NCBI GenBank assembly: GCA_031274925.1
Contig: JAISPL010000005.1
Span: 1-47,500 of the forward strand
Direction of reading: 5' to 3'
DNA length: 47,500 nucleotides
From: Syntrophobacterales bacterium
GTDB taxonomy: Bacteria > Desulfobacterota > Syntrophorhabdia > Syntrophorhabdales > Syntrophorhabdaceae
Under the pieces are notes generated by a model. It did no database searches. It saw only the letters and a program-made list of their open reading frames with translations, and was not told the DNA's origin. The position numbers and the translations under genes are program-made. Positions 1-47,500 of the stretch are shown here, one piece after another. The stretch's first letter is position 1; every line of letters starts with the position of its first letter.

Positions 1-53
1 CCCCTTATAAGCAACGGCATATACACCATACCTTACTTAAGAAGGGAAAAACT

Positions 54-330
54 ATGGGACATGTATTACATGCTCACGCCAGGACAACTCAGGTAGTGCG
101 TAGAGAAATAATAAAATAGTCAAGAAAGCCTGATAAGGCTTGCAGTACATTATGGCGTGAACCTAAAAACTATTGAGAGATGGAGAAAAAGAGACTTTGT
201 CCATTTGATGTGCCTATGGATCCTAAAGTCATCCGCAAGCCAGGTTGAAGAAGCCTCTATTGTGATTGCCTGTATATTTGCTGCATGACTCCATCCCTGC
301 ATCGTTGGATTGTCATACGGAAACTGTCAA
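54..330 (+). pseudogene. IS481-type transposase remnant (N-terminal part)
   Basis: Reading from the ATG at 54 gives MGHVLHAHARTTQVVRREI and then a stop. A second frame continues SQESL-RLAVHYGVNLKTIERWRKRD, and a third gives DVPMDPKV. In this order these match what I recall of the N-terminal HTH region of IS481-family transposases (MGHVLHANARTTxAVRREIQxSQESL...RYGINxKTVxKWRKR...PMGPK). Frameshifts and stops break it, so it is a dead fragment. The DDE domain is not recognisable, and I did not find terminal inverted repeats. The family call is from memory of the motif order. Confidence 0.7.
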
Positions 331-384
331 AGTTTGCATGATAAATCGACGAGAGCTTTAAGCCCAAGAGTTTTCGACTCATGA

Positions 385-665
385 TTGTAAGCAAGCCTGC
401 GCCTTGATAGACGGTTTTACTGCGGAATGGCTGCTTGCCGACAAGAGATCATTAAAGGAAGAATCGTAAGCAGCATCGGGGATACGATGAGGATCTCTAC
501 AAACTGCGCCCCTTAGTCGAAAATACGTTCTTACTTCTCAAGCGTTGGCGTGGTATTGCTCTTGATACGCAAAAAATACTGCCTCCTTCGCTGCCGCTGT
601 TCAAATCCTTATGTATTTCTATTTGGGCTGGTATCCTTTACTTGACTATTGGCGGGATTAGCCAA
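385..665 (+). pseudogene. IS5-type transposase remnant (C-terminal part)
   Basis: Frames here read DGFTAEWLLADK and later YKLRPLVENTFLLLKRWRGIA, followed by a hydrophobic tail and a stop near 665. This resembles the C-terminal end of IS5/IS427-type transposases (EALLADKGYDSD ... LYKLRHLVENAFLHLKRWRGIATRYAK...). The segment between the two motifs is largely lost. It directly follows the IS481-type remnant, so two different dead elements are stacked. Not functional. Confidence 0.65.
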
Positions 666-1156
666 TAAGGTGACGTAAAATGAGAAAATGAATCATTCTT
701 TTTCAGACCTAACAGGAATGAGCGTTACAGTCCGCGGTAACATGGCATAATAAATCGAATAAGATCAGCCTAATTGAGGGATAGCGGATTGTCAAAGAGA
801 GAACCGCAGTCATGAGGGACCTGTGTACAGAGTAGATGTGTATGCGGCACCAAAACTGTGGCATAGATTTTTTATTGACAAACCATGTAATCTTTCGCTA
901 CGCTATTTTAATATACAAAACAAAGTTTGCTATGCAAAACGTTGTGAACATGAAAGAGCAAGACAGAATAATCCTTTTAGGCAATATTTTGCTCCTTTGG
1001 GCAGCGTCATGTGGCTTATTAAGCGGAGGGAGACGAGTGTATGCTGGCCGTACCAGTTCACGGGCAGTAATGGCACGGAAAAAGATGTTGGTTCAAACCT
1101 GACAATTTTGTGGAAAACATGGTCTGCGCAAAGGCAGATGAAAGCCGGCGTTGATA
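666..1156. other. Gene-free stretch between IS remnants and iorA-like fragment
   Basis: About 490 bp. The open frames here, up to 115 codons, have unusual composition and no recognisable motif, and frames on both strands overlap. A TTGACA at 875-880 is followed 18 bp later by a poor -10 (TACGCT), so a promoter is only possible. I see no gene here that I can support. Confidence 0.4.
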
Positions 1157-1400
1157 ATGACGAAGGATGAAGAAATAATGCAGGGAAAAAGCGCGATTGC
1201 AAGAGGTGCCCGGGAAACTGGAGCGATGGTCGTCGTCTTATACCCCGAGACACCTGGTGAGATACTGAAAGCGATTGCCGACAACTACCAGGAAATTTAT
1301 GCTAAATGGGCGAAAAGGTGTCCGTAGTGTACGGGGCCGCCACGGAGGATTAACATACGCGGTATCGTCAAGAGCCGCCAACGATTGAAATTGCAAACAG
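1157..1400 (+). pseudogene. Remnant of indolepyruvate:ferredoxin oxidoreductase alpha subunit N-terminus
   Basis: A 56-codon frame from the ATG at 1157 to the TAG at 1325-1327 contains MQGKSAIARGARETGA, then YPETPGEILKAIADN and EIYAKWA. This closely follows the start of IorA proteins (GNEAIARGA-EAG---YPGTPS-EI---A---EIYAEW). After a +1 shift VYGAATED continues the alignment weakly and is then lost. Intact IorA is about 600 residues, so more than 90% is missing. The family is used in anaerobes for arylpyruvate oxidation to aryl-acetyl-CoA and for related acyl-CoA synthesis. Confidence 0.6.
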
Positions 1401-1428
1401 AAAGCAGTGAACGATGGGGAGAACCAAA

Positions 1429-2310
1429 ATGAGCGGAGTGGGTGCGGAAACGGAAGAAATGAAGAAGACCGAATATACTTCTCTCGTTCCCGCAGTGGAC
1501 CAGGCATCAAGAATCCTAATCTGTCTTGCGAAAACACCTTCCTTCAAGATGAATCTCACAGATATTTGCAAGAATGTTGGTATACATAAAAGCAAAGGAT
1601 ATGCTATTCTTAATACCCTCCTGAATTTCAAGTTTGTAGAGCGAGACGATGAAGGTAAAACATATACCTTGGGACCGGGGCTGATTTCCCTGTCCCGGAG
1701 GGTCCTTGATAACTTGGAATACCGGGATATGGCCGGGCCTTTCCTGGAGAGGCTTGCGCAACAGACAGGCAGTACTGCCACCTTCGGTATAGTGAATGGA
1801 AGAAACTTCATCATTATCGCGAAACGGGAAGGAGACAGACATGCGTTTCTCACGATACGGGTGGGCTACCAACTGAGTATCACCCACGGGGCGGTGGGAA
1901 AAGCTATCATTGCATGTGTGCCTGGCGATGAGCGCGAGGAAGTGCTCAGCCAGGAGAAGCTTCTTTTTCACGGAGACCCTTCAAAGTTGGACAGGAACCG
2001 GCTTGAAACCGAATTTGAGGAGTGCAGGAAAGCCGGCTATGCTCTTGACTTGGGCGAGATGTTTGCCGGACTCAATGCTGTTGCCGCTCCGGTATTCGAC
2101 CACGCAGGCAAGCCGACAGGGGCCCTGCTCGTCACGGGGAGCTTCTCGAAATCGTTGGCCCACGAGTATGGGGTTAGGGTGGCCGAGTGTGCGAGGGAAT
2201 TTTCGACGACACTAGGTGCAGACATTGAAGAGATATTCAAGAGACCTGCAAAAGAAGATTTGAAAGATGAAGCTTTATCGCAACGTACGCAGGGTTTTGG
2301 ACTCCGATAG
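1429..2310 (+). CDS. IclR-family transcriptional regulator
   Basis: A DNA-binding regulator of about 293 residues. The N-terminal winged HTH (roughly residues 20-85, with LTDICKNVGIHKSKGYAILNTL as the recognition region) is followed by an effector-binding domain (about 100-270, with GYQLSITHGAVGKAI and GLNAVAAPVFD, typical of IclR proteins). The start at 1429 is preferred to the in-frame ATG at 1414 because GGGGAG lies 7 nt upstream of it. IclR proteins often control aromatic or organic-acid catabolic genes in their vicinity. The nearest intact gene is the TRAP binding protein at 3141, about 830 bp downstream across decayed DNA. Target and ligand are unknown. Confidence 0.93.
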   Translation: MSGVGAETEEMKKTEYTSLVPAVDQASRILICLAKTPSFKMNLTDICKNVGIHKSKGYAILNTLLNFKFVERDDEGKTYTLGPGLISLSRRVLDNLEYRDMAGPFLERLAQQTGSTATFGIVNGRNFIIIAKREGDRHAFLTIRVGYQLSITHGAVGKAIIACVPGDEREEVLSQEKLLFHGDPSKLDRNRLETEFEECRKAGYALDLGEMFAGLNAVAAPVFDHAGKPTGALLVTGSFSKSLAHEYGVRVAECAREFSTTLGADIEEIFKRPAKEDLKDEALSQRTQGFGLR

Positions 2311-2384
2311 TTCGAACAAGGGGTTCAAATGGGAGCGGTATTAGTCTATAAAGAATGTATTGTGATGACGCTATCTTTATTAGA

Positions 2385-2512
2385 TTGGATACTCCTCTCG
2401 AAAAAGCGAGAACCATCATAATATGGCGGCAGTTTGACGAGAAAGTCAACGAGGTCTGTAAATGTGCTTATCGGAAAAGGCATAAAAAGGCGACAAGGTC
2501 GTGCATTTTATG
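2385..2512 (+). pseudogene. Protein-like decayed fragment
   Basis: A frame reading LDTPLEKARTII then WRQFDEKVNEVCKCAYRK looks like genuine protein sequence, but it has no start in context and a degraded end. I do not recognise the family. It lies between the IclR gene and the TRAP binding-protein gene and may be what is left of a catabolic gene once controlled by the regulator. Weak evidence. Confidence 0.25.
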
Positions 2513-2859
2513 AATAACTCTATCACTTGGTTTGCAGTCTGCTTTGGATTAGTCCATCTAGGTGCGTGGATCGTGTCTTACAACTTTCGTTTCACGAATG
2601 ATGACGTCAAATACTATACGGGCGTAGCGGAGCCTGATTTGATGATATCTGGCGACGCATTCAATGGCCGCCGGAGGGACTCATCTGCGCCAGAAGAGAC
2701 GCGCTGTTTTGCGCTGAGTGAGTCCTTCATGAATCCCCTATTGGCCGGTACGTCTATGCCGGAGCTCAGTGTGGAACTTTTTTCACCGATCCATGATGGT
2801 TTTACTTTACTTCCGGAACAACGGGGTAGCCTAAGCCTATCCCCTTATTGTGCGCCCGT

Positions 2860-3009
2860 TTGAATACACAGAATGCCTGCGCCCACGAAGTGCAAAAGGC
2901 TATAAAAGGTGTTTTCGGTGAGGATGTGTCGGCATCCCAAGGCAAGATTGAGAGGGTAAGACTGAGGAAACAGTTTATAAGCATGGCAGAAGTTTTTAAG
3001 GTTAAATGA
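2860..3009 (+). pseudogene. Protein-like decayed fragment upstream of TRAP gene
   Basis: A 49-codon frame containing AHEVQKAIKGVFGEDV and then GKIERVRLRKQF ends in TGA at 3007-3009. Its composition is protein-like but the family is not recognised. The surrounding 2513-3140 holds no intact gene. The 120-codon frame at 2501-2863 has no motif and no good ribosome-binding site. A 37-codon frame at 3031-3144 overlaps the start codon of the following TRAP gene. Confidence 0.25.
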
Positions 3010-3140
3010 TTCAGGAAGGAACATTCCCGCATGAGTGTCGATGAGGCGAAGTTCTTCTTCGAGACTGCCGACCACATCGGATCGGGTATGTGCTGGCGTG
3101 TTTTTGCAACACAATTAAAATCTTTATTTAGGGGGTTGTT

Positions 3141-4160
3141 ATGAACAAAAAGTCAGTGGTTACGGTGGTTCTAGGCATCTCGTTTGTGTTCTTCTGTCTT
3201 GCTGCTTTCCCGGCAATTTCGTCGGCACAGAAGGCAATAACTCTCAACTACTCCAACTTTTTCCCCGCGCCTCACAAAAGCAGCGTCGCTTCCGAGCAGT
3301 GGTGCAAAGAGATTGAGAAAAGGACAGGCGGTAAGGTAAAGTTTGCCTATTTCCCCGGTGGAATTCTCACACCCGCTGCCCAGACGTATGATAATATCGT
3401 AAAAGGGATAGCGGATGTGGGTTGCAGCGCTCTTGCATACACAAGGGGAAAATTCCCTCTTATGGAAGCGACAGATCTTCCGTTAGGGTACAGGAACGGG
3501 ACCCAGGCAACGAATTTGATAAACACCTTCTACTCCAAGTTCAAACCAAAAGAACTTGACGACGTAAAGGTTCTTTATTTCCACGCTCATGGACCCGGCA
3601 TACTCCATACGAAGAAAGAGGTAAGCAAGCTTGAGGATCTGAAAGGGAAGAAGATACGCGCCACCGGCCTTGCCGCAAAGATAGTGGAAGCCCTTGGAGG
3701 CGCTCCGGTAGGGGCCACCATGCCTGAAACCTATGATGCGCTCCGGACTGGCGTTGTCGACGGTTCACTGGCCCCGTACGAAGCATTGAAAGGCTGGAAG
3801 TGGGGAGAGGTGGTGAGCTTTACGACCCTGAATTATGGCGCTGCGTATACCACCGGGTTTTTTGTCGTTATGAATAAGACCGCATGGAATTCACTGCCTC
3901 CTGATATTCAGAAAGTGTTTGACGAGGTAAGCAAGGAGTGGATCACCGTGCATGGCAAGGTTTGGGATGAGATCGACAAAGAGGGCCGCGAGTTCGCTAA
4001 GGTTAAAGGGCTGAAGGAAATAGCTTTCTCGAAAGAGGAGAATGCGCGCTGGGCGGCAAAAGTGAAGCCTCTTTTTGACGAATATACGAAAAATGCGAAA
4101 GCAAAAGGGCTGCCAGGCGACGAAGCCTTGAAATTTTGCTTCGACTTTTTGAAAAAGTAA
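3141..4160 (+). CDS. TRAP transporter solute-binding protein (DctP family), orphan
   Basis: A periplasmic binding protein of 339 residues for a C4-dicarboxylate-type TRAP transporter. A signal peptide (positively charged start, hydrophobic core about residues 8-22, cleavage likely after ISSA near 29) precedes a DctP/TAXI-like domain. KEVSKLEDLKGKKIRA and PETYDALRTGVVDG are family hallmarks. AGGGGG lies just upstream of the ATG. No DctQ or DctM gene adjoins it, and a strong hairpin follows at 4239-4292, so it is transcribed alone. It resembles the binding protein at 33794 along its length (both have FYxKFKPKE, KLEDLKG and GLPGDEALKF). It may therefore share the membrane subunits encoded there. 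Ligand unknown; a carboxylate is likely from the family. Confidence 0.92.
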   Translation: MNKKSVVTVVLGISFVFFCLAAFPAISSAQKAITLNYSNFFPAPHKSSVASEQWCKEIEKRTGGKVKFAYFPGGILTPAAQTYDNIVKGIADVGCSALAYTRGKFPLMEATDLPLGYRNGTQATNLINTFYSKFKPKELDDVKVLYFHAHGPGILHTKKEVSKLEDLKGKKIRATGLAAKIVEALGGAPVGATMPETYDALRTGVVDGSLAPYEALKGWKWGEVVSFTTLNYGAAYTTGFFVVMNKTAWNSLPPDIQKVFDEVSKEWITVHGKVWDEIDKEGREFAKVKGLKEIAFSKEENARWAAKVKPLFDEYTKNAKAKGLPGDEALKFCFDFLKK

Positions 4161-4238
4161 AGAGATAGATCCGAAAGCCACGGTACTGTGTCGGAGATAT
4201 CACAGGATCAGGACTGAAAGGAACATATCTGATAATTG

Positions 4239-4292
4239 AAATATGGCGGTGAACGGCCCGTCTGTAATGTGTGGGAGTTCACCGCCATATTT
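4239..4292 (+). terminator. Perfect 16-bp hairpin, terminator of the TRAP binding-protein gene
   Basis: 4239-4254 and 4277-4292 are exact inverted complements (AAATATGGCGGTGAAC and its complement), separated by a 22-nt loop and ending in a short T-rich stretch. It lies 79 bp after the stop of the preceding gene. It is probably a transcription terminator, though the loop is long for a rho-independent one and the T tract is short. Confidence 0.65.
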
Positions 4293-4901
4293 TATGACAC
4301 GGCATCATCTGCGGAACCCAAGACAGCGGCTGAAGACCGGTGACGGAATTTGCCTGCCTGACGTTGGTCATATCGGTATAGGGATTATGATGGTAATTTC
4401 TCCGATACTAAGGACCTTCACTTGATTTTGTCTATAATACCGTCCGAATCCACAATCAATACGGGCCGGACATGGACCTTGCCTATTCCATCAAGAACAG
4501 CTGCGTTCGGTTTCCAGTCTCTAAAGAGTAATGATATTAGCCTGTTCTTAGACACATGGAAACCAGAACAAAGCTTCCGGCAACAATCCACCGGACCGAT
4601 TATATGCCTGAATTTTCGTGAAATGCGCAACTTAGGCGACGTCAAGATTTGACGTGCTGGAAGGCAAGGCGGGTCCGCGGGAATTTCGAAATTTAGGCCC
4701 ATGGGGTGAGCTATTTGGACACACGGCCTTCATGCTGTATCTGAGATGGAGAAGAAAAGGCTGTGAACCTATGGCCACAAGATACGGTACTGTAGTATAA
4801 TTATGAATTGTCCGGCCCCCTTGGAGCGAAATCGGTTATATATATTTACCGGACCGGAGGGGGCGGGAAAGAGACAGAACTTCTTAAGGAGTGTAAGCGC
4901 A
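4293..4901. other. Gene-free stretch
   Basis: About 600 bp between the hairpin and the decarboxylase start. Overlapping frames on both strands (minus strand 4418-4702, plus strand 4422-4652) have no recognisable motif. The in-frame extension upstream of 4902 (from 4803) reads without motif and is treated as untranslated leader. Possibly decayed DNA. Confidence 0.4.
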
Positions 4902-6281
4902 ATGAAAGATTTCAAACCGTTCACCCTTGAAAAGAGAACTGTCGGAACCCTTGCTGCCGCGCTCGACAGGCTCGAGGCAGGTTTTGCGGGGCTGCCGCCA
5001 AGTGAAGACCGATCCATCAACTATGCGTCATTAGAGCGAGTGCTCTTTGAGGTGGCAGACAGAATTCACGATAATTATCCTTACTTCCATCCTCTTTACG
5101 CGGGTCAGATGATGAAACCGCCCCATCCGGCGGCAAGGGCGGCTTATATGCTGGCTATGTGGATAAATCCAAATAATCACGCCCTTGATGGAGGACGCGC
5201 CAGTTCGGCAATGGAGAAAGAAGCAGTGAGGGACCTTGCCCGGATGATCGGGTGGGATAATCATCTAGGCCACCTGTGCAGCGGGGGCACCATGGCGAAT
5301 CTGGAAGCGCTGTGGGTGGCAGGACAACTCAGTCCTCGCGCTACCGTCGTTGCCTCGGCGCAAGCCCATTATACCCACGGGCGCATAAGCGGCGCGCTCA
5401 AGCTGGATTTTGAGGCTATTCCCTGTGATCGTTCCGGAAGAATGGATGTAGCCGTACTCGAAAGCCGTCTTCAAAGAGGAGGGGTCGGTACAGTTGTCGC
5501 GACCGTCGGTACCACGGCGTTAGGGTGCGTCGATCCGTTGCCTGAACTGCTCAACCTTCGTGAGCGGTACAACTTCCGTCTTCACGCCGATGCGGCATAC
5601 GGAGGATATTTCGGTCTTGTCGACAACCTGAGACCTGATACGCGTCTCAGCTATGACCGGCTTCACGAGGTGGATTCTTTGGTGATCGATCCGCACAAAC
5701 ACGGTCTCCAGCCATATGGATGCGGATGCGTGCTTTTCCGTGATCCCTCCGTGGGAAGATTTTACCAACACGATTCTCCTTACACCTATTTCAGCTCGAA
5801 CGAGCTTCACCTGGGTGAAATAAGTCTTGAATGCTCCCGTCCTGGGGCGGCAGCTGTCGCGCTATGGGCGACACAGCGCGTGCTTCCCCTTGTAAGAGAT
5901 GGGGAATTCGCTCTCGGGCTTTCCAAATCCCGTGCGGCTGCACGGGCATTTTACGACAGGCTGCAAGTGGATTCGCGGGTTATGACGCCCTTTGCGCCTG
6001 AGCTGGACATAGTTGTATGGACGCCCAGGACATCCAAGGTAAGTGAGTCATCCGAGATGGCTCGTATGATTTTTTCGCTGGCCGCGGACCGAAATCTGCA
6101 CATAGCTTTGGCCGAACTGCCTGCCTATTTCTTCGATTTCCAGGGCGCCGATATTGAAATGGACAGAGAGACAGTCACCTGTCTGCGCTCGGTTCTCATG
6201 AAACCGGAACATCTTGACTGGATTGATCGTATATGGGAAATCCTCAATCAAGTGACGGATGAAGTGATCAAAACGCGATGA
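4902..6281 (+). CDS. PLP-dependent group II amino-acid decarboxylase (glutamate/aromatic type)
   Basis: A 459-residue decarboxylase of the fold-type I, group II family (GadB, tyrosine and aromatic amino-acid decarboxylases). The PLP lysine is Lys266 in DPHKHG, the cofactor-binding Asp is in LHADAAYGGY, and the ring-stacking His is in QAHYTHGRISGAL. The start at 4902 is chosen because AAGGAG lies about 10 nt upstream. The longer frame from 4803 adds 33 residues of unlikely sequence. The substrate cannot be read from the sequence: glutamate, aspartate, tyrosine and sulfinate enzymes share these motifs. It stands alone, flanked by gene-free DNA on both sides. Confidence 0.9.
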   Translation: MKDFKPFTLEKRTVGTLAAALDRLEAGFAGLPPSEDRSINYASLERVLFEVADRIHDNYPYFHPLYAGQMMKPPHPAARAAYMLAMWINPNNHALDGGRASSAMEKEAVRDLARMIGWDNHLGHLCSGGTMANLEALWVAGQLSPRATVVASAQAHYTHGRISGALKLDFEAIPCDRSGRMDVAVLESRLQRGGVGTVVATVGTTALGCVDPLPELLNLRERYNFRLHADAAYGGYFGLVDNLRPDTRLSYDRLHEVDSLVIDPHKHGLQPYGCGCVLFRDPSVGRFYQHDSPYTYFSSNELHLGEISLECSRPGAAAVALWATQRVLPLVRDGEFALGLSKSRAAARAFYDRLQVDSRVMTPFAPELDIVVWTPRTSKVSESSEMARMIFSLAADRNLHIALAELPAYFFDFQGADIEMDRETVTCLRSVLMKPEHLDWIDRIWEILNQVTDEVIKTR

Positions 6282-7261
6282 GGGGGGGAACCAAGGTATC
6301 ACGTAGGTGTGCGATTCCTTATCATTGAATGGGAATTGATTCATGAAAACAGTGGCGCTATTCGCAATGAAGGCAGGGGCCCGGCGCCGATGGAGATGCA
6401 CCGGAGACAGGCTATGCGACAGGAGAAACCGGATGTATCGTACCTTGCAATCCAGGAGGCATGACGAAGCGGACGACTTTTCATGGAAGCAAAACCGGTA
6501 AGTTTTTATGGGGAGATAGAAAGATTGCCGAAAGCTTTCCGCTGTGATTCTATGATGTGACAACGTCGGTATCATTGGGTCTAGAGTTCAGGCAAGACCA
6601 CTTCGTCTTGTGACGCATGGCAGGTTGCCTCCAGGATTTTCATTCTCTCCTGATAGGATTATGTCTCCCGTAAGCTCCCTCTCGGGAGGAGAACGCAATC
6701 ACTTTCTTCTTGCGAAACTTTTTGCTTTCCCTCTAATGTGTTGGTACTTGGCTCGCCTGCCAACGCCTTGACGCGGAGACGCTGGAGTTGTTGGAGGACC
6801 GGTTCTCAATTACAACGGCACGGCCCTAATGGTTATCAGGGCCGTGAATTTTTCAATAGCGTGGTTACTTTCATGATTGCTTTCGAAGGGAAAGTCTCTT
6901 GGAAGAGTATGCAGGCGGTTATGATGACTGGTTAAGACAGTGAGCGTCGCCAGAGTGCTTTCGCGACCCGGGCTGTCGGAGGAATAATGGCAGAAGAAGG
7001 GAAAACAAAGAGCACAGGGGATTTGAAGTCATGCCGCCAGGAGACCGGAACCATGGAGGAAGAGAAAGAGTAGGGCTTCTTGGCGGACCTAGGCTCTTAT
7101 GAGTTCTGCGTGAGCCGCGATCTAATCAAGAAAATGGGGTAAATGCCAAACTGGCGACCATCGAAAAGAACCTTGATCGCTCATGCCATCCGGCGGTATA
7201 CCCTGAAGTCTGGTCCTAAGACTCCAAAGAAAGCCCAACATGAACAAGGAGGATGCGTTCT
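6282..7261. other. Long gene-free stretch with decayed fragments
   Basis: Nearly 1 kb with no intact gene. Around 7070-7220 two frames joined by a shift read FLADLGSYEFCVSRDLIKKMG then NAKLATIEKNLDRSCHPAVYPEVW, which is protein-like but not assignable. The 65-codon frame at 6738-6935 has no motif and is crossed by a terminator-like hairpin. I regard the region as gene debris. Confidence 0.4.
6819..6853 (+). terminator. Rho-independent terminator-like hairpin
   Basis: A 9-bp perfect stem, CACGGCCCT (6819-6827) with AGGGCCGTG (6838-6846), has a 10-nt loop and is followed by AATTTTTC. It has the form of an intrinsic terminator on the plus strand. The nearest upstream intact gene is the decarboxylase, 540 bp away, so it may belong to a gene now lost. 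Confidence 0.6.
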
Positions 7262-8425
7262 CTAAAGCTTTAAAGCCTTGAATCGCTTTATGGCTTCCCT
7301 GATCCTGTCTTCACCAATCGTGATGGAAACCCTGAAATACCCTTCGCCTTCATCACCGAACCCGCTGCCCGGAGTGACAACGATGCCGGCCTCTTCGATC
7401 AGTTTTTCGCAAAAATCGGCCGAATTGTAGCCCTTAGGGACCTTTGCCCATATATAGAAAGTGGCGCGGGGCCTTTCCGTTGAGATGCCAGCCGACAAAA
7501 GTCCATCCACGACCAAGTCTCTCCTTCTCTGGAGCGTCTGTTTCATCTCGGCCACAGAACTCTGATCGCCGGTCAGGGCCTCAATTCCGGCATACTGTAT
7601 AGCCTGAAAGACACCTGAATCAATGTTTGTCTTTAATTTACCGAGGTTTTGTATGGCATCTGTGTTACCCACGGCAAAACCGATACGCCAGCCTGTCATG
7701 CAGTACGTTTTTGAAAGGGAGTGGAATTCAACTGAGTACTTTTTTTCTTTATCGAATTCAAGGATGCTCCGCGGGTTGTATTCGTCGTAGGCGATCTCGC
7801 TGTAAGCGGCGTCGTGGCACACGAGGATATCGTATTTCGCGGCCGCATAAAGAGCCTTGGCGTAGACCTCGTTATCGGCATGAGCTCCCGTGGGATTATT
7901 AGGATAGTTAATGAACATCAGCTTTGCCTTACGCAGCACTTCTTCCGGTATGAGGTCGAATCTTGGCAGATACTGGTTTTCCTCCAGCAAGGGCATGATA
8001 TAGGGAATGCCCCCGGCCAGGAGCGTCATTATTCTGTAAACAGGGTATCCCGGTGAAGGAACGAGTGCCATGTCACCGCTTTCTATATAGGCCCACGGAA
8101 TATGTGCAATCCCTTCCTTGGAACCTATAAGGGTGACGACCTGAGTGGCAGGATCAAGCTCTACCCCGAACCGTCTGAGATACCAGTCCGAAACGGCTGT
8201 CCTGAACTCTAACATTCCCTCGTAGCTCGGGTACCGGTGGTTCTTCTGGTCAGCCACTGCCTCCTTCATACGCTCCACGATGTTCCCTGGTGTAGGGATA
8301 TCGGGGTCTCCAATTCCGAAATCTATCAGATCAACTCCTCTGTTTCTTGCCTCTGTCTTTTTTTTGTCAATCCGGGAGAACAGATAGGGGGGGATCGTCT
8401 CCACTCTTGATGCTGGTTTGGCCAT
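7262..8425 (-). CDS. dapL: LL-diaminopimelate aminotransferase
   Basis: A fold-type I PLP aminotransferase of 387 residues that makes LL-2,6-diaminopimelate directly from tetrahydrodipicolinate for lysine and peptidoglycan synthesis, bypassing the acylated intermediates. Seen: [11 protein letters not shown] near the N-terminus, NYPNNPTGA, and the PLP lysine in [15 protein letters not shown] (about Lys239). It fits the roughly 390-residue DapL subgroup. The start is put at 8425 because AGGAG sits 7 nt upstream and family members begin MAKPA-RxxxxPPYLF. The frame can be extended to 8461 without a good ribosome site. It faces the ahbA/B-hemL-alr run. Other class I aminotransferases (for example alanine or aspartate) are the alternative reading. 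Confidence 0.85.
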
Positions 8426-8537
8426 TGATGCGCTCCTCAACAAGTTTTTTGCCATATTCATTAATGTTTTTTTGAGGTAAAGTAAAGCCTTTTTTGCAAT
8501 GTCATCTCTGTATCCTCTCTGGAACAGGTGATTTTAT

Positions 8538-9050
8538 TTGAAACCTCCTTTCGTATGTGTAAAAATAGACACGGTGAACAGTTTCTTAAAAATGATACCC
8601 CAAGATTTTCCTATTACCGAGCGGCCTTACGAGGAGATGGCAGCGAATGCAGGGGTGAGTGAAGAAGAATTCCTTGAACGGCTGGAGAAGTTGAAGAAAG
8701 AAAGCGTGATAAGAAGAGTGGCGGCTATTCTCTACCATCGGAAAGTCTTGTATACCCATAATGCCATGGTCGTATGGAAGGTGGACGAAAATGAGACCGA
8801 GAGGATAGGCTGGGTCATGGCCTCATTCCCTGAAGTCAGTCATTGCTATGAGAGGGATAATGGAGGATTCTGGGAGTATACGCTCTATACCATGATCCAC
8901 GGAAAGAATATGGATAACTGCATGGACACGGTGAGGCGAATATCGGAGAAGACCGGAATAAAAGAATTCGAGATATTCCTGAGTAAACGGGAATTCAAAA
9001 AGACTTCTTTATCGGTGGAAGAAGATGTACGTTTGGACTATAGTGTCTGA
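8538..9050 (+). CDS. Siroheme decarboxylase subunit (AhbA/AhbB, Lrp-like)
   Basis: About 170 residues, Lrp/AsnC-like fold. The N-terminal HTH-like part (DFPITERPYEEMA, then LEKLKKESVIRRVAAIL) is followed by HCYER...WEYTLYTMIHG, the signature of AhbA/AhbB/NirD-type siroheme decarboxylases. These remove acetate side chains of siroheme to give didecarboxysiroheme for alternative heme b (or d1) synthesis in sulfate reducers and relatives. The start is uncertain: TTG at 8538 keeps the residues expected before DFPI, while the ATG at 8592 would clip the family N-terminus. Family members normally come as an AhbA-AhbB pair, but only one is here. hemL begins 39 bp downstream, which supports a tetrapyrrole role. 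Confidence 0.82.
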   Translation: MKPPFVCVKIDTVNSFLKMIPQDFPITERPYEEMAANAGVSEEEFLERLEKLKKESVIRRVAAILYHRKVLYTHNAMVVWKVDENETERIGWVMASFPEVSHCYERDNGGFWEYTLYTMIHGKNMDNCMDTVRRISEKTGIKEFEIFLSKREFKKTSLSVEEDVRLDYSV

Positions 9051-9089
9051 ACACCGGATGTGGTCATTGCTACGAGAGGCAGCAAGGAA

Positions 9090-10397
9090 ATGAAAGCGGG
9101 CAGGAAGGAATCGAACAAACTTTACAGAAAGGCGCAGACACTCATGCCCGGGGGCGTGAACAGCCCGGTCAGAGCTTTTTCCTCTGTGCACGACACCCCC
9201 TTCTTTGTGAAAAGGGCGAAGGGGGCCTACCTTTATGATGTTGACGGGAATGAATATCTTGATTACGTGGCGTCATGGGGCGCCATAATCCTTGGCCATG
9301 CGGCCGATGGTCTTGTTGAGGAGATCAAGACTGCCCTTGAAGAAGGGACGAGTTTTGGTGCGTGTCATCCCATGGAGGTAGAGATGGCCCGGATCATCAC
9401 CAGCGCCTTTCAGAGTATGGAGACGTTACGACTTGTAAGTTCGGGGACCGAGGCGACGATGAGTGCGATCCGGCTCGCAAGAGGCTACACGGGAAAGAGA
9501 GGCGTGATAAAATTCAGAGGATGCTATCACGGACACGCGGACAGTCTCTTGGTGAAAGCAGGTTCTGGGCTTGCCACGTTCGGTACTCCCGATAGTGCGG
9601 GAATCCTTGCCGATCTTGCAAAACACACGTATGTGGCCGACTTCAACCATCTCGAGTCGGTAAAACAGGCCGTCAGCGAGCATAAGGATGATGTCGCATG
9701 CGTTATCCTGGAACCTGTAATGGGGAATATGGGCGTCATTTTGCCTCAAAAGGCATTCCTTAAGGGAGTCGAAGAGATCTGCAGGGAGAACCGGATCCTC
9801 CTTATCTGCGATGAAGTTATCACCGGCTTCAGGGTAGTATACGGTGGGGTGCAGCATCTATATGATATAGTGCCCGATCTGACTTGCCTCGGCAAGATCA
9901 TAGGAGGCGGTTTTCCCATTGGCGCTTTTGGGGGTAGACGAGAGATTATGGACAGACTAGCCCCTCTTGGCGATGTGTATCAGGCCGGAACACTCTCCGG
10001 TAATCCAATTGCTGTGAGGGCCGGGGTCTTTGTACTGAAGTATCTTAAAAAATATCTCCCTTACGGTCTGCTCCGCGATAGGGTAGAATCCCTCCGCGAG
10101 ATGGTAATTGAACTTGCCGTAAAATCGGGCATTCATTACAGAATCAACGGTCTAGCAGGCATGTTTACAGGTTTCTTTTCGCGGGAAGAGGTGTGGGATT
10201 ATGAGACGGCCGTGAAATCTGACAGGGCTCTTTACGAGCTGTTTTTCAAGCTCATGCGTGAAGAAGGAATTTTTTTCGCCCCGAGTCCGTTCGAAGCCTC
10301 CTTTCTAACCTTGGAGCATGGAGAGAAAGAGTTCGCGAGAACAGTGGACGCTTATGATAAAGTCTTCATAAAACTTAGGAAGCGGCAAATCTTATGA
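9090..10397 (+). CDS. hemL: Glutamate-1-semialdehyde 2,1-aminomutase
   Basis: 435 residues. Converts glutamate-1-semialdehyde to 5-aminolevulinate, the first dedicated tetrapyrrole precursor in the C5 pathway. Seen: LMPGGVNSPVRAF near the N-terminus, SSGTEATMSAIRLAR, CYHGHADSLL, the PLP Asp in CDEVITGFR and the PLP Lys in LGKIIGGGFPIGAFGG (about Lys269). The start at 9090 fits the family N-terminus; a GTG at 9060 would add ten residues. It follows the siroheme decarboxylase-like gene, and its stop overlaps the start of alr (ATGA), so the two are translationally coupled. Confidence 0.95.
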   Translation: MKAGRKESNKLYRKAQTLMPGGVNSPVRAFSSVHDTPFFVKRAKGAYLYDVDGNEYLDYVASWGAIILGHAADGLVEEIKTALEEGTSFGACHPMEVEMARIITSAFQSMETLRLVSSGTEATMSAIRLARGYTGKRGVIKFRGCYHGHADSLLVKAGSGLATFGTPDSAGILADLAKHTYVADFNHLESVKQAVSEHKDDVACVILEPVMGNMGVILPQKAFLKGVEEICRENRILLICDEVITGFRVVYGGVQHLYDIVPDLTCLGKIIGGGFPIGAFGGRREIMDRLAPLGDVYQAGTLSGNPIAVRAGVFVLKYLKKYLPYGLLRDRVESLREMVIELAVKSGIHYRINGLAGMFTGFFSREEVWDYETAVKSDRALYELFFKLMREEGIFFAPSPFEASFLTLEHGEKEFARTVDAYDKVFIKLRKRQIL

Positions 10398-11512
10398 CAA
10401 GAATTCCAAGAGCGGTGGCATATGTGGATTTAAGTGCCATTGAAAAGAACTATAGAGCCATAAAAGCATATTTACCGTCAGCGGTGAAGGTTCTCTGTGT
10501 AGTGAAGGCAGATGCTTACGGCCACGGGGCGGTGGAGGTGGCCCGCAGACTCGAGGTGAACGGTGTTGATTACCTGGGGGTTGCCACGATTGACGAGGGG
10601 ATGGAACTCAGGGATAACGGGATTACGTCGCCTATTCTAGTAATGAGCGGCATATTCCCCTGGGATGATGTCGGTCTTGTCTTCAAAGGCAGACTTACGC
10701 CGGTGGTATACGACTCTGCCGCACTTGACAGGATTGCAGATGAAAGCGCCCCCCATGACAAAACGATGAAGATCCACGTGAAGATAGATACAGGGATGGG
10801 CAGACTCGGTTTTTCCGTTGACGACATACCGTATGTGATTGAACGCGTCAAGACTGCAGAGAAGGTGGAGGTGGAAGGTCTGATGAGTCATTTCTCAGTG
10901 TCTGAAGTGAGAAATGATTACGGGTTAGGGCAGGTGAAGCTGTTTACGAAAGCGATTAGCCTGGCGAGGGGTGCGGGCCTTGACCCCAAGATCATTCATA
11001 TGGCAAACAGCGGCGCCCTGACCACTTATCCCGATGCATATTTCGGCATGGTCCGGGTCGGGATCAACCTTTATGGTTCTTATCCCGCTAAAGAGTTAAA
11101 GGGTAAGATGGAGTTAGGCCCGGCTATGAAATTCGTGTCTAAGATATCCCTTCTGCGGGATTTCGGCGAAGGACAGGCGTTGAGCTATGGCGGGACCTAT
11201 ATAACGAAAAAGAACACGCGGGTTGCCTATGTCCCCGTCGGATATGCGGACGGCTATCCCAGGACATTGTCGAACAAGGCCTCCGTTCTGATAAGAGACA
11301 AGCGATGCAGCATTCTGGGAAGAATATGTATGGATTGGCTTTTGGTGGATGTCACCCATCTCAGCGGTGTCGATGTGGGGGAGGAGGTGGTACTCTTAGG
11401 CCGCAGCGACACACAGGTGATAACTGCCGATGAACTGGCGGATTTGGCGGGTACCATCCCCTACGAGATCTTCTGTAAGATGTCGAAAAGAATCATGCGG
11501 GTCTATGCCTGA
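10394..11512 (+). CDS. alr: Alanine racemase
   Basis: 372 residues, fold-type III PLP enzyme that interconverts L- and D-alanine for peptidoglycan. The PLP Lys is Lys38 in VVKADAYGHGAV. The opposing catalytic Tyr is in LSYGGTYITKK, and PVGYADGYPR and GRICMDWLLVDVT are family motifs. Length is normal for the family. It overlaps the end of hemL by 4 nt (ATGA). With dapL divergent nearby, the neighbourhood serves both heme and cell-wall precursors. Confidence 0.96.
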   Translation: MTRIPRAVAYVDLSAIEKNYRAIKAYLPSAVKVLCVVKADAYGHGAVEVARRLEVNGVDYLGVATIDEGMELRDNGITSPILVMSGIFPWDDVGLVFKGRLTPVVYDSAALDRIADESAPHDKTMKIHVKIDTGMGRLGFSVDDIPYVIERVKTAEKVEVEGLMSHFSVSEVRNDYGLGQVKLFTKAISLARGAGLDPKIIHMANSGALTTYPDAYFGMVRVGINLYGSYPAKELKGKMELGPAMKFVSKISLLRDFGEGQALSYGGTYITKKNTRVAYVPVGYADGYPRTLSNKASVLIRDKRCSILGRICMDWLLVDVTHLSGVDVGEEVVLLGRSDTQVITADELADLAGTIPYEIFCKMSKRIMRVYA

Positions 11513-12451
11513 CAGACCATTTTCCGCCTTTCCCGACGCGGCCGGCCGCAGCAGACAAGGAGCTGAAAAACACGAGAAGGTGAGGGCCATCACGGCTCTC
11601 AGTGAAAAAAATATCACCGGTTGGAATGGTGGTGTCTATGTTGTTGCTGGCATAAGAATAAACCAGGTCTGCAGAGAAGAGCCCCTACGACGCAGGGTCG
11701 CGCACATATAAAGTATCCCTGAAGGACCAAGCTTCGGAGGAACCGGCTTCGTATCAAGCAAGTCAGAATGCCATCATATTTCCATCTGTGGAGCGACATA
11801 CTCACTTTTTGGGTATGATGACTATCTCATGCCCCCTTGGGTTTTATCTTTTTCATGTGGTCAATGTCATCCATGATTGGTATATCTTTATAGTGCCGGT
11901 CCCTAGAACTGCGCATACATATTGGCCTAGCCTCAGGAGGGTGCTCTGGTACGACGAGGCCGGACCATGGATCTCCGCTCTATTTAACCCTGAAAGTAAA
12001 CACTCTTGATTTGATACCAGGACGAAACGCATCTGCCGCATACCTCCCGGCTTTTATAGAGCGGGAGATTATATCCATGATATTGTCAGGCATTCCATGT
12101 CTGCGCGGAGGAAGAGTGCTATTTCTTTCCGACGCATGTACGGCCCCCACGATGTTTATCTGAGTTCCTCTGTAGAGGGTGACGTGATTTTAAGAACATC
12201 GCTGCGGTTGATTACCCGAAGAGCACTCCTGTTTCGGTCGTTGCCCACGATGATTATCTCCGTCTAAGCCTCGTGATTACTGCTCCTGACATGATTGATG
12301 AAGATCCAATGATTATATCTAGTCTCACGACATATGGAAACTGTGACAGGGATAACTGGAATTATTTTTCTATTAGGTTCCATCTTTGCTCTGTTTGTAT
12401 TTTTTCAGGGAAACTATTGTCAGGAAAAGAACCGACCGAGATACGGCTCCC
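11513..12451. other. Long gene-free stretch
   Basis: About 940 bp without an intact gene. The minus strand has a protein-like 37-codon frame at 11980-12093 (MPDNIMDIISRSIKAG, then YAADAFRPG) with neighbouring fragments in other frames, perhaps a decayed gene of unknown family. The plus-strand frame at 12273-12587 runs into the phosphofructokinase gene and is a shadow. No RNA gene or clear terminator was found. Confidence 0.35.
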
Positions 12452-13708
12452 TCAATTAAAGTCGCTTCTTCGTAGAGTGATATATGAAAACCTTTCTTTG
12501 AACGCATCGGGGGACATATGTGCAACTGCGGCGAGACGGGCTAGCTGTTCCCCCGTGAAGTCCTCTTCTTCTAGTCTTATCATGTAGTTTCTCGCCACTT
12601 CGTATATCTCGGAATTGATGTCCACTTTACGTACTCTTATGTTGCCTTTGGCGTCGACCATTTCGACAAACGGTACAGGGATGATACGCCCTTCATAAAC
12701 AACGATCATTGCCGCTGTGCCTCCTTTGAGGAGATAGCGGACAGCCCCGTAGCCGAGGTTTCTGGTATAGTCGATATCAAAGGGTATCGGTGGAGCCGCC
12801 CTTAATTCGTATCCGATATTTTTCTCCACTATGCTTGCTTTTAAGCCCATAGACTTGAGATTGTCGATCACCAGGTCTTTGAGCACCCGTTCGATTTGAA
12901 GTTCCGACAGTCTGATCCTGCCGGCCGCGTCACGTTCCACATCAAGCAGGTCACGCAGACTGTCCAGTTCGCACTTCTCCGCTATGCCTTCAGCGAGGAC
13001 CGCCACCCCGTGATCACGACCCATGCAAAGCCGTTTTATGATAGAGCCTGTCAGTACATCCACAAATTTGCGGATGGAGACAGTTTTTTCTTCAAATTCC
13101 TCGGGAATGAGGCATATGGTGGCGCCTGAGGCCTTGGCCATTCCCAGTGCCAGGTGCCCTGTGTGTCTTCCCATTGTGGTGATGAAGTACCACCTTCCCA
13201 TGGTCCTAGCATCTTCCATGAGGTTATTTACAATCTTTACGCCCGTGTGCCTGGCCGTCTGGAACCCGAATGTGGAAAAACCGCCGGGGATAGGGATGTC
13301 GTTGTCAATAGTCTTCGGCGTGTGAACGACATTTATCTCGCCGCGACCCTCCCTTTCGATCCAGTTCGCCATGTAGAGGGTTCCCTCTCCACCGATGGTA
13401 ATAAGATATTTTATACCTAGCTGCTTCAGAGTGTTCATGAGGATCTTGAATTTCTTCTGAGCATTTTCGGGAGCATCCCTGGAGGTCCGTAGAATTGATC
13501 CACCTGTGGTATGGAGTCTTGACACAAGGTCAATGGTTAGAGGCATGACACTCTCACGGTTGCCCGCGAACAGCTCTGAAAATCCGCCTACGATACCCAG
13601 GACATTTTTTCCGTGATTGATCGCTTCAATGGTTGCGGAACTTATTACCCCATTGATCCCGGGAGCGGGACCGCCACCTACAACGATACCGACAGTTTCT
13701 TTTTCCAT
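12452..13708 (-). CDS. 6-phosphofructokinase family protein (ATP or PPi donor unresolved)
   Basis: 418 residues, PfkA superfamily. Phosphorylates fructose 6-phosphate to the 1,6-bisphosphate in glycolysis. Seen: GGGPAPGINGVISS (nucleotide/PPi-binding loop, about 11-24), GGEGT (106-110), PKTIDNDIPI (131-140, catalytic Asp) and TTMGRHTGHLA (substrate binding). Relative to E. coli PfkA, the residue matching Gly104 is Gly (as in ATP enzymes), but the one matching Gly124 is Lys132 (as in PPi enzymes). The donor therefore cannot be called. It is longer than the 320-residue bacterial ATP-PFK. It is divergent from the endonuclease IV gene, with about 110 bp between the starts. Confidence 0.88.
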   Translation of the reverse strand: MEKETVGIVVGGGPAPGINGVISSATIEAINHGKNVLGIVGGFSELFAGNRESVMPLTIDLVSRLHTTGGSILRTSRDAPENAQKKFKILMNTLKQLGIKYLITIGGEGTLYMANWIEREGRGEINVVHTPKTIDNDIPIPGGFSTFGFQTARHTGVKIVNNLMEDARTMGRWYFITTMGRHTGHLALGMAKASGATICLIPEEFEEKTVSIRKFVDVLTGSIIKRLCMGRDHGVAVLAEGIAEKCELDSLRDLLDVERDAAGRIRLSELQIERVLKDLVIDNLKSMGLKASIVEKNIGYELRAAPPIPFDIDYTRNLGYGAVRYLLKGGTAAMIVVYEGRIIPVPFVEMVDAKGNIRVRKVDINSEIYEVARNYMIRLEEEDFTGEQLARLAAVAHMSPDAFKERFSYITLRRSDFN

Positions 13709-13819
13709 ATACTAGACAGTGTTGCATCTTTCCTAGGATTTTTGCAAGCATTATTTGCACCATGATTCATTTTTCTGATACAGGAGATAGTTGCTTTTCT
13801 CGGGAAGAAAGGATAAGTT

Positions 13820-14662
13820 GTGCTCACTATGAATTTGGGATTCCATGTTTCTATTTCAAAAGGTTTCAAATGGACGTTCAGAGAGGCTCAGAGATTGTCC
13901 TGTGATGCGATCCAGATTTTTGTAAAGAATCCTAGATCATGGACGGAAAAGAAGTGGAAAGATGAAGAAGTGGCGGCTTTCAGGGAGTTGCGCACCGGCA
14001 TGCCGGTTTTTGCCCATCTCTCATATTTGCCGAACCTTGCGAGAATTGACGAAGAAGAAAAAAATATGAAGGGTTTTCTCAATGAAATAAAATTATGTCT
14101 TGAACTTGGTGTAAACTCCATGGTGGTTCATTGTGGTTCTCGAGAAGACGAGAGGAAGGGAATCGAGACGACCGCCGCAGCTATTAACAGGGCCCTCGAC
14201 CAATATGATCTGAACATCATCACGGAGACGGCTGCGGGTCAGAGAAATGCCATCGGGGCAGGATTTCAGGAACTGGCAATGATCTATGACAGGGTGGAAC
14301 GTAAAGAGAGGGTCTTGCTGTGTATCGACACGGCGCACATATTTCAGTATGGATGCGACATTCGTAAGCGCGAGACATGGGAGGGTATAATTAAGATGAT
14401 TGACGGACGCTTCGGCCGCGATAAGATAGGACTCTTCCATCTGAATGACTCAAAGACCGATCTTGGCAGCCGGGTTGACAGACACTGGCATATCGGAAAG
14501 GGCCTGATCGGCACCAAGGCCTTCGGGTTCATTCTCAATGACAAAAGATTTGCCGGTCTTTCAGGGGTCATGGAGACTCCTAAGACCGGCAGGATGGACG
14601 AAATAAATATGAATGTTATGAGATCGTTACTTTCTCCGCTGATGCCTGGTTCTTCTGCGTAA
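13820..14662 (+). CDS. nfo: Endonuclease IV (AP endonuclease)
   Basis: 280 residues, TIM-barrel zinc AP endonuclease that cleaves 5' of abasic sites in base-excision repair. Seen: GFHVSISKGF at the N-terminus, CDAIQIFVKNPRSW, HLSYLPNLA, VVHCGS, TETAAGQ, CIDTAHIFQYG, FHLNDSKTDLGSRVDRHWHIGKG (spread over two metal-ligand motifs) and METPK near the end. These match the Nfo metal ligands in order. The GTG at 13820 has AGGAT 7 nt upstream; the ATG at 13829 is the alternative. It belongs to the short Nfo group. Confidence 0.95.
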   Translation: MLTMNLGFHVSISKGFKWTFREAQRLSCDAIQIFVKNPRSWTEKKWKDEEVAAFRELRTGMPVFAHLSYLPNLARIDEEEKNMKGFLNEIKLCLELGVNSMVVHCGSREDERKGIETTAAAINRALDQYDLNIITETAAGQRNAIGAGFQELAMIYDRVERKERVLLCIDTAHIFQYGCDIRKRETWEGIIKMIDGRFGRDKIGLFHLNDSKTDLGSRVDRHWHIGKGLIGTKAFGFILNDKRFAGLSGVMETPKTGRMDEINMNVMRSLLSPLMPGSSA

Positions 14663-14937
14663 TTTTCTATATTTATGCTTCCTGATCTTTTTCTTTCTCC
14701 ACTTTAAAACACTTCCCATTACTCACCTCATATTTTTTCAACAACAGATGTTCATATCAATGTTCGCGCCAAGAACGATAAAAACATAACCTTCATTTCG
14801 TTTTTTTGCAACAATATAATGACTTAAACCGTCAGGTCGGTCAACTTTCAAATATGGTCTTCAGCGCTTCCAGTTATGAAAGGGCCGGAACGGTATGTTA
14901 TGGTCTCTTCCATGGTCATGCAAGACTCAGGATTATG

Positions 14938-14966
14938 TTGAAAGACTCCGCAAAAACAGCTATAAT
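14938..14966 (+). promoter_or_regulatory. Sigma-70-type promoter of tRNA-Arg
   Basis: TTGAAA (14938-14943) and a perfect TATAAT (14961-14966) are separated by 17 bp. The predicted start is just before the first base of the tRNA at 14975. Confidence 0.8.
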
Positions 14967-14974
14967 AAACCCAC

Positions 14975-15049
<75 letters not shown>

Positions 15050-15196
15050 CTTAAAATAGTTCAATAATTCTGCCAAGTTGTCCATCATGCCAACCTATTT
15101 ATTTTATGCTGTTAAGGGATACTGTGCCTGTCATTGCGCCCATCTGTTTAGGAACACAAGACGGTTCTTGGGCATGGGAGCGATTGGGTCCGAAAA

Positions 15197-16846
15197 TTAG
15201 TAATTTGCCACGAGGCACCGCTTGGCCCTACACTCAATGACCTTCATTGTATCACCCGCTATGTCCCGCAGTCTGCCCAATTTTTTTTCCTTGAGAATGG
15301 CGACTATTGGGGTGCCGGAAGAAAGAAGCCTGAGAAAATCGGTCTCGGTGATAAAGGTGGTCTTCGAGTCCTCATACGCTGCGCCCATTTCTAGTTCACC
15401 CTTGTACCCGGCAACGAGCACCTTTTGTCCCGTGTAAAAAGGCAGCGTTTCATCAAAACCTAGGTAGTTGACTATATGCGCCGGTGCTGGTTTCATGGAG
15501 TTAACGATTATACTCAGTCCCTTTGTTGTATTGAGTTTATCCACAGTTCCTGAGTTGAGCATGAGCATTATCACAATGGCCCCGGACAATAAGGTGAGGA
15601 GAGGAAAAAGGAAAGAGAATGCGTTGAACCGCCTGAGAAGAAGAAAGACAACCGCTATGGCGGACACCGCAGAAAGGCCTACCGAAAAACCTCTCAATTC
15701 CGACATGATCCCCGTCGCTTCTCCTGATATCCTGCCCACATAGGAGGTAAATACGGTGTTGCCGTACAGGAGTGCGGATGACGAGAGGGTAGCGAAAAGA
15801 AGGATATACGCAATAATCTCCGGCATGGGACGCCTGGTTTTCCATTTTTCATGAAAGAAGCGGCCCAATACAAGGGAGATTGCGGGAAACACGGGGAGAA
15901 TATAGGGTGGAAGTTTGGATTTCGAAATACTGAAAAATCCAAAAACAACCATTGTCCATATGAGAAAAAGCCGCAATTCACGCTTGTTCCACAATTCAAC
16001 AAAACTCCTGGGAATAAAAAGCGACCACGGCAGCATACCACCAAAAAGAACTGGAAAGAAATAGAAGAGCGAGCCCGTTCTCTTATGTTTTGTTGTCAGG
16101 AATCTTAGAATGTTTTGGTCCACAACAAAGAAATAAAGAAACTCTTTTTCTCTAAGTGATATGGCGACAATCCAAGGCACCGTGACAATCAGGTAGATGG
16201 CGAGTCCTCTGATCCATTTCATCTCCTTCAAAAAAGAGAGATTTTTTTCGGAGAGCAGGAAGATAAAAATAGTAGTGCCGACAAGAATGATACTGACGGG
16301 ACCCTTTGTAAGGGTTGAGAGACCCATGGCCACAAAGAAGAGATAGACGAAAAGCGGCTTCTGCTCGCGGTAGTATCCGTAGAAGCAGAGCACGGAAAGA
16401 AAAAGCCATAGCGAAAAGAACATATCGAGCGTCACAATCCGTGCCATTGCGAAGAACCCGAACGAGGACATGAGTATCACCGACGAAAGAAACGCCACAT
16501 CACTTCCGAACCAACGCCTTGCCCCGAAATAGAGAGCCATCACACAAATGAGGGCGGAAAGGGCATTGGGGAGTCTGAAAGACCATTCATTGGTTCCGAA
16601 TATCTTATAAGAAAGAGCGGTGGCCCAGTAGAAGAGGGGGGGTTTTTCGAAATATCGTGCATAGTTGAGGTGGGGGACCACATAGTCGTGCAGTTCGACC
16701 ATCTCCCTTGGTATTTCGGCATACCTCCCTTCATCGGGTTCTTTCAGGGAATATGTACCTATACCGTGAAAAAAGAAGATGCACGAAAGAAGAAGCAAGG
16801 CGATGACATACGTAATATCGGACCTGTTTGTCGCTTGTATGGTCAT
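15197..16846 (-). CDS. ArnT/PMT-like membrane glycosyltransferase
   Basis: 549 residues, GT-C fold, many hydrophobic spans. The first lumenal/periplasmic loop carries DEGRYAEIPREMVEL and YFEKPPLFYW, the hallmark of ArnT-type (GT83) transferases, with the catalytic Asp-Glu right after the first membrane segment. Such enzymes move a sugar from a polyprenyl-phosphate donor to lipid A or other acceptors on the periplasmic side. The C-terminal part (from about 420) is a soluble domain. Donor and acceptor cannot be told from sequence, and no lipid-A or aminoarabinose genes adjoin it. Transcribed alone on the minus strand. Confidence 0.88.
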   Translation of the reverse strand: MTIQATNRSDITYVIALLLLSCIFFFHGIGTYSLKEPDEGRYAEIPREMVELHDYVVPHLNYARYFEKPPLFYWATALSYKIFGTNEWSFRLPNALSALICVMALYFGARRWFGSDVAFLSSVILMSSFGFFAMARIVTLDMFFSLWLFLSVLCFYGYYREQKPLFVYLFFVAMGLSTLTKGPVSIILVGTTIFIFLLSEKNLSFLKEMKWIRGLAIYLIVTVPWIVAISLREKEFLYFFVVDQNILRFLTTKHKRTGSLFYFFPVLFGGMLPWSLFIPRSFVELWNKRELRLFLIWTMVVFGFFSISKSKLPPYILPVFPAISLVLGRFFHEKWKTRRPMPEIIAYILLFATLSSSALLYGNTVFTSYVGRISGEATGIMSELRGFSVGLSAVSAIAVVFLLLRRFNAFSFLFPLLTLLSGAIVIMLMLNSGTVDKLNTTKGLSIIVNSMKPAPAHIVNYLGFDETLPFYTGQKVLVAGYKGELEMGAAYEDSKTTFITETDFLRLLSSGTPIVAILKEKKLGRLRDIAGDTMKVIECRAKRCLVANY

Positions 16847-17010
16847 AAATTATCCCTATGTCTCCGTAGCCGATTGATGTAATGTACTCCCCCGGTCTCT
16901 GCCATAAGCTTGTAATATACATATATTGTCCTCATAATTCCAGAATTTATCAGGAACACAGATATAGAGATGAAATGATTTCGGAATATTTCACATATGG
17001 GGTAAGAAAA

Positions 17011-17380
17011 GGGGTAAACTATAAGCCGGGTTTTGTAGCCGGTGTGTCGGCCAGTGACCATTTCTCTTGAGCTCCGATTACCCGGAACCTCTTGCGGCCT
17101 ACCTGGGTTGAAGGACGGGCCATCCTCGCTGCTCAAAGCGGCAGCCCCCTGTTTGGCCTTGCATCAAATGGGGTTTGCAAAGCCGCTCAGTCACCTAAGC
17201 GCTGGTGAGCTCTTACCTCGCCTTTTCACCCTTACCCGTCGGGAAATATCCCATGCGGGCGGTATCTTTTCTGTTGCACTTTCCTTAGGGTTTCCCCCAG
17301 CCCCCGTTAGGGGCCATTCTGCCCTTTGATGCCCGGACTTTCCTCAGGCTCTTTCGAGCCTGCGATCACTCGTTTACCCC
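17011..17380 (-). ncRNA. rnpB: RNase P RNA (class A)
   Basis: On the minus strand the RNA begins GGGGTAAACGAG and ends GTTTACCCC, which together form the P1 helix. GAGGAAAGTCCGGGC, the universal 5' core of RNase P RNA, lies at about 17331-17345. The 3' part contains CAAAACCCGGCTTAT, the conserved 3' core. At about 370 nt it fits bacterial class A. A T-rich run after P1 (TTTTCTT on the minus strand) may end transcription. Its 5' end overlaps the last codons of the RNase HI gene upstream, so it may be cut from a shared transcript. Confidence 0.96.
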
Positions 17381-17776
17381 TTTTCTCGCGCCGTTCTTTG
17401 CAAGTTTGTCGGCCAACCGGTTTTTTTCTCTTGGAATATGAGTCAGCGAGAAGCGGCTGAAGCTGCGCGTCATGATCTTGGCCCTGTTCACATATTCCTG
17501 CAAATTACTGCTCCTAACTTTGTATAGCCCGCTAACTTGATTTGCCAGGAGGAGAGAATCCGTATACACATGGAGAGTTTCGACCATTGCATCCCGGGCT
17601 TTTTGAAGGGCACGGATAAGAGCTTCGTACTCAGCCATATTGTTCGTCATATATCCAAGATAGATACTTTCGCTACAAAGCTCCTGTCCGGCGCTGTTAA
17701 AGGCCACGATCCCAGCCCCTGATTCACCTGGATTTCCCGATGAGGCGCCGTCAATATATACATGCCATTCGATCAT
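17366..17776 (-). CDS. Ribonuclease HI family protein
   Basis: 136 residues. Hydrolyses the RNA strand of RNA-DNA hybrids. The acidic active site is visible: Asp9 in YIDGASSGNPGESG, Glu in NMAEYEAL, Asp in VYTDSLLLANQ and Asp in NRLADKLAK. It belongs to the short RnhA-like group that lacks the basic protrusion. The start at 17776 overlaps the stop of the upstream zinc-ribbon gene (ATGA), so the two are coupled. The frame continues to 17818 without a better start. Its last five codons lie inside the RNase P RNA gene. Confidence 0.9.
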   Translation of the reverse strand: MIEWHVYIDGASSGNPGESGAGIVAFNSAGQELCSESIYLGYMTNNMAEYEALIRALQKARDAMVETLHVYTDSLLLANQVSGLYKVRSSNLQEYVNRAKIMTRSFSRFSLTHIPREKNRLADKLAKNGARKGVNE

Positions 17777-18483
17777 TCTTCGTCGATAAAGTAGAATATT
17801 CTGTTGCAACTTGGACACAATATCATCTGCCTGTTCTTCGTGACTTCAATGAAAAGCTGAGGCGGTATGTTCATGAAGCATCCCAGACATACTTCGTTCT
17901 TTACATTGACAACGGCAAGGCCGTCCCTCCTCTCCATAAGAGTGAGGAAGGTTGTCCTGAGGTTTTCATCTATTGCAGCGAGAAGCGTGTCTCGCGTCTT
18001 CTTGAGGTCAGCTACCACGGCGTCCACGGATTGGAGTTCGTCATTGAGTTTTTTTCTCTCCGTAGCAGTCTCCGCCTCCTTTTCCTTCAACTCCTTCTTG
18101 GCTGCCTCCACGTCCTTTTTTAATTCCTCAATTCTTTCCATGAGGACGAGGACTTCCTCTTCAGTCTTGTCATTGCCTTCCTTGGCTTCCTCTATTTCTT
18201 TGAGGAGAGCTTGATATTCCTTGTTTGTTTTGACCTCGTAGAGCTTAGATTCAAATTTCTTTACCTTATCTTTTTCGGTATCAATCTCCTTCTCTTTCTT
18301 TCGTCTATCCTTCTCGAGTTCCTCAACGACGCTGTTCCCTCTTGCAACCCTGTCCGCAAGTTCCTTTAGGGTTTCGTCCATTTCATGGATTTTCTTCGGG
18401 ACCGACAATATCTTCTTTTCATTACTTATTATTTGAGTGCATATTTTTTGAGCTTCATAAATGGTTTTGAGTTGCTGCTCCAA
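17773..18483 (-). CDS. Coiled-coil C4 zinc-ribbon protein (zf-RING_7/DUF164 type)
   Basis: 236 residues. A long charged antiparallel coiled coil (about residues 1-190, rich in Lys and Glu) is followed by a C-terminal zinc ribbon with CLGCFMNIPPQ and CPSCNRIFYF. This is the arrangement of the widespread DUF164 / zf-RING_7 family, commonly next to RNase HI and RNase P RNA as here. Its biochemical role is not established; nucleic-acid or RNase binding is suspected. The start is TTG at 18483 with a strong GGAGGG ribosome site, since no ATG is placed well. Confidence 0.88.
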   Translation of the reverse strand: MEQQLKTIYEAQKICTQIISNEKKILSVPKKIHEMDETLKELADRVARGNSVVEELEKDRRKKEKEIDTEKDKVKKFESKLYEVKTNKEYQALLKEIEEAKEGNDKTEEEVLVLMERIEELKKDVEAAKKELKEKEAETATERKKLNDELQSVDAVVADLKKTRDTLLAAIDENLRTTFLTLMERRDGLAVVNVKNEVCLGCFMNIPPQLFIEVTKNRQMILCPSCNRIFYFIDEE

Positions 18484-18500
18484 TTTGATCCCTCCATAAA

Positions 18501-18538
18501 ATTTAAAAGGGGGGTGAACCTCAATGGATTCACCCCCC
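18501..18538 (-). terminator. Intrinsic terminator between tRNA(CAU) and the zinc-ribbon gene
   Basis: On the minus strand a 10-bp perfect stem (18529-18538 with 18509-18518, GGGGGGTGAA type) has a 10-nt loop and is followed by TTTTAAAT. It ends the tRNA transcript before the ribosome site of the zinc-ribbon gene. Confidence 0.8.
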
Positions 18539-18592
18539 TCTTGACAAGTCAGCTTTTTTTATTGCAGTACCGCATATTCATAGTCTATTTTT

Positions 18593-18665
18593 TGGGCCCA
18601 CCTGGCCTCGAACCAGGGGCCTACCGGTTATGAGCCGGTGGCTCTACCAACTGAGCTATGGGCCC
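18593..18665 (-). tRNA. tRNA (CAU anticodon), probably tRNA-Met
   Basis: On the minus strand the acceptor GGGCCCA pairs with TGGGCCC and the discriminator is A. The D-arm is TAGCTCAGTTGGTAGAGC, the anticodon loop is CTCATAA with anticodon CAT, and the T-arm contains GGTTCGAGGCC. CCA is not encoded. Elongator Met is the simplest call, but a tRNA-Ile2 whose C34 becomes lysidine cannot be excluded from the sequence alone. Confidence 0.9.
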
Positions 18666-18676
18666 TTTTGGGTGTT

Positions 18677-18705
18677 AGTCTACCCGATACCGAACATTTT
18701 GTCAA
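18677..18705 (-). promoter_or_regulatory. Sigma-70-type promoter of tRNA(CAU)
   Basis: On the minus strand TTGACA (18705-18700) is followed after 17 bp by TAGACT (18682-18677), about 12 bp before the tRNA 5' end at 18665. Confidence 0.75.
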
Positions 18706-18719
18706 TACCGTATCCAATT

Positions 18720-19636
18720 TTTTTCAGTAGTAATAAGGAGTTGCGGTTGCGTGGAAGAAACTGATGCTCCCTGTGGTATCGTCATGGTGTGCGGGAATTG
18801 CGGTCAGCACCGGCGAAAACATCGTCTGGCCTTCCCCGCAGTGATACTGAAAAACAGGACATCTTTGTAAATCTTGAAGAGGGATGCCTCGTCCACTGGG
18901 GTTTGTTAATATACCATTTATAAGGAGTATGCCATGGTGGGTCGCTATTACCGTATGTGCAAGGAGGGCCACATCGGAGTTCTTCCTAAAGAGAGACTGG
19001 TTTTTGCCAGTTCAAAAATGGACTCAATAAAGGCCAGATACCTTGCATACATATTTTTTTATTCTTATCTCCGCAAAATGGTTCTGCTGCCCGTCATCTC
19101 GGATGAAAGGTGGCAAAGAAGACGCACAACGCGCTGTTTGCAGCTGCGTCGTACTCGTTGATGCACCTGTGTGATGCTTCTTTCTATAAGTCTTCATGAA
19201 ATCATTTCCGGAGGGTTGTATGGCTTTTATCAATCCGCCGATAAATTCCGTGTCATACCTAATCTATAATGGGTAATGGTTTCAAGCAGTTCGTCCTTGC
19301 TCTTGAAGTCCCAATGATGATCTCTGCGATAGTAGAATGTATCCCGTGTAATGAAAAGAATCAAATGTATCATAATTATACAGGAGAGTATGGATGGCTA
19401 TGGAGGGAAGCTGTCCGTTTTCCTCATATTAGCGATAGGTTTATGACATGGTACGCATATTGCAACTATACGATATATTTCTACATGAAAAAGTGTAGAG
19501 ACGGTGAGAGCAGCCCGTTGGTTTGTGCGCCGATCAACGGTGGACTTGGCAAAGAGTCCTAAGGCTGGTTATTAAACGGTCAGTTAATAGGTATAGCGAT
19601 TGAGTCGACATAAGCAATTCTACGAGGTGTAGCCTT
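18720..19636. other. Long gene-free stretch before the Hdr/Etf operon
   Basis: About 900 bp with only short frames and no motif (for example plus strand 18934-19161 and 19269-19562). It must contain the promoter of the following ten-gene operon, but I could not pick out a convincing -35/-10 pair. Some of it looks like degraded coding DNA. Confidence 0.4.
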
Positions 19637-20731
19637 ATGGTCAGTCAGAGCCAGACAAGGGTTCTCACGTGCATCCAGTGCGGAAAATGTACAGGAGGCT
19701 GTCCTGAATCAGGAAAGACCCCATTCAACATTCGTATGTTGGTTCGCAAGAGACAATTCAGGAACAAGGTGGAGGAATCTATCCCGTGGTATTGTACTTC
19801 GTGCGGTACGTGTACCATCAGGTGTCCGCGTGATGTAAAGCCCTCCGAAATGATAATCGAACTCAGGTCGGGGTTCGTCGAAGATGGGGAGATACCTGTG
19901 TCGATCCAGAAAGCGCTTGAAAACGCATTTGTCCAGAAGAACCCATGGGGTCGGTCGAGGGCCAAGAGAGGAACTTGGGCGGATAAGGTCGATATCGAAA
20001 TCAAGCACGTAAGTGACACCGAATCCAAAAGGTTGCTCTTTACGTGCTGCATCCAGGCATACGACCCCAGATGTATGGTGATGCCTTCCAATGTTGCCCG
20101 AATCCTTCATAGAGGGGGGATTGAATTTGGTATTCTTGGCGAGGAAGAGGTTTGTTGTGGCAACGAGATACGCCGGATAGGAGAATCGGGTCTTTTTGAA
20201 GAGCTTCAGGAAGAGAATATCGCTGCGTTTCAGGAATATGGAGTAAAGGAAGTCATCACCCTCTCTCCCCACTGCATGAATACTCTGAAAAAGGAATATG
20301 GCGACATAGGTATTAAAGTTACCCATTATACGGAAGTGGTTGCCCGTTTGCTCGACGAAGGCGTTCTTGCGCCGAAAACGCCGTACAATAAGAAAGCGAT
20401 CTATCACGACCCATGTTTTCTCGGGAAACAAAATGGCGTCTTTGATGAGCCGAGAAAGATTCTAGGTGCCTTAGAAGGTCTTGACCTCATGGAGTTTTCG
20501 AGGTCCCGAGACATGTCGCTTTGCTGCGAAGGCGGTGGCGGAAGAATGTTTTTTGAGGTGGAGACTGCGTACCAGAGGAATAGCGAGATAAGGGTATTGG
20601 AGGCTCAGGCCAAAGGAGCCGAAATTATTGTGACGAGCTGCCCGTTCTGTGTGATGACCCTTGAAGAACAAGCCATGGAAAAAGGACTTGCGGTGAAGGA
20701 AATATCCGAGATACTCATGGAGGTCTTATAA
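19637..20731 (+). CDS. HdrCB-type Fe-S oxidoreductase (Etf partner)
   Basis: 364 residues, a natural HdrC-HdrB fusion. The N-terminal HdrC-like part binds two [4Fe-4S] clusters (Cys12/15/18/22 and Cys53/56/59/63). The HdrB-like part has two CCG repeats. The second is complete (DPCFLGK, CCEGGGG, SCPFC); the first ends SPHC rather than CxxC, so probably only the C-terminal one holds a full non-cubane cluster. No membrane segments, unlike the DUF224-type Etf:quinone oxidoreductases. It is directly followed by etfB (1 nt), so it should take or give electrons to Etf. First gene of the operon; GAGGTG precedes the ATG. Confidence 0.88.
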   Translation: MVSQSQTRVLTCIQCGKCTGGCPESGKTPFNIRMLVRKRQFRNKVEESIPWYCTSCGTCTIRCPRDVKPSEMIIELRSGFVEDGEIPVSIQKALENAFVQKNPWGRSRAKRGTWADKVDIEIKHVSDTESKRLLFTCCIQAYDPRCMVMPSNVARILHRGGIEFGILGEEEVCCGNEIRRIGESGLFEELQEENIAAFQEYGVKEVITLSPHCMNTLKKEYGDIGIKVTHYTEVVARLLDEGVLAPKTPYNKKAIYHDPCFLGKQNGVFDEPRKILGALEGLDLMEFSRSRDMSLCCEGGGGRMFFEVETAYQRNSEIRVLEAQAKGAEIIVTSCPFCVMTLEEQAMEKGLAVKEISEILMEVL

Positions 20732-20732
20732 A

Positions 20733-21512
20733 ATGAACTTATTAGTATTTACAAAAAGAGTGCCGGCCACTCAAGAGGAGGAAGTGCGCATCATTGACGA
20801 AGGTAGGGACGTCGATCTTTCCAAAGTGCCCTTCAAAGTGAACGACTGGGACAACTATGCAGTTGAGGAAGCTGTTCGGATTGCGGAAAAGACAGGCGGT
20901 AGCTTAACAGCTATCTCGATGGGAGGCGCCGAGTCGGACGAAGTTCTGAGGCGTGCCATCGCGATGGGCGCAAAAGACGGTTCTCTCGTTGAAATGGACA
21001 AGATTTTACATGACCCTCAGGCGCGGGCTGCCCTCGCGGGTAATTTCTTGAAAAAGGAGAACATACCTTTTGACGTGATTTTTACCGGTGTTCAGTCCGA
21101 AGACGATCAATTCGCCTCTGTGGGCGGCATTCTTGCCGCGAAACTGGGTATTCCCTATGCTTCGATGGTCGTAGGCATAGACGCCATCGAAAAAGATTTT
21201 GCGGTGGTAAGAAGGGAGCTTGAAGGCGGGTTGCAGGAACGGGTGGAGATAAAACTTCCTGCAGTTCTTTCCATACAAAGCGGAATCAACGAGCCGCGGT
21301 ACGTATCCATCATGGGGATACGGAAAGCGTCCAAGGTGGAGCGCAAGGTCTTCAAGGCAAAGGAATATGAAGATGGCTTTACGAGTCTGATAGAGTTCGA
21401 AAAATGGGACTATCCGCCCCAAAAAGGGGGAGCAGTGATACTCTCCGGGGAACTTGACGCCGCGTGTCAGGAGTTGCTTGGGATTCTCAAGGAAAAGGGG
21501 GTGTATCAATGA
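20733..21512 (+). CDS. etfB: Electron transfer flavoprotein beta subunit
   Basis: 259 residues, FixA/EtfB family, ETF nucleotide-binding alpha/beta fold. Seen: NLLVFTKRVPAT at the N-terminus, NDWDNYAVEEAVRI, DVIFTGVQSEDDQFASVG and GIPYASMV, all EtfB signatures. Pairs with EtfA (next gene, ATGA overlap) to carry electrons of acyl-CoA dehydrogenases. Whether this Etf bifurcates depends on an additional FAD in EtfB, which I cannot decide by eye. The context, with Hdr genes on both sides, makes a specialised role likely. Confidence 0.95.
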   Translation: MNLLVFTKRVPATQEEEVRIIDEGRDVDLSKVPFKVNDWDNYAVEEAVRIAEKTGGSLTAISMGGAESDEVLRRAIAMGAKDGSLVEMDKILHDPQARAALAGNFLKKENIPFDVIFTGVQSEDDQFASVGGILAAKLGIPYASMVVGIDAIEKDFAVVRRELEGGLQERVEIKLPAVLSIQSGINEPRYVSIMGIRKASKVERKVFKAKEYEDGFTSLIEFEKWDYPPQKGGAVILSGELDAACQELLGILKEKGVYQ

Positions 21513-22447
21513 GCTACTCACTGGTTGTATCCGAAGTAAGACATGGTATTTTTGAAGAGAGAAACCTTGATGCAGTCGGTTTTTGCAACCTCCTTCAAAA
21601 AGATATCTCCCTTATTTTGCCGGAAGGCGCTTACGACGTAAATGAAAAGCTGGCAAGTACCATGGTGAAAGTGAAGGTGCAAGAGGCGGAATATCTGAAC
21701 CCCATGAATATGGTCAATGTGGTGAAGAAGGTCATGGATGAAAAAGGAAAACCAGAAGCGATAGTCTTTACTTCTTCATCTTCTGGGTCGGAACTTGCCT
21801 CTTACGTGGCTGGTTTCTTCAATCTGCCGCTTATTACGGATGTGAGCGGATTTGATAAGGAAAAAATGGTGTTCCACAAGAGCTACTATTCCGATAAGAT
21901 TTTCGGGGAATTCAAGGCTGCCGGTCCGGGACCGTTCGTGATTACTGTCAGGAGCGGCAGCTTTAAGGAAAACGCCGTGGAAAAAACACAAGTGGCGGCT
22001 GAAGAATCTCTGGATGGGATCCAATTGACGGACAGCCGGACCTTTGTCGAATATGTGGAGGAAGAGAAAAGCGAGGTTGATATCACGAAGGCTGATTTTC
22101 TTATCTCCGTAGGCAGAGGTATAGGGAACAAGGATGAGATACCCGATTACATGGAGCTTGCCGACGCCATGAAAGGTGTGCTTTCGGGGTCAAGGCCGGT
22201 GATTGATAAACAGTGGCTGCCTAAGGCAAGACAGGTGGGCACATCGGGAAAAACGGTCAAACCCAAAGTCTACCTTGCCATGGGTATTAGCGGCGCGTTT
22301 CAGCACATTGCCGGCATGAAGGAATCTGATTGCATCATAGCCGTAAACAAAGACCCGGAAGCCCCTATCTTTCAATATGCTCACTATGGGATTATCGGAG
22401 ATGTACATAAAGTACGCGACAAAATAAAAGATATCTTAAGAGGATGA
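21509..22447 (+). CDS. etfA: Electron transfer flavoprotein alpha subunit
   Basis: 312 residues, FixB/EtfA family. The C-terminal FAD-binding domain is clear: VGRGIGNKDEI, QVGTSGKTVKPKVYLAMGISG, and AVNKDPEAPIFQYAHYGIIGD. The start at 21509 overlaps the etfB stop (ATGA) with GGGGG upstream; a frame start at 21464 would overlap etfB more and lacks a ribosome site. Its stop overlaps the next hdrA-like start (ATGA), so EtfBA and the HdrA-GltD protein are translated as a unit. Confidence 0.95.
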   Translation: MSYSLVVSEVRHGIFEERNLDAVGFCNLLQKDISLILPEGAYDVNEKLASTMVKVKVQEAEYLNPMNMVNVVKKVMDEKGKPEAIVFTSSSSGSELASYVAGFFNLPLITDVSGFDKEKMVFHKSYYSDKIFGEFKAAGPGPFVITVRSGSFKENAVEKTQVAAEESLDGIQLTDSRTFVEYVEEEKSEVDITKADFLISVGRGIGNKDEIPDYMELADAMKGVLSGSRPVIDKQWLPKARQVGTSGKTVKPKVYLAMGISGAFQHIAGMKESDCIIAVNKDPEAPIFQYAHYGIIGDVHKVRDKIKDILRG

Positions 22448-25158
22448 TTACCGAACAAGAAGAAACGGCAAAACAGGTTCTTGTGGTTGGTGGAGGGATA
22501 GGCGGCATAACCGCCGCCCTTGAGCTCGCATCATGCGGGGTCAACGTTACTATGCTTGAGGAAGGTCCTTCCATTGGCGGGAGGATGATCCAGCTGGACA
22601 AGACGTTTCCTACCCTGGACTGTTCCACCTGTACGCTTTCACCCAAGATGGTGGAAGTGGCGCTCCAGAAGAAGATTGAGCTCTTTTCGTGGGCCAAGCC
22701 GGTGGCGGTGAGAAAAGAAGGGAAAGGTTTTACCGTCACGATTATCAAGAAATCGCGTTACGTGGACATCAAGAAGTGTACCGCGTGCGGCAGTTGCTGG
22801 CCAGGATGCCCCGTTGTAATGAAAAGCGAGTTTAATATGGGGACAGGACCCAGGAAGGCGATCTACATTCCTTTCCCTCAGGCCATACCCAACAAGGCGA
22901 GCATCGATAAGCGTGAAGACCGCCCGTGCAAGGCTGCATGCGTGGATGCCTGCCCCATACATACTAACGTTCTAGGCTACGTGAAACATATCAGCGAGGG
23001 AAGGTTTAACGATGCTTATATGCTCATTAAGGATACAAATCCGTTTCCCTCGGTATGTGGCCGTGTCTGCTATGCGCCGTGTGAAATGGTCTGCAACAGA
23101 GGGCAGATGGATGACCCGCTGGCAATCCGCGACCTGAAACGGTTTGCGGTGGACAGGTTTGATCTCGAATCCTTGGAACCCTCCCAGGTACAGAAGACGG
23201 GCCGGAAGGTGGCTGTTATCGGCGCTGGACCGGCAGGGCTTGCCTGCGCTCACGACTGCGCCCAGGAAGGGCATGACGTAACTGTCTTTGAGGCCCTTCC
23301 GGAACCGGGCGGTATGTTGAGATACGCGATACCTGAATACAGGCTACCCAAGGCGGAGCTGAGCAAAGAAATAAGCTATATCGAAAAACTCGGAGTTACC
23401 ATAAAATGCGGATTGGAGATTGGTAAAGATATTACTCTTGAGGATGTAAAAAATGAATACGAGGCCCTCTTCATCGGTACAGGTGCGCCGAAAGGATTAC
23501 TTTTGGGAATTGAAGGCGAGGGCTTTTCGGGCGTGATCGACGGTATCAGATTCCTGAGAGCCGTCAACAGTGGAGAGGCTGTCTCTACAGGAAACAATGT
23601 TGTTGTCGTTGGCGGGGGCAATACCGCAGTGGATTGTGCCAGGACGGCGAAGAGGGTGGGCGGCGAGCCCGTAACGCTCATATACCGCCGTACCAGGGAC
23701 GAGATGCCCGCCGCAGACGAAGAAATCGAAGCTTTGTTGCACGAGGGAGTGGAAATCAAGTTCCTGACCGCACCGGTCCGTTTTCTTGATGAAAACGGCA
23801 GACTCTCAAGCATTGAGTGTATTCGTATGGAACTGGGAGACGCAGACGAGAGCGGCAGGAGACGCCCTGTACCGGTAAAAGGCTCCGAATTTACGTTGTC
23901 CGTCGATACGGTTATTACCGCCCTCGGACAGGCAACGCAGGTTTCGTTTGTGGGGAGCATAGGGATCTCCATAGGCAGGAACGAGACCATTATAGTCGAT
24001 CCGGCAACAGGTGCCACCAATATGGAAAGTATCTTCGCCGGCGGCGATGTGACCACCGGACCGGCCTACGTGGTTGATGCCATAGCGGCAGGAAAAAAGG
24101 CTGCCCGTTCTATAAGCAAATATCTGAAAGGGGAACCGGTTACTGCAGATAATGAGAGAAAGAAACCGGAGAAATTATCTGGGGATGAGCTGGACGCTGT
24201 GTCAAAAAGATTTGCCGAGGCGCATCGGCTGCCCATGCCTGAAGAGGCGGAGGATACTCGAATAGCCGATTTTCGGGAAGTGACCCTTGGATATACGCAA
24301 GAAGACGCAATGAAGGAAGCGTCCCGGTGTCTTGCCGGACAGATTGAGGGATGTATTCAGTGCGGGGAGTGCGAGAAGCGGTGTGAGGTGAAAGCCGTCG
24401 ATTATCAGCTGAAAGACGAGATTGTGGAATTGCAGTTCGACAGTATTCTTCTCGCTCCAGGCTTTGACCTTTACGATCCCACGGAAAAGAAAGAGTATGG
24501 TTATGGTGTCCTGGAAGGGGTTATGACGGGTATAGAATTTGAGAGGGTCTGCTCTGTCACGGGACCGACGGGCGGTGACATACAACTGAAAGGGGTGACC
24601 CCGAAACGATTCTATTTTATACAGTGCGTCGGTTCCAGAGACAGGCAAAGCGGCGCCCGGTTCTGTTCCCGGGTGTGCTGCATGTATACGGCAAAGCATG
24701 CGAGTATCGTAAAAGACAGGATAGTGGGAGCCGAGATATACGTTTCCTATATTGATGTAAGGGCATACGGCAAGAATTACGAAGAGTTTTATAAAAGTAC
24801 ACAGGAAAGCGGTACGTACTATATACGGGGGATCCCCGGAGAGATCGTGCAGGGGGAAAAAGGTCTTCTGGTTCGCGTGGAAGACATGTTAAGCGGGGAG
24901 ATGATTGAGGTGGAGGTGGACCTCGTAGTTCTCGCAACCGGAGTGAGGCCGCGGAAACAGACCGCGGAGCTCTGCGACATCATGTCTGTGGAGCGGGATG
25001 AATACGGTTTCATCAAGGTGAGCCCGATTGCTCCTTCGGAGACGAACGTGGAAGGGATATTTGTGTGTGGTATGGCCTCCGGGCCTAAGGATGTCCCTGA
25101 TACCGTTGCATCCGGCGGTGAAGCGGCATCGAGGTGCATGGAGTATATGAGCAAATGA
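22444..25158 (+). CDS. HdrA-like flavoprotein with nested GltD/NfnB-type module
   Basis: 904 residues. It begins as HdrA: FAD motif VVGGGIGG, LDKTFPTLDCSTC, then the first cluster of HdrA's inserted ferredoxin domain (Cys112/115/118/122) and KAIYIPFPQAIP. At about residue 160 it switches to a GltD/NfnB-like module of about 450 residues: Cys-rich Fe-S entry (C162, C166, C170, C205, C209, C213, C217), FAD motif GAGPAG (260-265) and NAD(P) motif VVVVGGGNTAVDCA. At about 630 HdrA resumes with the second inserted-ferredoxin cluster (Cys637/640/643/647), QCVGSRD and CSRVCC. It lacks HdrA's N-terminal domain and C-terminal ferredoxin. It may carry two FADs and an NAD(P)H site, joining Hdr chemistry to pyridine nucleotide. 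Overlaps etfA by 4 nt. Confidence 0.88.
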   Translation: MITEQEETAKQVLVVGGGIGGITAALELASCGVNVTMLEEGPSIGGRMIQLDKTFPTLDCSTCTLSPKMVEVALQKKIELFSWAKPVAVRKEGKGFTVTIIKKSRYVDIKKCTACGSCWPGCPVVMKSEFNMGTGPRKAIYIPFPQAIPNKASIDKREDRPCKAACVDACPIHTNVLGYVKHISEGRFNDAYMLIKDTNPFPSVCGRVCYAPCEMVCNRGQMDDPLAIRDLKRFAVDRFDLESLEPSQVQKTGRKVAVIGAGPAGLACAHDCAQEGHDVTVFEALPEPGGMLRYAIPEYRLPKAELSKEISYIEKLGVTIKCGLEIGKDITLEDVKNEYEALFIGTGAPKGLLLGIEGEGFSGVIDGIRFLRAVNSGEAVSTGNNVVVVGGGNTAVDCARTAKRVGGEPVTLIYRRTRDEMPAADEEIEALLHEGVEIKFLTAPVRFLDENGRLSSIECIRMELGDADESGRRRPVPVKGSEFTLSVDTVITALGQATQVSFVGSIGISIGRNETIIVDPATGATNMESIFAGGDVTTGPAYVVDAIAAGKKAARSISKYLKGEPVTADNERKKPEKLSGDELDAVSKRFAEAHRLPMPEEAEDTRIADFREVTLGYTQEDAMKEASRCLAGQIEGCIQCGECEKRCEVKAVDYQLKDEIVELQFDSILLAPGFDLYDPTEKKEYGYGVLEGVMTGIEFERVCSVTGPTGGDIQLKGVTPKRFYFIQCVGSRDRQSGARFCSRVCCMYTAKHASIVKDRIVGAEIYVSYIDVRAYGKNYEEFYKSTQESGTYYIRGIPGEIVQGEKGLLVRVEDMLSGEMIEVEVDLVVLATGVRPRKQTAELCDIMSVERDEYGFIKVSPIAPSETNVEGIFVCGMASGPKDVPDTVASGGEAASRCMEYMSK

Positions 25159-25255
25159 TGAGTCCTCAGAGGGCCGATGATTTTCAAGGAACCGTAAATC
25201 CGCGAGCAACAATAGACATCATGGGATTTATAGCGTCCTTAAAGGGAAAATTAAC

Positions 25256-26929
25256 GTGAAGACCGGCATATTTATCTGTCATTGCGGACATAATATCAAG
25301 CATACCGTGGATGTGAAAAAGGTAAGCGAATATTTCAAACGATTCCCCGGCGTCGTTGTCTCGGATGACTACCCGTTCGTCTGTTCAGAGCCGGGCCAAG
25401 ATATGATCCAGGAAGCGATCAGGAAACATTGTCTCGACAGGGTGATTATCGCCTCCTGTACACCTTCTCTGCATGAGGAGTTGTTCAAGGATGTCCTAAA
25501 GAAAGCGGACTTAAATCCGTTCCTTCTTAGGAGAGTGGGAATCAGGGAACACTGCTCCTGGGTAGGGGATGATCCGGAGTTGAATACCGGCAAAGCGATA
25601 AGGCTTATAAAAGCGGGGCTTTACGCATCAGCCCACTATGTGCCTCTCGAAGAAAAGCGCGTCGATGTGGTGAAGTCGGGTCTGATTGTCGGCGGGGGAG
25701 TTTCGGGTCTGAGCGCGGCGCTCTTTCTCTCGAAAATGGGTATGCATGTCTATCTTGTGGAGAAGGATGCCGAGCTTGGCGGTCATGTCAGGCTTCTTAA
25801 AGATGTATGGCCCGCCAGAGAAGACGGCAGCGCCATTGTGAGTAGAATGGTAAATGAGCTTCAGACAAGAGAGAATGTGGAGATCTTTACCTCGACCACG
25901 ATCACTGAATTTGAGGGTTTTTTCGGGAACTATCAGGCAACGCTTAATACATCTTCGGGTGAGAAAAAGGTTACGGCGGGCGGAGTGGTGGTGGCCATCG
26001 GATTCACCCCCTTTGACCCCAGGCTCAAACCTGAGCTGAATTACGGCAATGACAATAGAATTATGACGACCCTTGAGTTTGAATCCAGGAAAGATAGTCT
26101 GGCCCTCCCGGAGAACCCTAGGGTCGCCGTGCTTCACTGTGTCGGTTCTAGGGATGAGCAGGCAGGAAGACCTTACTGCTCCAGGGTCTGTTGCATAAAT
26201 GCGCTTCGAGTAGGAGATGCGGTAAAGGACAGATACAAAGATTCATACGTGGAATCCTTCTATATGGATGTCCGTGCCCATCCGAAGGGTGGGGAGGAAT
26301 TCTTTGAAGATACTCAGGAAAAGGGCGTGCTTTTTACCAGGAGCAACATTTCAGAGATAAATCTTGGTCCTGGTGGAGTGATCCTCAGAGGTGAGGATAC
26401 ACTCTTTGGGGAGCCCTTCGAAAGGGAATTTGATCTCGCAGTGTTCTCCATAGGTATGTCGCCCCCGGTGGACAGTAAGCGTATCTCGTCGCTTCTCAAA
26501 ATTACCCTTGACAAGGATAAATTCTTTCTCGAAGCCCATATCAAACTTCGACCATTTGATACGGCGGTAAAGGGGATCTTTATCGCGGGTTCCTGCTCAG
26601 GACCGAAAGATGTGGAAGAGTCGATAAATCATGGCAGGGCATCGGCGCTCAAACTGTACGGATTTCTGAACCTAGGTTATGCGTTCGTCGATCCATTTAT
26701 TTCCTGGGTTGACCCCAAGCGGTGCAGTGGCTGCAGGATGTGCGAAAAGGCGTGCGTGGCCAAGGCTATAAGGTTTGATGAGGAGAAGCGGATAGTGCAT
26801 GTGGAGGAGGCGGCCTGCATGGGCTGCGGACTCTGCAACAGCACATGTCCGTCCTCCGCAGTCAACTTGAAGGGGCATATGGATAGCTATATTGATGATG
26901 AAATAGGCGCCCTTATGGAGGTAATGTGA
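25256..26929 (+). CDS. hdrA: HdrA-like flavoprotein (second paralogue)
   Basis: 557 residues. Has the HdrA N-terminal domain (CHCGHNI at 8-13, ASCTPSLHEELF), a thioredoxin-reductase-like FAD domain (GGGVSGLSAALFLS, HCVGSRDEQAG, CSRVCCINAL, YMDVRAHPKG) and a C-terminal ferredoxin with two [4Fe-4S] sites (Cys490/493/496/500 and 521/524/527/531). The ferredoxin normally inserted in the FAD domain is absent. Starts with GTG, with AAAGGG upstream. A tiny frame (25221-25259) ends on this start. Likely sits with MvhD, HdrB and HdrC from the downstream genes as an electron-bifurcating flavoprotein. Confidence 0.9.
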   Translation: MKTGIFICHCGHNIKHTVDVKKVSEYFKRFPGVVVSDDYPFVCSEPGQDMIQEAIRKHCLDRVIIASCTPSLHEELFKDVLKKADLNPFLLRRVGIREHCSWVGDDPELNTGKAIRLIKAGLYASAHYVPLEEKRVDVVKSGLIVGGGVSGLSAALFLSKMGMHVYLVEKDAELGGHVRLLKDVWPAREDGSAIVSRMVNELQTRENVEIFTSTTITEFEGFFGNYQATLNTSSGEKKVTAGGVVVAIGFTPFDPRLKPELNYGNDNRIMTTLEFESRKDSLALPENPRVAVLHCVGSRDEQAGRPYCSRVCCINALRVGDAVKDRYKDSYVESFYMDVRAHPKGGEEFFEDTQEKGVLFTRSNISEINLGPGGVILRGEDTLFGEPFEREFDLAVFSIGMSPPVDSKRISSLLKITLDKDKFFLEAHIKLRPFDTAVKGIFIAGSCSGPKDVEESINHGRASALKLYGFLNLGYAFVDPFISWVDPKRCSGCRMCEKACVAKAIRFDEEKRIVHVEEAACMGCGLCNSTCPSSAVNLKGHMDSYIDDEIGALMEVM

Positions 26930-27063
26930 AAATAACAGCCACCATGGAATATACACCGGTCATCACTGCGGTTTTTGAGCGGTTTCTGGCGACTGGGTAC
27001 ACGGCTGAAGCGTTGGAGGGAAGATGCTGGAAGGCAGAAACGCGAAAAACCCGGAGATCATAG
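26926..27063 (+). CDS. Possible small coupled ORF between hdrA and mvhD
   Basis: A 45-codon frame starts with a GTG that overlaps the hdrA stop (ATGTGA) and ends in TAG at 27061-27063, 40 nt inside the mvhD gene. Reads MEYTPVITAVFERFLATGYT from its internal Met7. No family recognised. The start/stop overlap is typical of coupled genes, but the frame could equally be a chance reading of the 94-bp gap before mvhD, whose own ribosome site (GGAGGGAAG) lies within it. Confidence 0.25.
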   Translation: MKITATMEYTPVITAVFERFLATGYTAEALEGRCWKAETRKTRRS

Positions 27064-27443
27064 GCTTTGCCTGTTCTTATTGTACATTCAAGGCTTCTGA
27101 AATGGCAGGAAGCTTGAGGATGAAATATCCTGACGGAGTAAAGCTCGTGCAGGTCCCCTGCTCAAGCAGGGTGGATCCCGCCTTTGTAATTAAGGCCGTC
27201 TTTGAAGGGGCGGACGGCGTGTTTGTTGCCGGATGCCATCCCGGTGACTGCCATTTCATCAAAGGGAATTATTTTACGCGGAGGAAAGTGGCAGCCCTCA
27301 AAGAGATGTTCGATACCTTCTCAATTAAAGATAAACTCCATCTCTTCTGGGTAAGTGCTGCCGAAGGTCGGCGTTTTGTGGAGAAAGTTTCCGGAATGTA
27401 TAATGAGATAAAGGAAAAGAAGAATGCAGGGAAAACAAATTAA
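27024..27443 (+). CDS. MvhD-type [2Fe-2S] electron-transfer subunit
   Basis: 139 residues, MvhD/FrhD-like family (delta subunit of F420-non-reducing hydrogenase). The five conserved cysteines are visible: Cys17 and Cys20 (CSYC), Cys46 (VPCSSRVD), and Cys71 and Cys76 (GCHPGDCHF), the last two in the family hallmark. MvhD contacts HdrA and passes electrons from hydrogenase, formate dehydrogenase or NADH modules to its FAD. There is no hydrogenase gene in the window, so the donor here is probably the FdhB-like protein encoded next, which overlaps it by 20 nt. Confidence 0.92.
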   Translation: MLEGRNAKNPEIIGFACSYCTFKASEMAGSLRMKYPDGVKLVQVPCSSRVDPAFVIKAVFEGADGVFVAGCHPGDCHFIKGNYFTRRKVAALKEMFDTFSIKDKLHLFWVSAAEGRRFVEKVSGMYNEIKEKKNAGKTN

Positions 27444-28431
27444 GATCGACACCATCAAAGATGCCCTCAACGAGTTTCTGAAAGATGAGCAGCATCTAGT
27501 GCTTGGTTTTGAAACAAGTAAAGACGGTGTACGCCACAGGATATTCAAGAGCAGCCTTGAACATTTTTCACTCCTGAACCCCTTTTTCGATGTCAACGGG
27601 GCGTTGTACCTGCGCCGGTTGTTCTCCAGGGGATCGCAGATAATCCTCTTGCTCAGGCCCTGCGAAATAAGGGCGTATAGTGAATTGGTCAAGCTTAACC
27701 AGATTGAACGTGAAGGTATCACTGCCGTGTCCATTGATTGTTTCGGTGCTGTATCCGCTAAGGATGGAGAGAATGAAACGTTGGCCGATGTGGATCAGCC
27801 GAAAGATTACTTCAAAGATACTGAAAAAATGCGCTGGACCTGCCTGGTATGCAGGGAAAGAAGGGGAGTTGTGGGTGATGCCGGCATCAGGATAGGTAAA
27901 GACGGTACAATCTGGGTATTTCCTTACACAGGGAAGGGAGAGAATTTTCTCTCACTTCTAAGCGGTGAACTGCAGGAGGCGGTGGAAATGGCCATAGTGG
28001 AGCACGCGAAACCGGAAAAATTTGCGACGGATATGACCGAATTTGCTAAAGACATCTCGAAGTGTATCCTTTGCCGGAATTGCAAGGCAATGTGCCCGGT
28101 CTGCTACTGTATTGACTGTGTCTTCAATGGGGACGAGTATCTTCCCAAAGGGGACGCGCTCCTGAACAAGGTTTTCAGGACAGGTTCTACGGATATGCCC
28201 CCGGGAAAAGAACTTTTTCATATGATCAGGATGTACCATGTGTCACAGGTCTGCGTCGGTTGCGGTTCCTGTGAAGAAGCCTGCCCTCAGGGAATCTCCC
28301 TGACAAAGTATTTCAAAGGTGTGTCCGAAAGACTTCAAGGCATGTTTTCTTACATGTCGGGCCGTAGTTTTGATGAAGATATACCGTACCTCACATTTCT
28401 TGAGGATGAGCTGAAAGATGCAGAAGATTGA
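27424..28431 (+). CDS. FdhB/FrhB-like Fe-S flavoprotein subunit
   Basis: 335 residues. The N-terminal and central part is FrhB/FdhB-like (LLLRPCEIRAYSELVKL is the typical motif). The C-terminal half binds two [4Fe-4S] clusters (Cys214/217/220/224, followed by a CYCIDC stretch, and Cys277/280/283/287). Such subunits bind a flavin or F420 and connect formate dehydrogenase, hydrogenase or NADH donors to MvhD-HdrA. No catalytic formate dehydrogenase (FdhA) is encoded alongside, so the partner is open. Overlaps mvhD by 20 nt and hdrC by 14 nt. Confidence 0.82.
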   Translation: MQGKQIKIDTIKDALNEFLKDEQHLVLGFETSKDGVRHRIFKSSLEHFSLLNPFFDVNGALYLRRLFSRGSQIILLLRPCEIRAYSELVKLNQIEREGITAVSIDCFGAVSAKDGENETLADVDQPKDYFKDTEKMRWTCLVCRERRGVVGDAGIRIGKDGTIWVFPYTGKGENFLSLLSGELQEAVEMAIVEHAKPEKFATDMTEFAKDISKCILCRNCKAMCPVCYCIDCVFNGDEYLPKGDALLNKVFRTGSTDMPPGKELFHMIRMYHVSQVCVGCGSCEEACPQGISLTKYFKGVSERLQGMFSYMSGRSFDEDIPYLTFLEDELKDAED

Positions 28432-28906
28432 TAAAACCATAGAACTTGCAGGGCACAGAAAAGAAGACCTCTCGGTATGTCTCGGGTGTAAGATTTGTGC
28501 CTCCGTATGCACGGTCAACGACCTCGGTATAGACACGAACCCTCAGGAACTGCTAGCACGTCTGTTTCTCGGGCAGGAAGTGGACAGGGATGTTCCCCTT
28601 ATACGCTACTGCACGAGTTGCTACCGTTGCACTGGTGCCTGTCCGTGGAAGATCAGGATTCCGGAATTGGTAAGAGCTCTGAGAGAATCTCTCGATATGG
28701 CATCGCCGTTTGAAAAGGCGTTTAAAGGGTCCTTGAGGATATGGGGCAGAGTCTATGAGCCCTATGTCTTCCTTATGTCCGTGCCCTTTTTGCTCAAAGA
28801 AGGCTACATGAGGCATATGGTAAAGTGGACGGAGTATATGAGTATCCATTTACCTCATAAAGTAAAACGTTTGAATGTTTCAGACGGCGAAAAAGGCAGG
28901 TCGTAA
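28418..28906 (+). CDS. hdrC: HdrC-like ferredoxin subunit
   Basis: 162 residues. Two [4Fe-4S] motifs, Cys21/24/27/31 (CLGCKICASVC) and Cys65/68/71/75 (CTSCYRCTGACP), match HdrC. The C-terminal tail (about 80-160) is mainly helical and has no membrane segment I would call. HdrC relays electrons from HdrA to HdrB. Stop and start overlap with hdrB (TAATG). Confidence 0.9.
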   Translation: MQKIDKTIELAGHRKEDLSVCLGCKICASVCTVNDLGIDTNPQELLARLFLGQEVDRDVPLIRYCTSCYRCTGACPWKIRIPELVRALRESLDMASPFEKAFKGSLRIWGRVYEPYVFLMSVPFLLKEGYMRHMVKWTEYMSIHLPHKVKRLNVSDGEKGRS

Positions 28907-29586
28907 TGGACTACGGATATTATCCAGGCTGTTCTTTGACCGGTTCGGCCCGAAAGCTTGATAGAGGCGTGAAGAAAGTAATGAAGAAACTGGGCCACAC
29001 GCTTGCCGAGATTCCTGACTGGAATTGTTGCGGTGCTTTGGAGTACGGAGACCGGAACGAGCTTATCGCCCTCTCAAGAGAGAATCTGAAGAAGGCGGAA
29101 CCCATGTGCAGAGAGATCGTGGCGCCGTGTCCGGCATGCTACAAAAACCTCAGAGATGCCGATTCCGATGGTATGTTTAAAATACTTAACCCTCTCGAGT
29201 TTCTTGAAAAGAAGGTTTTGGAGACGATTAAGACAAAACGGGACCTGAAAGGGAAGGTTTTTACGCCTTATTACGGTTGTGTCCTTCTGCGGCCTGAAGG
29301 AACCGCAATAAAAAACAAGAGCGTTATGGAGGAGTTGATTATCTTATTTGGCGGCGAACTCGCAGGAGAGAAGATCAAAGACCGATGCTGCGGAGGAAAT
29401 CAATTTTTTGCCAACAAATGGGCTACAGAAAAACTTTCCACCCTGATCACAGAGAAATCAAAAGGGACCATAGTAGTGCTTTGTCCCCTGTGCCACATGG
29501 CCTTGAACACTTTCTCGACGGGCAGGAAAATTATCTATCTCACGGACCTCGTGCTTTATATCATGGGAGAGAATAACGTCTTATGA
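28906..29586 (+). CDS. hdrB: HdrB-like non-cubane cluster subunit (compact)
   Basis: 226 residues, shorter than the usual 290 or so. Both CCG repeats are complete: Cys9, CC41-42, CPAC (75-78), and Cys125, CC161-162, CPLC (193-196), so two non-cubane [4Fe-4S] clusters are possible. The shortening is in the linker between repeats. HdrB is the disulfide- or thiol-reducing site in methanogens; in bacteria its substrate is usually unknown. Starts on the hdrC stop and overlaps the next hdrA start by 4 nt (ATGA). Confidence 0.9.
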   Translation: MDYGYYPGCSLTGSARKLDRGVKKVMKKLGHTLAEIPDWNCCGALEYGDRNELIALSRENLKKAEPMCREIVAPCPACYKNLRDADSDGMFKILNPLEFLEKKVLETIKTKRDLKGKVFTPYYGCVLLRPEGTAIKNKSVMEELIILFGGELAGEKIKDRCCGGNQFFANKWATEKLSTLITEKSKGTIVVLCPLCHMALNTFSTGRKIIYLTDLVLYIMGENNVL

Positions 29587-31325
29587 ATGTACTCATAATA
29601 GGCGGCGGTATTAGCGGAATATCCGCTGCGAAGGTTGCCTTGAAAGAAGGCCACAAAGTCACGGTCATTGAATCAACCTCTGAGGTTGGAGGGCTTATGG
29701 CGCGGATCGCGAACTGCAGGGTCGGATTCAAGACGTTTTTCGATGAGATAAAGGAAAATAAGGGTCTCACGGTAATTACGGAAGGTGTAATTTCGTCGGT
29801 CGAGAGGAAAGATGGGGTCTTTTCTGTAGCGCTTGAAAACGGCGAGCTCTTGAGCGCGGACAAGGTGATCATTGCAACTGGCCTTACTCCTTACAACCCC
29901 GTGGAGTATAAAGGAAAGAGGGTCCTGACGAGTCTTGAGTATGATAAAATTATTGACCAGCGCGTAGGTGACCTGCCCGCCGATTTTAACAGGGTTGCAT
30001 TCGTTCTCTGTGTCGGTTCGCGTTGCGAGGAATACCCCCTCTGTTCGTCTGTCTGCTGTTCGTATACCATTCGTGAGATTAAGTGGACTCTCCAGCGGGC
30101 AAAACCGGAAATAAAAGTCTTTTATAACGACATTCGATTTTTTGGCCAGGAATTTTACCTCGAAAAACTTTACAGGGATGCGGGTGTCGCCTTTGTGAGA
30201 GCCAGTTCGCGGTATTTCGATGAAGATGAAACGGGCGTCACCATGAGATATTACTCGGGTGGCGAGCTTAAGGAGGAACGGTTTGAGTATGTGGTCCTTG
30301 CCATCGGGCTTCGCCCTAACCCTGAACTTCAGCGCCTGAGCCGACTGTTCGGTTTTTCCTTGAATGAGTCCGGGTTTGTGAAAGAGGCTGAACCGTTGAC
30401 TACTGATGTGGAAGGCATTTACGCCTCCGGAGGAGCTCTCGAACCCATAAATATAAAAGATTCAATCCTTACCGGGTTCGGTGCGGGAATACTGGCCCTT
30501 AGAGGCCGGGACTTTCCGGTTGACGTGATTCAAAATCAGGACAAGCTCTATAAAGAAGAGGAACCAGAAATCACCATACCTGAGAACGGCTCTTCGTATC
30601 TCTTTTACATAGGGACCGAGGATACTGGGTCCGCAGTGTTCTATGAATATATCTCGTCCAGATTTATCTCTCTGGCACGCGGTCTTAAGAAAGAAGGAAA
30701 GACTGTATATGTGGTGACACGAAACATGGTTGCTCCGTCATATGCGGAGCTTGCCTACGAAAAGGCGAGGCGAGAAGGCGTAGTGTTTATCCATCTTGAA
30801 GAAGGGGATAGCGTTGGCTTCGGCCATGGTGAGGCGTGGTTCTCGGGTCCGGCGAGAGTGTTTACGCTGACGGTGGATACGGTGGTCAGGTTTGAGGATT
30901 ATGCGGCTCTTTTTAAAGACAGGGAATTTTTATCACTGTACAGGTCCGAGCCACAGCTTAGGTGGTCGCCGACAAAATGGGCCCGAAAGAAGTACCATGT
31001 GGGCTTCATCAGGCATCCGAGAGGAGAGAGGTGGGAGGCAAGAGAGATACTTGGAGCGCTCGGCGAGATACTTCTTGACTCCGAAGAGGACAGGGCTTTG
31101 CCGCACGTTAACGAAGAGCGGTGCAGTGGCTGCGGCTCGTGTAAGGATGCATGTCCCCACAGTGCGATTGAGCTTCAAATAATGGAAACGAGCATTGCCG
31201 TGTTCGGACCCCATGCGGTTTCCGGTGTCCCGATCGCCCACGTAAAGGAAGATACCTGCGTGGGATGCGGGCTTTGCGCATCCACGTGCCCGTCGGACGT
31301 GATCAGCTATCCGGAAACAGTGTGA
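29583..31325 (+). CDS. HdrA-like flavoprotein (third paralogue) with extra HdrA-like module
   Basis: 580 residues. FAD motif GGGISGISAAKVA at the very N-terminus (no HdrA N-terminal domain), then FVLCVGSRCEEYPLCSSVCC and FYNDIRFFGQEFY as in HdrA. About residues 330-480 (SSYLFYIGTEDTGSAVFYEY, then GKTVYVVTRNMVAPS) echo the same HdrA segment with its cysteines gone. The C-terminus is a ferredoxin with Cys514/517/520/524 and Cys559/562/565/569. It lacks the LDxTFPTxDC segment. Last gene of the run. It probably works with HdrB and HdrC just upstream, perhaps as an electron hub distinct from the 557-residue HdrA. Confidence 0.85.
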   Translation: MNVLIIGGGISGISAAKVALKEGHKVTVIESTSEVGGLMARIANCRVGFKTFFDEIKENKGLTVITEGVISSVERKDGVFSVALENGELLSADKVIIATGLTPYNPVEYKGKRVLTSLEYDKIIDQRVGDLPADFNRVAFVLCVGSRCEEYPLCSSVCCSYTIREIKWTLQRAKPEIKVFYNDIRFFGQEFYLEKLYRDAGVAFVRASSRYFDEDETGVTMRYYSGGELKEERFEYVVLAIGLRPNPELQRLSRLFGFSLNESGFVKEAEPLTTDVEGIYASGGALEPINIKDSILTGFGAGILALRGRDFPVDVIQNQDKLYKEEEPEITIPENGSSYLFYIGTEDTGSAVFYEYISSRFISLARGLKKEGKTVYVVTRNMVAPSYAELAYEKARREGVVFIHLEEGDSVGFGHGEAWFSGPARVFTLTVDTVVRFEDYAALFKDREFLSLYRSEPQLRWSPTKWARKKYHVGFIRHPRGERWEAREILGALGEILLDSEEDRALPHVNEERCSGCGSCKDACPHSAIELQIMETSIAVFGPHAVSGVPIAHVKEDTCVGCGLCASTCPSDVISYPETV

Positions 31326-31427
31326 CCGGGCTATTCCTGCCTCACGCGTAAGGATGTTTGCTCGTATCCCACTTCATGATGGCTAATAGCAATCATATGT
31401 CTTGTTGGCAGACGAGCGTAAAGACAC

Positions 31428-31982
31428 ATGGTGGCAAGAATTCAGGACAAAGCAGAAGTGGAAAGGATGGATGAACTCCCTCTTTTTGCAATTAGGTTTG
31501 TTCATCTTGAGGCTGGCCATACGGAGGCTGAGCGGGCTTTTCAAGGCAGGAACGCGCAACACCATGCCCTCTTCGACTCGGTAAACGATGCTGTCTTTTT
31601 CATGGATAACGACAGGATTATGGATTGCGACGGAAGGGTGCTTGATATGTTTGAATGCACGAGAGAACAGATCATAGGGCAGTTCCCGAGAATATTCACC
31701 TTTCCCTTGTTGCGGAACAGCAAAGATTCCGGGGGAACAAAAGGGAGTGGGCCGGTGGGACCTACCGTTACGTTCCAGCAATGTATAGAGTACAAACTTT
31801 CGAGATATGATGGCGGTCTTTTTGATGCAGAATTAAGTTTTGATCTGTTGAATCTAATAGAAAAGGTTGTCTTTCAGACTATTGAGATGGAGATCACCGG
31901 CTTCAAGAGAGTGGAGCAACCTCTGAGAGTCGAAAGCAGGTTCTGTGTCTTGACGAAAAGATATGGGCCGGCATTTGCCTAG
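31428..31982 (+). pseudogene. PAS-domain sensor remnant
   Basis: A 184-codon frame whose middle (about 45-150) reads HHALFDSVNDAVFFMDND, MFECTREQIIGQ and FDAELSF. This resembles PAS domains of hybrid sensor kinases (ALFENANDAIFLMD ... MFGCTREQIIGQ ... PFDAEVSL). No kinase domain follows, and the N-terminal 40 residues and C-terminus look degraded (the kinase-linker-like end RVEQPLRVES is present, then it stops). I read it as a broken PAS sensor left between the Hdr/Etf operon and the acyl-CoA dehydrogenase, though expression as a short PAS protein cannot be excluded. Confidence 0.6.
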
Positions 31983-32074
31983 GACAAGACGGTCTATTAA
32001 AAATGGTATCAATGCTCATTGGAGTACCGATTGTCATCATATAGATTTTCCAGAAAATTATTTGGAGGTAATGG

Positions 32075-33220
32075 ATGGAGCTTACAGTTGAGCAACGAGA
32101 CATTGTAAAGGCAGCGCGGGAGTTCGCAGAGAAAGAGTTCAAGGACCGGGCAAAAGAATTTGATGAAAAAGAAGAGTTTGATTTGTCCATAGCGAGGCGG
32201 GCGTGTGAAAACGGTTTTGTTGGAACTTTCATCCAAGAAGAATACGGAGGGGCCGGACTAGGTTTTCTCGAGCACTCCCTTATAACCGAACAGTTATGGC
32301 GTGTTGATCCTGGCTGTGGCCAGGCCGTAAATTCTTGGAGCTTTGGTTCGGAAATGGTGCAGTCTTTTGGCACTGAGGAACAGAAAAAGAAGTATCTGAC
32401 AAAGATCCCCACAGGCGAGAAGATGATTGCTTTTGCCATAACCGAGCCTGACGCTGGCAGCGATGTGACCGGGCTCAAAACGAGAGCGGAGAGAAAAGGT
32501 GATAAATATCTCATCAACGGGTCAAAAATGTTTATCACCAACGGAAGCCTTGCCGACTGGATGCTCGTTTACTGCATTACCCATCCAGAAGAGAAAGACC
32601 TGCATAATAGGTCAAGCATTATCCTCATGGATACGTCTACTCCCGGATATGAAGCAACCAAACTGCGCGGAAAGATGGGAATACGGGCGTCAAACACCGC
32701 AGAACTGAATCTCAGCAACTGCGAGGTGCCGGTGGAGAACCTCATAGGGCAGGAAAAACGGGGGTTCTACCAACTTATGGATTTTTTTAACAAGACACGA
32801 AACCACGTGGCCGCCCAAGGCGTCGGCTTGGCCCAGGGAGCCCTCGAAATGGCCATATCTCACGTGAAGAAGAGAAAGGCTTTCGGGACAACTCTCTCTA
32901 AACTCCAGGGAGTCCAATTCAAGCTTGCCGAGATGGCTACAAGAGTTGAAGCGGCGAGATCGCTTTACTACAGGGCTGCTTGGCTTCTTGACCATGGTAA
33001 GCTTGACCCAGCTCTCGTTTCCATGGCCAAATGGTTTGCGGGAGAGACGGCGGTCTATGTGGCGAATGAGGCCCTCCAACTCCACGGTGGCTACGGTTAT
33101 ATCGCTGAGTATGATATACAGAGGTTTTACAGGGATGCAAAGATTATTGAAATCTATGAAGGTTCCAAAGAAGTCGAAAAAGCAGTCATCGCCAACGAAC
33201 TGCTGAAGAAAGTGTTTTAA
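32075..33220 (+). CDS. Acyl-CoA dehydrogenase
   Basis: 381 residues, FAD-dependent. Seen: AFAITEPDAGSD (substrate/FAD loop), TRNHVAAQGVGLAQGAL, KAFGTTLSKLQGVQFKLAEM and LQLHGGYGY, with the catalytic Glu at 362 in IYEGSKEVEKA. Introduces the alpha,beta double bond in acyl-CoA and passes electrons to Etf. The chain length or cyclic substrate cannot be told. Strong ribosome site (TTGGAGGT) upstream. It lies 750 bp downstream of the Etf/Hdr run, with the PAS remnant between, and upstream of the TRAP and acyl-CoA ligase genes, so it is the likely electron source for that Etf. Confidence 0.93.
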   Translation: MELTVEQRDIVKAAREFAEKEFKDRAKEFDEKEEFDLSIARRACENGFVGTFIQEEYGGAGLGFLEHSLITEQLWRVDPGCGQAVNSWSFGSEMVQSFGTEEQKKKYLTKIPTGEKMIAFAITEPDAGSDVTGLKTRAERKGDKYLINGSKMFITNGSLADWMLVYCITHPEEKDLHNRSSIILMDTSTPGYEATKLRGKMGIRASNTAELNLSNCEVPVENLIGQEKRGFYQLMDFFNKTRNHVAAQGVGLAQGALEMAISHVKKRKAFGTTLSKLQGVQFKLAEMATRVEAARSLYYRAAWLLDHGKLDPALVSMAKWFAGETAVYVANEALQLHGGYGYIAEYDIQRFYRDAKIIEIYEGSKEVEKAVIANELLKKVF

Positions 33221-33793
33221 AGACAGGAAATCGGTAGAGCTATCGTGAATCCGGAAGGCATGCCTTTTTTACGGGTGGCATGTGGTGATTCCTTTGGATA
33301 CACTTGTCATCATTCTATACAATTAATACTGGATCTGAAGTGAATGGTCTCTTGCGGATGCTCCATTCAATTACTGTATTTGCGGCATATATTTTAAGAG
33401 ATAAAGAAGCCGAAGAAAACGGCATTCAATTTGCTTCAAACCGTATTTATAAGCAGTTGCCAGCGGAATGACAGTGTTTGAAAACTCTGTCGACTGATGT
33501 GAGAGCGGACCGTGGATATACGATTGACGAGGAAGACTCACAAGCACAAGTATGGCAGCCAGCAAGGGAGATCAACATTACAATGGGCCGGCCAGATGAG
33601 TCGGCAGAGTGTTTATGCTCCGTATGCGGTGGCTGACAGGGTAACTATACTAAAGACAATCATACTACATAATTAAAAGGAGGTGATTTCGTTCAGGGGA
33701 AAAGAAAATACTAATATTCTGTATATTGAAATTAAAAAGATTGGTATTTGACATATTGAAGTTTTATCAAAACCAAAACGCAAGGGAGGGTTT
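33221..33793. other. Gene-free stretch before the TRAP operon
   Basis: About 570 bp. No intact gene. It contains an isolated AAAAGGAGGTGATT (near 33676) with a 22-codon frame too close to it to use it normally, and an AT-rich stretch around 33700-33770 likely to hold the promoter of the TRAP operon, but I cannot fix a -35/-10 pair. Confidence 0.4.
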
Positions 33794-34825
33794 ATGAAGG
33801 TATCAGCTTGGATAGGCCGATGTTTCGTTGCAGCATTGCTTTTAGTCGTTTTTCTGGTGCCGTCCCGGAGTATAGCCGCAGAAAAAGTAATTACATTGAA
33901 GGTGTCCAACTGGTTTCCGATTACCCATAAGCAGAGTATCCTTCTTGATGAGTGGGGGAAAGAAGTAGAGAAGAAGACCAACGGCAAGTTGAAGGTCAAC
34001 TATTATCCAGCAGGCACTCTTGTGCCAACTGCTCAGAGCTATGATGCAGTGACTAAAGGAATTACCGATGTGGGCAACCATGTGCTTGGATATACAGTGG
34101 GGAAGTTCCCTCTCACTGAAATTGTTGACCTCCCCCTCGGATACCCGAACAATACAGTCCCGACAAGACTCGCGAACGCTTTCTACAACAAATTTAAACC
34201 AAAAGAGTTCGATGAAGTGAAGATTCTCTGGTTCCACGCTCAAGCCCCTGGAATAGTCCACACGAAAGATAAATCGGTGACGAAGCTGGAGGATTTGAAA
34301 GGCTTGAAGATGAGGACTTACGGATCGAATGCGCAATTCATGGGACTTCTCGGCGGGACGCCGGTCGCAATGCCTATGACAGATGTATATGATGCCCTGT
34401 CAAGGGGTGTTGCCGATGGCCTGATGTGCCCATACGAGGCGCTGGAAGGATTTAGGATCGGAGAACAGGTGAAATACCATATTGAGAACTATGACACCTC
34501 CTACAGCGCCACTTTTGTAGTCGCCATGAACAAGAAGAAATGGAATTCCCTTCCCCCTGATGTTCAGAAAGTGATCGATGAAATGAGTGTTGAATATATT
34601 GAGAAATTTGCCGCCATGTGGGACGAGATTCAAAAGAGTGGGAAGGAGTATTGCATCAAGAGAGGGAGCAAGGTCATTACCCTTGACAAAGCCGAACAAG
34701 CCAAGTGGGTGGCCAAGGCGGAGCCCCTGTTTGAAGATTATGCGAAGAGAATGAAGGCGAAGGGACTACCTGGCGACGAAGCATTGAAATTCGTACGTGA
34801 CTATTTGAAACCATACAAAAAATAG
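33794..34825 (+). CDS. TRAP transporter solute-binding protein (DctP family)
   Basis: 343 residues, periplasmic. Signal peptide (MKVSAWIGRCF then a hydrophobic core, cleavage near residue 29 after SIAA), then a DctP domain with KSVTKLEDLKGLKMR and DVYDALSRGVADG. Feeds the DctQM subunits encoded next. Paralogous to the orphan at 3141. Ligand likely an organic acid, by family. GGGAGG precedes the ATG. Confidence 0.93.
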   Translation: MKVSAWIGRCFVAALLLVVFLVPSRSIAAEKVITLKVSNWFPITHKQSILLDEWGKEVEKKTNGKLKVNYYPAGTLVPTAQSYDAVTKGITDVGNHVLGYTVGKFPLTEIVDLPLGYPNNTVPTRLANAFYNKFKPKEFDEVKILWFHAQAPGIVHTKDKSVTKLEDLKGLKMRTYGSNAQFMGLLGGTPVAMPMTDVYDALSRGVADGLMCPYEALEGFRIGEQVKYHIENYDTSYSATFVVAMNKKKWNSLPPDVQKVIDEMSVEYIEKFAAMWDEIQKSGKEYCIKRGSKVITLDKAEQAKWVAKAEPLFEDYAKRMKAKGLPGDEALKFVRDYLKPYKK

Positions 34826-34868
34826 TGAGAGATATCGTATCCATTCGAATTTTAAAGGAGAAGAAGGA

Positions 34869-35354
34869 ATGCAGATATTTCACGCGATGGTTTTGAGAGT
34901 AAGTAAAGTGATGGATGTGATCGGAGGGGCCATCCTGACGCTCATGATGCTGATTACTGTGCTGGATGTGGTCTTGCGTTTCCTTAAAAAGCCCATTACG
35001 GGTACGTACGAACTGGTGTTTCTGGGGGGTGCCGTGGTCATTGGGTGTGCGATTCCGGTGACATCATTGGAGGGAGGGCATGTGTGTGTGGATTTCCTGC
35101 TGGAGCATTTTTCGGCAGGAATCAGAAAGGGCTTCATTCTTTTCACGAGGATACTGGGTATGGCATTCTTTTTTTTGCTGGGAAGCAATCTTTTCCTGCT
35201 GGGTACTGATCTTTATAAATCAGGCGAGGTTTCACTCACCCTGCATGTGCCTTATTATCCCGCCGCCTATCTTCTGGCTCTCTGTGCATTCGTGGAGTGC
35301 CTTGTACTCCTTTCGTCGTTCATAAAGACCATATCTGGGGGAGATCATGAATGA
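34869..35354 (+). CDS. TRAP transporter small membrane subunit (DctQ family)
   Basis: 161 residues with four hydrophobic spans, the usual DctQ layout (first about 15-40, then GTYELVFLGGAVVIGCAIP, a span near 95-120, and one near 130-155). It bridges the binding protein and DctM. Strong AAGGAG ribosome site. Overlaps dctM by 8 nt. Confidence 0.9.
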   Translation: MQIFHAMVLRVSKVMDVIGGAILTLMMLITVLDVVLRFLKKPITGTYELVFLGGAVVIGCAIPVTSLEGGHVCVDFLLEHFSAGIRKGFILFTRILGMAFFFLLGSNLFLLGTDLYKSGEVSLTLHVPYYPAAYLLALCAFVECLVLLSSFIKTISGGDHE

Positions 35355-36648
35355 GACTATCGTAGGGGTCATCGCACTCTGCCTGTTGCTAGGATTCTTC
35401 CTCACTGGTATAGAGTTGGCCTTTGCCATGGGTATTATCGGGGTGGCAGGATTTGCTTATCTCGTGGATGTACCGGCAGCCATGGGACTGATGGCCAACG
35501 ATTTTTTTGATACAGTTGCAAACTACGGGCTCACAGTTGTTCCACTTTTCGTGCTTATGGGGCAGATCGCATTCAACGCAGGCATTGCGAAACGTTTATA
35601 CGATTGCGCTCACAGGTTCCTCGGCCATATTCCTGGGGGTTTGGCTATAGCGACAGTCGCTGGGGCGACGGCATTCAAAGCCATATGCGGATCGGTTGCG
35701 GCAACATCAGCGACTTTTGCGAGCGTCGCTGTGCCCGAAATGACAAAATTCGGGTACAGCAAGAAGTTGTCTACCGGTATTGTCGCCATAGTCGGCACCC
35801 TCGGATGTCTTATCCCTCCGAGCGTGGTGTTGATTATATTCGGCATCGTCACACAGCAGTCTATAGGCAGGTTGTTTCTGGCTGGTATTATTCCGGGACT
35901 ACTTATCGCGTTCTTCTTTGTGATTGTTATCTTCGGGTGGTGCAAAATAGACCCTGCCCTCGGACCGAAAAGCGAGAAGTATGCGTGGGCAGACAGGTGG
36001 AAAACAGTCCCTGATGTAGTGTGGCCTGTGGTGATTTTTTTTGTCATTATTGCGGGCATGATGAAGGGAATCTTTACACCCACGGAAGCGGGCAGCATCG
36101 GGGCTTTCGCCGTGCTGGTACTGTGTATTGCCAAGCGGAACATGAATTTCAAAGGATACGTGAAATCGGTGAAGGAATCCCTGAGAACCGCATGTATGGT
36201 GTTGTTGTTGGTCGCCACATCCAGCATGCTGGGACATTTCATTGCCGTGACCAATATGCCTAACCATCTCGGTCAATGGGTCCTGAGCCTCACGTTACCG
36301 TCATATATCATTGCATGCATGATTCTTCTCATCTATCTTGTCGGCGGTTCGTTTATTGACGATCTGGCATTTATGATTCTTGCAACGCCGATATTTTTTC
36401 CCATAATTACCAAGCTTGGGTACGATCCTCTCTGGGCAGGTATAATGGTAGCCCTTACCGTGTGTATAGGATCGGTTGTTCCCCCTGTGGCGATATGCGT
36501 CTTCATAGTCAGAAACATCACGAAAGTACCGATGGGTGTGATCTATTCGGGTGTCTATCCCTTTCTCATTTCACTTGTTCTTGTAGTCGTACTCTGTTTT
36601 TTGTTTCCCCAGATCGTCCTGTTTCTGCCGAATCAGCTCATGAAATAG
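35347..36648 (+). CDS. TRAP transporter large permease subunit (DctM family)
   Basis: 433 residues, about 12 hydrophobic segments. The DctM motifs GSVAATSATFASVAVPEM, GYSKKLSTGIVAIVGTLG, LIPPSVVLIIFG and FTPTEAGSIGAF are present. Sodium-driven import of the bound solute across the inner membrane. Completes the operon with the DctP and DctQ genes. The acyl-CoA ligase begins 133 bp downstream and probably activates the imported acid. Confidence 0.95.
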   Translation: MNETIVGVIALCLLLGFFLTGIELAFAMGIIGVAGFAYLVDVPAAMGLMANDFFDTVANYGLTVVPLFVLMGQIAFNAGIAKRLYDCAHRFLGHIPGGLAIATVAGATAFKAICGSVAATSATFASVAVPEMTKFGYSKKLSTGIVAIVGTLGCLIPPSVVLIIFGIVTQQSIGRLFLAGIIPGLLIAFFFVIVIFGWCKIDPALGPKSEKYAWADRWKTVPDVVWPVVIFFVIIAGMMKGIFTPTEAGSIGAFAVLVLCIAKRNMNFKGYVKSVKESLRTACMVLLLVATSSMLGHFIAVTNMPNHLGQWVLSLTLPSYIIACMILLIYLVGGSFIDDLAFMILATPIFFPIITKLGYDPLWAGIMVALTVCIGSVVPPVAICVFIVRNITKVPMGVIYSGVYPFLISLVLVVVLCFLFPQIVLFLPNQLMK

Positions 36649-36781
36649 GGTGACAAAACTTGTTTTAAGAGGGACTGAAAGAAATTATTAAGCGTGGTTA
36701 AATGGATTTGAAATCAACAAGAACGGTGGCAAAAATAGCACCCTGCAGATTGTTAAGAATTTACATAATGGGAGGAAAGGC

Positions 36782-38329
36782 ATGACCATAGGTGATCTAC
36801 TTGTAAGAAATGCCCATAAGTTTCCTGATAAACCGGCCGTCATTTCGGAAGATATGACCCTTACTTTTCGTGCCCTCAATGAAAGAGTCAACCGATTGGC
36901 TGACTTTCTTATCAATGCGGGACTTGAGAAGGGTGACCGGGTCGGCGCCGTTGTTCATAATGGTCATCAGTTTATTGAGATCTATTTTGCTGCCGCCAAA
37001 GCCGGCGGTATCTTTTGTCCTTACAACAACCACGTGAAAAACGAAGAGCTCAGAGAGTTGATCCAGTACTCGTCGCCGAAATTTCTGTTTTTGGACAGGG
37101 ATTTCGGCGCCATGATTGCGGGACTGAAACCGGTCCTCAGTTCTGTCACACACTATGTCTGCCTTCAGAAGCCGGAGTGGCCCGGAATGGAAGACTATGG
37201 ACAGAGCATTGATTGCCGAAAGACTGAGGAGCCCAGGTCAAAAATATCGGAAGATGATGTGTTGAGTATAATCTTTACGGCAGGTACTACAGGGAAGCCA
37301 AAAGGGGCAATGAGGACTCACCGGCATCTCATGTCCGATGCCGTTGCAAGCTCTATAGACCTCAGAGTCGAGTATGACGAAAGGGTTCTTATCGCGTTTC
37401 CCATGTATCACGTGGCAGCCGAAGACAACATAGTAAGGCATTATTTTATGCCGAATACGATTTGCATCAAAAAGGAAGGGGGCTTCAACCCCATAGAAAT
37501 CCTGGATTATATCTCAAAAGAACGAATAACAAGGTGTCATTTCGTGCCGACCATGATCCACAGCCTCCTTCAGATACCGGATATCAGGAAGTTCGACCTT
37601 TCGAGCTTGAAACTTATCCTTTATGCAGGTTCGCCCATGCCGGCTGAATTGCTCCGACAGGCGCTTGAAGTCTTTCCGTGCGGGTTCGCCCAACTGTATG
37701 GTCAGACGGAGAGCGGGCCTTTTACGACGGTCCTGAAACCAGAAGATCACATCGTGAACGGCTCAGCCGCAAATCTGAACAGGCTCGCGTCTTCCGGAAA
37801 ACCGGCACTCAATTATGAGATCAGAATTGTGGACGAGGACGATAGGGATGTGGCTGTCGGAGAAGTGGGGGAGATTATCGGCAAGAGCGAAGCAATGACC
37901 ATCGGCTACTGGCAGATGCCCGAAGCAACGGCTGAAAAGTTGAGAGGCGGGTGGCTCAGAACCGGTGATCTTGGCAAATTCGATGAAGAGGGTTTTATCT
38001 ATATCGTGGAAAGAAAGAACGATATGATCATATCCGGTGGTGTGAACATATACCCCCGTGAAGTGGAGGAAGTGCTTTACCGGCATCCTGCCATATCCGA
38101 GGTGTCAGTAATTGGCATACCGGACGAACATTGGGGTGAAGTGGTGAAGGCGGTGGTAGTCCTCAAGAACGAGGCGTCAGCGACCGAGGCGGAACTGATC
38201 GCGTTTTGTGGTGAGTGCTTGGCCGGCTATAAGAAGCCGAAGACCGTTGATTTCTGGAAAGAGTTGCCGAAAAGCCCCCAAGGAAAAATATTGAAAAAAG
38301 AGATTCGTACCTATTACGCAGCCAAGTGA
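36782..38329 (+). CDS. Acyl-CoA ligase / AMP-dependent synthetase
   Basis: 515 residues, ANL superfamily. Seen: IFTAGTTGKPKGAMRTH (AMP/P-loop, near 164), YGQTESG, GWLRTGDLG, YIVERKNDMIISGG, and the C-terminal catalytic Lys in PKSPQGKILKK. Forms an acyl-AMP then the CoA thioester in the cytoplasm. The substrate is not readable: short/medium fatty, aromatic or other carboxylic acids are possible. Good GGGAGG ribosome site. Its place after the TRAP genes suggests it works on the transported acid. Confidence 0.92.
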   Translation: MTIGDLLVRNAHKFPDKPAVISEDMTLTFRALNERVNRLADFLINAGLEKGDRVGAVVHNGHQFIEIYFAAAKAGGIFCPYNNHVKNEELRELIQYSSPKFLFLDRDFGAMIAGLKPVLSSVTHYVCLQKPEWPGMEDYGQSIDCRKTEEPRSKISEDDVLSIIFTAGTTGKPKGAMRTHRHLMSDAVASSIDLRVEYDERVLIAFPMYHVAAEDNIVRHYFMPNTICIKKEGGFNPIEILDYISKERITRCHFVPTMIHSLLQIPDIRKFDLSSLKLILYAGSPMPAELLRQALEVFPCGFAQLYGQTESGPFTTVLKPEDHIVNGSAANLNRLASSGKPALNYEIRIVDEDDRDVAVGEVGEIIGKSEAMTIGYWQMPEATAEKLRGGWLRTGDLGKFDEEGFIYIVERKNDMIISGGVNIYPREVEEVLYRHPAISEVSVIGIPDEHWGEVVKAVVVLKNEASATEAELIAFCGECLAGYKKPKTVDFWKELPKSPQGKILKKEIRTYYAAK

Positions 38330-38354
38330 TGGAGAACTGGTTTTGGATAAAAAT

Positions 38355-38389
38355 AGGCAGGGCCGGTCGTTGACTGACCGGCCCTGCCT
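38355..38389. terminator. Strong GC-rich hairpin, likely bidirectional terminator
   Basis: AGGCAGGGCCGGTC (38355-38368) and its exact complement (38376-38389) form a 14-bp stem with a 7-nt loop, 25 bp after the acyl-CoA ligase stop. The T-rich tract is on the minus-strand side (TATTTTTATCC), so it would terminate minus-strand transcripts best, but it also closes the ligase gene. Confidence 0.7.
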
Positions 38390-38998
38390 GAGTAACTGAC
38401 CAGTGTTGCTTCTTCTGTTGAGCTAAATTTATTTCCTCAAGATATAGTTGTTTCAGGAATCAATCCCGATCCTCTCTTGGGAAGAGTATTGTGTCTCTCA
38501 TCATCCTCTCGTCTTTTGCCGTAGTATAGCCTTTACAGACGGAAGAGTAACCCATGGCCTAAAGCGTACCATTCCTGCTTTCGTGGTGCCGTTTATGTTT
38601 GTCCTATCGCTTACAGGATAGGACTCTTTTTTTGAAGGTCCATGTCTTATCCATGGACGTTCGCTGCTGTGGTTTCGGCATGGCAGGCATTGCTGGAGGC
38701 GCAAACTCTTGATTTCTCAAGCGGACTTTGTTGTCGAGAGAATTGATCTCATCGCCCTTGGATTTCTCCTGGCCTGCTCATCAATAGCCTTAGATATTGT
38801 GTTACTGCATGGTCTTGATTGGCCTCATGATGATATGGCAAAAGATCACGATAAAAAGGGTTACTATTGCGCCTACAGGAAAATAGCGATGTAACCCCAA
38901 AAATCGAGTTCAATACTGCACACCGGTTCCATTGACCCATGCTGGCCAATCATGCCGGGATGCTACAGTCCGAAAATAGACGCCCTTAAACGGGATAG
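38390..38998. other. Gene-free stretch
   Basis: About 600 bp. A 61-codon plus-strand frame at 38709-38894 with hydrophobic and DKKGYYCAYRK segments is protein-like but matches nothing I know and has no clear ribosome site. I list it as unassigned rather than a gene. No other feature seen. Confidence 0.35.
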
Positions 38999-39736
38999 TT
39001 ATATGTTCCACCCGCCGGAGACGGGAATTGAGGCGCCTGTTATAAAACCTGCGTCTTCAGAAGCAAGAAAAGCTACTACCCGCGCGACATCCTCCGGCTC
39101 GCCGATCCTGCCCAGGAGGGTTTCGGAAAGAATAGGCGCCTTATATTTTTCCGGCATTGCTATTATCGGAGGGGTCCGTATCAGTCCGGGCACCACTGCG
39201 TTCACTGTCACGCCGTCAGGGCCGGCTTCTCTTGCGGTAGTTTTCGTCAATCCCACGACTGCTGCCTTCGCGGTTGCGTAGGCAGCCTCCCCCTTAGCTC
39301 CCAGAAGTCCATAGATGGAGCTTACGTTGATGATTCGGCCCCATTTTGTGGCTCTCATGCCAGGCAAAAAGGCTTTAGTAAGAAGGAAAGGGACTATGAC
39401 GTGAATTCCCATGACCTCGTTAAAATCCTGTGTATCTATTTTCGCCGTGACGCCTGGGCGGTCAAATCCTGCATTATTAACGAGGATGTCGATCCTTGCC
39501 TCCGCCTTGATTTGTTCTGTAAGCTTGAGGAGCGGTTCCGTATGGGTAAGATCAATGATGTGGGCAAGAACCGAAGCCGCGCTCGCAGACAAGTGTTCCA
39601 CGACCTTGGGTAAAGTACCCCTGTTCTTGTCGATAAGTACCAGTTTTGCTCCCCTCTCGGCAAATACTTCTGCGCAGGCTCGGCCGATACCCTGACCTGC
39701 CCCTGTGATGAGCGCCGTGCGGCCGGTGAGATTCAT
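38999..39736 (-). CDS. SDR-family oxidoreductase (FabG-like)
   Basis: 245 residues, classical short-chain dehydrogenase. Cofactor motif TGAGQGIG (11-18), NNAG (87-90), Ser140, Tyr153 and Lys157 of the catalytic triad are in place. The fourth tetrad residue, usually Asn in a motif such as VNLKG, is His112 here (GIHVIVP), which is unusual. Dinucleotide preference: Asp36 after the second strand suggests NAD. Good AAAGGAG ribosome site 7 nt upstream. Possibly a hydroxyacyl-CoA or ketoacyl reductase; substrate not determinable. Convergent with the acyl-CoA ligase and divergent from the DUF362 gene. Confidence 0.88.
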   Translation of the reverse strand: MNLTGRTALITGAGQGIGRACAEVFAERGAKLVLIDKNRGTLPKVVEHLSASAASVLAHIIDLTHTEPLLKLTEQIKAEARIDILVNNAGFDRPGVTAKIDTQDFNEVMGIHVIVPFLLTKAFLPGMRATKWGRIINVSSIYGLLGAKGEAAYATAKAAVVGLTKTTAREAGPDGVTVNAVVPGLIRTPPIIAMPEKYKAPILSETLLGRIGEPEDVARVVAFLASEDAGFITGASIPVSGGWNI

Positions 39737-39984
39737 ATGGATTCTCCTTTCTTGGTGACTGCCTCTGCAACACGCAGTCAGCGGTTGTATGATTAGATTC
39801 CAGTTTAACGAATACTGGAAGAACTTACAAGTAATTCACAGCTCTACGCTCTGGCGGCTGCCCCCCTTGGCAAGCGTAGGCGACCGGACCATATAATTTT
39901 TTAATCTAAGGATACCTGAGTTGTGGTAATCTTTATCAAACGCCAAGTAGTCGTCGGGGCAATATATTCAAGGAGGTCAGGGAG

Positions 39985-41751
39985 ATGGCATTGCCGATTA
40001 TACTCAGCAAAGGAAAATTTACCGCTCAGTTCCGAAGGCGGTTTTTCTCGTACTGTGAGAATATAAATGCAGGGGATTATCCGTTGACCAGATGGAAGCA
40101 GTGGACGGATAATCCGGCCATCGTTATATTTCGAGCCGTCCGGGACGGAAAGACGGCCGGTTGGATCGCCTACGACAAAAGTAGAAGCAGAGTTCAGGAA
40201 ATCTGTATTGACGGAAGAGGCAGCATGCCTGAGCTCTGGACGGCGATGATGGATGCCCTTATCGTTCGTGAGAATTTGATTGCATTCGAGCTGCTGGCCG
40301 ACGATGCGGGCAAATATAACTGGGCTGTGGAATATGGTTTCCGACCCACTCATACATTCAAGATGAACGGCGGCATCCCTCTTGTCCAGATGGATTTGAG
40401 TTGGGCGATACTTCGCGAGAAGCTGGATGGGCTCCAGCCCGCAGCGGCTTACAGGACGAAAGAGAAGGTGGCTATCGAGAGGGTGCCTGAAACCAGTACC
40501 AATGAAGAGGTCAAAACAGGGCTTCGACGCCTGATACGTAAACTGGGTGGGCTGAAGCGATTTGTAAAGCCGGGCCAGACCGTGGTTATAAAGCCGAATG
40601 TGGTGAGCGACCATGGATTGAAGGATGGCGAATATAAGGGCGGTATCATCACAGACATAAGGGTGGTGAGGGCCTTGACGGAGATCCTTCTCCCTGTCGC
40701 TGCAAGAGTAATCATTGCCGAAGGGTCTTCAATAAACCGGAGCGAAACCTCCAAAATGTTCGCACATTACGGCTATGACAGGCTGGCGGACATGGATAGA
40801 AAAAAAGTGAGCCTTGTAGACCTTAATAAGGATGATACGACAGAGAAAACGATTCTCGGTGGAAAGCGGATGGTTTCCAGAAAGATCCCCCTTACCCTTG
40901 AAAGGGCGGATGTCATCATCAGCGTACCGGTCCTCAAGATACATTTTGCGGCTGTGGCCTCCCTGAGCATCAAACATCTCCAAGGCGCCGTGCCTCCTCT
41001 TGAAAAGTACATGACACACTTTTTTGGACTCTGGCAGAATCTGGTAAACATTCATCACGTGATCAAGCCTAAACTGACAATTATAGATGGGCTTACCGGT
41101 CAGGAGGATTTTGGACCTGTGTCTGGGGTACCGAAGGAAATGGGCCTTCTTATCGGAGGAACAAATCCAGTGGCCGTCGATTCCGTTGCCATGAAGATTA
41201 TGGGACTTGATCCTCTTGCTTCCCCGCCTGTGTGGCTGGCCTATATGCAGGGTATGGGGCCTGTTGAAGAAAATATGATCACAGTCGTTGGTCCAGGGAT
41301 TGAAGAGGTAATGAGTCCCTTCAGACAGCCCGCCATTGACCTTACGGGAGGCAGGGATATCACGATCCATGCCGATCGTGCTTGCCCTGGCTGCAAAGGG
41401 TATCTTCATTTTGTGCTGAGCAAGCTAAGGCGACCTGACCCCAAGGACCCGAGTCGGCTGCTCATTGACCGGCCATTCAATAAAAGGGTAAATATTTTTC
41501 TCGGACCTGCTGGAGATGGTATGGCAAGACCGGAAGAGAATAATGAGAATAATGTCTTTATGGGCATCTGCCAGCAGCATTATGAATGGGCTGGTACTCA
41601 TCTCCCAGGCTGTCCTCCTCATGCAGAGGTTATCATGAACGGTATATTCGAATTGTTTCCAGACGTTGAGAGGCCTCAGTATGCGGACAAGACCGAGGAG
41701 GCGAAACTGAGCGAAATGTTGAGGGAAGTTCTGAGCATGGACAGGGCCTGA
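39985..41751 (+). CDS. GNAT-like/DUF362 fusion protein
   Basis: 588 residues. The N-terminal 150 or so resemble a GNAT acetyltransferase-type fold (GKTAGWIAYDKS, then ELLADDAGKYNWAVEYGFRP). From about 160 to 440 it is a DUF362 domain (VKPGQTVVIKPNVV, GSSINRSETSKMFAHYGY, SVPVLKIHFAAVASLSIKH). The remaining tail has cysteines in ACPGCKGYL, GICQQH and PGCPPHAE, possibly metal ligands. DUF362 proteins are of unknown biochemistry. The gene ends 1 nt before the endonuclease Q start, so it is in one operon with DNA-repair-like genes; the reason for this is not known. Confidence 0.8.
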   Translation: MALPIILSKGKFTAQFRRRFFSYCENINAGDYPLTRWKQWTDNPAIVIFRAVRDGKTAGWIAYDKSRSRVQEICIDGRGSMPELWTAMMDALIVRENLIAFELLADDAGKYNWAVEYGFRPTHTFKMNGGIPLVQMDLSWAILREKLDGLQPAAAYRTKEKVAIERVPETSTNEEVKTGLRRLIRKLGGLKRFVKPGQTVVIKPNVVSDHGLKDGEYKGGIITDIRVVRALTEILLPVAARVIIAEGSSINRSETSKMFAHYGYDRLADMDRKKVSLVDLNKDDTTEKTILGGKRMVSRKIPLTLERADVIISVPVLKIHFAAVASLSIKHLQGAVPPLEKYMTHFFGLWQNLVNIHHVIKPKLTIIDGLTGQEDFGPVSGVPKEMGLLIGGTNPVAVDSVAMKIMGLDPLASPPVWLAYMQGMGPVEENMITVVGPGIEEVMSPFRQPAIDLTGGRDITIHADRACPGCKGYLHFVLSKLRRPDPKDPSRLLIDRPFNKRVNIFLGPAGDGMARPEENNENNVFMGICQQHYEWAGTHLPGCPPHAEVIMNGIFELFPDVERPQYADKTEEAKLSEMLREVLSMDRA

Positions 41752-41752
41752 C

Positions 41753-43030
41753 ATGCGGTTCATCGCGGATCTCCACATTCATTCCAAATACTCCAGAGCC
41801 ACAAGCTCGGCTATGGAGCCGGAGGGCTTGTGGAGATGGGCTCAGCTCAAGGGGATAACCGTAATGGGCACGGGCGATTTTACTCACCCGAAGTGGTTTA
41901 TGGAACTGACCGATAAACTTGAACCCGTAGGGAACGGGTTGTTTACGCTAAAGAAGGAGATGCGCCCAGGGGGTGTTCCGGAGTCGTGTAAAAGAGAGCC
42001 TTTCTTTCTTCTCTCGGTGGAGATTAGTTGTATTTACAGCAAGAATGGAAAGACCCGAAAAGTACACTGCATTGTTTTTGCTCCTGATCTTGCCGTTGCC
42101 GCGAGGATAAACCTTGCCTTGTCGAAGATTGGCAATATCGGCTCGGATGGGAGACCAATTCTCGGGCTTGATGCAAAGGATCTCCTTAAGCTTACCCTTG
42201 ATGCTTCACCAGAGGCCATGCTTATCCCCGCTCACATATGGACTCCCCATTTCTCCGTTTTTGGCGCGGCGTCAGGCTTTGATTCCCTGGTTGAGTGCTT
42301 TGAGGAGCTTACCCCTCATATCAGGGCCGTGGAAACAGGCCTTTCTTCGGACCCGCCAATGAACTGGCGTCTGTCGGCCCTTGACGGAATCACGCTTGTA
42401 TCAAATTCCGATGCCCATTCACCGCAAAAGATTGGCAGAGAAGCGAATATCTTTGACACGGAAGAAATATCATACAAGGCGATTACTGCGGCGATTGCGG
42501 ATGGAAAAGGTTTCTCTGGGACAATTGAGTTCTTTCCTGAGGAAGGGAAGTATCACTACGATGGCCACAGGACATGCGGAATCAGTCTTTCACCAGAGGA
42601 AACGATCCGTTACGGCTATCGTTGTCCGGTATGCGCCAAACGCGTAACTGTGGGTGTGATGCACAGGGTCCAGGCGCTTGCAGAAAGGGAAGCAGGCTTC
42701 ATACCGTCGACCGCCACCCGCTATTACTCCGCAATCCCACTCCCGGAGGTTCTTTCAGAGGCCATGAAAGTTGGTGCGGGCAGTAAGACAGTGATGGCTG
42801 AATATCTGAAGCTCCTGTCAAAACTGGGAAATGAATTTAAGATACTTCTTGATACCCCTTTGGAAGAGATAGAGCAGGTCGGCAGTGCGCCTCTTGTCGC
42901 GGAGGCAATTGCGAGGATGCGCACCGGAGCTGTGCATATCAAGCCCGGATACGACGGAGAATACGGGAAAATCAAGATATTCGAAGAATTTGAGCGCAGG
43001 GAAATGAAAGGGCAGATGCCTTTGCTCTGA
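41753..43030 (+). CDS. Endonuclease Q family protein (PHP domain)
   Basis: 425 residues, TIGR00375/EndoQ family. The N-terminal PHP domain starts ADLHIHSKYSRAT, with TGDFTHPKW, HIWTPHFSVFGA and SNSDAHSP as further metal motifs. A Cys set (Cys275, Cys291 and Cys294, in CGIS and CPVC) fits the zinc site known in EndoQ. The C-terminal region has helix-hairpin-type residues. EndoQ nicks DNA 5' to deaminated bases and other lesions and is best known in archaea, with scattered bacterial homologues. A repair role is likely; the helicase gene follows by 66 bp. Confidence 0.85.
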   Translation: MRFIADLHIHSKYSRATSSAMEPEGLWRWAQLKGITVMGTGDFTHPKWFMELTDKLEPVGNGLFTLKKEMRPGGVPESCKREPFFLLSVEISCIYSKNGKTRKVHCIVFAPDLAVAARINLALSKIGNIGSDGRPILGLDAKDLLKLTLDASPEAMLIPAHIWTPHFSVFGAASGFDSLVECFEELTPHIRAVETGLSSDPPMNWRLSALDGITLVSNSDAHSPQKIGREANIFDTEEISYKAITAAIADGKGFSGTIEFFPEEGKYHYDGHRTCGISLSPEETIRYGYRCPVCAKRVTVGVMHRVQALAEREAGFIPSTATRYYSAIPLPEVLSEAMKVGAGSKTVMAEYLKLLSKLGNEFKILLDTPLEEIEQVGSAPLVAEAIARMRTGAVHIKPGYDGEYGKIKIFEEFERREMKGQMPLL

Positions 43031-43096
43031 AAAAACTTCCATAATGTAATTGAACGACAATCAACGGCCCGCTGAATCGGAGCGGATGATGAGAAT

Positions 43097-44794
43097 ATGT
43101 CCCGTTTACTCGAAGGCTTGAACGAAGAACAGAGGCAGGCGGCAATCACTATATCGGGTCCCGTACTTGTATCGGCAGGACCTGGCACAGGCAAGACCCT
43201 TACCATCGTTCGGAGAATCGCATATCTCGTTGATCATGGCGTAAGGCCGGAGGAGATCATTGCGGTAACGTTCACGAACAGGGCGGCACGGGAGATGCGG
43301 GAGAGGGTAGACGAGTTTATGGGAAGCCGCGCATCGGGCATGTTCATAGGGACGTTTCACCTTCTCGGCCTCAGGATAATAAAGGAGAACTTGAAGAACG
43401 GCATGGCAGTATGCGACAGGCGGCGACAGATTGATATTCTTGAACCGCTTTCAGGCGGTCGCAGAAGAGCGGAACAGATGGCCGAGGCAATATCGAGGAT
43501 CAAGAGTCTCATGGAAGAGCCGCAGGATATGGAAGTAAGCAAGCTCTGTAAGGCCTATGATGATGAATTGAGGAGACAGAGCTTGTATGACTTCGATGAC
43601 CTGATACGCATTCCTTTGGCCATCCTGGATGACGAAGCCGTGGCTGCTCAATACAAAAAAGTGTTCCGATATGTGATGGTAGATGAGTACCAGGACATCA
43701 ATCAGGCGCAGCATAGACTTACGCGACGCCTTACAGACGGTGATAGTAATATCTGCGCTGTGGGTGACCCTGACCAAGCGATTTATGCCTTCAGGGGAGC
43801 TGATATGAAGAATTTCCTCAATTTTGAGACAGACTTTCCGGGAGCTTCAATGATCACGCTCACCAGGAACTATCGCTCATCCAAGACCATTCTCGACGCG
43901 GCGTCGGGGGTAATACGGCACAATAGAGAGAGACCGGCCAAAAACATTGAGGCAATAAGGGCAAGAGGAATGGAGATTACGGTTATATCCGCCCCCGACG
44001 AGAGGAGGGAGGCCGAAATAATCGTGAAAGAAATCGAATCAAGAATGGGCGGGACAAGCCATTACGATCTCATGAAGAGAACGGATGATTTCGATTGCTC
44101 GGATGGCTCCTGCGGATTCCTTGATTTTGCCGTGATATTCAGGACTAATTCGCAAGTCAAAGTTTTAGAGGAGGCTTTTTTTGAGTCCGGGATGCCATAC
44201 CGGGTAGTGCGAGGTGAAGCTTCGGCAGGGATAAAGCAAGTTGCCGAGGCGCTGAAGGAACGGGCTGACGAGAGTTTATCTGTCTTGGACATTCACGATT
44301 TTGTTATAGCTTTGTGTGAGGAAAAGGATGTAACAGAAGATGACCTGGCCTTCCTTTGCCAGATTACTTACGCATATGGCAGTCTCCCCGCGAGCGAAGC
44401 CATCGACGCGGTTTTGAATGAACTGGTTCTTCTTTCTACAGGAGACGGATATGACTCCAGGGCTCAAGCTATAACCCTTATGACCATGCATGCCGCAAAA
44501 GGCCTGGAGTTCAAGGTTGTCTTTATCGCAGGCGTGGAGGATGGGCTCATTCCATTTGGAATTGTGGCGGAAAAGACAGAGATAGAGGAAGAACGCAGGC
44601 TCTTCTATGTCGGCATGACACGAGCAAAAGACGAGCTTCTCCTTACACGTGCGCGGAGCCGCTTCCTGCGGGGCCGTCGCAATGTCTCGCGGCCATCTCC
44701 TTTCCTTCTTGAAATTCCAAAAGAATTTATAAAGGAGAGAGTCGTGGAAGACAAGAGGTTGGCCCAGAAACAAAGACAAATGAAGCTATTTTGA
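43097..44794 (+). CDS. UvrD/Rep-like superfamily 1A helicase
   Basis: 565 residues. All SF1A motifs are visible: I, AGPGTGKT at 27-34; Ia, VTFTNRAAREM; II, VDEYQD; III, GDPDQAIYAFRGAD; IV, RNYRSSKTIL; V, TMHAAKGLEFKVVF; VI, RRLFYVGMTRAK. It is about 150 residues shorter than UvrD or Rep, mainly in the 1B/2B inserts and the C-terminus, so it is a compact relative. 3'-5' unwinding is expected by family. It probably works with the endonuclease Q encoded just upstream. Confidence 0.92.
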   Translation: MSRLLEGLNEEQRQAAITISGPVLVSAGPGTGKTLTIVRRIAYLVDHGVRPEEIIAVTFTNRAAREMRERVDEFMGSRASGMFIGTFHLLGLRIIKENLKNGMAVCDRRRQIDILEPLSGGRRRAEQMAEAISRIKSLMEEPQDMEVSKLCKAYDDELRRQSLYDFDDLIRIPLAILDDEAVAAQYKKVFRYVMVDEYQDINQAQHRLTRRLTDGDSNICAVGDPDQAIYAFRGADMKNFLNFETDFPGASMITLTRNYRSSKTILDAASGVIRHNRERPAKNIEAIRARGMEITVISAPDERREAEIIVKEIESRMGGTSHYDLMKRTDDFDCSDGSCGFLDFAVIFRTNSQVKVLEEAFFESGMPYRVVRGEASAGIKQVAEALKERADESLSVLDIHDFVIALCEEKDVTEDDLAFLCQITYAYGSLPASEAIDAVLNELVLLSTGDGYDSRAQAITLMTMHAAKGLEFKVVFIAGVEDGLIPFGIVAEKTEIEEERRLFYVGMTRAKDELLLTRARSRFLRGRRNVSRPSPFLLEIPKEFIKERVVEDKRLAQKQRQMKLF

Positions 44795-44951
44795 ATTTGT
44801 GGAAATTGCAGCGTCCATCCGGCTGCTGGACCGCCCTTTTCATTGCGGGTGAGGCTCTTTCGTGATAATCTACTTTACTTATAGAAAACGGACGCATTGC
44901 GGTGTTGTGATGGTCTAGAGACAGATCGGGTGGCCGTCGGTAGGAGGATAT

Positions 44952-46304
44952 ATGGGAAGCAATACACTGAAGGAATGGGACAAGCAATACGTTTGGCATC
45001 CCTTTACACAGATGCAGGAATACATGGAGACGGACCCTTTGGTGATTGAGCGGGGCGAAAGGTTTCATCTCATCGACTCAGAGGGGAAAAGATATATTGA
45101 CGGCGTCTCGTCGTTATGGGTTGTTGTTCACGGCCATGGCAAGAAAGAACTCTTGGATGTTATACGCGATCAATCGGAAAAGCTTTGCCATTCAACACTG
45201 CTCGGGCTTGCGAACGCCCCATCCGTGCTCCTTGCAAAAAAACTTGTCGAGATAACGCCCCGGGGACTTTCCAAAGTTTTCTATTCCGATAACGGGTCCA
45301 CATCGGTAGAAATCGCACTTAAAATGGCGTATCAGTACTGGCGGCAGCGGGGAGAAAAGAAAAGGAAAAGATTCGTCTGTTTTAGCAATGGTTACCATGG
45401 CGACACCGTAGGATCTGTCAGCGTGGGGGGGATAGATTTGTTTCATAAAATATACCGCCCGCTCCTGTTTAAAACTTTCAAATCTCCGTCGCCTTACTGC
45501 TACCGGTGTCCCCTCAAGCTTGCAAAGGAAAGTTGTGGCACGGCATGCATCGGAGAATTTGAGAAGATCGTAAAAAATCACAAGGACGAGATTTGCGCTG
45601 TTATAATTGAACCACTCGTTCAGGGTGCCGGAGGTATGATTGTGCAACCGGAGGGGTTCATTTCATCGGTCTCACAGATCACGAAAGAACATGGTATTTT
45701 TTTGATCACGGACGAAGTGGCTACCGGTTTTGGCCGGACGGGCAAGATGTTTGCTTGTGAAAAGGAGAATGTGCATCCGGATTTCCTTTGCGTGGCAAAG
45801 GGTATCACCGGCGGATATATGCCTCTCGCCGCAACATTGACAACAGACGAGGTGTTTCGTGGTTTTCTTAGCCGATTTGAAGATTTCAAGACTTTCTTTC
45901 ACGGACATACGTACACTGGCAATCCGCTGGCATGCAGTGTTGCGGTCCGAAATTTGGAGCTTTTTGAGGCCGAGAAGATTGTTGAAAATATGAAGCCAAA
46001 AATAGAGACACTCCGAAACGAACTTAAGAAGTTCGCCGACCTGCCTCATGTGGGAGATGTGCGACAGGAAGGGTTTATGGTGGGGATTGAGCTTGTAAAG
46101 AATCGAAAAACTAAAAAGCCCTATGTTCCTGGCGAAAATATGGGACACAAGGTGATTATGGAAGCAAGAAGCAGAGGCGCGGTCATAAGACCTCTCGGGG
46201 ATGTGATCGTGCTTATGCCTCCGCCCGCTATCGACGAAAATACGCTGGAGGAACTTGTGGCGATTACGTATGAAAGTATCAGGGCGGTGACGGAAAGATG
46301 CTGA
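44952..46304 (+). CDS. bioA: Adenosylmethionine-8-amino-7-oxononanoate aminotransferase
   Basis: 450 residues, class III PLP aminotransferase of biotin synthesis, converting KAPA to DAPA with S-adenosylmethionine as amino donor. Seen: [10 protein letters not shown] at the N-terminus, [58 protein letters not shown] and the PLP Lys in [13 protein letters not shown]. The WHPFTQM start is characteristic of BioA. AGGAGG lies just before the ATG. No other biotin genes are in the window. No BioR or BirA operator was recognised upstream. Confidence 0.93.
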
Positions 46305-46830
46305 ATAACGAATAGCCGGAAAAGCAGTGAACATTCATCAGCGAATAGTGAATAATCCAGAGGCGGGGGTGTTGGCCGCAGAGAAAGAGTTGGCCGGTCA
46401 TCTGCCGGGAAATTAGGAAAAACCGTTACAGACGGGTCTTTTAGCACACCGACTACCAATGGAGGCCAACATAGCCCAACAAAAAGATTCCTATGAAAAC
46501 CATTGCACAACGAGCCCTTACAAGCTCCATCGCGCCTAAAACCTGAAAAATAGTGAATCTGTCGCAAGAAGTACTTGCAAGTTTAAATCTGTTGTGCTAT
46601 TATCTCACCCATGTTGACGTTATTGCAAAACACGAAGGCAGGGAAGGAAATATGAGCCTGCGTATTAGTGGCAGTATACTTGGATATGAAACCGGATGTT
46701 TACCGATGCCTGTCAGCTGTACTCTAAATGAGATGCACGTCTCAGAGGTTCTTGGTTGCAGTTCTGTTTCAGCTTCAAATGTCGAGGAAGAATTCGAAAG
46801 ACGTTTTAGTAAAATATTTTTTGAAATCGC
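46305..46830. other. Gene-free stretch before the rRNA promoter
   Basis: About 525 bp. A frame at 46553-46834, or from the ATG at 46652 with GGAAGGAAAT upstream (60 codons), has a tolerable ribosome site but no family match and would read into the rRNA promoter. I leave it unassigned. No terminator for bioA was clear. Confidence 0.35.
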
Positions 46831-46858
46831 TTGACAATAGAAAAAAAATAAGTATACT
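46831..46858 (+). promoter_or_regulatory. rRNA operon promoter
   Basis: TTGACA (46831-46836), a 16-bp AT-rich spacer, then TATACT (46853-46858). The AT-rich upstream stretch resembles an UP element. It lies about 95 bp before the 16S start. Confidence 0.75.
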
Positions 46859-46890
46859 TAACACTGCTTCAAGGTTGAGCAGTTAACAAT

Positions 46891-46903
46891 TGTTCTTTGA
46901 AAA
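46891..46903 (+). promoter_or_regulatory. boxA-like antitermination element in the rRNA leader
   Basis: TGTTCTTTGAAAA fits the rrn boxA consensus (TGYTCTTTAAMA) except for the G. It lies in the leader between the promoter and the 16S gene. An inverted repeat GTTCAA...TTGAAC follows at 46921-46940, possibly part of the processing stem. Confidence 0.7.
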
Positions 46904-46951
46904 GAAAATAGTAGGTCCTCGTTCAAGTATGATTTTGAACAATTTTTAGTT

Positions 46952-47500
<549 letters not shown>

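Follow-up and report, generated by a model that had tools for sequence, protein, structure and literature searches.

The window analysed here, the 47,500-nucleotide stretch of the Syntrophobacterales bacterium contig JAISPL010000005.1, carries three consecutive plus-strand open reading frames at positions 39985-41751, 41753-43030 and 43097-44794, with spacings of 1 nt and 66 nt, as described in the first-pass annotation. Its assignments of these genes, namely an upstream GNAT-DUF362 protein, endonuclease Q (EndoQ) and a UvrD/PcrA-like helicase, were likewise confirmed by phmmer, Pfam and predicted folds. The helicase has DUF362, EndoQ and BioA as its neighbours in the window, and scans of the locus for promoters and terminators returned nothing usable. 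The features discussed below are the following.

39985..41751, + strand: GNAT-like and DUF362 protein, 588 aa (Pfam, fold); an upstream neighbour at this locus only, outside the module proposed below
41753..43030, + strand: EndoQ (endonuclease Q), 425 aa (phmmer to PfuEndoQ; conserved catalytic and zinc residues)
42407..42418, + strand: EndoQ SDAH active-site motif, residues 219-222, equivalent of PfuEndoQ S191-H194
42566..42634, + strand: EndoQ zinc ribbon HxxC...CxxC (H272, C275, C291, C294), each ligand in 197/197 sequences
43013..43027, + strand: EndoQ C-terminal QMPLL, a sliding-clamp-binding-like peptide (listing of C-termini; counts against controls)
43097..44794, + strand: compact UvrD/PcrA-like SF1A helicase, 565 aa (Pfam, PDB, AlphaFold2, VIA-align)
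44156..44473, + strand: reduced helicase 2B region, 106 aa from motif IV to motif V (187-204 aa in six PcrA controls)
44777..44791, + strand: helicase C-terminal QMKLF, a sliding-clamp-binding-like peptide (residue conservation; relaxed motif in 21/22 adjacent helicases)

The window EndoQ is covered over residues 5-416 of 425 by its alignment with PfuEndoQ (5zb8; phmmer, E 1.2e-46), and it matches TIGR00375 below the cut-off of that model. For the tree and alignment, 197 of 212 EndoQ rows were kept, after exclusion of sequences that were shorter than 380 aa, contained stops or were identical. PfuEndoQ residues D6, H8, H10, E76, H84, H139, E167 and S191-D192-H194 have equivalents in the window EndoQ and in 194-197 of 197 relatives. 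The SDAH motif, which corresponds to the S191-H194 stretch named as active-site residues in PMC4357722, retains S and D in 197/197 of the aligned bacterial proteins, H in 196/197 and A in 184/197. All four zinc ligands are present in the window protein and in each of the 197, and the alignment places His at the first ligand in bacterial EndoQ and Cys in PfuEndoQ. The window EndoQ would be expected to nick DNA. The description of EndoQ as mainly archaeal, given in the annotation, needs correction in that it understates the bacteria: EndoQ is encoded in 132 of the 198 genomes sampled from the phylum of the window. Searches of 72,556 plasmid and 50,697 phage records gave no match.

The downstream protein matches PF00580 (E 1.2e-67) and PF13361, its nearest solved structures are PcrA and UvrD, and its AlphaFold2 model (pLDDT 90.7) aligns with Deinococcus radiodurans UvrD over 524 positions (VIA-align; Z 50.0, rmsd 3.6). 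The Walker A, DExQD and motif V residues are invariant in 42 aligned helicases. The protein falls far below the PcrA and UvrD equivalog cut-offs; it looks like a UvrD-family motor, not a canonical PcrA or UvrD, and both its unwinding activity and the direction given below are predictions from sequence. It lacks a full 2B regulatory subdomain, the motif IV-V span, our proxy for 2B length from one MAFFT alignment, being 106 aa against 187-204 aa in six PcrA controls, and a small 2B remnant is kept in the predicted fold. Incomplete helicases and those under 450 aa were skipped. The 2B region was shorter than in every one of the six controls in 82 of 85 EndoQ-linked helicases, and it was essentially gone (60 aa or less) in 14 of the 85. 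Rep is activated by deletion of 2B, and UvrD is activated by MutL through 2B (PMC13238157).

We identified recurrent linkage between EndoQ and this type of helicase. The 132 EndoQ loci in the phylum of the window comprise 49 one-frame fusions, eight adjacent helicases (window included), one helicase adjoining a broken EndoQ frame, 63 loci without a helicase and 11 that are not judgeable. Linkage occurs in 29 of 55 families of the phylum and fusion in 22, as well as in Bacillota and other phyla, and the named EndoQ loci outside the phylum agree with the pairing among the best 80 of 578 confirmed loci, a set biased to window-like EndoQ. The survey of bacterial EndoQ neighbourhoods proposed in the first-pass annotation thus finds the EndoQ-UvrD pair in many families and in more than one phylum, either as adjacent genes or fused into one chain, so the counter-case named there, that no such pairing recurs in other bacteria, does not hold. 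At non-fused loci, a UvrD-like gene occupies the +1 position in 19/122 cases, the four upstream positions in 0/451 and positions +2 to +4 in 4/299, and therefore the gene order is not explained by chance. Distances between EndoQ proteins and between their helicases correlate both for 16 adjacent pairs (r 0.88) and for 12 unlinked pairs (r 0.92), each with 0/2000 permutations and neither corrected for the species tree. The helicase is dispensable in some genomes, because it is missing beside EndoQ at 63/121 judgeable loci of the phylum and two genomes from the window's own family (G097 and G152) contain no close match anywhere (E<=1e-60). Nor is the helicase type exclusive to EndoQ, since a related compact helicase, without the Q of the clamp-like motif, adjoins AddA/AddB-like genes in two genomes (G024 and G062).

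The first gene of the locus had been put forward as a possible EndoQ partner, which the wider comparison does not bear out: DUF362 lies beside EndoQ in 0 of the best 80 named loci and in 0/131 other loci of the phylum. The DUF362 domain (PF04015) spans residues 200-403 with E 1e-37; by sequence, the GNAT part stays under the threshold (PF13673, E 0.045), but the fold predicted for residues 1-162 (pLDDT 85.9) resembles GNAT acetyltransferases in a Foldseek search (best E 1.8e-6, probability 1.00, TM about 0.45-0.6). Relatives of the window's GNAT-DUF362 protein occur in 4/118 genomes, and in the three other than that of the window they have no linkage to EndoQ; two 27-28% matches lie more than 4 kb downstream, at loci L132 and L134. 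DUF362 was rejected as a third module member for lack of recurrent EndoQ linkage.

Both EndoQ and the helicase end in peptides, QMPLL and QMKLF, that resemble the beta-clamp-binding consensus Q-L-x-L-F (PMC4549789). We counted a relaxed motif, Qxx[LMIF][FLYW] within the last 14 aa, leaving aside four duplicate loci and EndoQ rows with a partial match span or a frame running off the contig. It is present in 21/22 adjacent helicases, 59/66 fusions and 93/126 separate EndoQ proteins, versus 12/1126 unrelated neighbours (a control set without helicases) and 0/6 PcrA controls. Helicase residues Q561, L564 and F565 are kept in at least 90% of the 42 aligned helicases. In fusions, a second motif stands just past the EndoQ core in 52/66 proteins (2/66 and 0/66 in the flanking windows, based on the alignment), and 49/66 have both the internal and the terminal motif; the six fusions of family f41 have lost the internal motif and keep the terminal Q in 3/6. 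Both peptides are candidate ligands of the sliding clamp, and the genome of the window encodes DnaN and RecJ. The archaeal EndoQ is stimulated by PCNA via a C-terminal PIP box (PMC4858679).

A uracil-DNA glycosylase (UDG) is also present in the genome of the window, so EndoQ is not its sole route for uracil. A role of EndoQ as a general UDG replacement was rejected, with EndoQ in 9/24 genomes that lack UDG versus 123/174 that have it; family f41 is an exception, its six complete genomes being without recognisable uracil-DNA glycosylases. EndoV, for which joint cutting with EndoQ has reportedly been put forward in the literature, is absent from the genome of the window, and it is not associated with EndoQ across the sample (56/132 EndoQ genomes versus 35/66 others, Fisher p 0.18). 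Nearby coordinates in G024 and G062 hinted that the compact helicase might be linked to EndoV, but this was rejected: other genes intervene, and the direct downstream neighbours of the helicase look AddA/AddB-like.

The pairing and fusion, the conserved catalytic residues, the conserved terminal motifs and the 2B reduction are observed. On balance, and with moderate confidence, we propose that EndoQ and the UvrD-like helicase together make up a bacterial excision module, tethered to the clamp and directed at deaminated (and abasic) bases, which is built as two genes or as one fused polypeptide. In the order of steps that we infer, EndoQ would nick 5' of the damaged base, while both proteins would hold the beta sliding clamp via their C-terminal QxxLF-type peptides; a shared clamp, perhaps with its two pockets taken up by the two proteins, would place endonuclease and motor at one DNA site. 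Its 2B autoinhibitory region being shortened or removed, the helicase would then start at the nick, track along the intact strand in the 3' to 5' direction and peel off the strand that begins with the lesion. A clamp-bound polymerase would refill from the 3'-OH, and the flap would be removed by a 5' nuclease, e.g., RecJ or Pol I. Removal of the nicked strand by the helicase, as supposed in the first-pass annotation, is plausible and now better motivated.

Clamp-like termini on both proteins independently would also suit a general clamp-bound accessory helicase, acting in replication conflicts or recombination, that shares an operon or chain with EndoQ by happenstance and takes part in no common reaction. 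The relatives unlinked to EndoQ, including those beside AddA/AddB-like genes, and the absence of the neighbour at about half of the judgeable EndoQ loci (63/121) point the same way, but fusion in 22 families of the phylum, in Bacillota and in other phyla, together with the near-exclusive +1 position, is hard to explain without joint work, and we regard this reading as rather unlikely. We give lower credence to an anti-phage system, in which EndoQ would nick uracil-rich or otherwise modified phage DNA for processing by a GajB-like helicase. The helicase does match the PADLOC GajB models (best E 1.1e-79), and an antiviral role was suggested for Bacillus EndoQ according to a review (PMC8307549); however, these models describe generic UvrD helicases, no PADLOC model matches EndoQ, and the clamp motifs suggest replication-linked work. 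The wide occurrence of EndoQ in the phylum (132/198 genomes) and the absence of matches in the plasmid and phage records searched are likewise unlike a mobile defence gene, and the neighbour clusters, judged by eye, are not defence-like. The helicase might instead precede EndoQ, opening the duplex or clearing proteins so that lesions near the fork become reachable. A clamp-tethered complex could work ahead of synthesis, and Rep-type helicases displace proteins (PMC6158625), yet Rep ties this displacement to its 2B (PMC6158625), the very region that shrinks in EndoQ-linked helicases, and archaeal EndoQ alone acts on both duplex and single-stranded DNA (PMC8307549); among the alternatives, we find this one the hardest to credit.

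The proposed excision module resembles the archaeal EndoQ-PCNA system of Thermococcales in its nuclease family, catalytic residues and clamp-binding peptide at the extreme C-terminus, and for that system excision was proposed to follow the 5' nick, one model assigning the removal to a helicase (PMC4357722 Fig. 10 legend; PMC4858679). It differs in a bacterial clamp-type motif in place of the PIP box, in a dedicated UvrD-like helicase that adjoins or is fused to EndoQ, and in the first zinc ligand, His not Cys. Nicking activity has been reported for another bacterial enzyme, Bacillus EndoQ (PMC6202378, PMC8307549), and the portions of these two papers available to us do not mention a helicase partner. 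With Gabija GajB and UvrD-PcrA-Rep, the helicase shares the SF1A core and motifs, and the GajB model matches it, whereas the GajA (OLD/TOPRIM) component of Gabija was not found beside it, PADLOC gave 0 hits to EndoQ or DUF362, and the terminal clamp-like motif is missing from the six PcrA controls. In mismatch repair, the nicking or activating protein MutL, the UvrD helicase and the sliding clamp work together. The module would combine the same three kinds of part, and MutL relieves the 2B autoinhibition of UvrD (PMC13238157), whereas in the module a lesion-specific nick would be made and 2B is genetically reduced, not rotated. Earlier papers had suggested a clamp motif in bacterial EndoQ (PMC4858679) and, for the archaeal enzyme, a helicase-dependent removal step following EndoQ (PMC4357722); no helicase dedicated and fused to EndoQ was found in the literature searched.

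Taken jointly, these features allow a more tentative reading, possible though less probable than its opposite, of a self-contained, clamp-held bacterial excision machine, often a single polypeptide, whose two clamp peptides would fill the two pockets of a single beta dimer. The tether would stand in for the 2B brake, which is cut back or, in several families, deleted, making these proteins natural equivalents of the 2B-less Rep made in the laboratory, and in f41 the machine would be the main defence against cytosine deamination. Bacterial EndoQ is barely studied, and a helicase dedicated to it, frequently within one chain, provides a candidate motor for the step after the EndoQ nick; with EndoQ, the clamp and the helicase, the post-nick question becomes testable in one tube, and clean genetics is on offer in the families that lack uracil-DNA glycosylase. 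The repeated loss of 2B presents natural "brake-free" UvrD-family helicases, a form otherwise familiar from engineered proteins, and a way to keep such a motor in place is suggested by the double clamp motif.

The first-pass annotation had described three plus-strand genes spaced by 1 and 66 nt, and open reading frames (ORFs) were found at exactly those positions:

39985-41751, plus strand, GNAT-like + DUF362 gene (ORF)
41753-43030, plus strand, EndoQ gene (ORF), 1-nt gap after the DUF362 gene
43097-44794, plus strand, UvrD-like helicase gene (ORF), 66-nt gap after the EndoQ gene

The ATG of the GNAT-DUF362 gene is preceded by AGGAGG. The EndoQ start immediately follows the DUF362 stop and lacks a clear ribosome site of its own, so that in the window EndoQ translation may be coupled to the DUF362 gene. 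Next after the helicase gene, at 44952, is a bioA-type biotin-synthesis aminotransferase gene (TIGR00508, over cut-off). The source assembly comprises 2.06 Mb and is 97% complete, the window being its contig 5. Elsewhere in the window, the three genes at 33794-36648 were recognized by eye as encoding a TRAP-type transporter, with its binding protein and both a small and a large membrane subunit; an acyl-CoA-ligase-like gene lies downstream.

The window EndoQ aligns over its whole length with Pyrococcus furiosus EndoQ (E 1.2e-46). Across an alignment of 197 EndoQ proteins from bacteria, the positions matching the published catalytic residues E76, H84, H139, E167 and G169 are invariant, as are the zinc ligands (H, C, C, C in the bacterial proteins); D6, H8 and H10 have counterparts in 194 sequences, with gaps in the other three. 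EndoQ is common in the window's phylum, being found in 132 of the 198 genomes sampled and in 109 of the 158 that are of good quality; no relatives were found among 72,556 plasmid and 50,697 phage records.

Neighborhoods from the other 131 EndoQ-bearing genomes were classified together with the window, giving 132 phylum loci. These include 49 one-frame fusions of EndoQ to a UvrD-like helicase, 8 loci, the window among them, in which a same-strand helicase gene immediately follows EndoQ, one with a helicase just past a broken EndoQ frame (L238), 63 without a helicase, and 11 cut by a contig end. The best 80 of 578 confirmed loci from other records, a set leaning towards window-like EndoQ and containing four duplicates of phylum loci, comprise 20 fused, 15 adjacent and one slightly more distant pair, 34 loci without a helicase and 10 unclassified; fusions in this set include Bacillota, Latescibacterota, KSB1 and Kapaibacterium, and adjacent pairs include Nitrospirota, Peregrinibacteria and Bacteroidetes. 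As an internal position control, UvrD-like genes around non-fused EndoQ were counted at +1 (19/122), at +2 to +4 (4/299) and upstream (0/451). The EndoQ-helicase pairing suggested from the window alone thus recurs in other bacteria, as fusions and as neighbors, in several phyla and in 29 of the 55 families of the phylum sample (fusions in 22). Such fusions presumably stand in databases as unremarked UvrD-domain proteins.

The DUF362 protein, earlier considered a possible partner, did not hold up as one, since it neighbors EndoQ only in the window; its relatives turned up in 4 of the 118 genomes examined, each from the window's order, and in the three that are not the window's they show no linkage to EndoQ. 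These proteins share invariant cysteine motifs, and the N-terminal part of the window protein is predicted to have a GNAT-like fold. The window's genome carries a 58% paralogue on a different contig. No DUF362 gene was seen at L114, an EndoQ-helicase locus from a relative in the window's family, where the genes at -2 to -4 are on the opposite strand. By eye, redox-enzyme-like genes adjoin the L299 and L300 copies. The GNAT-DUF362 genes are:

window, 39985-41751
L299, 5217-6971
L300, 3759-5594
L301, 4049-5800
L302, 4314-6059

On the EndoQ tree (197 rows), the three linkage states require 16 changes versus a shuffled mean of 71.8, which argues that linkage is inherited within large clades and at times was split, lost or re-formed. 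Six PcrA-type paralogues share one clade (SH-aLRT 99) in a 103-row tree of the helicases, and both the EndoQ-linked helicases and 12 unlinked relatives fall outside that clade. EndoQ and helicase distances correlate in 16 adjacent pairs (r 0.88) and in 12 unlinked pairs (r 0.92; 0 of 2000 permutations each), a correlation that shared species history can also produce. The partner is optional, since two of five genomes of the window's family (G097 and G152) encode EndoQ and have no close helicase match.

The size of the autoinhibitory 2B region was approximated by the residue count between motifs IV and V. It is 187-204 residues in six PcrA controls, and 82 of 85 EndoQ-linked helicases fall below them (61-150 residues in 42, at most 60 in 14). 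A 36-residue link replaces the entire 2B in 13 fusions, which fall in at least two separate clades of the EndoQ tree:

family f17: L135, L138, L144, L145, L147, L154, L206
family f8: L196, L203
family f52: L153, L169
family f7: L207, L208

In the predicted fold (pLDDT 90.7) of the window helicase, which has 106 residues by this proxy, a small helical 2B remnant is retained, and 524 residues can be aligned with UvrD at Z 50.0 and an rmsd of 3.6. According to a 2026 review, Rep monomers are activated by 2B deletion, and UvrD is activated by MutL via 2B (PMC13238157). Two genomes from the same order as the window (L285:1-6181 and L286:1-6262, both minus strand) have a compact relative of the helicase immediately ahead of a RecB/AddA-like helicase of ~1026 aa and another large, AddB-like protein, possibly a different user of the compact helicase.

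The window's EndoQ and helicase both end in clamp-binding-like motifs (EndoQ QMPLL, helicase QMKLF); the consensus is QLxLF (PMC4549789). A clamp-type motif of bacterial EndoQ was already pointed out by Shiraishi et al. 2016, who demonstrated that PCNA stimulates archaeal EndoQ, which attaches to it through a C-terminal PIP box (PMC4858679), and Pyrococcus abyssi Pab0431 (COG1379) is likewise a PCNA binder with a C-terminal PIP box (PMC3820547). Within the last 14 residues, the relaxed pattern Qxx[LMIF][FLYW] was found in 21/22 adjacent helicases, 59/66 fusions and 93/126 separate EndoQ proteins (adjacent 17/21, no helicase 68/94, unclassified 7/10, near 1/1), versus 12/1126 unrelated neighbor proteins and 0/6 PcrA controls. 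The strict pattern Q[LMI]x[LMI][FLY] was found in 17/22, 55/66, 46/126 and 2/1126 of the adjacent helicases, fusions, separate EndoQ and unrelated neighbors, respectively. A clamp-like terminus is also present on 10 of the 12 unlinked helicase relatives, which were chosen by similarity to the window helicase. Judging from sequence, fusions retain EndoQ's own clamp-like motif within the chain: an inner motif lies just past the EndoQ core in 52/66, versus 2/66 and 0/66 in neighboring sequence windows, and accompanies the terminal motif in 49/66; it is absent from all six fusions of family f41.

UvrD-family helicases translocate 3' to 5', so a helicase loaded at the nick on the intact strand would peel off the lesion strand; loaded instead on the nicked strand, it would travel away from the lesion. 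At an EndoQ nick there is a 3'-OH, and the strand with the 5'-phosphate starts with the lesion (PMC4357722). The clamp would keep EndoQ and the helicase at the nick and also serve the refilling polymerase, and flap removal could fall to RecJ; RecJ and DnaN were both found in the window's genome. In the model of Shiraishi et al. 2015, EndoQ and EndoV incise first, and a helicase activity that is given no name then carries out the removal (PMC4357722, legend to Fig. 10); no recognizable EndoV was found in the window's genome. No published EndoQ-UvrD link was found in the literature searched, a text collection with few subscription papers, so priority is not established; three papers there mention both terms, among them PMC8307549, which covers EndoQ and names UvrD in a table only.

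Members of the uracil-DNA glycosylase (UDG) family are encoded by 174 of the 198 genomes, including the window's, which makes EndoQ generally an addition. Family f41 is an exception: its six genomes, all 100% complete (G040, G076, G109, G138, G165, G190), gave no UDG-superfamily match, and all six encode an EndoQ-helicase fusion.
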